Part shown: positions 1 to 40,866 of the stretch, one piece after another | Layout: the number at the start of each line of letters is the position of its first letter | Position numbering within the stretch: the first letter of the stretch is position 1 | Source of the DNA: Nitrospira sp. UW-LDO-01 | GTDB taxonomy: Bacteria > Nitrospirota > Nitrospiria > Nitrospirales > Nitrospiraceae | Reading direction: 5' to 3' | Length of the DNA stretch: 40,866 bases | Assembly: GCA_002254365.1 (NCBI GenBank) | Contig: NIUT01000048.1 | Coordinates: 1-40,866, forward strand | Program-made: the position numbers and the translations under genes | The notes under the pieces: model-generated | Seen by the model: the letters and a program-made list of their open reading frames with translations, nothing else | Told to the model about the DNA's origin: nothing | The model's database searches: none

Positions 1-46
1 GTGTTAACGGGCCCTAGTTCTTACCCTCCTCACGCTACTCATTTTC

Positions 47-724
47 TTGGCATCTTGTGTGATCACCCTTACTGATGGACAGGGCGCCCTGGTGTTCGTG
101 TTGTCTATCCCCACCATGTCGACATTGCTGTTCTGCGCATTGCTGTTAAGTCGAAGAATAAAAGCATCCACTCACTCAACGTGGCGCATGGACTATTTCC
201 CAAAAATTGTTTCGGCGTTACTGATGGCATTCTTCATTTCCTTACTTGTACCAGGCCTCCGAAAGCTCCCTGATACCTTCATGGACCTCGTTGGAACAAC
301 TTTTACGTATGCTACTGGAGCGACCCCTTATGCGTTTTTCAAGGAACGCGCGTCATTCCCAAACAAGCTTTCCGCACAGTTAAAAAAGGAAAACCAAAAG
401 GCAATTATCTTCGCTGATCTTGGCGTCACCTTTGCCTGGGATAGGGTCTGTATTTTTGGGCCTTACACCAATAATGAAAAAGCCCAATCGGTACTACACA
501 TGAATTGGAATATTGAGGAACGTAGTGAGATACATTTTTCAGATTCCGTCAATGCGCTCGTGTTTTTATATCAAGGAAGCGTCAATCAAGTGGTCGACCT
601 TAAGCGTGGCATTGCGGATTTCAAAGATCTTGATATTTGCCTGCCCCGAAACCAAGCGAATTTCGAACTCAGAACCGATGCGAATGGACTCACGATACTC
701 ATGCTTGAAAAATCAGATTCTTGA
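47..724 (+). CDS. Hypothetical membrane protein, uncertain 5' end
   Basis: Unrecognised 225-residue protein from a TTG start. Two hydrophobic stretches (about residues 11-34 and 50-66) suggest a membrane-anchored N-terminus, followed by a soluble domain of about 150 residues with a Trp-Asp-Arg...Phe-Gly-Pro-Tyr motif near residue 130. I have seen that motif in small uncharacterised cell-envelope proteins, but no function follows. The frame is open back to a stop at 5-7 and encodes another hydrophobic run ending Leu-Ala-Ser-Cys, which looks like a lipobox. No ATG, GTG or earlier TTG lies between that stop and the TTG at 47. Either the TTG is real and the lipobox is chance, or the true start was lost to a frameshift near the window edge. 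Confidence 0.55.
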   Translation: MASCVITLTDGQGALVFVLSIPTMSTLLFCALLLSRRIKASTHSTWRMDYFPKIVSALLMAFFISLLVPGLRKLPDTFMDLVGTTFTYATGATPYAFFKERASFPNKLSAQLKKENQKAIIFADLGVTFAWDRVCIFGPYTNNEKAQSVLHMNWNIEERSEIHFSDSVNALVFLYQGSVNQVVDLKRGIADFKDLDICLPRNQANFELRTDANGLTILMLEKSDS

Positions 725-849
725 AAATACCAATAGAGCAAAACCTGTGGTTGGACCACCACGCACATGATTGAATTTCCCAAGACTTCAGAATTTGCAA
801 CGCCTGGCTGCGAGAGAAGCTCTTCCGTGTAATCCACGATTGAGCCGTC

Positions 850-1269
850 TCAGGGTTCAATGCGTTTGCCCTGCCGCACCAACAATCCTGTCCGCGTATC
901 AATGCTGACCAGCAACTCATGAAGACTAAAGAGCAGGATGGCCCCTTCACACATAATGCGCCAGACCAGATTGCCCATCACAAGGGCTGCAACCCCCCCA
1001 AGGCGAGTGAAAATCGGACCAGCCGCATACTCATCCAGCGCATCAGGCGACAGGATCGACAACAGCCCAGCAGCGGTAATGAAGCACGCTCCAATAAAGT
1101 AGATGACTTTAATGAGCTGCGGCGTCACTAATTCCCGAAAGGCAAAATATTCCGCATAGAAGCTCATGTATTTCACCGATTTTGCTCGCGGTGCGTTCAA
1201 GGCCTGCTCACACACGGAGCACTTTGTGGCCGAGGCGTCGTTTTCCATAAAACATTGTGGGCACTTCAT
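850..1269 (-). CDS. DUF4282-like membrane protein with N-terminal zinc ribbon
   Basis: 139 residues. It begins with a short zinc ribbon (CxxC near residues 3-6 and a second CxxC near 18-21), then a domain with two transmembrane helices (about 53-75 and 83-102). The arrangement and the 'FRELVTPQ' stretch fit the DUF4282 family, which has no known function. The ATG at 1269 is preferred over an in-frame start 27 bases upstream because GGAGGG lies just before it. The gene stands alone on the minus strand. The family call is from memory of the pattern; the zinc ribbon and membrane helices are visible directly. Confidence 0.75.
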   Translation of the reverse strand: MKCPQCFMENDASATKCSVCEQALNAPRAKSVKYMSFYAEYFAFRELVTPQLIKVIYFIGACFITAAGLLSILSPDALDEYAAGPIFTRLGGVAALVMGNLVWRIMCEGAILLFSLHELLVSIDTRTGLLVRQGKRIEP

Positions 1270-1485
1270 AGACACTCCCTCCGGTCGGTGGTTCAAGGAT
1301 AGACAACGCTGCTTCCTGCAGCTTATCCAACTTCCGGCTCAGAGGCGAGAGCCGAATTCACAGACGGGTCATGGGCCGTGTGAGTCGTCAGAATCGATTC
1401 CGAAAGAAAACGAAGGAAGGTGTTTACCAACCCCATCGGAACACCGTATACTGCGCGATCTCATACCTGCCTAAAGGGCAAGGCC

Positions 1486-1575
1486 GGAGGGGTGACGGAG
1501 CGGCCGAACGTGCCGGTCTTGAAAACCGGAGATGGGGTAACTCATCCGCGAGTTCAAATCTCGCCCCCTCCGCCA
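1486..1575 (+). tRNA. tRNA-Ser (anticodon TGA)
   Basis: Class II tRNA with a 7-bp acceptor stem (GGAGGGG / CCCCTCC), discriminator G and encoded CCA. The anticodon stem CCGGT/ACCGG encloses the loop CTTGAAA, giving anticodon TGA at 1520-1522. A long variable arm and the T-loop GTTCAAATC are present. The 3' end is followed within about 35 bases by a minus-strand tyrosine-recombinase C-terminal remnant, so this tRNA has probably served as an integration site. Confidence 0.97.
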
Positions 1576-1606
1576 TATTTCAACAGGTTGTGAACTTTCA
1601 TCCGAA

Positions 1607-1738
1607 CTACCTTTCCGCTCGACTCTCCCAGGTATCGATGTGCCGGTTGAGCCACTTCGCGGCCTTACGAAGTTCATCCTCACGCGTGAGGTTATACCGG
1701 TCAAAGACCAGTCGGGTCTTACGAACGAAGAATCTACA
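1607..1738 (-). pseudogene. Tyrosine recombinase (integrase) C-terminal remnant
   Basis: On the minus strand, one frame reads Val-Arg-Lys-Thr-Arg-Leu-Val-Phe-Asp-Arg-Tyr-Asn-Leu, then Thr-Arg-Glu-Asp-Glu-Leu-Arg-Lys-Ala-Ala, and ends at a TAG at 1607-1609. This matches the usual end of phage-type integrases, where the catalytic Tyr lies in 'VFDRYNIVSE.DL..AA'. Only about 40 residues remain. The upstream part, with the catalytic Arg and His residues, is absent. It sits directly downstream of tRNA-Ser, the normal place for an integrase of an integrated element, so it is probably the scar of a lost genomic island. It is too short and lacks a start, so it was not called as an ORF in this frame. 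Confidence 0.7.
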
Positions 1739-1775
1739 CGCTCGACTCTCTGAAACCACGCCCCCATCGCTGTCC

Positions 1776-1928
1776 GTGATAGCTCAGACCAAAGAAAAAG
1801 TCGTGAATCACATTCTCGAGGGCTTGAATCAGAACGGGATGGACTCCAAGCAGTCGGTGGAGTTGTTGGAGCACATTGGACGGATTATTGAGATGGGCAT
1901 GAAGATGACTCGGGGAACGACATATTAA
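1776..1928 (+). CDS. Possible small hypothetical protein
   Basis: A 50-residue frame from GTG with a charged, helix-forming composition (Lys-Glu-Lys near the start, a Met-rich C-terminus). There is no convincing ribosome binding site ahead of the GTG, and it lies beside the integrase remnant, so it may be a leftover of the same lost element. I do not recognise the family. Confidence 0.25.
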   Translation: MIAQTKEKVVNHILEGLNQNGMDSKQSVELLEHIGRIIEMGMKMTRGTTY

Positions 1929-1992
1929 CTAGAACGGACAGTAGTCCTGGGTCTGCCTCGCCTAATAGAATACGCAACAGGAAGGATAACAG

Positions 1993-2340
1993 ATGGTTCT
2001 GTCGCTTATTGTTGCTCTCTTGCTCGGGGGAATCTGGACACAGGAGGTATCAGCTAACCCCGCCCATGGCCGTATACAGCAGATGACATCGGGAGACCGG
2101 AACACGCTCTTTGCCAAGTTTCTTCAAGGCAGTGGACAACGCTGTGACTCCGTGACACGAAGCTTCTTCCAGGGGTCAACGAAATCGGATGATGCCGTTT
2201 GGAATGTGACCTGTCGTGACGGCCAGATGTTTGCCGTCCTGATCTATAACGACGCCAAAGGGTCCTCCAAGATCATCAGCTGTGCAATGTTGAAGGCTAT
2301 CAACGCAGGTGACTGTTTTAAAAAAGTTCTAAGGGAATGA
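1993..2340 (+). CDS. Small secreted hypothetical protein
   Basis: 115 residues with a signal peptide (hydrophobic residues 2-14, probable cleavage after the Ala-rich stretch near residue 21). The mature part has four Cys residues (in RCDS, VTCRD, SCAML and DCFK), suggesting disulfides in the periplasm. ATG is preceded by AGGAAGG at good spacing. The family is not recognised. The nuclease-like pseudogene begins 1 base after its stop, so the two may once have been co-transcribed. Confidence 0.65.
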   Translation: MVLSLIVALLLGGIWTQEVSANPAHGRIQQMTSGDRNTLFAKFLQGSGQRCDSVTRSFFQGSTKSDDAVWNVTCRDGQMFAVLIYNDAKGSSKIISCAMLKAINAGDCFKKVLRE

Positions 2341-2341
2341 C

Positions 2342-2790
2342 TTGGTACACGGTAGAGCCACACTTGCCACCTCTGTTCTTCTGATCATGACGAGCGAGGC
2401 CTGTGCTGACTTCACAGGGCCGGTGATCTCAGTCCTCAATGGTGACATTGTTTTGGTCTTGCCTCATAAAAAAGCCGAACATATCCGCCTGCAGGGGATG
2501 GACTGCCCGGAGAAGGCCCAGGCGTTCTGGCAGAGGACGGAGCAAGCAACATCGAGCATGAGTTTTTCAAAGACCATCACAGTCGGAGCCTACTGTTAGG
2601 ACAAGTACAAGCGAGGGAGAAGGGAAACTGAATTGGAAGGATCCGATCGGGCTTGATGCCACGAGTTTTGATCGAGGATACCGGTCAAATGGCTCCAGGA
2701 GCCATTAATCTCCTCTTTACAGGCTTATCCACCAAGCGTAGCCTTATGACCGTACGATCCAGCCCACCCCTTGTGAGAAGAGAGGTGACC
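2342..2790 (+). pseudogene. Secreted SNase-type nuclease (thermonuclease) pseudogene
   Basis: The first 85 codons (TTG start) encode a signal-like leader and then a staphylococcal-nuclease-type N-terminus: Val-Leu-Asn-Gly-Asp, then Ile-Arg-Leu-Gln-Gly-Met-Asp-Cys-Pro-Glu-Lys-Ala-Gln-Ala-Phe, the classic SNase 'IRLxGIDxPEKxQAF' block. A TAG at 2597-2599 cuts the frame, and the very next codons read Asp-Lys-Tyr-Lys-Arg, the expected SNase 'DKYKR/DRYGR' motif. Further downstream another frame reads Leu-Met-Thr-Val-Arg-Ser-Ser-Pro-Pro, resembling the family's closing 'LW.d..p.PPW' block. The gene therefore carries at least one nonsense mutation and one frameshift. The 3' limit is approximate. Confidence 0.65.
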
Positions 2791-2791
2791 T

Positions 2792-2929
2792 ATGGCAGTC
2801 TCTCTCAATCTATTTCAAAACTCACTCCAGTGGCTTCACAATCCTCTTGTGAGAGCAGCCGTGCTGTGCATTATAGGAATCCTGTGTGTCCTTGCCTTTA
2901 GCTATTTCGCGACACGGCAATGGCTTTAA
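2792..2929 (+). CDS. 45-residue single-pass membrane protein
   Basis: ATG at 2792 follows GAGAGGTG. The frame of 45 codons ends at TAA 2927-2929. An amphipathic N-terminus with Asn, Gln and Trp is followed by one strong transmembrane helix (about residues 22-40: Ala-Ala-Val-Leu-Cys-Ile-Ile-Gly-Ile-Leu-Cys-Val-Leu-Ala-Phe) and a short basic tail. It overlaps a different frame of similar length that lacks a Shine-Dalgarno sequence. Function unknown. The good ribosome binding site and clean hydrophobic helix are the only support. Confidence 0.45.
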   Translation: MAVSLNLFQNSLQWLHNPLVRAAVLCIIGILCVLAFSYFATRQWL

Positions 2930-3369
2930 ATACGCGGAGACGACCCATCGTTGTATCGAATGCCTTCCTGACCTGACAACAGGCAGGCAGCCACAGAGAC
3001 TGCCTTTCGGTGCGGATAGTTGGTAGCGCCTGCCATTTTTATCCTAGTGCTGTATACCTCAGAAGAGCCTAAACCCACGACCGGAGCTCTACTTCAGTTC
3101 TCACCAAAACTGTCTCATACGGATACAGTGGCTTGTTGACAGTACCGGCCTCAGATCCTGAAGCACCAGTACCCGTCTTCTCTTTGCATTTCTTTGAACA
3201 GGATGGGCTCCCCATGGCAGATCAAGACAACCGTGCCATCCCGTCTAACACCCACCAGGTCACCGCGGACACCCCCATTTGATGGGTCTTGCCACCTACG
3301 AGGGTAGTAGTCGCATTTCCGTTCTCGTATTACCGTGCAATAACCATCGAGACTTCTCAAGGAGGCGTA
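2930..3369. other. Intergenic stretch with one doubtful minus-strand ORF
   Basis: About 440 bases with no well-supported gene. A 69-codon minus-strand frame (3151-3360, TTG start) encodes a polar, Arg-rich product with no Shine-Dalgarno sequence and no family I recognise. It might be real but is unsupported. No strong hairpin, promoter or repeat was seen. Confidence 0.4.
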
Positions 3370-3735
3370 ATGATGATGCCCCAGGCAATGGTCTCAAAGA
3401 TCGCAATCGACTGCATCCTGTCGGAAGGAAGCGAAGGGTTACAGGGCGAAGGATGTATTTATGCACTCTCCTCTTCCTCTCCTTCGATCACAAGCCCTGA
3501 ACAGTTGCACCCTGGTGACTATGTCAAATTACGCCTGTGGTTACCCAACGATGAGGGTTCAGCTATCCAGATAGACCTCGCCGAGGTTCAGTGGGTCAAA
3601 CACCAGTGGGTCAAGCTCGACCTGCTCCTCACCTCATCCAAAGATCAAGCCCGGCTCAGGCAGTTCATCGCACCGGCAAACCAGGCGCAGCCGGTTCCCC
3701 ACCGAATGTGGGAACAGATTGTGATTCGCGCATGA
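3370..3735 (+). CDS. PilZ-like domain protein
   Basis: 121 residues. The C-terminal half has the strand pattern of PilZ-like proteins: 'LHPGDYVKLRLWLP', then 'IQIDLAEVQWVKHQWVKLDLL' and a closing 'ARLRQFI', where the family usually reads 'V.WV....FGLEFL.l....RLR.f'. The N-terminal RxxxR c-di-GMP motif is not evident, so nucleotide binding is doubtful. The start is placed at the first of three consecutive ATG-like codons because a perfect AAGGAGG lies just upstream. A longer frame from TTG 3289 is open but lacks such a site. Probably cytoplasmic, with a regulatory or structural role. Confidence 0.6.
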   Translation: MMMPQAMVSKIAIDCILSEGSEGLQGEGCIYALSSSSPSITSPEQLHPGDYVKLRLWLPNDEGSAIQIDLAEVQWVKHQWVKLDLLLTSSKDQARLRQFIAPANQAQPVPHRMWEQIVIRA

Positions 3736-3938
3736 AGGTCGAGCCGTCGGTCGGAAAACATGGATAGCGTGAGGCACCGGCATAGGAGGGCGTACAGAAC
3801 ACGTGGGTGAAGGATGTTGTGTGCGGATACCCACCCGCAGACGACGACGGTTTCTTCTCCCTCCCGAAGAAACCTCCCTTCACTCATATTCCTGTGAATG
3901 TTTCATACAGAACCTCAGGGTGAGCAGGAGAACCACAC

Positions 3939-4139
3939 GTGGAAAAACAACCGAATTCTAGAGGAGCTATTCGACGGGAACTACGTGGGAAGGCCTGTCC
4001 TTTCTGCGGAGGAACGACGTATCACCTGGTGCTTCGCACGACAGGCATTGCAGACCAGTTAGTCCTCTCTGCTCGGTGCCGTCACTGTGGTCACCCCAAA
4101 AGTCTCGAGACGGACTTCAAGCACATCTTGTGGATCTGA
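3939..4139 (+). CDS. Small zinc-ribbon protein
   Basis: 66 residues from GTG, with AGGAG 8-9 bases upstream. It has two CxxC knuckles (CPFC near residue 21 and CRHC near 47) separated by about 23 residues, the spacing of a small zinc ribbon. The rest is basic. It could bind nucleic acid or act in a protein complex; no specific role can be given. It is one of several short CxxC proteins in this window. Confidence 0.6.
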   Translation: MEKQPNSRGAIRRELRGKACPFCGGTTYHLVLRTTGIADQLVLSARCRHCGHPKSLETDFKHILWI

Positions 4140-4191
4140 GCGCATGTAACCGCCGCCGGATAACATGATCGATCACCGAGGAGGGTACACA

Positions 4192-4557
4192 ATGGCAATT
4201 ACCAGACTCAAAATGTATCTTGGCCGTACCGAACGGAAACGTAAAGCGCTTCACATGCTGATGCTCAGCGGAGTGGTGCGGCCCAGCCACACTGAACTAC
4301 GATATACGACGCTTCTCTCACAGGCTGAAGAGGAGAGCGATGGTTCCCATAATAACGCGCTTTCTCCTGCTCACGCATCAGACTATCTCCATCAATTTCT
4401 CCAATCACTACAGAGACGGATCACACAGCTGGTCCCGCTAGAACCAACGCACTGGAAGCACAGCCTATTCAAGCCTCGCCGTGTGGCAACCTCGAGAATG
4501 TGCTTGCGCACTTTAGCCAAGTCCGAATGCGAATCATCCCTTGTGCCTCTCCCTTGA
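4192..4557 (+). CDS. Hypothetical protein
   Basis: 121 residues starting at the ATG preceded by GAGGAGGG (an in-frame ATG 27 bases upstream has no such site). The N-terminus is basic (Lys/Arg-rich, first 25 residues), the middle polar, and no membrane helix or known motif is visible. It lies just upstream of tRNA-Ser(GCU). I do not recognise it. The strong ribosome binding site is the main support. Confidence 0.45.
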   Translation: MAITRLKMYLGRTERKRKALHMLMLSGVVRPSHTELRYTTLLSQAEEESDGSHNNALSPAHASDYLHQFLQSLQRRITQLVPLEPTHWKHSLFKPRRVATSRMCLRTLAKSECESSLVPLP

Positions 4558-4646
4558 GCTGAGGTAAGATGCCTCCGCGTCGGTGATGCTTCGCCCTGGC
4601 GATAATTTCCGCTGTGGATGCGGCCCGATCCCTACAGTCGTGACGT

Positions 4647-4739
4647 GGAGAGGTGGCCGAGTGGCCGAAGGCAGCGGTTTGCTAAACCGCCGTAGGGACA
4701 AAATCTCTACCGAGGGTTCAAATCCCTCCCTCTCCGCCA
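4647..4739 (+). tRNA. tRNA-Ser (anticodon GCT)
   Basis: Class II tRNA with acceptor stem GGAGAGG / CCTCTCC, discriminator G and encoded CCA ending at 4739. The anticodon stem GCGGT/ACCGC with loop TTGCTAA gives anticodon GCT at 4681-4683. The long variable arm and GTTCAAATC T-loop are typical of tRNA-Ser. Confidence 0.97.
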
Positions 4740-4889
4740 CTGTTGCTATCATGAATTTTCTCGGGTAATCCATCGCTTTTAGCCAAGCCCTCCAATCTCC
4801 ACCCTGTGAAATATGTGTTGTAGGACCAAGATGCGTGTCGTATGCTTACAAGCTTCTTTGGCCTCTTATAAGAAAGGACCCGATAATCT

Positions 4890-5570
4890 ATGCGAACCCG
4901 TATACTGACTCTTGCGGCAGGGCTTTTCCTTCTTGCGGCCCCTTTATGGGCAGCATCGGACCCAGCCAACGATGACCAAAAAACCTTGTATGCCCTTGGC
5001 TTGGCTCTCAGCCAATCAATCGGGACTTTCTCCCTGACCGAGGCTGAACTGGACATGGTCAAGAACGGGATGACCGATGGCGTGCTCAAGCGCTCGCCCA
5101 AAGTCGACCTCCAGACCTTCGGGCCAAAGATCCAGCAACTTCAGCAAGCCCGTTTGGCCCTTGTCGCCGAGGGTGAGAAAAAAGCTGGAGCCGCATTCAC
5201 CGCCAAAGCAGCGACAGAAAAGGGCTCCATCAAGACTGAGTCCGGTATTGTGATCACCCCGATCAAGCCCGGAACCGGCGCAACTCCGAAGGCAACCGAT
5301 ACCGTCAAGGTCCACTATCACGGCACCCTCACCGATGGGACCGTATTCGACAGTTCCATCAAGCGTGGAGAGCCGGCCACGTTCCCCCTCGACAAGGTCA
5401 TCAAGTGTTGGACGGAAGGGGTTCAACAGATCAAGGTCGGCGGCAAGAGTCGGCTGATCTGTCCGTCTAATCTGGCATATGGGGATGCAAGCCCGCCTGG
5501 TTCGCCCATCAAGCCAGGATCCACCTTAATATTTGAAGTGGAACTGCTCGAGATCGTGCCTGCAAAATAA
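4890..5570 (+). CDS. Periplasmic FKBP-type peptidyl-prolyl isomerase
   Basis: 226 residues. Residues 1-21 are a signal peptide (cleavage near Ala-Ala-Ser-Asp). Residues about 25-105 form the helical dimerisation domain of FkpA/Mip-type isomerases (FKBP_N). Residues about 120-224 are the FKBP domain, with 'VKVHYHGTLTDGTVFDSS', 'FPLDKVIKCWTEGVQ' and 'LAYGD' motifs that form the proline-binding pocket. It should act as a folding catalyst and chaperone for exported proteins. A 13-bp perfect hairpin follows the stop. The downstream MFS gene is on the same strand but begins after that hairpin, so this is probably a single-gene unit. Confidence 0.93.
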   Translation: MRTRILTLAAGLFLLAAPLWAASDPANDDQKTLYALGLALSQSIGTFSLTEAELDMVKNGMTDGVLKRSPKVDLQTFGPKIQQLQQARLALVAEGEKKAGAAFTAKAATEKGSIKTESGIVITPIKPGTGATPKATDTVKVHYHGTLTDGTVFDSSIKRGEPATFPLDKVIKCWTEGVQQIKVGGKSRLICPSNLAYGDASPPGSPIKPGSTLIFEVELLEIVPAK

Positions 5571-5576
5571 CAGCGA

Positions 5577-5607
5577 GAGTGCCGCCTCCGCCCAGGAGGC
5601 GGCACTC
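5577..5607 (+). terminator. Strong hairpin after FKBP gene
   Basis: A 13-bp perfect stem (GAGTGCCGCCTCC / GGAGGCGGCACTC) with a 5-base loop starts 7 bases after the FKBP stop. No clear T-run follows, so it may be a Rho-independent terminator of weak class or an RNA-stabilising hairpin. Confidence 0.7.
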
Positions 5608-5676
5608 CATTCAGCCTTCTATCCACTGACCAATCGTGCAAACCAGCCCCGCTGAACACCACCCCTCAAGACTGCC

Positions 5677-6993
5677 GTGAGTGACAGGGTCTCTCTTCCT
5701 CGCACCGAATCGACCTCGCCCTCACCAGTGCGTTGGCTCATCCTCGGCTTACTCTTCTCCATCAGCGTCGTCACCTACATCGATCGGGTCAACATTTCCG
5801 TCACTGCTCGTCAGATGATGCCCGCTCTGGGACTGACCGACCAGGAAATGGGCTGGATTTTCTCCGCGTTTGTCGTGGGGTACGCCTTCTTCCAAATTCC
5901 TGGGGGATGGCTAAGCGACCGCTGGGGAGTGCGTATCATCCTCACTATCGCCCTCATCTGGTGGTCCTGCTTTACGGCCTGGACGGCTGTGGCAGCGACA
6001 TCGTTCCTCGCCGGACCATTGGGAATCGTGAGCGCACTTGCCTTGATTCGCTTCTTGCTTGGGGTTGGAGAAGCAGCAGCCTTGCCGACCTTTAATCGAG
6101 CGGTCACGGACTGGCTTCCACGCCACGAACGAGGACTTGGTATCGGCATTGCCATTGGAGGAATCGGGGTCGGTGCGGCCATCACCCCTCCAATCACCGC
6201 TTGGATCATGGTCAACTATGGATGGCAGACGGCATTCTATCTTTCAAGCGGTCTTGGCCTAGGTCTGGCCGTCGTCTGGTGGCTGCTTGCCACTGACCGA
6301 CCCACGAGTCACCCCGGGCTCACTCCTTTCGTAGACCCGATCGCCACGGCACCCACGCCGACACCCAAGGCTTCGATGCCCTGGGGTCAGCTCCGACACA
6401 CCTCCACGGTCTGGTGGCTCATGCTGAGTTACGGATGCCTTGGTTATGTCGCTTATGTCTATATGTCCTGGTTCTATTTGTACCTCGTCAATGAACGAGG
6501 CTTCAGCATCTTACGCGGTGGACTCTTCGCCGCCGCTCCATTCCTGGCCATTCTCCTGTCATGCCCCCTTGGCGGATGGGTCACGGATCGACTGGCGGCC
6601 CGACATGGCGTCACGCGAGGGCGTCGGATCGTCGGCATGGCCGGTATGGGTCTGGCCGCTCTGTCCATTGCCATTGGCGCCTTGGTCGAATCACCCTACC
6701 TCGCCATTACCTGTCTCTCATTAGGAGCAGGATGGCTCTATTTCACCATCGGCGCCTATTGGTCCTCTATCAGCGACTTGTCTCCGGCCCATGCCGGGAG
6801 CCTGTCCGGCTTGATGAACATGGGAGCCAATCTTGGTGGGGCAATCTCCCCGACCCTCACGCCATGGATCGCACAGCAGTGGGGATGGCCCACTTCGCTC
6901 GGCCTGGCAGCGTTCATGGCACTGCTCGGCGGATGCATGTGGCTCCGTATCGATCCGGAAGAACGGCTCACGGAAGATAGTGTAGAGTGCTGA
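5677..6993 (+). CDS. MFS transporter, anion:cation symporter-like
   Basis: 438 residues, the usual length for the major facilitator superfamily, with about 12 hydrophobic helices. The loop 2-3 signature reads Gly-Gly-Trp-Leu-Ser-Asp-Arg-Trp-Gly-Val-Arg. The N-terminal 'YIDRVNISV' and 'FVVGYAFFQIPGG' segments resemble the ACS family (hexuronate, glucarate and phthalate permeases). The substrate cannot be told from sequence. The start is GTG 5677, with a polar leader of about 18 residues before helix 1. The next gene begins about 100 bases downstream. Confidence 0.88.
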   Translation: MSDRVSLPRTESTSPSPVRWLILGLLFSISVVTYIDRVNISVTARQMMPALGLTDQEMGWIFSAFVVGYAFFQIPGGWLSDRWGVRIILTIALIWWSCFTAWTAVAATSFLAGPLGIVSALALIRFLLGVGEAAALPTFNRAVTDWLPRHERGLGIGIAIGGIGVGAAITPPITAWIMVNYGWQTAFYLSSGLGLGLAVVWWLLATDRPTSHPGLTPFVDPIATAPTPTPKASMPWGQLRHTSTVWWLMLSYGCLGYVAYVYMSWFYLYLVNERGFSILRGGLFAAAPFLAILLSCPLGGWVTDRLAARHGVTRGRRIVGMAGMGLAALSIAIGALVESPYLAITCLSLGAGWLYFTIGAYWSSISDLSPAHAGSLSGLMNMGANLGGAISPTLTPWIAQQWGWPTSLGLAAFMALLGGCMWLRIDPEERLTEDSVEC

Positions 6994-7089
6994 GACCTAA
7001 GTGCTCAGCCATCTCAGAGTTCAGCGTTTAGAACTCGGCACTGCAGTACTCCTTGTCACCAAGAGGATGGCCTTGTTACAGTCAGCACC

Positions 7090-7611
7090 ATGACGCTCCA
7101 ATTTCAGAAAAAGGATCCTCGGATCACCATTACCACTCAGCTAGGGGAGATCAGGATCCGCCTGTACCCTGATGCTGCACCTCGGCATGTCGAAAACATC
7201 ATCAACCTGGTGAAGATGGGGTTCTACGACGGCACCACATTCCATCGGGTGGTACCTGGGTTTCTCATCCAAGGTGGTGATCCCTTGAGCAAGCAGCCGG
7301 ATCGTATGCTCCATGGCACCGGTGGCCCCGGGTACTTTCTCTCTCCTGAACCGAACGATTATCCCCACAAGCGGGGTGCACTCTCCATGGCCAAGATGCC
7401 GCGCGAGAGTAACAGCACACGCGACTTCAACGATAACGGCTCACAATTTTTCATCTGTGTGGACGACAACAGCGGATTGGATCGGCGCTATACGGTGTTT
7501 GGAGAGGTCTTTCGCGGGATCGACGTGGTCGACAAGATCGTCGCGGCGCCACGAGATCAATATGACAATCCCCTCGATCCAATCAGAATGACCATGACCG
7601 TCAAAGAATAG
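7090..7611 (+). CDS. ppiB: Cyclophilin-type peptidyl-prolyl isomerase
   Basis: 173 residues, the size of cytoplasmic bacterial cyclophilins, without a signal peptide. The family core is clear: 'GFYDGTTFHRVVPGFLIQGGDP' (catalytic Arg), 'GALSMAKM', 'GSQFFICVDD' and 'YTVFGEVFRGIDVVDKI'. It catalyses cis-trans isomerisation of Xaa-Pro bonds. The segment around residues 60-85 is longer than in human CypA, as in many bacterial forms. The tsaC/sua5 gene follows 45 bases downstream and may be co-transcribed. Confidence 0.93.
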   Translation: MTLQFQKKDPRITITTQLGEIRIRLYPDAAPRHVENIINLVKMGFYDGTTFHRVVPGFLIQGGDPLSKQPDRMLHGTGGPGYFLSPEPNDYPHKRGALSMAKMPRESNSTRDFNDNGSQFFICVDDNSGLDRRYTVFGEVFRGIDVVDKIVAAPRDQYDNPLDPIRMTMTVKE

Positions 7612-7656
7612 CCGGTCGACAGGAACAAAGCCTCGTTCAATACCACCATCAAGCCG

Positions 7657-8637
7657 GTGAACGCTCAAACCCTTCCAGCCTCAGATCCAGAATCCATTCG
7701 CCTGGCCGGCAACACCATCCGGCGAGGGGGGCTCGTGGCCTTTCCAACCGAAACGGTCTATGGACTCGGCTGTGACGCGTTGAATCCTGATGCAGCGGCG
7801 AAAGTGTTCGAAGCCAAACAACGACCGCAATTCGATCCGCTCATCGTCCATATTGCCGATCGGAGGCAACTGGACAACGTGGTGAGAGCTCTTACAACAA
7901 CAGCCAGGCAGCTCATCGATCAGTTTTGGCCTGGACCACTGACGTTGGTCTTGCCGAAACAGCCGACTATTCCGGATCTCGTCACCGCCGGCCTGGATAC
8001 CGTCGCCGTCAGAATGCCGAACCATCCGGTGGCACAGGCACTGATTCGAGAGGCAGGCACGCCGATTGCCGCACCGAGTGCCAACCCCTTTGGCTACGTC
8101 AGTCCCACAACGGCTCAACACGTGGCAGACGGGCTCGGGCGTGCGGTCGATCTCATCCTCGACGGAGGACCTTGTCCCGTCGGCGTTGAGTCGACCATCG
8201 TCTCACTGATAGGCCCCCAGGCTGAATTGTTGCGACCTGGGAGTATCACACTTGAACAACTCAGCGCCGCCATCGGCCTACTCAGCCGATCGTCTTCCGT
8301 GGTCGATCAGCCGACCGCTCCAGGGCAACTGGCTCGCCATTACGCAACCCAAACTCCCGTCACAATCCTGACCTCCGCCAAGACACGACCGACACCCACC
8401 AAAAACGAACGGGCTGGATTGTTGATCTTCTCGGAAGCCAGGGCAGCGGACAAGCGTTTTGCAGCGGTTGAGGCCCTCTCGGCAACCGGCGATCTTCGGG
8501 AAGCCGCACGCCATCTCTTTGCGGCTCTTCGGCGGCTGGACGCGCAAGGTTTGGATCGAATCTATGTGGAACCTTGTCAGGAAGAAGGGCTGGGAATGGC
8601 GATCATGGACCGTCTGCGCCGCTGCGCCGCCTTATGA
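7657..8637 (+). CDS. tsaC: L-threonylcarbamoyladenylate synthase, Sua5 type
   Basis: 326 residues from GTG. Residues about 12-190 are the YrdC domain ('GGLVAFPTETVYGLGCDA', 'KQRPQFDPLIVHI', 'VAVRMPNHP', 'SANPFGYVSPTTA'), and about 215-326 the extra Sua5 domain, so this is the long Sua5 form rather than short TsaC. It makes threonylcarbamoyl-AMP from threonine, bicarbonate and ATP, the first step of t6A modification at position 37 of ANN-decoding tRNAs. It lies closely downstream of ppiB. The identification is secure; the symbol follows bacterial usage. Confidence 0.93.
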   Translation: MNAQTLPASDPESIRLAGNTIRRGGLVAFPTETVYGLGCDALNPDAAAKVFEAKQRPQFDPLIVHIADRRQLDNVVRALTTTARQLIDQFWPGPLTLVLPKQPTIPDLVTAGLDTVAVRMPNHPVAQALIREAGTPIAAPSANPFGYVSPTTAQHVADGLGRAVDLILDGGPCPVGVESTIVSLIGPQAELLRPGSITLEQLSAAIGLLSRSSSVVDQPTAPGQLARHYATQTPVTILTSAKTRPTPTKNERAGLLIFSEARAADKRFAAVEALSATGDLREAARHLFAALRRLDAQGLDRIYVEPCQEEGLGMAIMDRLRRCAAL

Positions 8638-8758
8638 GGCTCGCATCGTCCACCTTGCCCGATAGACTGATCAGCTAAAATAGACGACAGAACAATGAAC
8701 AACTGTGTTGGGACCGTCTGTAAGGAACTCACACCTGGTGGGATAAAAATGGATGGCG

Positions 8759-9166
8759 CTAGAGGAACCGTACACCTTTGACCGCTTTGGCGACAACGTA
8801 CATCCGAATATTGTTACTTCGATCGTCCGCCGGAAAGAGAAAGAAGCCGGGCCGAGTTGAATCGTAGCCAGTGGTCGTGCCCACTAAAAGTTCGCCGTCC
8901 TGGAACGTGACCTCTACTTTTCGCCCGGACAAGGGCTTGCCCGGAACGAATGACTTGCCCTCCTTGTAACTCCCATTTCCCACAAAGTCGCGCACGAAAA
9001 ACACCGCCTTCAGCTCCTGCATGATCACGCGCGTAGGCGGGGCTGATGTCTTGGCTCCCTCTGCCTTCACGTGAAAATATTGGGCCCCGGGAGAGAAGTC
9101 CTGGGCATAGCCCTTCAACATTGATCCATTCTGATACCGCACAACGATCTTGGCTGGACCGGTCAT
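8759..9166 (-). CDS. DUF6982-like small beta-rich protein
   Basis: 135 residues starting at ATG 9166, preceded by GAGGGAGG; a longer frame upstream lacks support. Two related halves each start with a 'V.Y.nG..lkG' / 'V.F.DGE.lvG' strand pair (about residues 7-22 and 85-100), then a phenylalanine-rich strand ('LKAVFFVRDF', 'RPGFFLFPAD'). This fits the DUF6982 pattern as I remember it: a small beta-barrel of unknown function. It is co-directional with, and 110 bases downstream of, the metallo-beta-lactamase gene. Confidence 0.7.
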   Translation of the reverse strand: MTGPAKIVVRYQNGSMLKGYAQDFSPGAQYFHVKAEGAKTSAPPTRVIMQELKAVFFVRDFVGNGSYKEGKSFVPGKPLSGRKVEVTFQDGELLVGTTTGYDSTRPGFFLFPADDRSNNIRMYVVAKAVKGVRFL

Positions 9167-9279
9167 ACACCCTCCCTCATTCACAAAGGCCTGACGTTCT
9201 GCTTTCGCAGTATCGCCGTGGCGGGCGTTATTCCCAAGAAAAATGTGATTCCTGAGGGGACTGAGCGGATCTACCCTGA

Positions 9280-10005
9280 TTATGTCGTGAGGACCTCCCG
9301 CCACATCACGGCAAGATCGCGAAGAGCGGTACTTCCATCGCCGACATAGACTGAACCGTGCATCGTAGCGAGCCGTTTCGGCTGGAGTGCCGCCAGTCGG
9401 TTCAGAGTCACCTCTGTCAAGGAGCAATAGGGCACATAGTTCGCCAGAGGACCATGCTGATACCCCACCAACGTGTCTCGACATCGGCCGATGACATCCG
9501 ATTCCGTCATTGGTTCAACATCCCCGTCTTGATGAAAAAGGTCCGAGCAGAGGAGCGTTCGTTGGGTCTCCTCGAACAGCAGTCCTGCTTCCCAGCAGTG
9601 CGGCACGTGCGGCGTGGCAAGAAAACGGAAGCGGTATCGTCCGGTCTCGAGCACTTCACCATCGACCATCCCTTTGGCAGGACGCAGCGCCAGACAATCG
9701 TCGACGCTCACTATCTTGCTGACCACACTGCACAACACTTCCGACTGTGGAGCCAGCTGCTGCCACTCCGGCACCGTTGCACACTCGTCAGACTCGAAAT
9801 GGCTGAACCCGATCCAGCGCAAAGTCTGCGGATCAATAAGCGACGCCACAGCAGATTTGACCTCCTGAAAGAGTGCCCGCGGGCCGGTATGGAACAGCAG
9901 CGGCTGATCGTCACGGACCAAAAACTGACTGAACTGAATATTGAACGGTTCAACGAACGTCGTGATTCGGAAGAAATCAGGAGCGATCTCGGTAATCTTG
10001 GCCAT
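9280..10005 (-). CDS. Metallo-beta-lactamase fold protein, flavodiiron type
   Basis: 241 residues. The metal motif is His-Phe-Glu-Ser-Asp-Glu at about residues 69-74, the HxExD form of flavodiiron and oxygen-sensing di-iron proteins rather than HxHxDH of hydrolases. Further ligand candidates are the His residues in '[11 protein letters not shown]', the Asp in '[12 protein letters not shown]' and the His in 'ATMHGSVY'. There is no fused flavodoxin domain. It could bind oxygen or NO at a di-iron site, or act as a sensor partner. The last position of HxExDH is Glu rather than His, which is unusual. Single gene on the minus strand. Confidence 0.8.
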
Positions 10006-10152
10006 GAAGCCTCCTCAAGAATTCGAGGATGCGATCATACGCATGGCATGGTGGAGGTTCAACACAGGCCCAGCAGGAGGAGGGTAATACAGCGAAGGGG
10101 ATACGCGTCCGTCCAACAGTTCTTTCACACACAGATATCCCGCCCTACTCCA

Positions 10153-11751
10153 TCATTCAGCTTTGATCTCACGATTCACTACACGCAGAGAGTCGGCAAG
10201 GCCTTGCTGAGACCAGAAATTCTTAGGGAATCGCTTCAAATCTTCACAAAATACTTGCTCGGCCTCCTCCGGACGCCCTGCCTTGAGCAGCATCACACCG
10301 AGCTCCTCTCTCACTGGCACCGTCCACTCGGGTGGTTCCCCGTAGGCAAGCGCATCTTCTCGCCGCACGGCCTCCCGGAGATGAGTAATCGCGCCAGGCA
10401 AATCACCTTTCGCCTCGTCGATGTGGCCGGCAAGCACTTCAACGGCAATATCCAGCACGAGGCCGGAGCTGTTGAATTCAAGCCGCAGAGGCCTCACCTG
10501 ACGATCCTGAGCGATGGCGCGCAACCGCACCAACGTGGCATCGGCCGCTTTGAGGTGACCACGTGCCGCCAACGCTCGCCCATGCGCGTACAGCCATATA
10601 GCACGGGCATGTGGCAGATCCTCAGCTGGCCCCTCTGCACTCAATAGCTCGTCCCATCGACCGAAACGCACGCGCATCTGCAACTTGCGCGTCTGGTGAT
10701 GCTGAAGAAAAGCCATCCCGGGCTCGTGTAACAATTCCTGGGGAACTAAGGCCGCAACCTTGTCTGCCGCAGCGATGGCCTGCGCTTCACGGCCGATCAT
10801 GCTCGCGGCAAACGCGAGAAAGTCGTAATTGTGGGGGTAATATCCCAGCACGTAGATCCCGACGGCTGGATTGTGATCACGAATGTAGGTTTCATCCGCG
10901 TGCACGGCATGTTCATTAGCCTTGATGGCATCCTCGTACCGACCAACTCGGATGTAGATATGACCCGGCATGTGCACCAGGTGGCCGGCGCCAGGCATCA
11001 AGCCCGCGAGGCGCTCGGCGGTCGCGAGTGCACGTTCCGGTTGCACCGCCTCAACCGCATGAATGTAGAAGTGGTTCGCACCCGGATGATCCGGCTCGGC
11101 GGCCAAAACCTGTTCAAGCTGTGACAAGAGCGTGGTTGTATTGGGCTTGGGTTTACCGTCGGCAGCCCAGTAGGCCCAGGGGCTCAAGTCCATCAGCGAT
11201 TCTGCATGTAGCGTCTTAGCTTCCGGGTCATCTTCAAAACGCTGCGCCACATCGGCCATCGCGCGCGAATAGGCGGTATCTAATTCTGCACGATCAGCCG
11301 GCGGCTCGGCTGTGTACCGTGTCGCAAGAGCTCGGATCAGGGCTTGCTCACGATTACTCACCCTGTTCACATGCTGACCGGCCTGCTGAATGGCGGCATA
11401 GGCAAAACGACCACTCGCGGCATCCATCGGCGCATTGATATTGGGACCGTAGGCGAGCGCAATACCCCAGTAGCACATGGCGCAGTCCGGATCGAGCCGG
11501 GCACCTTCTTGAAAGGACCGAATAGCCTCCTGGTGGTTGAACGCGTAGTACAGGCGTAATCCCTGGTCGAAGTACCGCTGGGCGAGCGGCACTGCGGTGG
11601 TGATTGGATAGTGAAGCGTACCCAGGTTGTCATAGAGCGGCACCTGAGCTGCAGCAGGTGCCTGAGTCTGGGCGCCGGGGTCTCCATGCGTGGCCTGCAC
11701 GCCGCTGAACCAGAAGAAGAACGCAGCAAAAAGAACGGTCAGCTGTCGCAT
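10153..11751 (-). CDS. Secreted TPR-repeat protein
   Basis: 532 residues from ATG 11751, chosen because a signal peptide (about residues 1-18) follows directly; the frame is open 99 bases further upstream. Tetratricopeptide-like helical repeats are visible: 'YFDQGLRLYYAFNHQEAIRS', then 'CAMCYWGIALAYGPN', a middle segment 'HIYIRVGRYEDAIKANEHAV', and a last pair near residues 480-515 ('LGVMLLKAGRPEEAEQVF'). It probably scaffolds protein complexes in the periplasm. Proteins of this type occur in many environmental bacteria without a known role. It stands alone and is followed by the metallo-beta-lactamase gene on the same strand. Confidence 0.8.
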   Translation of the reverse strand: MRQLTVLFAAFFFWFSGVQATHGDPGAQTQAPAAAQVPLYDNLGTLHYPITTAVPLAQRYFDQGLRLYYAFNHQEAIRSFQEGARLDPDCAMCYWGIALAYGPNINAPMDAASGRFAYAAIQQAGQHVNRVSNREQALIRALATRYTAEPPADRAELDTAYSRAMADVAQRFEDDPEAKTLHAESLMDLSPWAYWAADGKPKPNTTTLLSQLEQVLAAEPDHPGANHFYIHAVEAVQPERALATAERLAGLMPGAGHLVHMPGHIYIRVGRYEDAIKANEHAVHADETYIRDHNPAVGIYVLGYYPHNYDFLAFAASMIGREAQAIAAADKVAALVPQELLHEPGMAFLQHHQTRKLQMRVRFGRWDELLSAEGPAEDLPHARAIWLYAHGRALAARGHLKAADATLVRLRAIAQDRQVRPLRLEFNSSGLVLDIAVEVLAGHIDEAKGDLPGAITHLREAVRREDALAYGEPPEWTVPVREELGVMLLKAGRPEEAEQVFCEDLKRFPKNFWSQQGLADSLRVVNREIKAE

Positions 11752-11881
11752 TAGCCTACATCCGATGGTATTCAGAACCACTAACACATCATTCCACGTT
11801 GCCAACACACATGGTACGACAAGGAGACAAAGGCGATCATGGTGTTTCATGCCACAGGCCGTCTGCTGGAATGATTGGCTA

Positions 11882-12352
11882 TCAATTATTCCTGATCTCT
11901 ACGATTGGTTCTTTGGTAGAAACAACATCCAGACTGTGATTCAAACAGTAGATAGCCCAGTGTTTGAATGGACCTGGGAAGTCTGAGTTCGCAAATGTTG
12001 CAGTTGTGATGAAATCTAGATATTTTGATTTTGTGTATTGAACGAAGATCTGTCCTTCCCCTTCCTCAGACTCTGGCAGGGAGAAGCTTTCGTCTCTGAC
12101 GGAATAACCAATATAACTAGGCCAAACCAGCTCAAATGTGCGACAACCCGGATGATGCTCAATTGCTCGGACTCCAGCACTGGCTAGCGCTGCTCGAATT
12201 TCAGGCTGATGATCAGACAGACTCTCCTCCGTCAACGGGCGTCCTAAGGCGGCCTCCGTAAGAACAATACGAAGGACGTTATCTGTCGGCTCACCAAGCT
12301 CAGTGAGGTAGAGGTATTTACAGGAGTTCAGAACCGTGACGTAGGCACTCAT
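11882..12352 (-). CDS. Conserved hypothetical protein
   Basis: 156 residues, soluble, with no signal peptide. A central aromatic core ('CRTFELVWPSYIGYSVRDESF') and a C-terminal 'FPGPFKHWAIYCLNHSLDVVS' look like conserved blocks of a family found scattered among bacteria, sometimes beside toxin systems, but I cannot name it. It starts at ATG 12352. The 257-base upstream gap holds a perfect 12-base palindrome that could be an operator. Confidence 0.6.
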   Translation of the reverse strand: MSAYVTVLNSCKYLYLTELGEPTDNVLRIVLTEAALGRPLTEESLSDHQPEIRAALASAGVRAIEHHPGCRTFELVWPSYIGYSVRDESFSLPESEEGEGQIFVQYTKSKYLDFITTATFANSDFPGPFKHWAIYCLNHSLDVVSTKEPIVEIRNN

Positions 12353-12408
12353 GATGGATTACATAGTTTAGGTCGATCCGTATAAGAATCGGATTGACTT
12401 ATTTATGT

Positions 12409-12420
12409 CGTGATATCACG
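12409..12420. promoter_or_regulatory. Palindrome upstream of hypothetical gene
   Basis: CGTGATATCACG is a perfect 12-base palindrome, 57 bases upstream of the start of the minus-strand hypothetical gene. Nearby, TCGATCCG and CGGATTGA (12373-12396) form a second imperfect inverted repeat. These could be operator half-sites, but no regulator is identifiable. Confidence 0.25.
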
Positions 12421-12609
12421 CCACTATGATTTGCGAACAATATGCCAGACCTACTGCCATTTCAGCAGGACACGTTCTGTCGGCTATTTATCACAGATTC
12501 TTACCCGGGTCGAGATAACCACCTTTACTGAATACGTTCGTATCTCTCCTGGCGAACTGCGATACCGACAGTCTATACCGTACGGTGCTAACGCCCTTTC
12601 AACGATCCA

Positions 12610-13383
12610 TCATCTCCCATACCCCGCCCGAGCGATTAACTCCTTCAGCCCATTCAAATCCAACCACCCTGGCACTAGTTCGTTCCCCACGATGAAGCCT
12701 GGCGTCCCTGAGATGCCGAGTTCGCGGGCAAGAGCCCGGTTCTTTGCAATGACAGACTGCCACTTGGGATTGGCCATGTCAGCTTCCAAACGTTTCGTAT
12801 CGAGACCAACCCTCGCTGCGATCTTTAAGAGCGACTCTTTCGTCATGTCAGCGTGCGACTCGAGCAACGCCTCATGAAAGGCCTGGTGCTTCCCTTGCGC
12901 ATATGAGGCGAGTGCAGCCTTCGCCGCAATCTCAGACGGTTCACCCAGAATGGGGAAATCTTTATAGACGACCCGCACTCGCGGATCGACTTTCTGTAGT
13001 TCCGTAACGGCTGATGCCGCCTTCTTGCAGAACCCACATCGGTAATCGTAAAACTCGACTAGGGTGATTTCGCCTTTTGGGTTGCCGCTGATCGGTGACA
13101 GAGGATCGTGCAGCAACTCATCCTGCTTCGTTTTAAGAGCCACCTTTTGACGTTCCTTCTGTTCCGCTTCTCGTTTGGCTTCCATCGCCTGCAGTGATTG
13201 TTCTATCACCTCGGGATGGGCACGGATATAGCGCTCAATCGCAGCATCAGCGACATCCGGAGAAGCAGTTGACCCACTCTTGGTATCCTTCGCCGTCGTA
13301 GAACATCCGGACACGAACAAGGCCAGACCGAGAAAGATGCTCGGTGACAAAGAAAAACATTTCTGGACACTGAAACTGTTCAT
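12610..13383 (-). CDS. DsbA-family thiol oxidoreductase, lipoprotein
   Basis: 257 residues. A lipobox (Val-Ser-Gly-Cys, Cys27) ends the signal peptide, so the protein should be lipid-anchored at the membrane. A helical, charged region (about 45-90) precedes a thioredoxin-fold domain with the active site Cys-Gly-Phe-Cys at 116-119 and the cis-Pro loop in 'GISGTPGFIVGNELVPG'. This resembles Com1/BdbD-type DsbA proteins that introduce disulfides into exported proteins. ATG 13383 follows GAGGAG. Downstream of, and on the same strand as, the DUF4926 gene. Confidence 0.9.
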   Translation of the reverse strand: MNSFSVQKCFSLSPSIFLGLALFVSGCSTTAKDTKSGSTASPDVADAAIERYIRAHPEVIEQSLQAMEAKREAEQKERQKVALKTKQDELLHDPLSPISGNPKGEITLVEFYDYRCGFCKKAASAVTELQKVDPRVRVVYKDFPILGEPSEIAAKAALASYAQGKHQAFHEALLESHADMTKESLLKIAARVGLDTKRLEADMANPKWQSVIAKNRALARELGISGTPGFIVGNELVPGWLDLNGLKELIARAGYGR

Positions 13384-13449
13384 GAAAAATTACTCCTCTA
13401 CTAGGGGGGGCCCAAAGAAGGCCGCGGATAATTATGGAACGCGAGTTCC

Positions 13450-13683
13450 CTACAGCGTCCGGGCACAGAGCACTTCGTCCTGACGAAGCGCTTCAAGTGC
13501 AGTTGCAGGAACGGTCGTCACGGTAAGCGTACTTCCGAGGGCAGTAAAGACTTCGATCGAGTAGCCTTCAGTCCCATCCGGTGCCACATGATGCTCAACA
13601 AGCTTGACGATATCACCCCGACGGAGCTTATGCGCTGGTAGGTCGCAGGCTAATGCTACATCGGTATAGAGATCAAACCTCAC
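13450..13683 (-). CDS. DUF4926-like small protein
   Basis: 77 residues. The pattern 'DVALACDLPAHKLRRGDIVKLVEHH', then 'EGYSIEVFTALGSTLTVTTVPA' fits DUF4926, a short SH3-like family usually found beside a DUF6883 gene. The GTG start overlaps the TGA of the upstream DUF6883 gene (GTGA), so the two are translationally coupled. Such pairs are often listed with toxin-antitoxin or immunity loci, but no activity is established to my knowledge. Confidence 0.72.
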   Translation of the reverse strand: MRFDLYTDVALACDLPAHKLRRGDIVKLVEHHVAPDGTEGYSIEVFTALGSTLTVTTVPATALEALRQDEVLCARTL

Positions 13684-14015
13684 ACCACCCTCCGATTATC
13701 AGGAATCAGTGTAATAAACTTTGTTATTCCCGACAAGTGTTCCGTCATCCAGATTGTTCGAACCGAGAGGAGACTCCCATTGGGGCCCGTCAATGCGCCC
13801 TTAATTTCGTAATACTGTCCAAATTGGTTCTTCTCCAGAGCCACAGCATCTAACGAAAGAATTTGTTCGCGTAGGTCATGTAAGAGACGAACAACATTAC
13901 CCAACTCATAACCGGCTTGACGTAAAAACGCCGACTTATCGCCTCGAAGCTGTGGCACCAGAAGATATCGTACCAACTTGTCCTCAGAAATGACTGTTTC
14001 AGCAGGCAATTTCAT
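13680..14015 (-). CDS. DUF6883-like protein
   Basis: 111 residues. It begins with 'MKLPAETVISEDKLVRYLL', followed by 'GDKSAFLRQAGYELGNVVRLLHDL', 'QFGQYYEIKGALTGPNG' and 'VRTIWM', the layout of DUF6883 (lysine near the start, 'K..yL', central 'G..y.v...l.g..g....v.t.W'). Function unknown; commonly paired with DUF4926 as here. The start codon lies only 13 bases from the end of a MITE, and no Shine-Dalgarno is visible, so its original promoter and leader were probably displaced by the insertion. Confidence 0.7.
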   Translation of the reverse strand: MKLPAETVISEDKLVRYLLVPQLRGDKSAFLRQAGYELGNVVRLLHDLREQILSLDAVALEKNQFGQYYEIKGALTGPNGSLLSVRTIWMTEHLSGITKFITLIPDNRRVV

Positions 14016-14028
14016 GAGAGTGTCTGGC

Positions 14029-14165
14029 CTAGTGGACTGTAACGATTAGATAGGTAGTGCTATCGTGACCGTAGGAAAACATGATCTGGCCTTTGATTAT
14101 TTGGAGTTCCTAGAGCTAAATCGAATTGGCAAACTACTCCCGAATTAACTGATACAGTCCACTAG
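14029..14165. mobile_element. MITE with 13-bp perfect terminal inverted repeats, IS630-like
   Basis: A 137-base non-coding element bounded by CTAGTGGACTGTA and its exact reverse complement (TACAGTCCACTAG). Similarity between the ends continues imperfectly inwards. CTAG at both ends fits IS630/Tc1-type insertion at TA within CTAG. It has no transposase. It fills the gap between the TPM gene stop (14170) and the DUF6883 start (14015). Confidence 0.75.
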
Positions 14166-14169
14166 ATCC

Positions 14170-14925
14170 TCACCGCCAATTTTCCCCGCTGGTACCGCCG
14201 CCGAAGCCGCCCCAATTTCCGCCGAAGCCACCTTGGCCTGTTCCCCAATACTCGCCCTGCTGAATCCGCCGATAGGGATGCCGCAGATCAGGACGGCTGA
14301 GCCACCAGAAAAATCCAACAACCGCAATGGTCGTACCGAGAGTAATCCAAATCCCGAGTCCTTTGATGCGACGGCGTGACGGAGTGTCAAGCCTCACTTC
14401 TTGCGCCGGTGTCGCCAGAGCCACCGCAGTGCGGTACAGCCCCTCACCGAAATGGCCCCGTTCGATCGCAGGCTGAAGATACTGACGACTCACTTCATGC
14501 CGAATTTCCGGAGTGACCGCCGGCAGCATTTGTCGCCCCAAGGTCATCGCCGCCTGGCGCTCTTGCACCGCGACCAACACCATCAACCCATGTTCCTGCT
14601 GCGTCGAGCCGATCTGCCATTTGGCGTACAGGGCATCTGCATATTCCTTGGCGGAGGGATAGGGCTTGATGCTCGGCACCGTGACGATCACCATCTCCAC
14701 ACCACTCTTCTTTTCGAGATCAGTGCAGACGGATCGAATGCGGTCTTTCCACTCCCCCTCGACAACCTGCGCATGGTCGCTGACATAACCGATTGGGCTC
14801 GGAAGCGGAACCCGCTCCTTCGATCGATCATAGAGTGCGGCATGAGCGAGCGGTGCGACAAGCCCGGCGAGCACGCTCAAGCACGTAATCCCAAGCCATG
14901 CTGTCTTCGGCAGTGACCTGATCAC
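14170..14925 (-). CDS. TPM domain protein with C-terminal membrane helix
   Basis: 251 residues. Signal peptide (1-29), then a TPM_phosphatase domain (about 45-185; 'GYVSDHAQVVEG', 'GVEMVIVTVPSI', 'GLMVLVAVQERQAAMTLGRQM'), a transmembrane helix (about 190-210) and a Gly-rich tail with repeated 'GGFGGNWGGFGGG'. This is the YgcG/Psb32 layout; the domain sits in the periplasm. Its ATG overlaps the stop of the nucleotidyltransferase-like gene by 4 bases (ATGA), so they are coupled. A MITE lies immediately after its stop. Confidence 0.85.
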   Translation of the reverse strand: MIRSLPKTAWLGITCLSVLAGLVAPLAHAALYDRSKERVPLPSPIGYVSDHAQVVEGEWKDRIRSVCTDLEKKSGVEMVIVTVPSIKPYPSAKEYADALYAKWQIGSTQQEHGLMVLVAVQERQAAMTLGRQMLPAVTPEIRHEVSRQYLQPAIERGHFGEGLYRTAVALATPAQEVRLDTPSRRRIKGLGIWITLGTTIAVVGFFWWLSRPDLRHPYRRIQQGEYWGTGQGGFGGNWGGFGGGTSGENWR

Positions 14926-15674
14926 GTGATCCGTGCCTCTGCGGCTGTGACCAGTCGAGTCAGGCCTTCGAGGTAACGATCCATGAGTCGCGGAGTCTCC
15001 TTCTGGCCCGGAGAAATCTGCCCCCGTTTGAGAAGTAGGGCATCGTGGAGACCAGTCAAATCCACCGCGAGAGCTGCCTCAAGATCTTTCAACAGCGGCT
15101 CCGCGTGGCCGACAACCGGTCGGTCGAGCAACCGCTGCAGGCCGCGCAGGGCCGGAAGGAGTGCGGTAAGCGAGAGTGCCAAGAGAATGGTGATGGCCTC
15201 TTCCGTGCTTCGGCCTTCCACCAAGCGTTGCCGAAGCCGAAGCAGATTTCCACGCAAGGACTGAAGCACTTCAGCAGGCAAGTAACGAGCATCGATCTTG
15301 AGCCCCACAAAGGGATCTTGCCCCCACAGCAACCGCCGACAATCATGGATGTCTTGGTACTCCAGCGGGAACGCCATGGAGGCGGATTGAATATCGTCGA
15401 CCGTTAAGAATAAGGGCACGATCACATGGTCTTTACTCCAACGCTTGTGCAGACTGTCATACTTTTTTAACGTAGCAAGGTCGTAGGACGACATGATCAA
15501 AACGAGATTGAAATTAGAGCGGCCAGGTAAAAACTCCCCTCGCACCGCGCTGCCGTAGAGGATGATACCTTCCAGTTCAGATCCATAAACCTTGGTGACA
15601 TCCTTCACATAGGTCCGCAAGAGCTTTTGCGTCTCTTCCGGCAATCCATCGATGGTCCAATCAACCGACTGCAT
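14922..15674 (-). CDS. Nucleotidyltransferase-fold protein with degenerate active site
   Basis: 250 residues. Residues about 25-110 match the MNT/Pol-beta nucleotidyltransferase fold, with Gly-Ser at 41-42 in 'IILYGSAVRGE'. Where active enzymes have Asp-x-Asp, this protein has Asn54-Phe-Asn56, so both metal-binding acids are replaced. Residues about 125-250 are a helical HEPN-like or substrate-binding region. It is probably catalytically dead, perhaps acting as a binding or regulatory protein. It starts 4 bases after the monooxygenase stop and overlaps the TPM gene. Confidence 0.75.
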   Translation of the reverse strand: MQSVDWTIDGLPEETQKLLRTYVKDVTKVYGSELEGIILYGSAVRGEFLPGRSNFNLVLIMSSYDLATLKKYDSLHKRWSKDHVIVPLFLTVDDIQSASMAFPLEYQDIHDCRRLLWGQDPFVGLKIDARYLPAEVLQSLRGNLLRLRQRLVEGRSTEEAITILLALSLTALLPALRGLQRLLDRPVVGHAEPLLKDLEAALAVDLTGLHDALLLKRGQISPGQKETPRLMDRYLEGLTRLVTAAEARIT

Positions 15675-15678
15675 ATCC

Positions 15679-16950
15679 TTACCGGATGCCTCCCACCGCC
15701 ATATCGCGAGCCGAAGGATCCGGTAGAAATCCTGCCGCCATCAGGCGGTCCAGCAGGCCGAACGGAGGGTCCTTACGAAGCCCCGCTGTCGTCGATAAGA
15801 CTCGATAGCGGAGGCGCGCGTTGCGATCCAAGGTGCTGAAGACCCGGTCCCGAAGAAAACCAATGAGAGGATTGGCCGTGTTCCAAAAGAGCACCTGCTC
15901 GTCTGCCAGTTTTTGCAGCATCGCAACGTGAGGTCGTCGTGATTCTTCATAGCGCTTGAGTGTGGCGGCGGAATAGTCGTTCGTCGCGAGACATTCCGGT
16001 AACAGATCGGCCAGCGTCATAGCATCCACCATTGCCTGCATGCGTCCCTGAGACGCGTGCGGGTTCATGGCATGCGCGGCATCGCCGACTAGCACTGCCC
16101 CATCAGCGACCCAGGTCGGAGTACGAACCCGCCCGGTCGGTAAAAAGGCCGTCTGCTTCCAATCGATCAAGGTCCGGAATATCGGCTCGCTCGATGGATC
16201 GATCGCGATCCACGCGTTCTGCAGACTGGAGAGGCCTTGCGCTTTGACCTGGTCATACGAACCGGTCTTGATCATGTAGAACGCATAGACCTTGTCTCCA
16301 GCGGCAGGAAACAAACCAAGAATCGTTCGCTTGCCGACAAAATACTTCGCCTCACCCATGGGAATCGCCGCGTCCAACAGCGCGATCAAGTACCCCTGCG
16401 GGTAGAGGTAGAGATCAGCGGGAATCTGCAACGCCTCACGGACTTTCGAGAAGGCTCCATCGGCCCCCACCACTACCTTCGCCTTGATCGTCCGCTCCTG
16501 GTCTCCCTGCTTGGCAGTCAAGCCAACCACACGTCCCTTTTCGCGAAGCAATCCGGTAAAGGTCGCTCGATACCGTAAGGAGACCGAGGGTTCTCGCTCG
16601 ACTGCATCCACAATGGCATGGTGCGCGACATTCGGCAGCGTCACCACCGCCTGATTATACGGAGGCGGCAAGTCGCGATAGTCTATCGTGCAGAGCCGTT
16701 GACCACCTACTCGGCAGAAATGAAACTGATGCACCGTCCGCGTAGAGGATACCGGCAGCTTGTTCAGCAATCCCAAACGATCGAGGACTTGTTGCCCGTT
16801 CGGCTGAAGAATTTCTCCGCGCAATCCCAGCGGTGGTCCCGGCGCCTGTTCCAGAACAATCGTCTTGATCCCCTTCTGCGCCAGCGCAAGAGCCAGCACG
16901 GCTCCACCGCCACCGGCTCCCACAACCGCAATGTCGGTTTCTTCGACCAT
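15679..16950 (-). CDS. FAD-dependent monooxygenase, UbiH/PHBH family
   Basis: 423 residues with the three fingerprints of class A flavoprotein monooxygenases: dinucleotide motif Gly-Ala-Gly-Gly-Gly-Gly (11-16), 'VVVGADGAFSKVR' (DG motif, about 158-170) and 'VLVGDAAHAMNPHASQG' (GD motif, about 285-300). No transmembrane helix. The substrate could be an aromatic or quinone precursor, or it may be a geranylgeranyl-reductase-like enzyme; sequence alone does not decide. First gene of a compact run with the nucleotidyltransferase-like and TPM genes; the PLD gene ends 50 bases upstream. Confidence 0.88.
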   Translation of the reverse strand: MVEETDIAVVGAGGGGAVLALALAQKGIKTIVLEQAPGPPLGLRGEILQPNGQQVLDRLGLLNKLPVSSTRTVHQFHFCRVGGQRLCTIDYRDLPPPYNQAVVTLPNVAHHAIVDAVEREPSVSLRYRATFTGLLREKGRVVGLTAKQGDQERTIKAKVVVGADGAFSKVREALQIPADLYLYPQGYLIALLDAAIPMGEAKYFVGKRTILGLFPAAGDKVYAFYMIKTGSYDQVKAQGLSSLQNAWIAIDPSSEPIFRTLIDWKQTAFLPTGRVRTPTWVADGAVLVGDAAHAMNPHASQGRMQAMVDAMTLADLLPECLATNDYSAATLKRYEESRRPHVAMLQKLADEQVLFWNTANPLIGFLRDRVFSTLDRNARLRYRVLSTTAGLRKDPPFGLLDRLMAAGFLPDPSARDMAVGGIR

Positions 16951-16999
16951 AGTTCCTCAACGATACAGGTACGGAGCCACCTTACCGCCAACGTTCCTG

Positions 17000-17563
17000 C
17001 TATTTCCACTCCCGGAATCGGTCCTGGTCTTTCCACAAAGAAAGAAACTTTTCCCGGGCCTTCACGGTGATGGCATGGTCTCTGATGACATCAAGCCGTT
17101 CGTCGTTGTACTGATTGCCACTGGTCGTCTGATTCATCGAACCGCTCGTATTGACCTCATCATCGACTACGACTTGCTTCAGATGCATGAGGCTGTCGTG
17201 TTGATTGATCCTGATGGGGATCCCGGCCTCACGCAACGCTGAGAGGGCCGCTCGTTGCTTCGGATCGTTGAGACGTTCTCGATCCGTCAAGATTCGAACT
17301 TCTACACCCCGTCTGGTGGCCTCGACCAATGCCTTCACCGAGAGCGGCGACGTGAACCCATAACTCGCGACATAGATATAGCGTTTGGCACGATCATACA
17401 CTCGGACAAGATGTTCAAGTGGCCTATCCTCTGGGCCATACCAGACGTCTACCGTTGCGGCTGAAACCGTTCTCCCTGGCCCAAACAGAACCGCGGCCAG
17501 TAGCCCGACGGAGACCAACCGGCAGGACCACGTGAATACAGGAAACGGTGACGTCCGGATCAT
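17000..17563 (-). CDS. Secreted phospholipase D-like nuclease
   Basis: 187 residues with a signal peptide (about 1-35). A single HKD motif is present: His127, Lys129 and Asp134, then Gly-Ser-Met-Asn at 141-144 and 'QYNDE' at 151-155. One HKD per chain and the short length match Nuc/EndA-type periplasmic nucleases that work as dimers. It likely hydrolyses DNA or RNA in the periplasm. ATG overlaps the TGA of the upstream hypothetical gene by 4 bases, so they form an operon. Confidence 0.88.
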   Translation of the reverse strand: MIRTSPFPVFTWSCRLVSVGLLAAVLFGPGRTVSAATVDVWYGPEDRPLEHLVRVYDRAKRYIYVASYGFTSPLSVKALVEATRRGVEVRILTDRERLNDPKQRAALSALREAGIPIRINQHDSLMHLKQVVVDDEVNTSGSMNQTTSGNQYNDERLDVIRDHAITVKAREKFLSLWKDQDRFREWK

Positions 17564-17937
17564 TCCAGCTCAAAGAGATCGCGAAAGTGATCGTCTGCTG
17601 ACTCCCAGGCCTGTGGGGCTTGAACCTGGAGCCATTGGCGAAGAAACTGTTTTTGGTCCGGCGTGAGCAATTGTTTGATCTGATGGGAGCGCCCTTGAAG
17701 CGGCTGCAAAAGACTGATGTGTTTCTTCACATCCAGCATCGCGGTTCGCACATAGAGGCTCGTATAGGCCGACGGCTGCTCCTCGGTCCCATCACCCTGG
17801 ACCCACACAGAGAGGAACTTGTCCAGAACCAGTCCGGCGCTGTCCAGGGCTGGTTCCGTATCGTGGAACAGCTCGTTCTCAGACTCGGCGAGCGGCGTTG
17901 ACTCTGCGGCACGAAACAGAAAATTCTTTTTCCACAT
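17560..17937 (-). CDS. Hypothetical protein coupled to the PLD nuclease gene
   Basis: 125 residues if started at ATG 17937; the frame is open to an ATG at 18021. The product is soluble, acidic and helical, with no motif I recognise. A charged middle part ('LQGRSHQIKQLLTPDQKQFLRQWLQ') resembles a helix bundle. It overlaps the nuclease gene by 4 bases, so it may be a partner or inhibitor of that nuclease, but nothing else supports this. The start is uncertain because neither candidate has a strong ribosome binding site. Confidence 0.55.
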   Translation of the reverse strand: MWKKNFLFRAAESTPLAESENELFHDTEPALDSAGLVLDKFLSVWVQGDGTEEQPSAYTSLYVRTAMLDVKKHISLLQPLQGRSHQIKQLLTPDQKQFLRQWLQVQAPQAWESADDHFRDLFELE

Positions 17938-18105
17938 CCCAGCCGTCCTAATCCCTCGGCATAGTGGCGATGAGGCGGATCTAAAGTCAAGCAATCTGCT
18001 CAGGATGATCGCTTGTTTCACACCAGCCTATGGGAAGCGATGGCATCCTGCGTGGACGGGTGAATCCTTTTGCTGGTTCCGGTCGCTCCTCTGCATGACG
18101 CAGCC

Positions 18106-18134
18106 TTGACAAGCAGCGCCTGCCTTTGTTACTT
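18106..18134 (+). promoter_or_regulatory. Candidate promoter of the sulfur-carrier operon
   Basis: TTGACA (perfect -35 box) at 18106-18111 is followed after 17 bases by TTACTT, a poor -10. It lies 40 bases before the first carrier start codon, in the divergent gap with the minus-strand operon. Confidence 0.3.
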
Positions 18135-18173
18135 TCGAAATTCTTTAATCTCTAAGCCAACTTGGGAGAATCC

Positions 18174-18374
18174 GTGCAGGTCAAAATCAATGGAAAGCCT
18201 GAAGAGGTCACAGGCGGAACCGTCCTCGATTTACTCAAGACCAAAAACATCGAACCGCAGATGGTTGCCGTCGAAGTGAACGACAAAGTGTTGGACCGTG
18301 ACCATTTGGCCACGACCCACCTCAATGAAGGGGATCATGTTGAGTTCCTTTTCTACATGGGAGGCGGTCGGTGA
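18174..18374 (+). CDS. thiS: ThiS-like sulfur carrier ending in Gly-Gly-Gly-Arg
   Basis: 66-residue beta-grasp protein. GTG 18174 is preceded by GGGAGA; an upstream in-frame TTG is less likely. The strand pattern 'VQVKINGKPEEV..GTVLDLL' and 'VAVEVNDKVLDR' then 'LNEGDHVEFLFYMGGG' is that of ThiS. ThiS proteins carry sulfur as a C-terminal Gly-Gly thiocarboxylate. Here one extra residue, Arg, follows three glycines, which would block adenylation unless removed. The stop overlaps the GTG of the cysteine synthase gene (GTGA), tying the carrier to that enzyme rather than to thiamine genes, none of which are nearby. Confidence 0.88.
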   Translation: MQVKINGKPEEVTGGTVLDLLKTKNIEPQMVAVEVNDKVLDRDHLATTHLNEGDHVEFLFYMGGGR

Positions 18375-19300
18375 GCACGACCTTACACCACGATATCACG
18401 GAACTAATCGGCAAGACTCCGCTCGTGCGACTGAACCGTCTCTCGAAAGAGGGTTCCGCCACGATCTACGGGAAAGTCGAATTTTTCAACCCCGGGGGTA
18501 GCGTCAAGGACCGGATCTGCCTCAACATGATCAATGAGGCGGAACGGCAAGGGAAACTCAAGCCTGGCGGAACCATCGTAGAGCCGACCAGCGGCAACAC
18601 AGGGATCGGACTGGCCCTTGTCGCAGCAGTGCGCGGGTACAAGTTGATCCTTGTCATGCCGGAAAGCATGAGCATGGAGCGGGCTAGCTTATTGTCGTCG
18701 TATGGCGCACAGCTTGTCCTGACACCGGCCTGGGAAGGGATGAAGGGATCTATCAAGGAAGCGGAAAGCATCTTGGCTCAAAATCCGTCGTACTTCATGC
18801 CGGATCAATTCTCGAATCCAGCCAACCCGGCGATGCACAAGATGACGACGGCGGTGGAGATCTGGGACGCACTCGGAGGAAAGATCGACGCCTTCGTCGC
18901 CGCAGTCGGCACCGGCGGGACTATTACGGGATGTGGCGAATCCTTCAAAGAGAAAAACCCACAGGTCAAAATCATTGCCGTGGAACCGGCGACGTCACCA
19001 GTGTTGTCCGGCGGCGATCCAGGACCGCATAAGATTCAAGGGATCGGAGCCGGCTTTGTACCCAAGGTGCTCAATCGAAAGATTCTGGACCGCGTGGTCA
19101 CCGTCACGGATGACGAGGCCTATCAGACCGCGAAACAGCTCTCGAAGAAAGAGGGCCTGCTGGTGGGCATCTCGGCTGGCGCCAATGTCTTCGCGGCACA
19201 GAAGATCGCCGAGGAACTAGGACCAGGTAAGAACGTCGTCACCATCCTGTGTGACACCGGCGAGCGATATATCAGCATTGAGAAGTATTTCAATATATAA
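18371..19300 (+). CDS. cysK: Cysteine synthase (PLP-dependent)
   Basis: 309 residues, typical for CysK/CysM. The PLP lysine is Lys46 in 'PGGSVKDR'; the substrate loop 'TSGNTG' is at 73-78 and the phosphate-binding loop 'GTGGT' near 176. It forms cysteine from an activated serine and sulfide or a protein thiocarboxylate. Mycobacterial CysM, which uses thiocarboxylated CysO, is encoded beside a carrier and a JAMM protease in the same way. Whether this one prefers O-acetylserine or O-phosphoserine cannot be read here. Translationally coupled to the carrier gene by a GTGA overlap. Confidence 0.93.
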   Translation: MSTTLHHDITELIGKTPLVRLNRLSKEGSATIYGKVEFFNPGGSVKDRICLNMINEAERQGKLKPGGTIVEPTSGNTGIGLALVAAVRGYKLILVMPESMSMERASLLSSYGAQLVLTPAWEGMKGSIKEAESILAQNPSYFMPDQFSNPANPAMHKMTTAVEIWDALGGKIDAFVAAVGTGGTITGCGESFKEKNPQVKIIAVEPATSPVLSGGDPGPHKIQGIGAGFVPKVLNRKILDRVVTVTDDEAYQTAKQLSKKEGLLVGISAGANVFAAQKIAEELGPGKNVVTILCDTGERYISIEKYFNI

Positions 19301-19314
19301 GAACGCTGATTAAG

Positions 19315-20133
19315 ATGGAATTTACTGACGAGCAAATAAATCGTTACAGCCGACACATTCTCCTGCCCGAGGTCGGGGGCAAGGGACAGAAGAAGATCGC
19401 CAAGTCCCGCATTCTTCTCGTCGGTGCCGGAGGTCTGGGCTCACCGGCTGCATTGTATTTGGCTGCCGCCGGCGTCGGGACGATCGGACTGATCGACAGC
19501 GATGTCGTGGACCTCACCAACCTGCAGCGCCAGGTGCTGCACTATACTCCCGACGTAGGACGCCCCAAGGTGCTCTCCGGTAAGGAAAAGATCCAGGCAT
19601 TGAATCCTGATGTGTCCGTCTCGATGTATGAAGAGCGCCTCACCGCCGGCAACGCGCTCAAAATCTTCAACGACTACGATGTCGTCATTGACGGCGTGGA
19701 TAATTTCCCGGCCAAGTTTCTGATCAATGATGCCTGTTTCTTCGCGAACAAACCATTGGTCCATGGCGGCATTCTCCGATTCGACGGACGTGTCACGACC
19801 ATCATCCCGAAGAAGTCGGCCTGCTATCGCTGCGTGTTCAAAGCGCCTCCGCCGCCTGGCCTTGTCGCCTCCTGCCAGGAAGCCGGTGTGATTGGTGTCT
19901 TGGCGGGCATCATCGGGACGATCCAGGCTACGGAAGCCTTGAAGCTGGTCCTCGGCATTGGACGGCCGTTGACCGACCGTATGCTGGACTTTGATGCCAA
20001 GAAGACGCAGTTCCGAGAAATCAAAGTTCGCCGCAATCCGAATTGTGCTCTCTGCGGAGAACATCCGACGATTACCGAGCTGTTTGACGATGGGGATCCT
20101 TATGCGGGGTGTGCCGTACGTCCCTCTGCATAA
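19315..20133 (+). CDS. moeB: MoeB/ThiF-type E1-like carrier-activating enzyme (copy 1)
   Basis: 272 residues, without a rhodanese domain. ATP site 'LLVGAGGLGSPAALYLAAAG' (about 34-53), 'DVVDLTNLQRQ' with the adenylation Arg, two zinc CxxC pairs ('CYRC' near 166 and 'CALC' near 240), and the conserved Cys in 'SCQEAGVIGVLAG'. It adenylates the C-terminal Gly of a ubiquitin-like carrier so that sulfur can be loaded. It lies 14 bases after the cysteine synthase gene. A close paralogue (21986-22795) follows four genes later. Confidence 0.92.
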   Translation: MEFTDEQINRYSRHILLPEVGGKGQKKIAKSRILLVGAGGLGSPAALYLAAAGVGTIGLIDSDVVDLTNLQRQVLHYTPDVGRPKVLSGKEKIQALNPDVSVSMYEERLTAGNALKIFNDYDVVIDGVDNFPAKFLINDACFFANKPLVHGGILRFDGRVTTIIPKKSACYRCVFKAPPPPGLVASCQEAGVIGVLAGIIGTIQATEALKLVLGIGRPLTDRMLDFDAKKTQFREIKVRRNPNCALCGEHPTITELFDDGDPYAGCAVRPSA

Positions 20134-20155
20134 GATTTGAGAAGGTGGTACCACG

Positions 20156-21406
20156 ATGAGCAAGATGAAAGCGCTAGTGTGCCGCGAATGCGGGAAGGAA
20201 TATCCGACCAAGGCGATCCACGTCTGCGAAATGTGCTTCGGTCCACTCGAAGTGAAGTACAACTATGACGAGATCAAGCAGGCGATTTCGCGCAAGAAGA
20301 TCGAGGATGGACCGGACAGCATGTGGCGCTACCTCGACCTGTTACCGGTCGAAGGTACCAACTTCGTGGGTCCGCATGCGGGATTCACCCCATTGGTCCG
20401 GGCGAAGAACCTAGGCGCATATCTCGGCATCGACGAACTCTACATTAAAAACGACACCGTCAATCATCCGACGCTGTCATTTAAAGATCGCGTCGTGGCC
20501 GTCGCCCTGACTAGGGCGCGCGAGCTCGGCTTTGAAACCGTGGCCTGTGCCTCGACCGGCAACTTAGCCAACTCCGTGTCGGCCCATGCCGCCTCCGCGA
20601 ATCTACATTGCTACGTGTTCATTCCCGGTGACCTGGAAGCCGCCAAAGTGCTCGGCAACCTCATCTATAAGCCGCACGTTGTTGAGGTGGAAGGGAACTA
20701 TGACGACGTCAACCGGCTGTGCAGTGAGATCGCGGGCGAACATGGCTGGGCGTTTGTAAATATCAATATCCGTCCTTATTATGCCGAAGGTTCCAAGACT
20801 CTGGCCTTTGAGACTGTCGAACAATTGGGATGGAAGACTCCAGATCAAGTCGTCATTCCCATGGCTTCAGGTTCATTGCTGACGAAAATCTGGAAGGGCC
20901 TGCATGAAATGAAGTATGTGGGGTTGATCGACGACGTACGCACCAAGATCAACGGCGCCCAGGCCGAAGGTTGTTCACCGATCTCGACAGCCTTTAAGGC
21001 TGGCCGTGACTTCTTCAAGCCGGTCAAGCCGAAGACGATCGCCAAATCGCTCGCGATCGGCAACCCGGCAGATGGCTACTACGCGCTCAAGGCTACGGCT
21101 GAGAGTAAAGGGTCCATGGACATGGTGACGGATGAAGAAGTCGTGGAAGGCATCCAGCTGTTGGCCCAGACCGAGGGCATCTTCGCAGAAACAGCCGGTG
21201 GGGTCACGATCGGCGTACTCAAGAAGCTGGTCAAGCAAGGGCTCATCAAGAAAAATGAGGTGACGGTCGCCTATATTACGGGAAATGGGCTCAAGACGCA
21301 GGAAGCGGTGATCGATGCCGTTGGTCGGCCGACCCGTATTCAACCCAGTCTCGTCGCCTTTGAGAAAAACTTCAAACTCGGGAAAAATGGTGGTGGTGAG
21401 TCATGA
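20156..21406 (+). CDS. thrC: Threonine synthase with N-terminal zinc ribbon
   Basis: 416 residues. A zinc ribbon (Cys9, Cys12, Cys24, Cys27) precedes a fold-type II PLP domain with Lys110 in 'HPTLSFKDR' and 'ASTGNLANS' near 122-130. It normally converts O-phosphohomoserine to threonine. ATG follows AGAAGGTGG, and its stop overlaps the start of the next carrier gene (ATGA). Its place between two carriers, two E1 enzymes and a NIL protein is striking, since O-phosphohomoserine is also a possible acceptor for sulfur to make homocysteine. The plain reading is threonine synthase; a side role in sulfuration is inference. Confidence 0.9.
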
Positions 21407-21675
21407 TTAAAGTCCGTATTCCAACTCCGCTGAGACCGTTGACCAAGAACCAGGGAGAAGTCGACGTCGCAGCCGGTTCAATTACTGATCTGGTCAATAC
21501 ACTGGAAGCCTCTTATCCTGGCATTAAGTCCCGCCTCTGCGACGACAGCGGAGAGCTGCGCCGGTTCGTCAACATCTACGTCAACGAGGAAGACATCCGT
21601 TTCCTCAAAGGCAAGGATACGGCCTTAAAAACCGGAGACGAAGTCTCGATTGTACCGGCAATCGCGGGAGGGTAA
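21403..21675 (+). CDS. MoaD/CysO-like ubiquitin-fold sulfur carrier
   Basis: 90-residue beta-grasp protein of MoaD/CysO length, ending exactly in Pro-Ala-Ile-Ala-Gly-Gly, the mature form ready for adenylation and thiocarboxylation. Central '[18 protein letters not shown]' and '[13 protein letters not shown]' match CysO-type carriers. Its ATG overlaps the thrC stop (ATGA), and the NIL gene follows 2 bases later. No molybdopterin genes are nearby, so an amino-acid sulfuration role is more likely than molybdopterin synthesis. Confidence 0.92.
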
Positions 21676-21677
21676 TC

Positions 21678-21917
21678 ATGGCGCACTTGCGATTCCATAT
21701 TCGCTTTCCTGAAGAGGGCATTCGACAGCCGATCATCTATCAGATTGGCCGTGAGTACAACGTCGTCACTGACGTCCGACGGGCCGATGTGCGCGACACG
21801 ACAGGCTGGGCGGATGTCGAGTTTTCAGGTGACACCGCAGAGATCGAGCGCGCACTCGAAGGCCTGCGTAAAAAAGGCTGCAGCGTCGATCCGATTGAAT
21901 TGAATGTCGTCGAATAG
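21678..21917 (+). CDS. NIL-domain protein
   Basis: 79 residues matching the NIL domain: 'LRFHIRFPEEGIRQPIIYQIGREYNVV', then 'GWADVEFSGDTAEIERALEGLRKKGCSVDPIE'. NIL domains occur at the C-terminus of methionine ABC transporter ATPases and as stand-alone or ferredoxin-fused proteins in sulfide-dependent homocysteine synthesis of anaerobes. Here it is free-standing and follows the carrier gene by 2 bases, after GGGAGGG. It may sense methionine or cysteine, or take part in sulfur transfer. Confidence 0.9.
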   Translation: MAHLRFHIRFPEEGIRQPIIYQIGREYNVVTDVRRADVRDTTGWADVEFSGDTAEIERALEGLRKKGCSVDPIELNVVE

Positions 21918-21985
21918 CAGATGGCACAATGTGAGAAGCAAGAAGTAAACGATAACGTTCGGACGTCGATAGCACCTTTCACAAA

Positions 21986-22795
21986 ATGATCATGGAACTC
22001 TCTGAATTAGAAATTCAACGCTACAGCCGGCACATTATTCTTCAAGATGTGGGTGGCAAGGGCCAACTCAAGCTCAAGCGAGCGAAGGTCCTCTTGATTG
22101 GTGCAGGTGGCCTGGGGTCTCCAGCTGGGCTGTATCTCGCTGCGGCTGGTATCGGAACCATCGGTCTCGTCGATGGAGATGTCGTTGATCTTTCGAATCT
22201 TCAACGGCAAATCATGCACTCAACGGCCACGCTCGGAAAACCGAAAGTTGAGTCCGGCAAGCAGACGCTCTCAGCCATCAATCCGGAAATTACCATTAAC
22301 GCGTATCACCAATTAGTCGATGCCGACAATATTATCCCGCTCATCTCGCAATACGATATCGTGCTCGATGGCTCGGATAATTTCACCACCCGCTTTCTGG
22401 TGAATGACGCCTGTTTCTTCGCCAAAAAGACCCTGATCTCCGCCAGCATGTTCCGATTCGAGGGGCAGCTCACGGCAATCAAGCCACACCAAGGCTATCC
22501 GTGCTACCGCTGCCTCTATCCAGAACCTCCACCAGCCGGACTCGTGCCAAATTGTCAGGAGGCCGGCGTACTTGGTGTCCTAGCCGGCACGATGGGAATC
22601 TTGCAAGCGTCGGAAGCGATCAAGGAGATCCTTGGCATCGGCGAAACGATCGCGGATAAGCTGGTGATCTACGACGCGCTCGAGATGAAGTTCCGCAAGG
22701 TCGGCCGACCCAAAGATCCGGCCTGTCCACTGTGCGGGCCAAATCCTTCCATCACTGATCTGGGCGGTGATTACGCCGTCACTTGCACTATTTAA
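21986..22795 (+). CDS. MoeB/ThiF-type E1-like enzyme (copy 2)
   Basis: 269 residues, closely related to copy 1 (shared 'EIQRYSRHIIL..VGGKGQ', 'VLLIGAGGLGSPAGLYLAAAG', 'DVVDLSNLQRQI', 'CYRC', 'NCQEAGVLGVLAG', 'CPLC'). It should activate a carrier C-terminus by adenylation. An internal ATG two codons in is an equally good start. Having two paralogous E1 enzymes and two carriers suggests dedicated pairing. A palindromic repeat lies between this gene and the JAMM protease gene. Confidence 0.9.
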   Translation: MIMELSELEIQRYSRHIILQDVGGKGQLKLKRAKVLLIGAGGLGSPAGLYLAAAGIGTIGLVDGDVVDLSNLQRQIMHSTATLGKPKVESGKQTLSAINPEITINAYHQLVDADNIIPLISQYDIVLDGSDNFTTRFLVNDACFFAKKTLISASMFRFEGQLTAIKPHQGYPCYRCLYPEPPPAGLVPNCQEAGVLGVLAGTMGILQASEAIKEILGIGETIADKLVIYDALEMKFRKVGRPKDPACPLCGPNPSITDLGGDYAVTCTI

Positions 22796-22823
22796 TGTAG
22801 CACCAGACAAGTTTTATCAGAAT

Positions 22824-22900
22824 CCGTTCGCCCTGAGCCTGTCGAAGGGCGTGTTACCTCAGGCAGTTCGTTCATGGTTCGACGAGCTCACCACGAACGT
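22824..22900. repeat. REP-like nested palindrome
   Basis: Two hairpin units: CGCCCT...AGGGCG (22829-22851) and CGTTCATGG...CCACGAACG (22869-22899, one mismatch). Both contain related TGAGC/GCTCA and GTCGAA/TTCGAC cores in opposite orientation, so the units are inverted relatives. I recall very similar sequences as dispersed intergenic repeats in many genomes. It sits between two genes of the sulfur cluster. Confidence 0.7.
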
Positions 22901-22930
22901 ATTTACAAAACTCTACACTAGTGGGCTATC

Positions 22931-23440
22931 ATGGCAGACCTTGTTATTCCCAAAGCAATTCTCGACGACATCATCGCCCATGCGAAGGAGCTGACTCCGT
23001 ACGAATGTTGTGGGCTCCTGGCTGGAAATAACGGCGTGGTCAGCCGTCTCTATCGCATCAAGAACATCGTCGCGATGGAAGGTGCACAGAACCTATCGTC
23101 CTTTGATTCAGCCAAGGCGGCGCACCTCGAGCGGCTCTCTCCCGAAGAACGAGCGGAGATTGCCTTCGTGATGGACATGCAGGACTTCTCAACTGCCAAG
23201 AAAGATATGCGCAACAACGGGCTCGATCTTCAAGTCGTCTATCACTCCCATCCACACGATCCGGCTCGTCCCTCTGTCACTGACATCAAAATTGCCACCG
23301 ACTATGAAGAGATTTGGCCCAAGATCAATCTCCCCCTGCCCGCCTATCTCATCGTTTCGCTCATGCATGCGGAACCGGATGCAAAGACCTATTGGATCAA
23401 GTCCGATCACGTCACCCCTGCTGACATCGTCATCCGCTAA
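22931..23440 (+). CDS. JAMM/MPN+ metalloprotease, M67 family (Mec-like)
   Basis: 169 residues with a complete JAMM zinc site: Glu25 ('PYECCG'), His105 and His107 in 'YHSHPH', Ser115 and Asp118, spaced as in HxHx7Sx2D. Bacterial relatives include mycobacterial Mec+, which frees cysteine from the CysO carrier, and HcyD of Wolinella, which removes a residue capping the HcyS carrier. Here it closes a locus with two carriers, one of which has a capping Arg after its glycines, so tail processing or release of the carrier-bound product are both possible. GTG and TTG starts are absent; ATG 22931 is used. Confidence 0.92.
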   Translation: MADLVIPKAILDDIIAHAKELTPYECCGLLAGNNGVVSRLYRIKNIVAMEGAQNLSSFDSAKAAHLERLSPEERAEIAFVMDMQDFSTAKKDMRNNGLDLQVVYHSHPHDPARPSVTDIKIATDYEEIWPKINLPLPAYLIVSLMHAEPDAKTYWIKSDHVTPADIVIR

Positions 23441-23515
23441 GCCTACTTTTCTGGTTCACATTCCACTTCGAAATATACTAATGTTCCTCAAGCATCTAGA
23501 CGAGGAGCATCGCTC

Positions 23516-23839
23516 ATGAAGCTATTGAACTTCAGCCTCTCGCTGTTCTTACTGACCATAGCGGTTGTACCTGCCTTTGCCGAGGACCGTAGCTTTTACA
23601 GCCCGGTGATCTACATCGATAAGGAAAAGAGCCAGATCCTTATCTCAACCAGTGCCACGGTGTTCTATATTGAAGTCCCGGATGCCGCGAAACCGCATAT
23701 GGACAAGCTTCCCATTTCCAGTCTCGTAGATTTTGTCGTTGAGATGCGAGGCGAGGACAAACCGCCGTTGATCAAAACCTGGAAAGTGAAATCAGGTGAG
23801 TCGACATGTATGTACTTCAATGGGACGGAGTGCAAATAG
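23516..23839 (+). CDS. Small secreted hypothetical protein
   Basis: 107 residues with a clear signal peptide (about 1-22, cleavage after Ala-Phe-Ala). The mature part is beta-rich ('RSFYSPVIYIDKEKSQILISTSATVFYIEVP') with two Cys near the C-terminus (CMYFNGTEC), which may form a disulfide. ATG follows GAGGAGC. The family is not recognised. It lies 75 bases after the JAMM gene on the same strand, but its content gives no link to sulfur transfer. Confidence 0.7.
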   Translation: MKLLNFSLSLFLLTIAVVPAFAEDRSFYSPVIYIDKEKSQILISTSATVFYIEVPDAAKPHMDKLPISSLVDFVVEMRGEDKPPLIKTWKVKSGESTCMYFNGTECK

Positions 23840-23865
23840 AGGGTATGATTTTCTGGAGCTATACA

Positions 23866-24231
23866 CTACCGAGTTGAAGCGTCCTTCTTCCGTTCCGGTT
23901 GTTCACAAATATTTTCCCAATATTCCTCACGTACGTCCGCATCGATCTCGATTGGGACAGGCTCACCGTAGAGACGATCCTCCCCGTTTCGTTTCGGATA
24001 TGAGATCCAGTATTCCTCTTTTGAATGTACGTCGAAGGAGTTGGACTTGAACCCCTTTCCTTTCAAACTGTGAACAATCCGCCCCCTTAATAAAGCGTCT
24101 TGCCTGTTTTCGATAGCGTTACCCTTCCAATCCGTGCCGGTCCAGTTAATCCATTGCTCTTGTTCTCGATATACATGATACGAGTTTTCACGCCCTAACT
24201 CCGCATGTTGGCAATTCCTAGAACAATTCCT
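23866..24231 (-). pseudogene. 5'-truncated conserved small protein
   Basis: An open minus-strand frame of about 120 codons between stops at 24232-24234 and 23866-23868. It has no ATG or GTG and a first TTG only near the middle (24066). The C-terminal 65 residues ('EEYWISYPKRNGEDRLYGE', then 'IDADVREEYWENI') look like a small conserved family known to me from cyanobacteria and others, with unknown role. Protein-like composition extends well upstream of the TTG ('YREQEQWINWTGTDWKG'), so the true start seems to have been lost. It could also use a rare start codon. Confidence 0.45.
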
Positions 24232-24558
24232 CTAGCCCAACCGATCATCAACCGGACACTACTTTCTGTCTATGGATGAGCTCCGTCCAGAAATGCAATG
24301 TGTCCAGAAGTGTGCGATCATGAGAGAACACTATGTCCCGTCGCTGGCCATGTCGGCGATGAGGGAGGGGTTGATTTTGAGATGCCTCTGGTAGGTGCCA
24401 CGGGGGCTTGAGATTGTCCCGTTCTGACATGCATATGATACAAAGAAAAGAAGCGATCCTCCCGACTAGTCAGAAAGTCTTCGATGGATTCACATTCCAG
24501 TTCCGTGCTCGCATTCAGTGAATGCTGAGCTCAGCAGGCATGAAACGGGAGTATACAG
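24232..24558. other. Intergenic stretch upstream of Slp gene
   Basis: About 330 bases without a supported gene. A 60-codon minus-strand frame (24248-24430) exists but shows no family or ribosome binding site. No repeats or strong hairpins seen. Confidence 0.4.
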
Positions 24559-25089
24559 ATGCGCGCTACCAGATTGACTCGACCCTTCTGCGTGCTGGTC
24601 CTGTGCATGACCGTCGGATGTACCACCGTGCCGCGGAAATATCTGAGTGAGGCTGTCCCAAATCTCACATTCTCAACACTGGCTGCCGCGCCGCAGCTGT
24701 ATCACAGCCGACTGGTTGTCTTAGGGGCTGTCATTGTGAGGGAAGAGCTACGAGAGGGGGGCCTTTGGTTGCACGTCAAGAATCGCCCACTCAATAAGGA
24801 TTACCGCCCTCAGCTTCCACCCACTCCGTACGATCCTGAAGCCGGGTCCTACTGGATCGTCGTCGAGAACCCTCAAACCTTACCCAATTCCTATCGTCAT
24901 TGGGGCGACATGACTGTTGTCGGCCGTGTCATCGGCCAGGGACCCGACAATGAGCCGCTCCTGAAAATGGTCTACGTCCGAGGATGGGGAGTCACTTCCA
25001 CTCACAATGGGGTATGGGAGCACGTGGTGGATATGAACTATGTTCCATCGATGCCAGCGGCAGTCCGCGGTGAACTCGGCCAACAATAA
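24559..25089 (+). CDS. slp: Slp-family outer membrane lipoprotein
   Basis: 176 residues. The lipobox Thr-Val-Gly-Cys (Cys21) marks a lipoprotein. The rest matches the Slp family: 'VPRKYLSEAVPNLTFSTLAAAPQLYHSRLVVLGAVIV', 'WLHVKNRPLNKDYRP', 'DPEAGSYWIVVENP', 'VVGRVIGQ' and a closing aromatic segment. In E. coli Slp is a starvation- and acid-inducible outer membrane lipoprotein. A strong hairpin follows the stop. A second, more divergent Slp-like gene lies at 35338-35949. Confidence 0.9.
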   Translation: MRATRLTRPFCVLVLCMTVGCTTVPRKYLSEAVPNLTFSTLAAAPQLYHSRLVVLGAVIVREELREGGLWLHVKNRPLNKDYRPQLPPTPYDPEAGSYWIVVENPQTLPNSYRHWGDMTVVGRVIGQGPDNEPLLKMVYVRGWGVTSTHNGVWEHVVDMNYVPSMPAAVRGELGQQ

Positions 25090-25104
25090 GAGGTCAGATG
25101 GAAA

Positions 25105-25139
25105 CGTCGGTGTGTGCAGTATCCGTGCACGCACCGACG
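25105..25139 (+). terminator. Strong hairpin after Slp gene
   Basis: A 14-bp stem with one G-U pair (CGTCGGTGTGTGCA / TGCACGCACCGACG) and a 7-base loop, starting 16 bases after the slp stop. No T-run follows. Confidence 0.6.
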
Positions 25140-25784
25140 ACACCAGCACCTGGCCTGCCCTCGCTGCAAACACATGATCCGGAGGAGCCGTGTGACTGAT
25201 ACGACCGTCACCGTGTGCGCGTGGTACTTCTCCGACCGTACAGCTCTATTGGCAACAGCCGATTATTGATCTCACACCCCGCACTATTGGATGATTGGCT
25301 CAGTAATGAACGAACAGTGAGCAGAACAATATAAAGACAATGCGTATTTGGTTACACAATGATGAATGCCCTGACATTGTTGTACTGCTCATGTTGGAAA
25401 TTATCAGGCTCCCGATCCCTACTGAAACCCTGCCACTATTTGTCGGCCATGTGAGTTTCAAAAACACACGACCGTTGCCTCTCTCCCTGTCAATCGCCTT
25501 GTTGGGCAGCTCCTTTGGAATCACGATCAGCTACAGGCTCGGCCATCTCTTAAGATCGCGCGTCCCCATGACACTTAGACCATGGCCCCCCATCAGTCTG
25601 ACACACGTTCTTACCGCACAACGGTGGATAAGCCAATGGGGAAAGTATGAATGAGGCATAGCAGCAACGAGGGTTCCATGGACCGTAACCCTGTGGACAT
25701 GGCTCATCCGACGCAGAAAGGCACTTGAACGCTGTTGGTGCTGAGTTGCTGCTCTATTCCACGCGCCCACAGGAAGGTTGATTA
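25140..25784. other. Intergenic region upstream of histidine kinase
   Basis: About 650 bases with no supported gene. Overlapping frames on both strands (25340-25654 plus, 25300-25524 and 25531-25893 minus) lack ribosome binding sites and recognisable content. It may hold the promoter of the kinase operon and gene debris. Confidence 0.45.
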
Positions 25785-27896
25785 ATGCTTGAACGTCTGA
25801 CTCAGGTTTCACTTGAGAAAATGGTGGCGATGGGTTTTGGGGCCGTACTCGTCCTCCTCTTCGGAATTGGGTTCGTCTCGTATTGGAATACAACCGACCT
25901 CATCGGTCGTGAAGTCCGGGTTGTGCACACCCATCAGGTACGAGAGGCGATCGAACACCTGCTGCATCTGATGGAGGATGCTGAAGACAGACAGAGATTT
26001 GATCTTCTGATCGGCGAAGACCAGTATCAGCGCTCGTATCGTGAGGCGAGACGGAATATCGACGCCAAGATACAACACCTTGCGGATCTCACATCCGATG
26101 ACGAGGCCCAGCAGGCACACCTGCTCGCCTTGCGTCAGTTGATCGGTCTGAGATTAGCACAGCTCAAAGAAACCATCGAGATACGGAATGCCGGACGGCT
26201 TGGACCAGCTGAACAGCGAGCCCATCTGAATGCCGGCAAAGCGCTCATGGACGAAATCCTCATGGTATTTAGTACGATGCGGGAGGAGGAGCAGCGTCAG
26301 CTGATGACCTGGTCGAGGCAAGCCGATCAGGCAGCGGCGTTCACGCTCACGTTCATCGTCATTGGAACCTTCTTGACGATTGGGCTCGCCATTGGTGGGG
26401 GAGCATTGATCTATTACGACCTGTCGAAGCGCCGCCAGGCTGAACAGGCTGCGATGATGGGCCATGTGCGACAAACCTTGATTTTGCGCAGTCTCCCCGT
26501 TGTGCTGTACTCCGCGAAAGGTTCCAGAGACTATGGCGCCTTGTGGGTGAGCGAGAACATTGAGAAGGTGGCAGGGTTTCCTGCACAAAACTTTCTGGAT
26601 GACTCATCACTGTGGGCATCGCGGCTTCATCCTGACGACCGAGACAAAACCTTCAGGACGTTCGACACGCTCTCACAAACCAACACACTGGCGACAGAGT
26701 ACCGGTGGCAGAGACGTGACGGCGAGTACCGCTGGTTTCGTAACCAAGCCATGCTGATCCGACAGTCAGACGGATCTCCACAGGAACTCATCGGTCTCTT
26801 GGCCGACATCACCGAAGAACGGCAGGCGAACGACCTGATTCGCCGACAGGCTGACATCATCAATCAAATCCAAGAATCGGTGATCACGGTTGATATGAAT
26901 GGCTACGTCACGAGCTGGAATCACGGAGCAGAGCTGCTGCTTGGCTATATGGCAATAGAGGCGCTCGGCAAGCACATCTCATTCGTGTACCCGGAAGAGG
27001 ACCGTGAGTTTCTGGAACGGCATGTCCTGGCTCCCGTGAGAGTCAAAGGCACTCACCAGATCGAAATCAGGAGGCGCACCAAGTCCGGGGCACTCAGGTA
27101 CGCTCACCTCTCGCTGACCTTGCTCCGGAACGATCGGGGTGATCCCACCGACATCGTCGGTTATTCCATGGACATCACCGATCGGAAGCGAGGCGAAGAG
27201 GCATTACTCAAATCTCGCAACCAACTGGCTGCGCTTGCCGTTCGCTTGGAGACGGTGCGAGAAGAAGAACGAGGAAGAATCGCCCTCGAAGTTCATGACG
27301 TCTTGGGACAAGCCTTGACTGGCCTCAAGCTGGATGTGTCATGGGTCTACAAGCAAATACTTGAATCCAAGGGCTCGCTCGAGCCATCTCCTGTCCTTTC
27401 AAGACTGGCGAGGTCACAGGAGCTCCTTGACACTACCATTCGATCGGTGAGGGAGATCGCAACGACCTTACGGCCCAGTGTGTTGGATCAACTCGGCCTG
27501 GAAGCGGCCATTGAATGGCAGGCACAAGAGTTTAGCCATCGGACTGGAATTGCCTGTACGACTAGTATTTCACCGGATCACATTCATGTGGACGCACAGC
27601 AGTCGACGGCGCTCTTTCGCATCCTCCAAGAGGTCTTGACGAACGTGGTACGCCACGCCCATGCTACTAACGTGAACATCAGGCTGGAAGAAACCTGTGA
27701 GCATGTCATGATGCAAGTCAGGGATAACGGCACAGGCATCACCGCTGTTGAACAGTCCGGACCTCAAGCTTTCGGCCTCCTAGGGATGCGCCTCCGTGCC
27801 CAACAGCAGGGCGGGACATTCGACATTCAGGGCACATCAGGAAAAGGAACAACGGTGACAGTCAAGATCCCGCTCGTGCACATACACAATGATTAA
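25785..27896 (+). CDS. Membrane histidine kinase with two PAS domains (NarX/HisKA_3 type)
   Basis: 703 residues. TM helix 1 (about 13-32), a periplasmic helical sensor of CHASE3 type (about 35-180), TM helix 2 (about 183-209), two PAS/PAC units (about 230-350 and 355-475), HisKA_3 dimerisation domain with the phospho-acceptor His504 in 'ALEVHDVLGQ', and an HATPase domain with 'LTNVVRHAHAT' (N box) and 'GLLGMRLRA' (G box). The stimulus is unknown. The response regulator overlaps its 3' end by 8 bases. ATG follows GGAAGG. Confidence 0.93.
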   Translation: MLERLTQVSLEKMVAMGFGAVLVLLFGIGFVSYWNTTDLIGREVRVVHTHQVREAIEHLLHLMEDAEDRQRFDLLIGEDQYQRSYREARRNIDAKIQHLADLTSDDEAQQAHLLALRQLIGLRLAQLKETIEIRNAGRLGPAEQRAHLNAGKALMDEILMVFSTMREEEQRQLMTWSRQADQAAAFTLTFIVIGTFLTIGLAIGGGALIYYDLSKRRQAEQAAMMGHVRQTLILRSLPVVLYSAKGSRDYGALWVSENIEKVAGFPAQNFLDDSSLWASRLHPDDRDKTFRTFDTLSQTNTLATEYRWQRRDGEYRWFRNQAMLIRQSDGSPQELIGLLADITEERQANDLIRRQADIINQIQESVITVDMNGYVTSWNHGAELLLGYMAIEALGKHISFVYPEEDREFLERHVLAPVRVKGTHQIEIRRRTKSGALRYAHLSLTLLRNDRGDPTDIVGYSMDITDRKRGEEALLKSRNQLAALAVRLETVREEERGRIALEVHDVLGQALTGLKLDVSWVYKQILESKGSLEPSPVLSRLARSQELLDTTIRSVREIATTLRPSVLDQLGLEAAIEWQAQEFSHRTGIACTTSISPDHIHVDAQQSTALFRILQEVLTNVVRHAHATNVNIRLEETCEHVMMQVRDNGTGITAVEQSGPQAFGLLGMRLRAQQQGGTFDIQGTSGKGTTVTVKIPLVHIHND

Positions 27897-28527
27897 CATT
27901 TTACTCGCAGACGACCATCCGTACCTTCGCCGAGGTCTCAGCCAGATCCTCACCGATGAATTTCCAGGAGTCGTGATTGGTGAGGCATCGAATGTCCCTG
28001 AGTTGCTGGAACAGGCACAGAAACACCGATGGGATGTGGTGGTATTGGATCTCACGATGCCGGGAAGAGGCGGATTGGAGGGGTTGCATGAGCTGAAACG
28101 GCTCCTCCCACACCTTCCCGTTTTGGTCTTGAGCGTGCACCCGGAAGACCAGTTTGCCGTGCGTGTGTTGCGTGCCGGTGGTGCGGGGTATCTGACAAAG
28201 GAAAGCGCTCCGCAGGAATTGGTGCACGCTATTAAAGTGATCTTGAGAGGGGGGAAATATATCACACCCAAAGCGGCTGAGCTGCTGGCATCGCACCTTC
28301 AGCAACACGGCGATCACGACCAACCGCTCCACAGTTCGTTGTCCGATCGAGAGGATCAGGTATTCCGTTTGATCGCCGGCGGCAGCACGATCACGGAGAT
28401 TGCCGACCAGCTGTCCCTCAGCATCAAAACCGTCAGTACCTATCGAGCCCGCATCTTGGAGAAGCTGAATCTCAAGACCAATGCAGACCTGGCACGCTAT
28501 GCGGTCCAGTATCACCTCGTGGAATAA
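27889..28527 (+). CDS. NarL/FixJ-family response regulator
   Basis: 212 residues. Receiver domain with the acidic pair Asp8-Asp9, phospho-acceptor Asp54 ('VVLDLTMPG') and the conserved Lys in 'GYLTKES'. A LuxR-type HTH follows (about 145-205; 'LSDREDQVFRLIAGGSTITEIA', 'LSIKTVSTYRARILEKL'). It is the cognate partner of the overlapping HisKA_3 kinase and should act as a DNA-binding regulator. Targets are unknown; the small-protein cluster downstream is a candidate by position only. Confidence 0.94.
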   Translation: MINILLADDHPYLRRGLSQILTDEFPGVVIGEASNVPELLEQAQKHRWDVVVLDLTMPGRGGLEGLHELKRLLPHLPVLVLSVHPEDQFAVRVLRAGGAGYLTKESAPQELVHAIKVILRGGKYITPKAAELLASHLQQHGDHDQPLHSSLSDREDQVFRLIAGGSTITEIADQLSLSIKTVSTYRARILEKLNLKTNADLARYAVQYHLVE

Positions 28528-28805
28528 TCACGATCGCTGCCCCTTCCCTATTCTTCCCAACATAGTTCCTCGCTCCTGACCGATCACCCATTGATCCCTC
28601 TCCGCTACCGTGCCCCATCCCTATCGGACGATTCCTACAGACCACACCGGACAACTCCCACAGGGACGAGCGCCCCAGTCCTATCCTCCAGAATACGTGG
28701 ATGGGGTTTACTTTGGCCTGCACGCTCTGGACGAGGATGACCGCATGGCAGACCATGCAAGGCAAACCTGTCCAGATACCAAAACCGGAAGAAGGGACAA
28801 ATACA
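28528..28805. other. Leader region of zinc-ribbon gene with conserved element
   Basis: Pyrimidine-rich spacer after the response regulator. It contains the diverged copy (about 28625-28707) of the leader element also found at 34662-34737 and 38137-38212. Confidence 0.5.
28625..28707 (+). repeat. Conserved leader element, copy A (diverged)
   Basis: Shares the ordered blocks TTCCTACAGACC, TCCCACA, CCCC.GTCC.ATCCTC and GAAT with copies B (34662-34737) and C (38137-38212). It lies about 100 bases before the start codon of a zinc-ribbon gene, as does copy C. Confidence 0.6.
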
Positions 28806-29015
28806 ATGGGTTGTCGCCGTTGCGGAGGAATGTTAGCGGCCGAGCTTGTTACCGCAATGTACCAATTGGTGTGTGAGAAGAGAGTCATGACGGGTCCCTA
28901 CTGTCATTGCCACGACATTGACGGTTCAATGTGGGCCTCTTTGTTGCCAGATGAGAAGGACCCAGCTGTGGAGCCGCCGAATGACGGCAGGACATCGGAA
29001 TGGAAACAACCATGA
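28806..29015 (+). CDS. Small Cys-rich (zinc-ribbon-like) protein, copy A
   Basis: 69 residues from ATG 28806; the frame extends upstream without a better start. 'GCRRCGGMLAAEL' supplies CxxC, and 'VCEKRV..GPYCHCHDIDGS' supplies further Cys/His ligands. A clear paralogue is at 38325-38534, with the same spacing and flanking leader. The stop overlaps a downstream ATG (ATGA), as in the paralogue where a receiver gene follows. Probably a small regulatory or nucleic-acid-binding protein; function unknown. Confidence 0.65.
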   Translation: MGCRRCGGMLAAELVTAMYQLVCEKRVMTGPYCHCHDIDGSMWASLLPDEKDPAVEPPNDGRTSEWKQP

Positions 29016-29134
29016 CCGACGTTGAAACATGTAGGTTGCTTCTGACGGTCGTACAGAGACACGGCTCCAAAGCGACCGCGAGAGGCCGGACGAGTGTACC
29101 TTACGAAACATATACAAGGGAGCCTCCAGCATAG
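29012..29134 (+). CDS. Possible coupled 40-residue ORF
   Basis: ATG overlaps the zinc-ribbon stop (ATGA). The product is short, basic and without recognised features. In the paralogous locus this position starts a receiver protein, so this frame may be a chance or decayed remnant. Confidence 0.2.
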   Translation: MTDVETCRLLLTVVQRHGSKATARGRTSVPYETYTREPPA

Positions 29135-29207
29135 GTACGCCTCACGCTGTCGATAACCCATTATTCAGAGAGCTCATACGAGGGCACTGCTTACGGAGGA
29201 GGGAATC

Positions 29208-29870
29208 GTGAAGGGGACCACCATAGTGAATCACACCGCTACGACCGTGCCACAAGGACCACACAGAAGCGCACTGCTCCAAGGGCTTCTCGACCGGACG
29301 GATGTTCCGAGCGAATCTCGTCGGATACAACAAGAGATGAACCACCATGTACGTGCCGGAGAATCCAACCTCAACACTGAGATCGTCATCAGGTTGCTGA
29401 ATGAGGCCCTGGGTATGGCCGTTATCTCCATTCTTCGCTACAAGCGCCGTTACTTCATGACTGCCGAGATCAGGTCTCGTCGGGTGGAGACGATGTTGGT
29501 CCAACATGTCGCTGATGTGCAGGCATATGCCGATCAATTGGCTGAGCATATCGAGCAGCTGGGCGGTCAGGCGCTTTTGCCATTTGAACGGCTGCTGAAC
29601 CGGAGCCACGCAGAGCAGGTCGAAGTGAATTCGTTAGCAGAGATGATCATGGCCGATCTGTTCTCCGAACAGGGTGCGATCCATAACTATCGAAAGCTCA
29701 TCGCCTCTATCGGCAACGATGATCAGAGGACCAGGCAAGTATTGGAGAGGATTCTGGCGCAGGAAGAAGCGCACGCGGAGAGTCTGGCCGGTCTCTTGAG
29801 GGATAGACCGTCACAGTCTTGCTGTGACGATGCAATTGCACCACATGGAGCACAGAAGGAGAAGTTATGA
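29208..29870 (+). CDS. Ferritin-like protein with incomplete di-iron site
   Basis: 220 residues from GTG, preceded by GGAGGAGGG. A long unstructured N-terminus (about 45 residues) precedes a four-helix ferritin-like domain. Expected ligands Glu66 (helix A), Glu144 (helix C) and Glu176/His179 in 'EEAHAE' (helix D) are present. In helix B the usual Glu-x-x-His is Val104...Tyr107 in 'VQAYADQLAEHIEQLGG'. One half of the metal site is therefore missing, and normal ferroxidase activity is doubtful. It could bind one metal, heme or act structurally. Its stop overlaps the next zinc-ribbon gene. Confidence 0.78.
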   Translation: MKGTTIVNHTATTVPQGPHRSALLQGLLDRTDVPSESRRIQQEMNHHVRAGESNLNTEIVIRLLNEALGMAVISILRYKRRYFMTAEIRSRRVETMLVQHVADVQAYADQLAEHIEQLGGQALLPFERLLNRSHAEQVEVNSLAEMIMADLFSEQGAIHNYRKLIASIGNDDQRTRQVLERILAQEEAHAESLAGLLRDRPSQSCCDDAIAPHGAQKEKL

Positions 29871-30109
29871 TGTGTCACCGCTGTCGAGGGTTCCTGGTAT
29901 ACCATACCTTCTATGGTTTGAATCTCAAGGCAGACGCTCGCCACACCACTACACGTTGCATCAATTGTGGGCACGTCGAAGATGCTGTCGTTCGTGCCAA
30001 TCGGGTCCGCGCTTCGGTGAGTACACCGGCAACGCCGCACGAAAGGGTCCCGACGGGCGACGTGGAATGCATCAAGATGCACTCGAAAGAGCCGGCATCG
30101 ATCGGATGA
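29867..30109 (+). CDS. Small zinc-ribbon protein coupled to ferritin-like gene
   Basis: 80 residues. CHRC (3-6) and CINC (31-34) form a zinc ribbon; the remaining part is polar with a Pro/Thr-rich tail. The start ATG overlaps the ferritin-like stop (ATGA), so the two are translated together. Unlike copies A and C of the other small Cys-rich family, it lacks the Cys-His-Cys motif. Function unknown. Confidence 0.6.
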   Translation: MMCHRCRGFLVYHTFYGLNLKADARHTTTRCINCGHVEDAVVRANRVRASVSTPATPHERVPTGDVECIKMHSKEPASIG

Positions 30110-30211
30110 GCAGGTATTGCTGACACTTGGGCTCCTCTCCCAATCACTCATGGCAGGGGAGCCTGAGTACCTATGTTGAGTTGTCGTTCTAATCCTAGGT
30201 CGAGAGGTGCG

Positions 30212-30766
30212 ATGATAAGCGAAAGCATCAGGCGACATCACCCGATATCACAGCGGCAGCTCGGACAGCCGCCGGTCGACGAAGTAAGCCCTCTGAATGA
30301 CTCGGCGCGCTACGGGTCCGGCATTCTGCTGTTCTCTCGCCGAAAGAAATTGCTGCATGCGGATCGCCGAGCTTTGGAACTGATAGCCCATCCCGATCAA
30401 CTTCTGTGTGATCCAGGCTGCGGAATCCATGTGGGGCCAGCGTGCGAACTCTTGAACGCCGTTCAAGCAGCCTTGGACCATCGCAGAGCGGCCAGTATCT
30501 GGGAGCCCTTTGAACTGAAGCATGTCATCTTTGAGCAAAGGCGCAAACTTGTGATGCGCGGTCTTGGACTCATAGATCGGGAGTCCCACGATGACTCACG
30601 TATTATGATCCTCCTGGAGGAGGTTCACCTTCGACAAGAGCACTGTGAGTCCCAGGAACAGGCAATCAGGATATTTCCTGGGAAAAGCGGCACAGGAATT
30701 CTGGGATCAGCGTACCTCGGGTCTGCTCACGGAGTGTTTGATAGGGGCAGTGATGGAGCGCCTTGA
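30212..30766 (+). CDS. PAS-like regulator lacking its HTH
   Basis: 184 residues from ATG 30212, preceded by GAGAGGTG. Residues about 30-145 resemble the PAS-like sensor part of LuxR-type regulators I associate with Nitrospira ('GSGILLFSRRKKLLHADRRALELI', then 'LVMRGLGLIDRESHDDSRIMILLEEV'). Where such proteins continue into a LuxR HTH, this one ends in a Gly/Ser-rich tail of about 45 residues without HTH character, and no HTH is found in the other frames downstream. It is either a truncated gene or a sensor-only protein. Confidence 0.5.
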   Translation: MISESIRRHHPISQRQLGQPPVDEVSPLNDSARYGSGILLFSRRKKLLHADRRALELIAHPDQLLCDPGCGIHVGPACELLNAVQAALDHRRAASIWEPFELKHVIFEQRRKLVMRGLGLIDRESHDDSRIMILLEEVHLRQEHCESQEQAIRIFPGKSGTGILGSAYLGSAHGVFDRGSDGAP

Positions 30767-30820
30767 CCATGCGTCCGACAGGAACTGACCATGCATCGGA
30801 TACCAGCGGAGGGTTCAACA

Positions 30821-31075
30821 ATGAAGCTCTGGAAGCATGACGTACCAGGTTCATCACAGATTTCGTCGAGCATCATCGAGGATGAGCGCCGTCAGAAGCC
30901 TGTTCACGAGAAGCGGGTCGGTCTATCGACGAGAGTGCGGGGAATCGATTGTATGCTGGCGGATATCGAGATGCAGATTCGGAAGCTTCGGCAGGAGAGG
31001 ATCCATCTCAGTCTGGTGCGAGAAGGATTGACTAACAGGCTCTCAGGGTTACGCCGGAACGTAGAGGTTGCATGA
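30821..31075 (+). CDS. Small coiled-coil hypothetical protein
   Basis: 84 residues. The start is ATG 30821 because GGAGGG lies 8 bases upstream; an in-frame ATG 30 bases earlier lacks one. The C-terminal half ('IDCMLADIEMQIRKLRQERIHLSLVREGLTNRL') is a strong amphipathic helix likely to form a coiled coil. Function unknown. The SpoIIAA-Usp gene follows about 110 bases later. Confidence 0.55.
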   Translation: MKLWKHDVPGSSQISSSIIEDERRQKPVHEKRVGLSTRVRGIDCMLADIEMQIRKLRQERIHLSLVREGLTNRLSGLRRNVEVA

Positions 31076-31188
31076 GATGCCTGAGTGCACACAGAAACCA
31101 TTGATTGCTCTCCGACATCTGTGAGGTTCTGAAAAGCGAGCGGCCCTGTATCCGCAAGATAGACATCCTGGTCTCAGAGGGGGAACAT

Positions 31189-32085
31189 ATGATTGAGATC
31201 TTGAACGGATTTCCTCCAACAGTCATGGGGTTTGCCTGCAAAAACCACGTGACCAAAGAAGATTACGAACATGTTTTGACTCCCACCCTCGCACAAGCTC
31301 TTGCAGACTACCAGAAGGTCCGCCTGTATTTTCAGATAGACCCCAACTTTGCCGGGGTGGAACCGAGCGCGTTGTGGGAGGACTGCAAACTAGGAATGAA
31401 GCATCTCTTTCGCTGGGACCGCATCGCCGTCGTGACCGATGTAGAGTGGATTCGGCATATATTCAAAGCCTTCAGCCCTATGATTCCCTGCACGGCAAGG
31501 GTGTTTCGGCTCGACGAGATATCGATAGCAAAAGACTGGGTGATTGAGGGGGCAGCGGAACAAGAGCCGGCCACACTTACGAATAGGAGAGAGAACTTCC
31601 TGATTGCAGTGGAGGACTCTGCAGCATCGCTCAAGGCGGTCTCCTACGTCAGTCAGATCATTCGGGGACGCACGGATATCCACGTGCGTCTCCTGCATGT
31701 ACTCCCCCCCATTCCACCAGGACTTCTGGAGTTCGGAGGGGCTGAACAACCTCAACTCGAGCAGCGTCTCAGCGGCGAACTTCGTCAAGACCAAGCACGA
31801 TGGATTGAAACGGCGAAGCACAACGCCCAGGCGTCGCTCGATAAAGCTCTGGCTATCCTCCTCCAGGGTGGATTGTCCCCAAACACAGTCAGTACAAGTT
31901 TTTCTTCCCCCATTCACCGTCCTGATGTCGCTCAGGAGATCCTTCAGGTGGCCCAGACTTGGAAATGTGGGACGCTGGTTGTTGGCCGACACACCCGTTC
32001 GTGGATCAAGGAAATTCGTTCCACGCATGTCGGCGAGGATCTCGTCCGGAAGGGACAAGGATTTGCCATTTGGGTGGTCGAGTAG
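31189..32085 (+). CDS. SpoIIAA-like / universal stress protein (UspA) fusion
   Basis: 298 residues from ATG 31189, preceded by AGAGGGGG. Residues 1-120 match the SpoIIAA-like (STAS-fold) family: 'MIEILNGFPPTVMGFACKNHVT', 'DRIAVVTDVEWIRHI' and 'ARVFRLDEISIAKDWV'. Residues about 150-298 are a UspA domain: 'NFLIAVEDSAASLKAVSYVSQI' at its start and 'GTLVVGRHTRSWIKEI', 'THVGEDLVRKGQGFAIWVV' at its end. The nucleotide-binding Gly-x-Gly motif is altered, so ATP binding is uncertain. Each domain is usually a separate protein; fusion suggests a stress-response adaptor. Confidence 0.82.
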   Translation: MIEILNGFPPTVMGFACKNHVTKEDYEHVLTPTLAQALADYQKVRLYFQIDPNFAGVEPSALWEDCKLGMKHLFRWDRIAVVTDVEWIRHIFKAFSPMIPCTARVFRLDEISIAKDWVIEGAAEQEPATLTNRRENFLIAVEDSAASLKAVSYVSQIIRGRTDIHVRLLHVLPPIPPGLLEFGGAEQPQLEQRLSGELRQDQARWIETAKHNAQASLDKALAILLQGGLSPNTVSTSFSSPIHRPDVAQEILQVAQTWKCGTLVVGRHTRSWIKEIRSTHVGEDLVRKGQGFAIWVVE

Positions 32086-32192
32086 CCTGTGCCGGGTGTA
32101 TGACGAAGCACAAAACTTTCGCTGTTCTTGCTCACGATAGAGGGAGCATATCTCGTTTGCTCATCATCGACTGCTCTACACGGCAGGTACTC

Positions 32193-32610
32193 TTATCCTG
32201 ACAGCCTCTTTGGAACACATGGAGATGAACGTTCATGATCATGCAGTTGCCTCGCCGACTCATGGACGCGGTCAGGCCATACTGGCGGACCTAATCTTGA
32301 TAAGCCTGGGCACAATACTGGGCGCCACGATCGGAGTGGTGGATCAGTCCCGGGTGTGGGCGTTTCGCCCCCACTGCCATGATCAGCGCCTGACTCACCA
32401 AGTCCGTCGTCATTCGGCTCTCCATCGCATGACCGACCACCTCGCAGGTAAAGAGATCCTTGACCTCGGCCACATACAACCACCCTTCCTCCTTGTGGGC
32501 ATAGATGAGGGCGGTCACCCAGGTCTCGTTCGGGCGTGTCGCGACAAACATTTGGGCCAAGACATTCTCCGCCACCGGCTGGGCAAGGGTGAAATTCAGG
32601 ATATTCATTC
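32193..32610 (-). pseudogene. IS3-family transposase (OrfB) remnant
   Basis: Minus-strand frames encode the DDE domain of IS3 OrfB: 'TRPNETWVTALIYAHKEEGWLYVAEVKDLF', 'EVVGHAM', 'HPGLIHHSDRGAQYCAQAYQ', a stop, then 'YGLTASMSRRGNC'. The first catalytic Asp (usually in 'TDITY') is gone, an in-frame stop follows the second Asp region, and a frameshift follows 'RRGNC'. The N-terminal half, OrfA and terminal repeats are not visible. It is a decayed insertion between the SpoIIAA-Usp gene and the porin gene. Confidence 0.8.
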
Positions 32611-32745
32611 ATACCTTCGTTGGGAATAGCCACCAGGCACCCACTTATTTTTCCGAGGAGTCTTACCGTGACAAGCTAAGACATTTCCTTTTCCACTAGG
32701 CCAGAGACCGCTGAGTCCAGAGTCACACCAGAAAGGAGTCGCGAT

Positions 32746-34242
32746 ATGCGGATGTGGCTGATACTTGGACTCTTGGCGTGGCATCTTTCGCTCGTTCCCG
32801 CCGCGAGCGCGGACGATCAGATCCAGATCCTTGAAGAGCGCGTGAAAAAGCTTGAACAGCGTCTCAAGGAGCAGGACCACCGCGAACAGGAAGGCCTTCC
32901 ACTTGGGGTTGAACGACCTGAAATGATGAAGCCTCCGGGCTCCTCGGCTGAGCCTGGCCTGGGCCCCTTACCCGAAGTAGGGCGCGACCAGCGCACTCCC
33001 CAGGCCAGCCCGTTGTCCTTCGGGACGACAGGCTCGGGACGTCTCATCTATGCCAAACCGTTTGTCTCTTCGCCTAAAGCCATTGTCGGCGGCTACATGG
33101 ATTTCTTTTATACGATGACGCAAAAGGGGCCCGTGACCCCGCAGGGGAGTATCAACAATGGCGCCGTCGGGAATCCAGGCTTGGGCCAACTCAGTAACTC
33201 CTTCGATCAACAGCGGTTTGTCCCCTTCATCTATGCCGACATTTCCGAGCATCTAAAAATGGCGGCGGAAGTCGAGTTCGAGCATGGTATTCGAGAAACG
33301 TCCGAGCACGAACTCGAGGTGGGAGTGGAATTTGCCACGCTCGATTATCTCATCCATGAGCGGATCAATTTTCGTGGCGGGATCATCTTATTACCCGTGG
33401 GAAAATTCAATTTACTCCATGACTCTCCGCTCAACGATCTCGGGCCGCGCCCTCTCATGAGCACCTTCGTCATTCCCACCACAATGTCGGAGACCGGCGC
33501 CGGCTTCTATGGAACCTTCTATCCCGGGAGGACTTCCAAGCTCGATTATGAGCTCTATCTAACAACCGGCTCAAACGGATATGAGGCCGATGGCGCGCCG
33601 CTGATCACAGAGCTGGCTGGTCTGAGCGGCACGCGCCAACGAGCCTCGTCTGCCTCGGACGGCCTCTCGAACCACAATGGGAAAACGGTCGTCGGACGCT
33701 TAGCCTACAGTCCGATGCTGGGAATCGAAATTGCCGGCTCGGGCTACCATGGGAGCTACGGTCCACAGGGTGACCAGAAATTGTCCATTATGGCCGTGGA
33801 CTGGACGTTGCAGCGTGGGCCGTTTGAGCTGATTGGAGAAGCAGCGTGGACCTATGCCCAGGGGAACTCAAAATTGCTGGATGGCACCCCAAATATCGAT
33901 CCGGTGACCGGGCGGTTGGCCCCGCAGCGGAGTGCCGGCTACTATATACAGGGCAATTACCATTTTATGCCGCCGCTCTTCACGAATTTCTCCAAGAAGC
34001 ACTTTGGGGAAGGTTCGATCTTTACGGCGGTGGTGCGGTACGACCGGGTGAACACCAATTTGGATCACCCCGGAGGCTTGGGAGATTTGGAGACGCTCAC
34101 CATGGGCCTCAATTTCAGACCGTTGGAGGACGCGGTCTTTCGGCTCGCCTATCAATTTAACATGCGCGCCACCAATGCCTATACGCGTATGCCAATCGCA
34201 GGAGATAACGCCTTAATCCTTTCCATGGCCACGTACTTTTAA
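32746..34242 (+). CDS. Outer membrane porin with N-terminal coiled coil
   Basis: 498 residues. Signal peptide (about 1-22), a coiled coil (about 25-50, 'IQILEERVKKLEQRLKEQ') that probably trimerises, a Pro/Gly linker, then a long beta-barrel with alternating hydrophobic strands and a terminal aromatic residue (ends Ala-Thr-Tyr-Phe), the signal for outer membrane insertion. The pattern fits DcaP- or phosphate-porin-like trimeric porins. The substrate is unknown. ATG follows AAAGGAG. A 43-base perfect palindrome lies 61 bases after the stop. Confidence 0.85.
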   Translation: MRMWLILGLLAWHLSLVPAASADDQIQILEERVKKLEQRLKEQDHREQEGLPLGVERPEMMKPPGSSAEPGLGPLPEVGRDQRTPQASPLSFGTTGSGRLIYAKPFVSSPKAIVGGYMDFFYTMTQKGPVTPQGSINNGAVGNPGLGQLSNSFDQQRFVPFIYADISEHLKMAAEVEFEHGIRETSEHELEVGVEFATLDYLIHERINFRGGIILLPVGKFNLLHDSPLNDLGPRPLMSTFVIPTTMSETGAGFYGTFYPGRTSKLDYELYLTTGSNGYEADGAPLITELAGLSGTRQRASSASDGLSNHNGKTVVGRLAYSPMLGIEIAGSGYHGSYGPQGDQKLSIMAVDWTLQRGPFELIGEAAWTYAQGNSKLLDGTPNIDPVTGRLAPQRSAGYYIQGNYHFMPPLFTNFSKKHFGEGSIFTAVVRYDRVNTNLDHPGGLGDLETLTMGLNFRPLEDAVFRLAYQFNMRATNAYTRMPIAGDNALILSMATYF

Positions 34243-34303
34243 GCTCTGTCGCAATGCAGGTATTCCGCACCATGATACCACCAACTCCTGCTCATGCGTT
34301 GTT

Positions 34304-34346
34304 CTTTCTGATGACCCGCACCAGAATGGTGCGGGTCATCAGAAAG
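34304..34346. terminator. 43-base perfect palindrome after the porin gene
   Basis: A 20-bp perfect stem (CTTTCTGATGACCCGCACCA and its complement) with a 3-base loop GAA. No T-run follows on either strand. It could be a bidirectional terminator or mRNA-end stabiliser, or a palindromic mobile repeat. Confidence 0.65.
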
Positions 34347-34438
34347 CCTCATGATCCCACTGCATGCAGCTCACGATCGAGTTAGGGGATTGAGGTTGAA
34401 ATAACTGCGCGACACACACCACCCGACTACACAATTAG

Positions 34439-34631
34439 AGTGCCATCCTTGACGACAGACTGTCTCGAGAGAAAGGTGCGTGGCGCTTCTGAGATCAGCT
34501 CAAACCAATCCTGTTCTCGCCGCACAACGCAAAAGCTGTGCTCACAATTCTTGAACGGGATACCTTTTTGATCACCGAGAAGTTGTGCGGCATCGTCACT
34601 GGATCAAATGAAGAGTCATCTGACGCCCCCT
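34439..34631 (+). pseudogene. Decayed paralogous ORF, copy B
   Basis: Homologous to 37614-37841 over the whole frame. Aligned products share Pro-His-(Asn/Asp), Glu-Arg-Asp-x-Phe and Gly-Ser...Asp-Ala-Pro, with mostly conservative changes between (Ile/Val, Lys/Arg, Leu/Phe), the mark of former coding sequence. A TGA at 34490-34492 stands where copy C has TGG. DNA similarity extends upstream to about 34395. Family not recognised. Confidence 0.5.
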
Positions 34632-34661
34632 CACCTACTGTAGCTGGGTGCTTTCTTATCA

Positions 34662-34737
34662 GATACTTCCTACAGACCGCATCAGCCAATTCCCACAAGT
34701 ATGAAGGCCCCTGTCCGATCCTCTTGAATGGGGAAAT
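34662..34737 (+). repeat. Conserved leader element, copy B
   Basis: 76 bases nearly identical (2 differences) to 38137-38212. It ends about 120 bases before the start of a receiver gene. Confidence 0.85.
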
Positions 34738-34858
34738 CAGGTGTACTTCATGCAACAGTAGTGGATGTCGAACAGGTGTTGGGCCAGCCGACCTCCGGCC
34801 AATTGCTCGACACTGGACAACGACGCTTCCTGTGTCACCAGGATAGCGGGAGGACAGG

Positions 34859-35272
34859 ATGATAGGAGAGAGCACATGTGTGCTAGTCGTCGACAATGAG
34901 GCAACGGTGCGCCATCTCATTATTGAGCATCTTGAGCGGCACTCGATTGCCGCGGTGGCAGTGGAAGATGGATTGCAGGCCTTGAGACTACTCCACGAAC
35001 GTCCGTTTGACGCCGTGATTACCGATCTCTGTGTGCCGTATTTTGATGGTTTTGATCTCCTCTGCCAATGTCACCTTGTGTGGCCACAGCTACCCGTGAT
35101 TCTCATGTCCGTGAGTCTGGCTGATGAGATCCTTCAACTGGCGATAATGGAGGGAGCTGCCGCATGTCTACCGAAGCCAGTGAATACGGGCAAGCTGATC
35201 GATGTTCTTCGGGAAGTCATCATATATCCTGTCTCGTCAATGGAGGCCACAACGATCCCACGTTCGCCATGA
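34859..35272 (+). CDS. Stand-alone receiver (response regulator) protein
   Basis: 137 residues, a single receiver domain with no output domain. Asp12 and Glu14 in 'VVDNEATV' form the acidic cluster, Asp56 in 'ITDLCVP' is the phospho-acceptor, and Lys in 'CLPKPV' is conserved. It likely works as a phosphotransfer or protein-binding switch. ATG follows GGGAGGACAGG. Upstream are leader copy B and a decayed ORF; unlike the locus at 38.3 kb, no zinc-ribbon gene precedes it. A lipoprotein gene follows. Confidence 0.88.
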   Translation: MIGESTCVLVVDNEATVRHLIIEHLERHSIAAVAVEDGLQALRLLHERPFDAVITDLCVPYFDGFDLLCQCHLVWPQLPVILMSVSLADEILQLAIMEGAAACLPKPVNTGKLIDVLREVIIYPVSSMEATTIPRSP

Positions 35273-35337
35273 ATGGTCTCGAACTGCGATCGCCGACGGG
35301 AGCTCCCTCCTATCTTTGGAAGAAAGGAGTGTCACCC

Positions 35338-35949
35338 ATGCGTATCATTGGATTGATCGCGATAAGTCTGTGGTTGGGTGCGTGCTCAGGTACTCCGATG
35401 TTTCCCCCCGAAGTGACGAAAGATGTCGAGGCCAACAGCTTTGACGCCAAGGCCTGGGAGCAGGAAGCCTATCAGCCCTCACACACCACATTTGTTCCAC
35501 ACAAGGTAGAGTTGGCCGGTGAGATTATACGAGTCATTCAGAAATCAGATCGACTGGTCATTCTGGCCGAAGAGAGACCACTCGATACCCACCTTGCATC
35601 GAGATCAACGAACGATCAACAGAACGGCGCACCCTGGTTTGCCGTCACCTTCGAAGGGTCCGTGGAGCCGAGATTATTACAAACGGGGAATCGGCTTTTT
35701 ATAATCGGCACAACGTACCGAGCCGGCCCAGAAATGTTCGGCGGCGCACCACGGGTGCTGCCGCATCTGAAGGCGCAATGCCTCCACATTTGGGATACTG
35801 AGGGGGTAAAAAACAAGTATTGGGTTTCCGATTCCGGCTCGGTCCAATACAAGCCGGAAGAACGCACGATCTGTCTTGAGAACAAGCCAGTTGGATCCTC
35901 GTCCATGAATAGCGACCGTTATGTGAAGCATGCCCTTGATGGCTCATAA
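35338..35949 (+). CDS. Slp-like lipoprotein (second copy)
   Basis: 203 residues from ATG 35338, preceded by AAAGGAG. Lipobox Leu-Gly-Ala-Cys near residue 15. The core 'SFDAKAWEQEAYQPSHTTFVPHKVELAGEIIRVIQKSDRLVILAEERPL' and later 'GNRLFIIGTT', 'VLPHLKAQCLHIW' follow the Slp pattern, but more loosely than 24559-25089. It should be an outer membrane or periplasmic lipoprotein. First of three lipoprotein genes in a row. Confidence 0.72.
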   Translation: MRIIGLIAISLWLGACSGTPMFPPEVTKDVEANSFDAKAWEQEAYQPSHTTFVPHKVELAGEIIRVIQKSDRLVILAEERPLDTHLASRSTNDQQNGAPWFAVTFEGSVEPRLLQTGNRLFIIGTTYRAGPEMFGGAPRVLPHLKAQCLHIWDTEGVKNKYWVSDSGSVQYKPEERTICLENKPVGSSSMNSDRYVKHALDGS

Positions 35950-36291
35950 CGCAGGCCCGTTTGTGATGCGAAGGCTTGCACCCTATGCTGGTAACCAGAA
36001 GAACCTCCGTACGGATGCCACGGAACGATTCAGGCGCATGTGATCTGGCAGATGCCGGAGGTGCAACGAAATCAGTCACCTCACCTCAAGCAGGCAGGTG
36101 TGGCGAACGATGGATGGCAACCGATCATATTGGATCAAGGGGTAGGCCCTCGGCAGGAGACAGTGTGTCCTGCAATGCTCATTGGGTATCACACGCATGG
36201 GAGCATCGTTGCTTCTTATATGATGGTGGACTCCTAACTCTTCGTCGGCATCGTCCACTATCACTCCATCGAAGACACCGGAGGTGACTTC
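35950..36291. other. Intergenic stretch between lipoprotein genes
   Basis: About 340 bases. A 65-codon frame (36040-36237, start Met-Ile-Trp) exists without a ribosome binding site or recognised content. Otherwise nothing evident. Confidence 0.4.
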
Positions 36292-36663
36292 ATGAGACCC
36301 TCTGCCCTCAGTTCCCTCCTACTTGGCGTCCTCCTCCAAGTAAGCTGCGGCGCCACACCTACCCCTCCGCTGGAGATGACGACGCTTCATCCAGGAGGCG
36401 ATCATGAGACAATCGCGTACCACTACCACCATGAAGCAATGCTCGCACGTCAACAAGCCGAGGAGTTGGCCGCCCAGGCCGTCGTGTATGCACAACTTTT
36501 TGGACTAAAGTCCGACTGGGTATCCGGCACCACGCTCTTAGTCCAGTTCTATCAAGAAATAGCACAAGAACAAGACCGACTTGCCGAACAGCACCTGAAA
36601 CTCGTGAACGGTCGGTCTTTTCATGAACCGGCCGATCGCAAGATCGTTAACTTGCCACACTAA
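36292..36663 (+). CDS. Small lipoprotein, hypothetical
   Basis: 123 residues from ATG preceded by GGAGGTGA. Lipobox Gln-Val-Ser-Cys (Cys19). The mature part is helical and His/Gln/Ala-rich ('YHYHHEAMLARQQAEELAAQAVVYAQLFG') with a conserved-looking 'SDWVSGTTLLVQFYQEIAQEQDRLAEQHLKL'. I have seen similar short proteins in Nitrospira and relatives, without a function. It lies 24 bases upstream of the SPFH lipoprotein gene and is likely co-transcribed with it. Confidence 0.72.
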   Translation: MRPSALSSLLLGVLLQVSCGATPTPPLEMTTLHPGGDHETIAYHYHHEAMLARQQAEELAAQAVVYAQLFGLKSDWVSGTTLLVQFYQEIAQEQDRLAEQHLKLVNGRSFHEPADRKIVNLPH

Positions 36664-36687
36664 GAGTGGCGCTATGGGGAGGAAACT

Positions 36688-37518
36688 ATGGCACGCACAT
36701 CCCTGACCTGTTTTATCGCCGCGCTCTTGTTGTTGATCACAGCGTGCGGTACCACCATCCATCCAGGTCAGCGAGGGCTGTTCTGGCATCCGCTCGGCCA
36801 GGGACTTTCCCAAACGCCTCTAAAAGATGGTTTTTACTGGCTTGCGCCATGGAACAATGTCTATGTCTACGACGTCCGCTGGCAAAGCCATACCGAGGAG
36901 ATTGACGCCTTAAGCGCAGATGATCTCCAAGTGCTCATCAAAGCGGCAATTATCCTCCGGCCGATCGCGGACGAGCTGTATTTCCTGAATCAAGAACTCG
37001 GCAATGATTACTACACCCGTGTTGTCAGACCCCAGTTCATGGCCGCAGTAAGAAGCGTCGTGTCCGGCTATAACATGGTCTCGGTGCCGGAAAAGAGTAC
37101 GGAGATCTCTGCTAAAGTGAGAGCGGTCGTGGTGGAGAATCTGAAAGGTCGGCACTTAGAAGTCCAAAACATCGCCGTCTCCGATGTCGACTTTCCGCAA
37201 ATCGTCCTGCGGGCTATTGAGCAGAAGCAGGCGAAGGAACAGGAGAAAGAACAAAAGGAATTTGAGCTCACCATCGCCGCAAAGGATGCCGACATTGCTC
37301 GTACCAGAGCGAAAGGTGAAGGCGATGCGATCCGGATTCGAGCTGAGGGTGAGGCCGAGGGACTCCGCATTCGGGCTGTGGGCCAGGCGCAGGCCCAGGA
37401 GACCATTACCAAAACACTGACGCCAGCCTATCTCCAATACAAGTTGTATGACAGTTCGAATGCGAAGATGGTCATTCTGCCGGAGCATATGAAGGTACCG
37501 CTCATCGTCAATCCCTGA
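36688..37518 (+). CDS. SPFH/prohibitin-domain lipoprotein
   Basis: 276 residues. Lipobox Ile-Thr-Ala-Cys near residue 20, then an SPFH (prohibitin/stomatin) domain (about 28-180; 'GQRGLFWHPLGQGLSQTPLKDGFYWLAPWNNVYVYDVRWQ') and a long Glu/Lys/Ala-rich coiled coil with 'RAKGEGDAIRIRAEGEAEGLRIRA' repeats (about 185-245). SPFH proteins assemble into membrane rings or scaffolds. Most are anchored by a helix; lipid anchoring places this one in the periplasm. Possibly an envelope stress or quality-control factor with its small lipoprotein neighbour. Confidence 0.88.
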   Translation: MARTSLTCFIAALLLLITACGTTIHPGQRGLFWHPLGQGLSQTPLKDGFYWLAPWNNVYVYDVRWQSHTEEIDALSADDLQVLIKAAIILRPIADELYFLNQELGNDYYTRVVRPQFMAAVRSVVSGYNMVSVPEKSTEISAKVRAVVVENLKGRHLEVQNIAVSDVDFPQIVLRAIEQKQAKEQEKEQKEFELTIAAKDADIARTRAKGEGDAIRIRAEGEAEGLRIRAVGQAQAQETITKTLTPAYLQYKLYDSSNAKMVILPEHMKVPLIVNP

Positions 37519-37613
37519 AAATCATCGATAGATGAGACATGAGATCTCGTTGATGCGCAAACCGACACAACCCTTCATCTGCAGGTCACAGAGACGGCCA
37601 AATGATTGCGTGA

Positions 37614-37841
37614 CCCACAGCACCCTGCTACACGATCGCGAGACCAATCCTGACAACCGAGCTGGATCAGGGAGATGTGACCTGTCAATTCTGGTATCAC
37701 GGCAAACTAATCGCGTTCTTGCCGCACGACACAAGAACCCTGGTCGCTCTTTTTGAACGGGATCCCTTTCGAGTGATTAGGCAGTTTCTCGACATCATCT
37801 CTGGATCAGTTAGAGATTTTGGTGACGCTCCCACATCGTAG
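37614..37841 (+). pseudogene. Decayed paralogous ORF, copy C
   Basis: A 75-codon open frame with no ATG, homologous to 34439-34631. It reads '...FWYHGKLIAFLPHDTRTLV' then 'ALFERDPFRVIRQFLDIISG', protein-like in composition. A GTG lies inside, but without a ribosome binding site. Family not recognised. Confidence 0.5.
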
Positions 37842-38136
37842 ATCGAAAAATTGTGTTGTGCGGCTCTGGAATCCACATGTCATACGCATGACCATCAATT
37901 CATCTCAATCCGATCTGGATGACACCCGCGGAGAAGAGCCGGGATGCCCTCAGTGGAGCCAGACTAACATATCGACGAGAGAGGCAGAAACCGCCGCCCA
38001 CGCGACAACAAACAAGCGAACTGCCTAGGGCACAAAGTCCGTTGCCATCGATGAGAGCTCCCGCTGGGGCCTGTCAAGGGCTGATGCGCCTTCCGGCGGG
38101 AATGAACTCCTACAGGGCTTGAGTCTGTTTGTGTCG

Positions 38137-38212
38137 GATACTTCCTGCAGACCGCATCAGCCAATTCCCACAAGTATGAAGGCCCCTGTCCTATCCTCTT
38201 GAATGGGGAAAT
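38137..38212 (+). repeat. Conserved leader element, copy C
   Basis: 76 bases nearly identical to copy B (34662-34737) and related to copy A (28625-28707). It ends 112 bases before the zinc-ribbon start. Confidence 0.85.
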
Positions 38213-38324
38213 GAGTTTTACTGCCCTACAGAGATGATCGATGGGATGGACCTCCTGCACTGGCTGATGAACCACATGAGGAACCCTCCGCACGTGATGA
38301 GTTCGAAAAGAGGGGAACAGTTGG

Positions 38325-38534
38325 ATGAGCTGTCCGCGTTGTGGAGGAATGTCAGCAACCGAGCTGGCCGAAGCGATGGACGCATTGGTTTGTGAAAAGA
38401 CAATTTTTGAAGGCTCCTACTGCCATTGTGACGACATCGAGGGTTCAAGTCCGACAGGTTCTCGGCCAGAAGAGAAGACCAATCCTCTGGAGCAAACGAA
38501 TGACCCCATAACATCGGAAAGGAGAGCACCATGA
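38325..38534 (+). CDS. Small Cys-rich (zinc-ribbon-like) protein, copy C
   Basis: 69 residues, paralogue of 28806-29015: 'SCPRCGGMSATELAEAMDALVCEK' and 'GSYCHCDDIEGS' align with the same Cys and His positions. The C-terminal 25 residues are polar and variable. The stop overlaps the ATG of the receiver gene (ATGA), so receiver and zinc ribbon are made together. Likely metal-binding; role unknown. Confidence 0.7.
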   Translation: MSCPRCGGMSATELAEAMDALVCEKTIFEGSYCHCDDIEGSSPTGSRPEEKTNPLEQTNDPITSERRAP

Positions 38535-38944
38535 TCGGCTATGGCAAACGTGTATTGTTGTTCAATGATACGAGAGCACGAGGGGTTTCACTCGTCACGA
38601 TGCTTGAGCACGAGGGATTTATTGTTGTGCATGCACAGGATGAAGCTCAGGCACGCTTCGAGATGCAGTGCCGTCACTTTGATGCGGTCGTCGCCGATTA
38701 TCCCCTCCCTGATCTCGCTGGGCTCGACATCCTAAGACAACTGCAGATGGCGTGGCCGGAGACACCGGTCATTCTCTTTTCGGAAGTCGACTGGAGTAAA
38801 TGTGATATGGATATGTATCTAGGAACATTTTCATGGATTCGGAAATCACCAGCTCCGGACATTCTGCTGAGTATGCTGGCCTGTGCGATGGACCAGAAGA
38901 TGACCGGCAAAGACGTACAGGTACCAGAACTGGTTGGCAGATAG
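38531..38944 (+). CDS. Degenerate stand-alone receiver protein
   Basis: 137 residues, single receiver domain, same length as the protein at 34859. Asp56 ('VVADYPLPD') is kept, but the acidic pair is reduced to one Asp13 in 'LLFNDTRARG', and the segment before the conserved Lys is altered ('FSWIRKSPAPD'). Phosphorylation may be weak or absent. ATG follows GGAGAGCACC and overlaps the zinc-ribbon stop. A small winged-helix gene follows 18 bases later. Confidence 0.82.
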   Translation: MIGYGKRVLLFNDTRARGVSLVTMLEHEGFIVVHAQDEAQARFEMQCRHFDAVVADYPLPDLAGLDILRQLQMAWPETPVILFSEVDWSKCDMDMYLGTFSWIRKSPAPDILLSMLACAMDQKMTGKDVQVPELVGR

Positions 38945-38962
38945 CCTCGAAGAGGGCAAATC

Positions 38963-39181
38963 ATGGCCATGAGACATCGTGAGACGGAACAAACCATCCT
39001 GAAGATGCTTCAACAACATAGAGTCATGACGATGGACGACATTTTGGCTATCGGGAAACCAGCCATCACATGGAGCGAACTGTTTTCCGCCGTCGATCGC
39101 CTGAGTCGCAAGCGGCTGATCGCACTCTCTCGAATAGGTAGCACCTATCAACTCACCTTCGATATCCGGGAACGATCGTGA
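38963..39181 (+). CDS. Small winged-helix-like protein
   Basis: 72 residues. The pattern 'TEQTILKMLQQHRVMTMDDILAIG', then 'TWSELFSAVDRLSRKRLIALSRIGSTYQLTF' is that of a compact winged helix-turn-helix (helix, turn, recognition helix, beta-hairpin wing). It may bind DNA and take its signal from the receiver protein encoded just upstream. ATG follows GAGGGC. Confidence 0.7.
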   Translation: MAMRHRETEQTILKMLQQHRVMTMDDILAIGKPAITWSELFSAVDRLSRKRLIALSRIGSTYQLTFDIRERS

Positions 39182-39556
39182 AGCTCGGACCTCAGTCCGC
39201 GGGGCCCTGGACATACCTGGATTCACCGACCGTCACTCAGACACTACGCTCATGCGACTACGGAGGTCCGGAGCAAATCGATATCAGTAAGGCAGATCAA
39301 GTTGTCCGGTTGCAAGACATGTCAGAACATCTTCGCTCGGCTGATTTTCGACAGGTTCCCCATCCCAGACATGGCACCCTGCATGGCACGATGACGAGCG
39401 GCAACCCGAAGTACTTCAGCGGTGAGTACCTCTTGCCATTTAAATGTTCCAACCGGAGAGGTTGGATTCTTTGCGAGATAAGACGCGGACCACAGCTAGC
39501 AACAGCGTGGTACCTTCCCCTACTTCTCGAACCGTCTCTGATTTCAATGAGGATAC
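39182..39556. other. Region with one doubtful ORF
   Basis: A 128-codon frame (39178-39564) starts with GTG overlapping the winged-helix stop (GTGA) and runs up to the NDH-2 pseudogene start. Its product has no recognisable motif and there is no ribosome binding site beyond the overlap. It may be a coupled gene or chance. Confidence 0.35.
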
Positions 39557-40754
39557 ATGCCTGACAAGAGACCGTGAGTACTGATTGTAGGCGGTGGATT
39601 CGGCGGGATGTATGCGGCGTTAGAATTTGAACGTGCGTTGGCGCGGGGAGCCGACCAGGACGTCACCCTTATCAACCATGATAATCGTTTCTTTTTACTC
39701 CGATGCTGCACGAGGTCGCCGCAACCGACCTCGATAGTACCAATATCGTCAGTACGATTCGTCGACTGCTCCGTCGGGTAACCTTTTTTCATGGCGAGAG
39801 CGACGCCATTGATCTCGAGCAGCGACGGGTTGAGGTGTCGCATGGGCATGAAAACCATTCCCATGCATCGCCCTACGACTACCTCGTGCTGGCCCTTGAG
39901 TCAACCACAACCTTCTACAATATCCCCTGCTTGGCCGACCGCGCGCTCACGATGAACTCGCTGAGCGACGCGGTTTTTCTGTAAAGCCCCCTCATCACAA
40001 ACCTGGAAGAGGCAGACTTTGAATGTGCGGCATCTCTCCGCGAACCCCTCCTGAATTTCGCCGTGGCTGGAGACGGGTTTACCGAATCGAAACCATCGCG
40101 GCCATGAATGACTTTCTGCGGGAGGCGGTGCCGTTCTTCCCACATATTCGAAACAACATGCTTCGGCTCATCCTGGTCAATTCGGGAAAGGCAATCTTGC
40201 CTGAATTCAGAGAGAAGCTTGGGACCTATGCGCAGCGAAAGCTCACGGAACAGAAGTTGGAAATCCATTCTAACTGTCAAGTCACCGCCGTAACGGACCG
40301 GGAGGTAACGCTCAGTAATGGGACGGCCGTGACGACCAATACGCTGGTCTGGACTGCCGGAATCAGCCCACACGCACTCTTGGACACACGACCGTGCCAG
40401 AAAGTGCGGGGCCGGATCCCTGTCAACGAGTACCTGGAAGTTCCCGAGTGGCCTGACGTCTTGGCCTTAATCGACTGTGCGGTCATGCCTGATCTCAAGA
40501 CGGGGACATCCCGCCCTCCGACCACGCAACACGAGCGACCTGAGGGAAAGGTAGCAGCAAAAAATACCCTAGTCAGCGTGAGAGGCGGTCGGATGAAACC
40601 GTTCCTCTACTCGACGATTGGGCTCCTGGCGCCCATCGGGAAACGAACCGGCGTCGCGAATATTCTCGGCGTAAACTTTTCAGGCTTCATTGCCTAGTGG
40701 TTGTGGCGGACAATCTATTTGTTGAAACTCCCTCAATTTAAAAAGAAAGCCTAG
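39557..40754 (+). pseudogene. ndh: Type II NADH dehydrogenase (NDH-2) pseudogene
   Basis: Starts 'MPDKRP', then a TGA at 39575-39577, then 'VLIVGGGFGGMYAALEFE', the FAD motif. A one-base loss in the T-run near 39691-39698 shifts the frame; 'TPMLHEVAATDLD' continues in the new one. A TAA at 39982-39984, another frameshift near 40086 ('AGDGFT' to 'IETIAAMNDF'), and TAG codons at 40695-40697 (in 'FSGFIA-stop-WLWRTIYL', normally WW) and 40752-40754 follow. At least six lesions make this clearly dead. The rest matches NDH-2 ('TLVWTAGI', 'KPFLYSTIGLLAPIGKRTGVANI'). Confidence 0.9.
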
Positions 40755-40866
40755 CCCGCATTATTCATGACGGTTCGTCACGAAACCGACAAGACGCCTT
40801 GCGAGACGGGCACGCGGAGGCCCGAGGGACCAAGGCGTACTTGAACAGTACGTCGAGGTCGCGAGG
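40755..40866. repeat. GC-rich intergenic sequence, possible dispersed repeat
   Basis: Contains GTACTTGAACAGTAC-like symmetry within 'GCGTACTTGAACAGTACGTC' and several CGAG/CGAGG steps. I recall similar sequence downstream of genes in Nitrospira genomes, but the window ends inside it, so only one copy is visible here. Confidence 0.4.

Follow-up and report, generated by a model that had tools for sequence, protein, structure and literature searches.

A repeated element most likely serving as a promoter/operator common to the units of a Nitrospira stress-type gene cluster and driven by the linked two-component system

The window, that is the whole stretch of DNA analysed here, comprises 40,866 nucleotides of Nitrospira sp. 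UW-LDO-01 (assembly GCA_002254365.1, contig NIUT01000048.1, positions 1 to 40,866). It carries a sensor kinase and a response regulator gene, followed by genes for small zinc-ribbon-like proteins and stand-alone receivers, and three copies of a repeated element:

25785..27896 (+): sensor histidine kinase of 703 aa (Pfam: CHASE3, PAS domains, HisKA_3, HATPase), the presumed input
27889..28527 (+): NarL/FixJ-type response regulator (receiver and GerE HTH), the presumed activator of the element
28618..28718 (+): element copy 1 (P1), a proposed promoter/operator; profile match of 92.7 bits, conservation island
28806..29015 (+): small zinc-ribbon-like protein 1, 69 aa, CxxCGG...YCHC, 52% identical to 38325-38534
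34653..34754 (+): element copy 2 (P2), profile match of 87.9 bits
34859..35272 (+): stand-alone receiver 1, 137 aa (Pfam Response_reg, 1.4e-19)
38128..38229 (+): element copy 3 (P3), profile match of 88.9 bits
38325..38534 (+): small zinc-ribbon-like protein 2, 69 aa, 52% identical to 28806-29015
38531..38944 (+): stand-alone receiver 2, 137 aa (Pfam Response_reg, 1.2e-11), with orthologues in relatives L054, L055, L056 and L058

The product of 27889-28527 belongs to the NarL/FixJ type, with a receiver domain (PF00072, 1.1e-26) and a C-terminal GerE, LuxR-type HTH (PF00196, 1.1e-16), and the gene of receiver 2 overlaps that of zinc-ribbon protein 2 by 4 nt. Apart from losses in single genomes, the cluster has the order sensor kinase, NarL-type regulator, element, small zinc-ribbon protein, stand-alone receiver, small conserved protein, universal stress protein and type-II NADH dehydrogenase. 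The kinase is conserved upstream of the regulator in all eight relatives, where the zinc-ribbon gene is likewise represented by orthologues or a remnant. The window's own type-II NADH dehydrogenase gene (39608-40697), full-length in relatives L052-L055 and L058, is broken over several frames and is either a pseudogene or the product of assembly errors. Also in the window are a SpoIIAA-like domain fused to a universal stress protein domain (31105-32085) and, between this gene and that at 32746-34242, a minus-strand frame (32291-32608) resembling by eye the C-terminal part of an IS3-type transposase (HSDRGAQY motif).

A repeat search ranked the three copies as the top direct-repeat family of the window; a second long direct repeat of 130 nt, with 72% identity, occurs at 19675-19804 and 22352-22481. 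An earlier note on this sequence had described a shared leader of about 76 bases, with two copies differing at only two positions and a diverged third. Both points were borne out: the 76-nt segments 34662-34737 and 38137-38212 differ by one A/G and one G/T change, and the direct-repeat search recovered the diverged copy at ~28618-28718. The flanks of the two similar copies, described as far less alike, fall to 26-32% ungapped identity over 60-120 nt on either side, which is chance level. From the copies as originally delimited, the distances to the start codons at 28806, 34859 and 38325 are 99, 122 and 113 nt, in agreement with the claimed 100-120 bases. The true element is longer, of about 100 bp: its conserved columns begin at ~28618, 34653 and 38128 and end with a TTTACT/TGTACT hexamer whose last base is 28712, 34747 and 38222. 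BLAST of the whole 3.9-Mb genome returned the query itself (E = 4e-54) and the other two copies (2e-32 and 3e-8), with no further copy below E = 1, and a sequence profile detected nothing beyond these three in the same genome at E values up to 10. Each copy lies ahead of a zinc-ribbon or receiver gene, and no copies scattered without relation to these genes were found.

Comparison of the orthologous interval among genomes delimited the element sharply. Identity is ~90% at the end of the regulator coding sequence, 51-65% in the next spacer, 70-85% in the element, 43-53% in the leader from the element to the start codon, and 90% again at the start of the zinc-ribbon gene. Such an island of conservation between poorly conserved spacers has the pattern of a promoter/operator and not of a transcribed leader RNA. 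In the alignment of the copies, site 1 (TRTCRG-N6-CCTACA) occupies columns 5-22, CCCACA columns 40-45 and CCTATC columns 63-68, the latter two at +23 and +46 relative to the half-site of site 1; the distal blocks are [T/G]ATCCT (columns 65-70) and T[T/G]TACT (columns 90-95). These features map to the window as follows:

28622..28639 (+): P1 site 1, TATCGG-N6-CCTACA, proposed primary regulator dimer site, from the alignment
28657-28662 and 28680-28685 (+): P1 further half-sites, CCCACA and CCTATC
28707..28712 (+): P1 hexamer TTTACT, proposed -10, conserved in the alignment and at the same offset in the fourth promoter (see below)
34657..34674 (+): P2 site 1, TATCAG-N6-CCTACA
34680-34697 (+): P2 second site, CATCAG-N6-CCCACA
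34742-34747 (+): P2 proposed -10, TGTACT
38132..38149 (+): P3 site 1, TGTCGG-N6-CCTGCA
38155-38172 (+): P3 second site, CATCAG-N6-CCCACA
38217-38222 (+): P3 proposed -10, TTTACT

Sites 2 and 3 of the element are mainly single half-sites; copies 2 and 3 have a more complete repeat at the second site, exactly 23 bp after site 1. The best triple direct repeat has a period of 23; out of 400 permutations each, 2 did as well when columns were permuted and 1 when blocks were permuted. Taken by itself, the inverted symmetry of site 1 is not significant, as 321 of 400 column permutations equal it. The palindrome is perfect in genome G001 and at contig position 41410 and partial in the other copies, and it is only because of these two perfect instances that the symmetry gains weight.

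Searches with a profile built from nine element copies revealed 13 homologues (66-99 bits) in 9 of 79 Nitrospira genomes, all from organisms recorded as Nitrospira MAGs. All 13 lie inside one gene cluster and are oriented toward the next gene. Beyond the genus, no other match above 20 bits was obtained in a phylum sample of 395 genomes, and the six weak phylum matches that were examined all fell within open reading frames. When 85,000 species genomes were scanned with a loose pattern, this Nitrospira cluster and three unrelated places were the only matches; a scan of viral contigs gave no match. Each of the nine genomes has one copy directly behind the same NarL/UvrY-like regulator gene. In eight of them, including that of the window, this copy follows the regulator stop codon by 102-111 bp and precedes the zinc-ribbon gene by ~170-180 bp; G001, the ninth, has the element 61 bp past the regulator and retains a mere remnant of the zinc-ribbon gene.

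Orthologues of the regulator (87-97% identical, with next-best paralogues at 54% or less) occur in exactly 10 of the 79 genus genomes. The element is present in nine of these; in the tenth, the contig stops 100 nt past the regulator gene. Among the 79 genomes, the element is absent from those lacking the regulator. The zinc-ribbon gene has the same distribution, reduced to its remnant in G001. Decay of this gene with retention of the element was seen at L059 (G001) and at L053 (G069, there only behind the second copy). The co-occurrence of element and regulator is partly shared synteny, as the two lie side by side in every genome; more independent evidence for a link comes from the extra copies at a distance from the regulator. 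No element copy was found upstream of the kinase and regulator genes themselves, so that autoregulation is not seen.

A further indication came from beyond the window. The ideal site TGTAGG-N6-CCTACA, derived from the reverse complement of CCTACA and perfect in G001, was noted before the test. Its sole perfect occurrence in the whole genome of UW-LDO-01 is at contig positions 41410-41427, which lie 544 bp beyond the end of the window. An ORF (41535-42290) that begins 125 bp further downstream encodes a 251-aa, probably secreted protein conserved in G036. This fourth promoter (contig 41410-41500) contains GATCCT and TGTAAT at the offsets of the element, separated from site 1 by unrelated DNA: columns 61-95, the -35/-10 block, score in the top 0.012% of positions, with offset 0 the best of 100, and columns 23-60 score at chance level. 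If the hexamer is a -10, both promoter types have site 1 centred 88.5 bp before the start. Single palindromes with at most one mismatch are not enriched genome-wide (4, versus 12 for the reversed control), and given this result and the permutation test only the composite motif was relied on (site 1, [T/G]ATCCT and T[T/G]TA[C/A]T, their spacing fixed and at most 3 mismatches allowed). It was found at 13 places in the nine whole genomes, all in the cluster and including the fourth promoter; the reversed control gave 1. As these very sites served to define the motif, what is informative is the absence of any other place. Recurrence of the blocks at the same spacing in the fourth promoter provides independent support for a promoter/operator.

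Proposed as possibly "a common promoter, operator or RNA element" in the earlier note, the repeat now appears to belong with the promoters and operators, in view of its conservation in nine genomes, its orientation, its confinement to one cluster and the fourth promoter; the RNA part of that proposal was not supported, no stable or covarying structure being detected and the putative leader RNA downstream showing no conservation. We consider it probable that the element is a promoter with an operator, about 100 bp in length, used by the linked two-component system to turn on the genes of the cluster together. The sequence, position, orientation and conservation of the element, its 23-bp repetition, its cluster confinement and the spacing shared with the fourth promoter are direct observations; from these we infer that the linked regulator binds the element and activates rather than represses, along with the start of transcription and the signal. 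The phosphorylated regulator would bind as a dimer at site 1 (TRTCRG-N6-CCTACA), centred 88.5 bp before the predicted start, and would then occupy weaker sites, CCCACA and CCTATC, ~23 and ~46 bp downstream on the same helix face, giving site centres at -88.5, -65.5 and -42.5. The last site would overlap the -35 region ([T/G]ATCCT), so that RNA polymerase could be recruited to a weak core promoter with the -10 T[T/G]TA[C/A]T; for P1, transcription is predicted to start near 28719. Copies 1 to 3 would start units headed by zinc-ribbon protein 1, by receiver 1, and by zinc-ribbon protein 2 with receiver 2, respectively, and the fourth, diverged promoter would drive the probably secreted protein.

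A shared promoter might instead be read by another regulator or an alternative sigma factor, with YTCCCACA-N15-GTCCTATC (starts 23 nt apart) as -35 and -10 and the linked regulator a mere neighbour. Boxes 2 and 3, 23 nt apart start-to-start, would indeed form a -35/-10 pair with 17-nt spacing; the element has no match to a sigma-70 consensus promoter, its core promoter fitting the consensus poorly, and part of the link with the regulator is synteny. However, the same 23-nt step joins boxes 1 and 2 equally strongly, CCCACA is missing from the fourth promoter of this genome, which retains site 1 and the ATCCT/TKTAMT blocks, the conserved cluster contains no recognised sigma gene, and genomes that lack this regulator lack the motif as well, all of which makes this alternative unlikely. 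The location of the element ~100 nt before start codons would also suit a structured RNA leader, riboswitch-like or attenuator, controlling the downstream genes. Yet no Rfam family was matched, single copies fold no better than shuffles in four of five cases, the consensus fold reaches only -1.5 kcal/mol with 6 pairs and no conserved covarying structure, and the stretch from element to start codon is the least conserved part of the region; such a leader is thus very improbable.

The idea of a small conserved protein-coding gene across the element, prompted by one minus-strand frame that is open in 13 of 13 copies with fewer amino-acid changes than expected, is harder still to sustain: neither open frame has a start codon common to the copies, some copies lack any start codon before the nearest stop, and conservation ends at the element edges. 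That the repeat was under constraint or recently copied had been offered as alternatives, and both hold: the constraint acts across species, and the 34.6-kb and 38.1-kb copies are related by recent copying. These two are 97% identical over 76 nt, with common states absent from other genomes, and 87% identical over ~100 columns, as opposed to 62-75% to other copies; copy 2 therefore looks like a recent operator copy. Close relatives also have a duplicated element, the second copy preceding a zinc-ribbon remnant and NADH dehydrogenase in G069 and a short Slp-like frame and NADH dehydrogenase in G036. The window has the counterpart of this second copy at 38.1 kb and an additional third at 34.7 kb before a receiver gene. 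Copying accounts for how nearly identical copies 2 and 3 are, yet leaves the cross-species conservation unexplained, and a mere duplication or mobile repeat devoid of regulatory function has little to commend it, with three copies in the genome and none elsewhere, an orthologous position conserved across nine genomes, and an orientation always toward the next gene.

The promoter/operator reading finds parallels in several known systems. The nearest described family of the regulator is UvrY/SirA/GacA, the best of all NCBIfam matches; its score of 181.5 bits against the corresponding equivalog (NF007018) is below the curated cut-off of 280. It is 38% identical to E. coli UvrY, with a similar recognition helix (SIKTVSTYRARILEKL vs SPKTVNSYRYRMFSKL). 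UvrY recognises an 18-bp inverted repeat, TGTAAG-N6-CTTACA (PMC4682653), and site 1 of the element shares this 6-N6-6 geometry, with a half-site that is related (CCTACA vs CTTACA) and a palindrome that is perfect only in G001 and at contig position 41410. In contrast to that family, the Nitrospira element adds sites at 23-bp steps, and its predicted targets are protein-coding stress-type genes, not CsrB/RsmZ-like small RNAs, of which no Rfam match was found within the window. A phased array is known at the fha promoter of Bordetella, where BvgA dimers are bound 22 bp apart, with the strong site furthest upstream, further dimers on one face at a fixed two-helical-turn step, half-sites around TTCCTA, and the last dimer abutting the -35 (PMC7250471). 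The proposed arrangement of the element, with its period of 23, matches such an array; the step is 23 bp rather than 22, the Nitrospira regulator is not orthologous to BvgA and would bind in another organism and at other targets.

The DevR/DosR dormancy regulon of Mycobacterium is rich in universal stress proteins, and its DevS kinase has haem/GAF input domains. It differs from the present case in its site sequence, in the CHASE3 and PAS input of the Nitrospira kinase, which is not of the haem/GAF type, and in that the Nitrospira regulon seems confined to one cluster. The likeness lies in a NarL-type regulator with primary and secondary sites, the proximal one overlapping the -35 (PMC3029386).

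Based on these data, a control sequence precedes three, in fact four, gene groups beside a sensor/regulator pair and is most likely a DNA switch for this neighbourhood. The element is most likely a promoter/operator common to the units of a Nitrospira stress-type cluster and driven by the linked two-component system. A bolder view, which we regard as doubtful, is that the cluster may be a self-contained signalling island, in which the kinase/regulator pair would drive several promoters and, among their products, the two stand-alone receivers and two small zinc-ribbon proteins would feed back on that kinase as phosphate sinks or adaptors, and in which the operator may have been transplanted from copy 3 to copy 2, recruiting a new receiver gene. 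The literature search found no described promoter element of this kind; the element is undescribed in the literature searched, though its kind is known. Nitrospira is a main nitrite oxidiser of soils and waste water, and its gene regulation is little mapped. With a linked sensor/regulator pair and a precise predicted operator, start site and target list, the regulon is directly testable, and the 80-bp operator that appears to have recently spread to a new receiver gene would represent a clear small case of regulon growth by operator copying.
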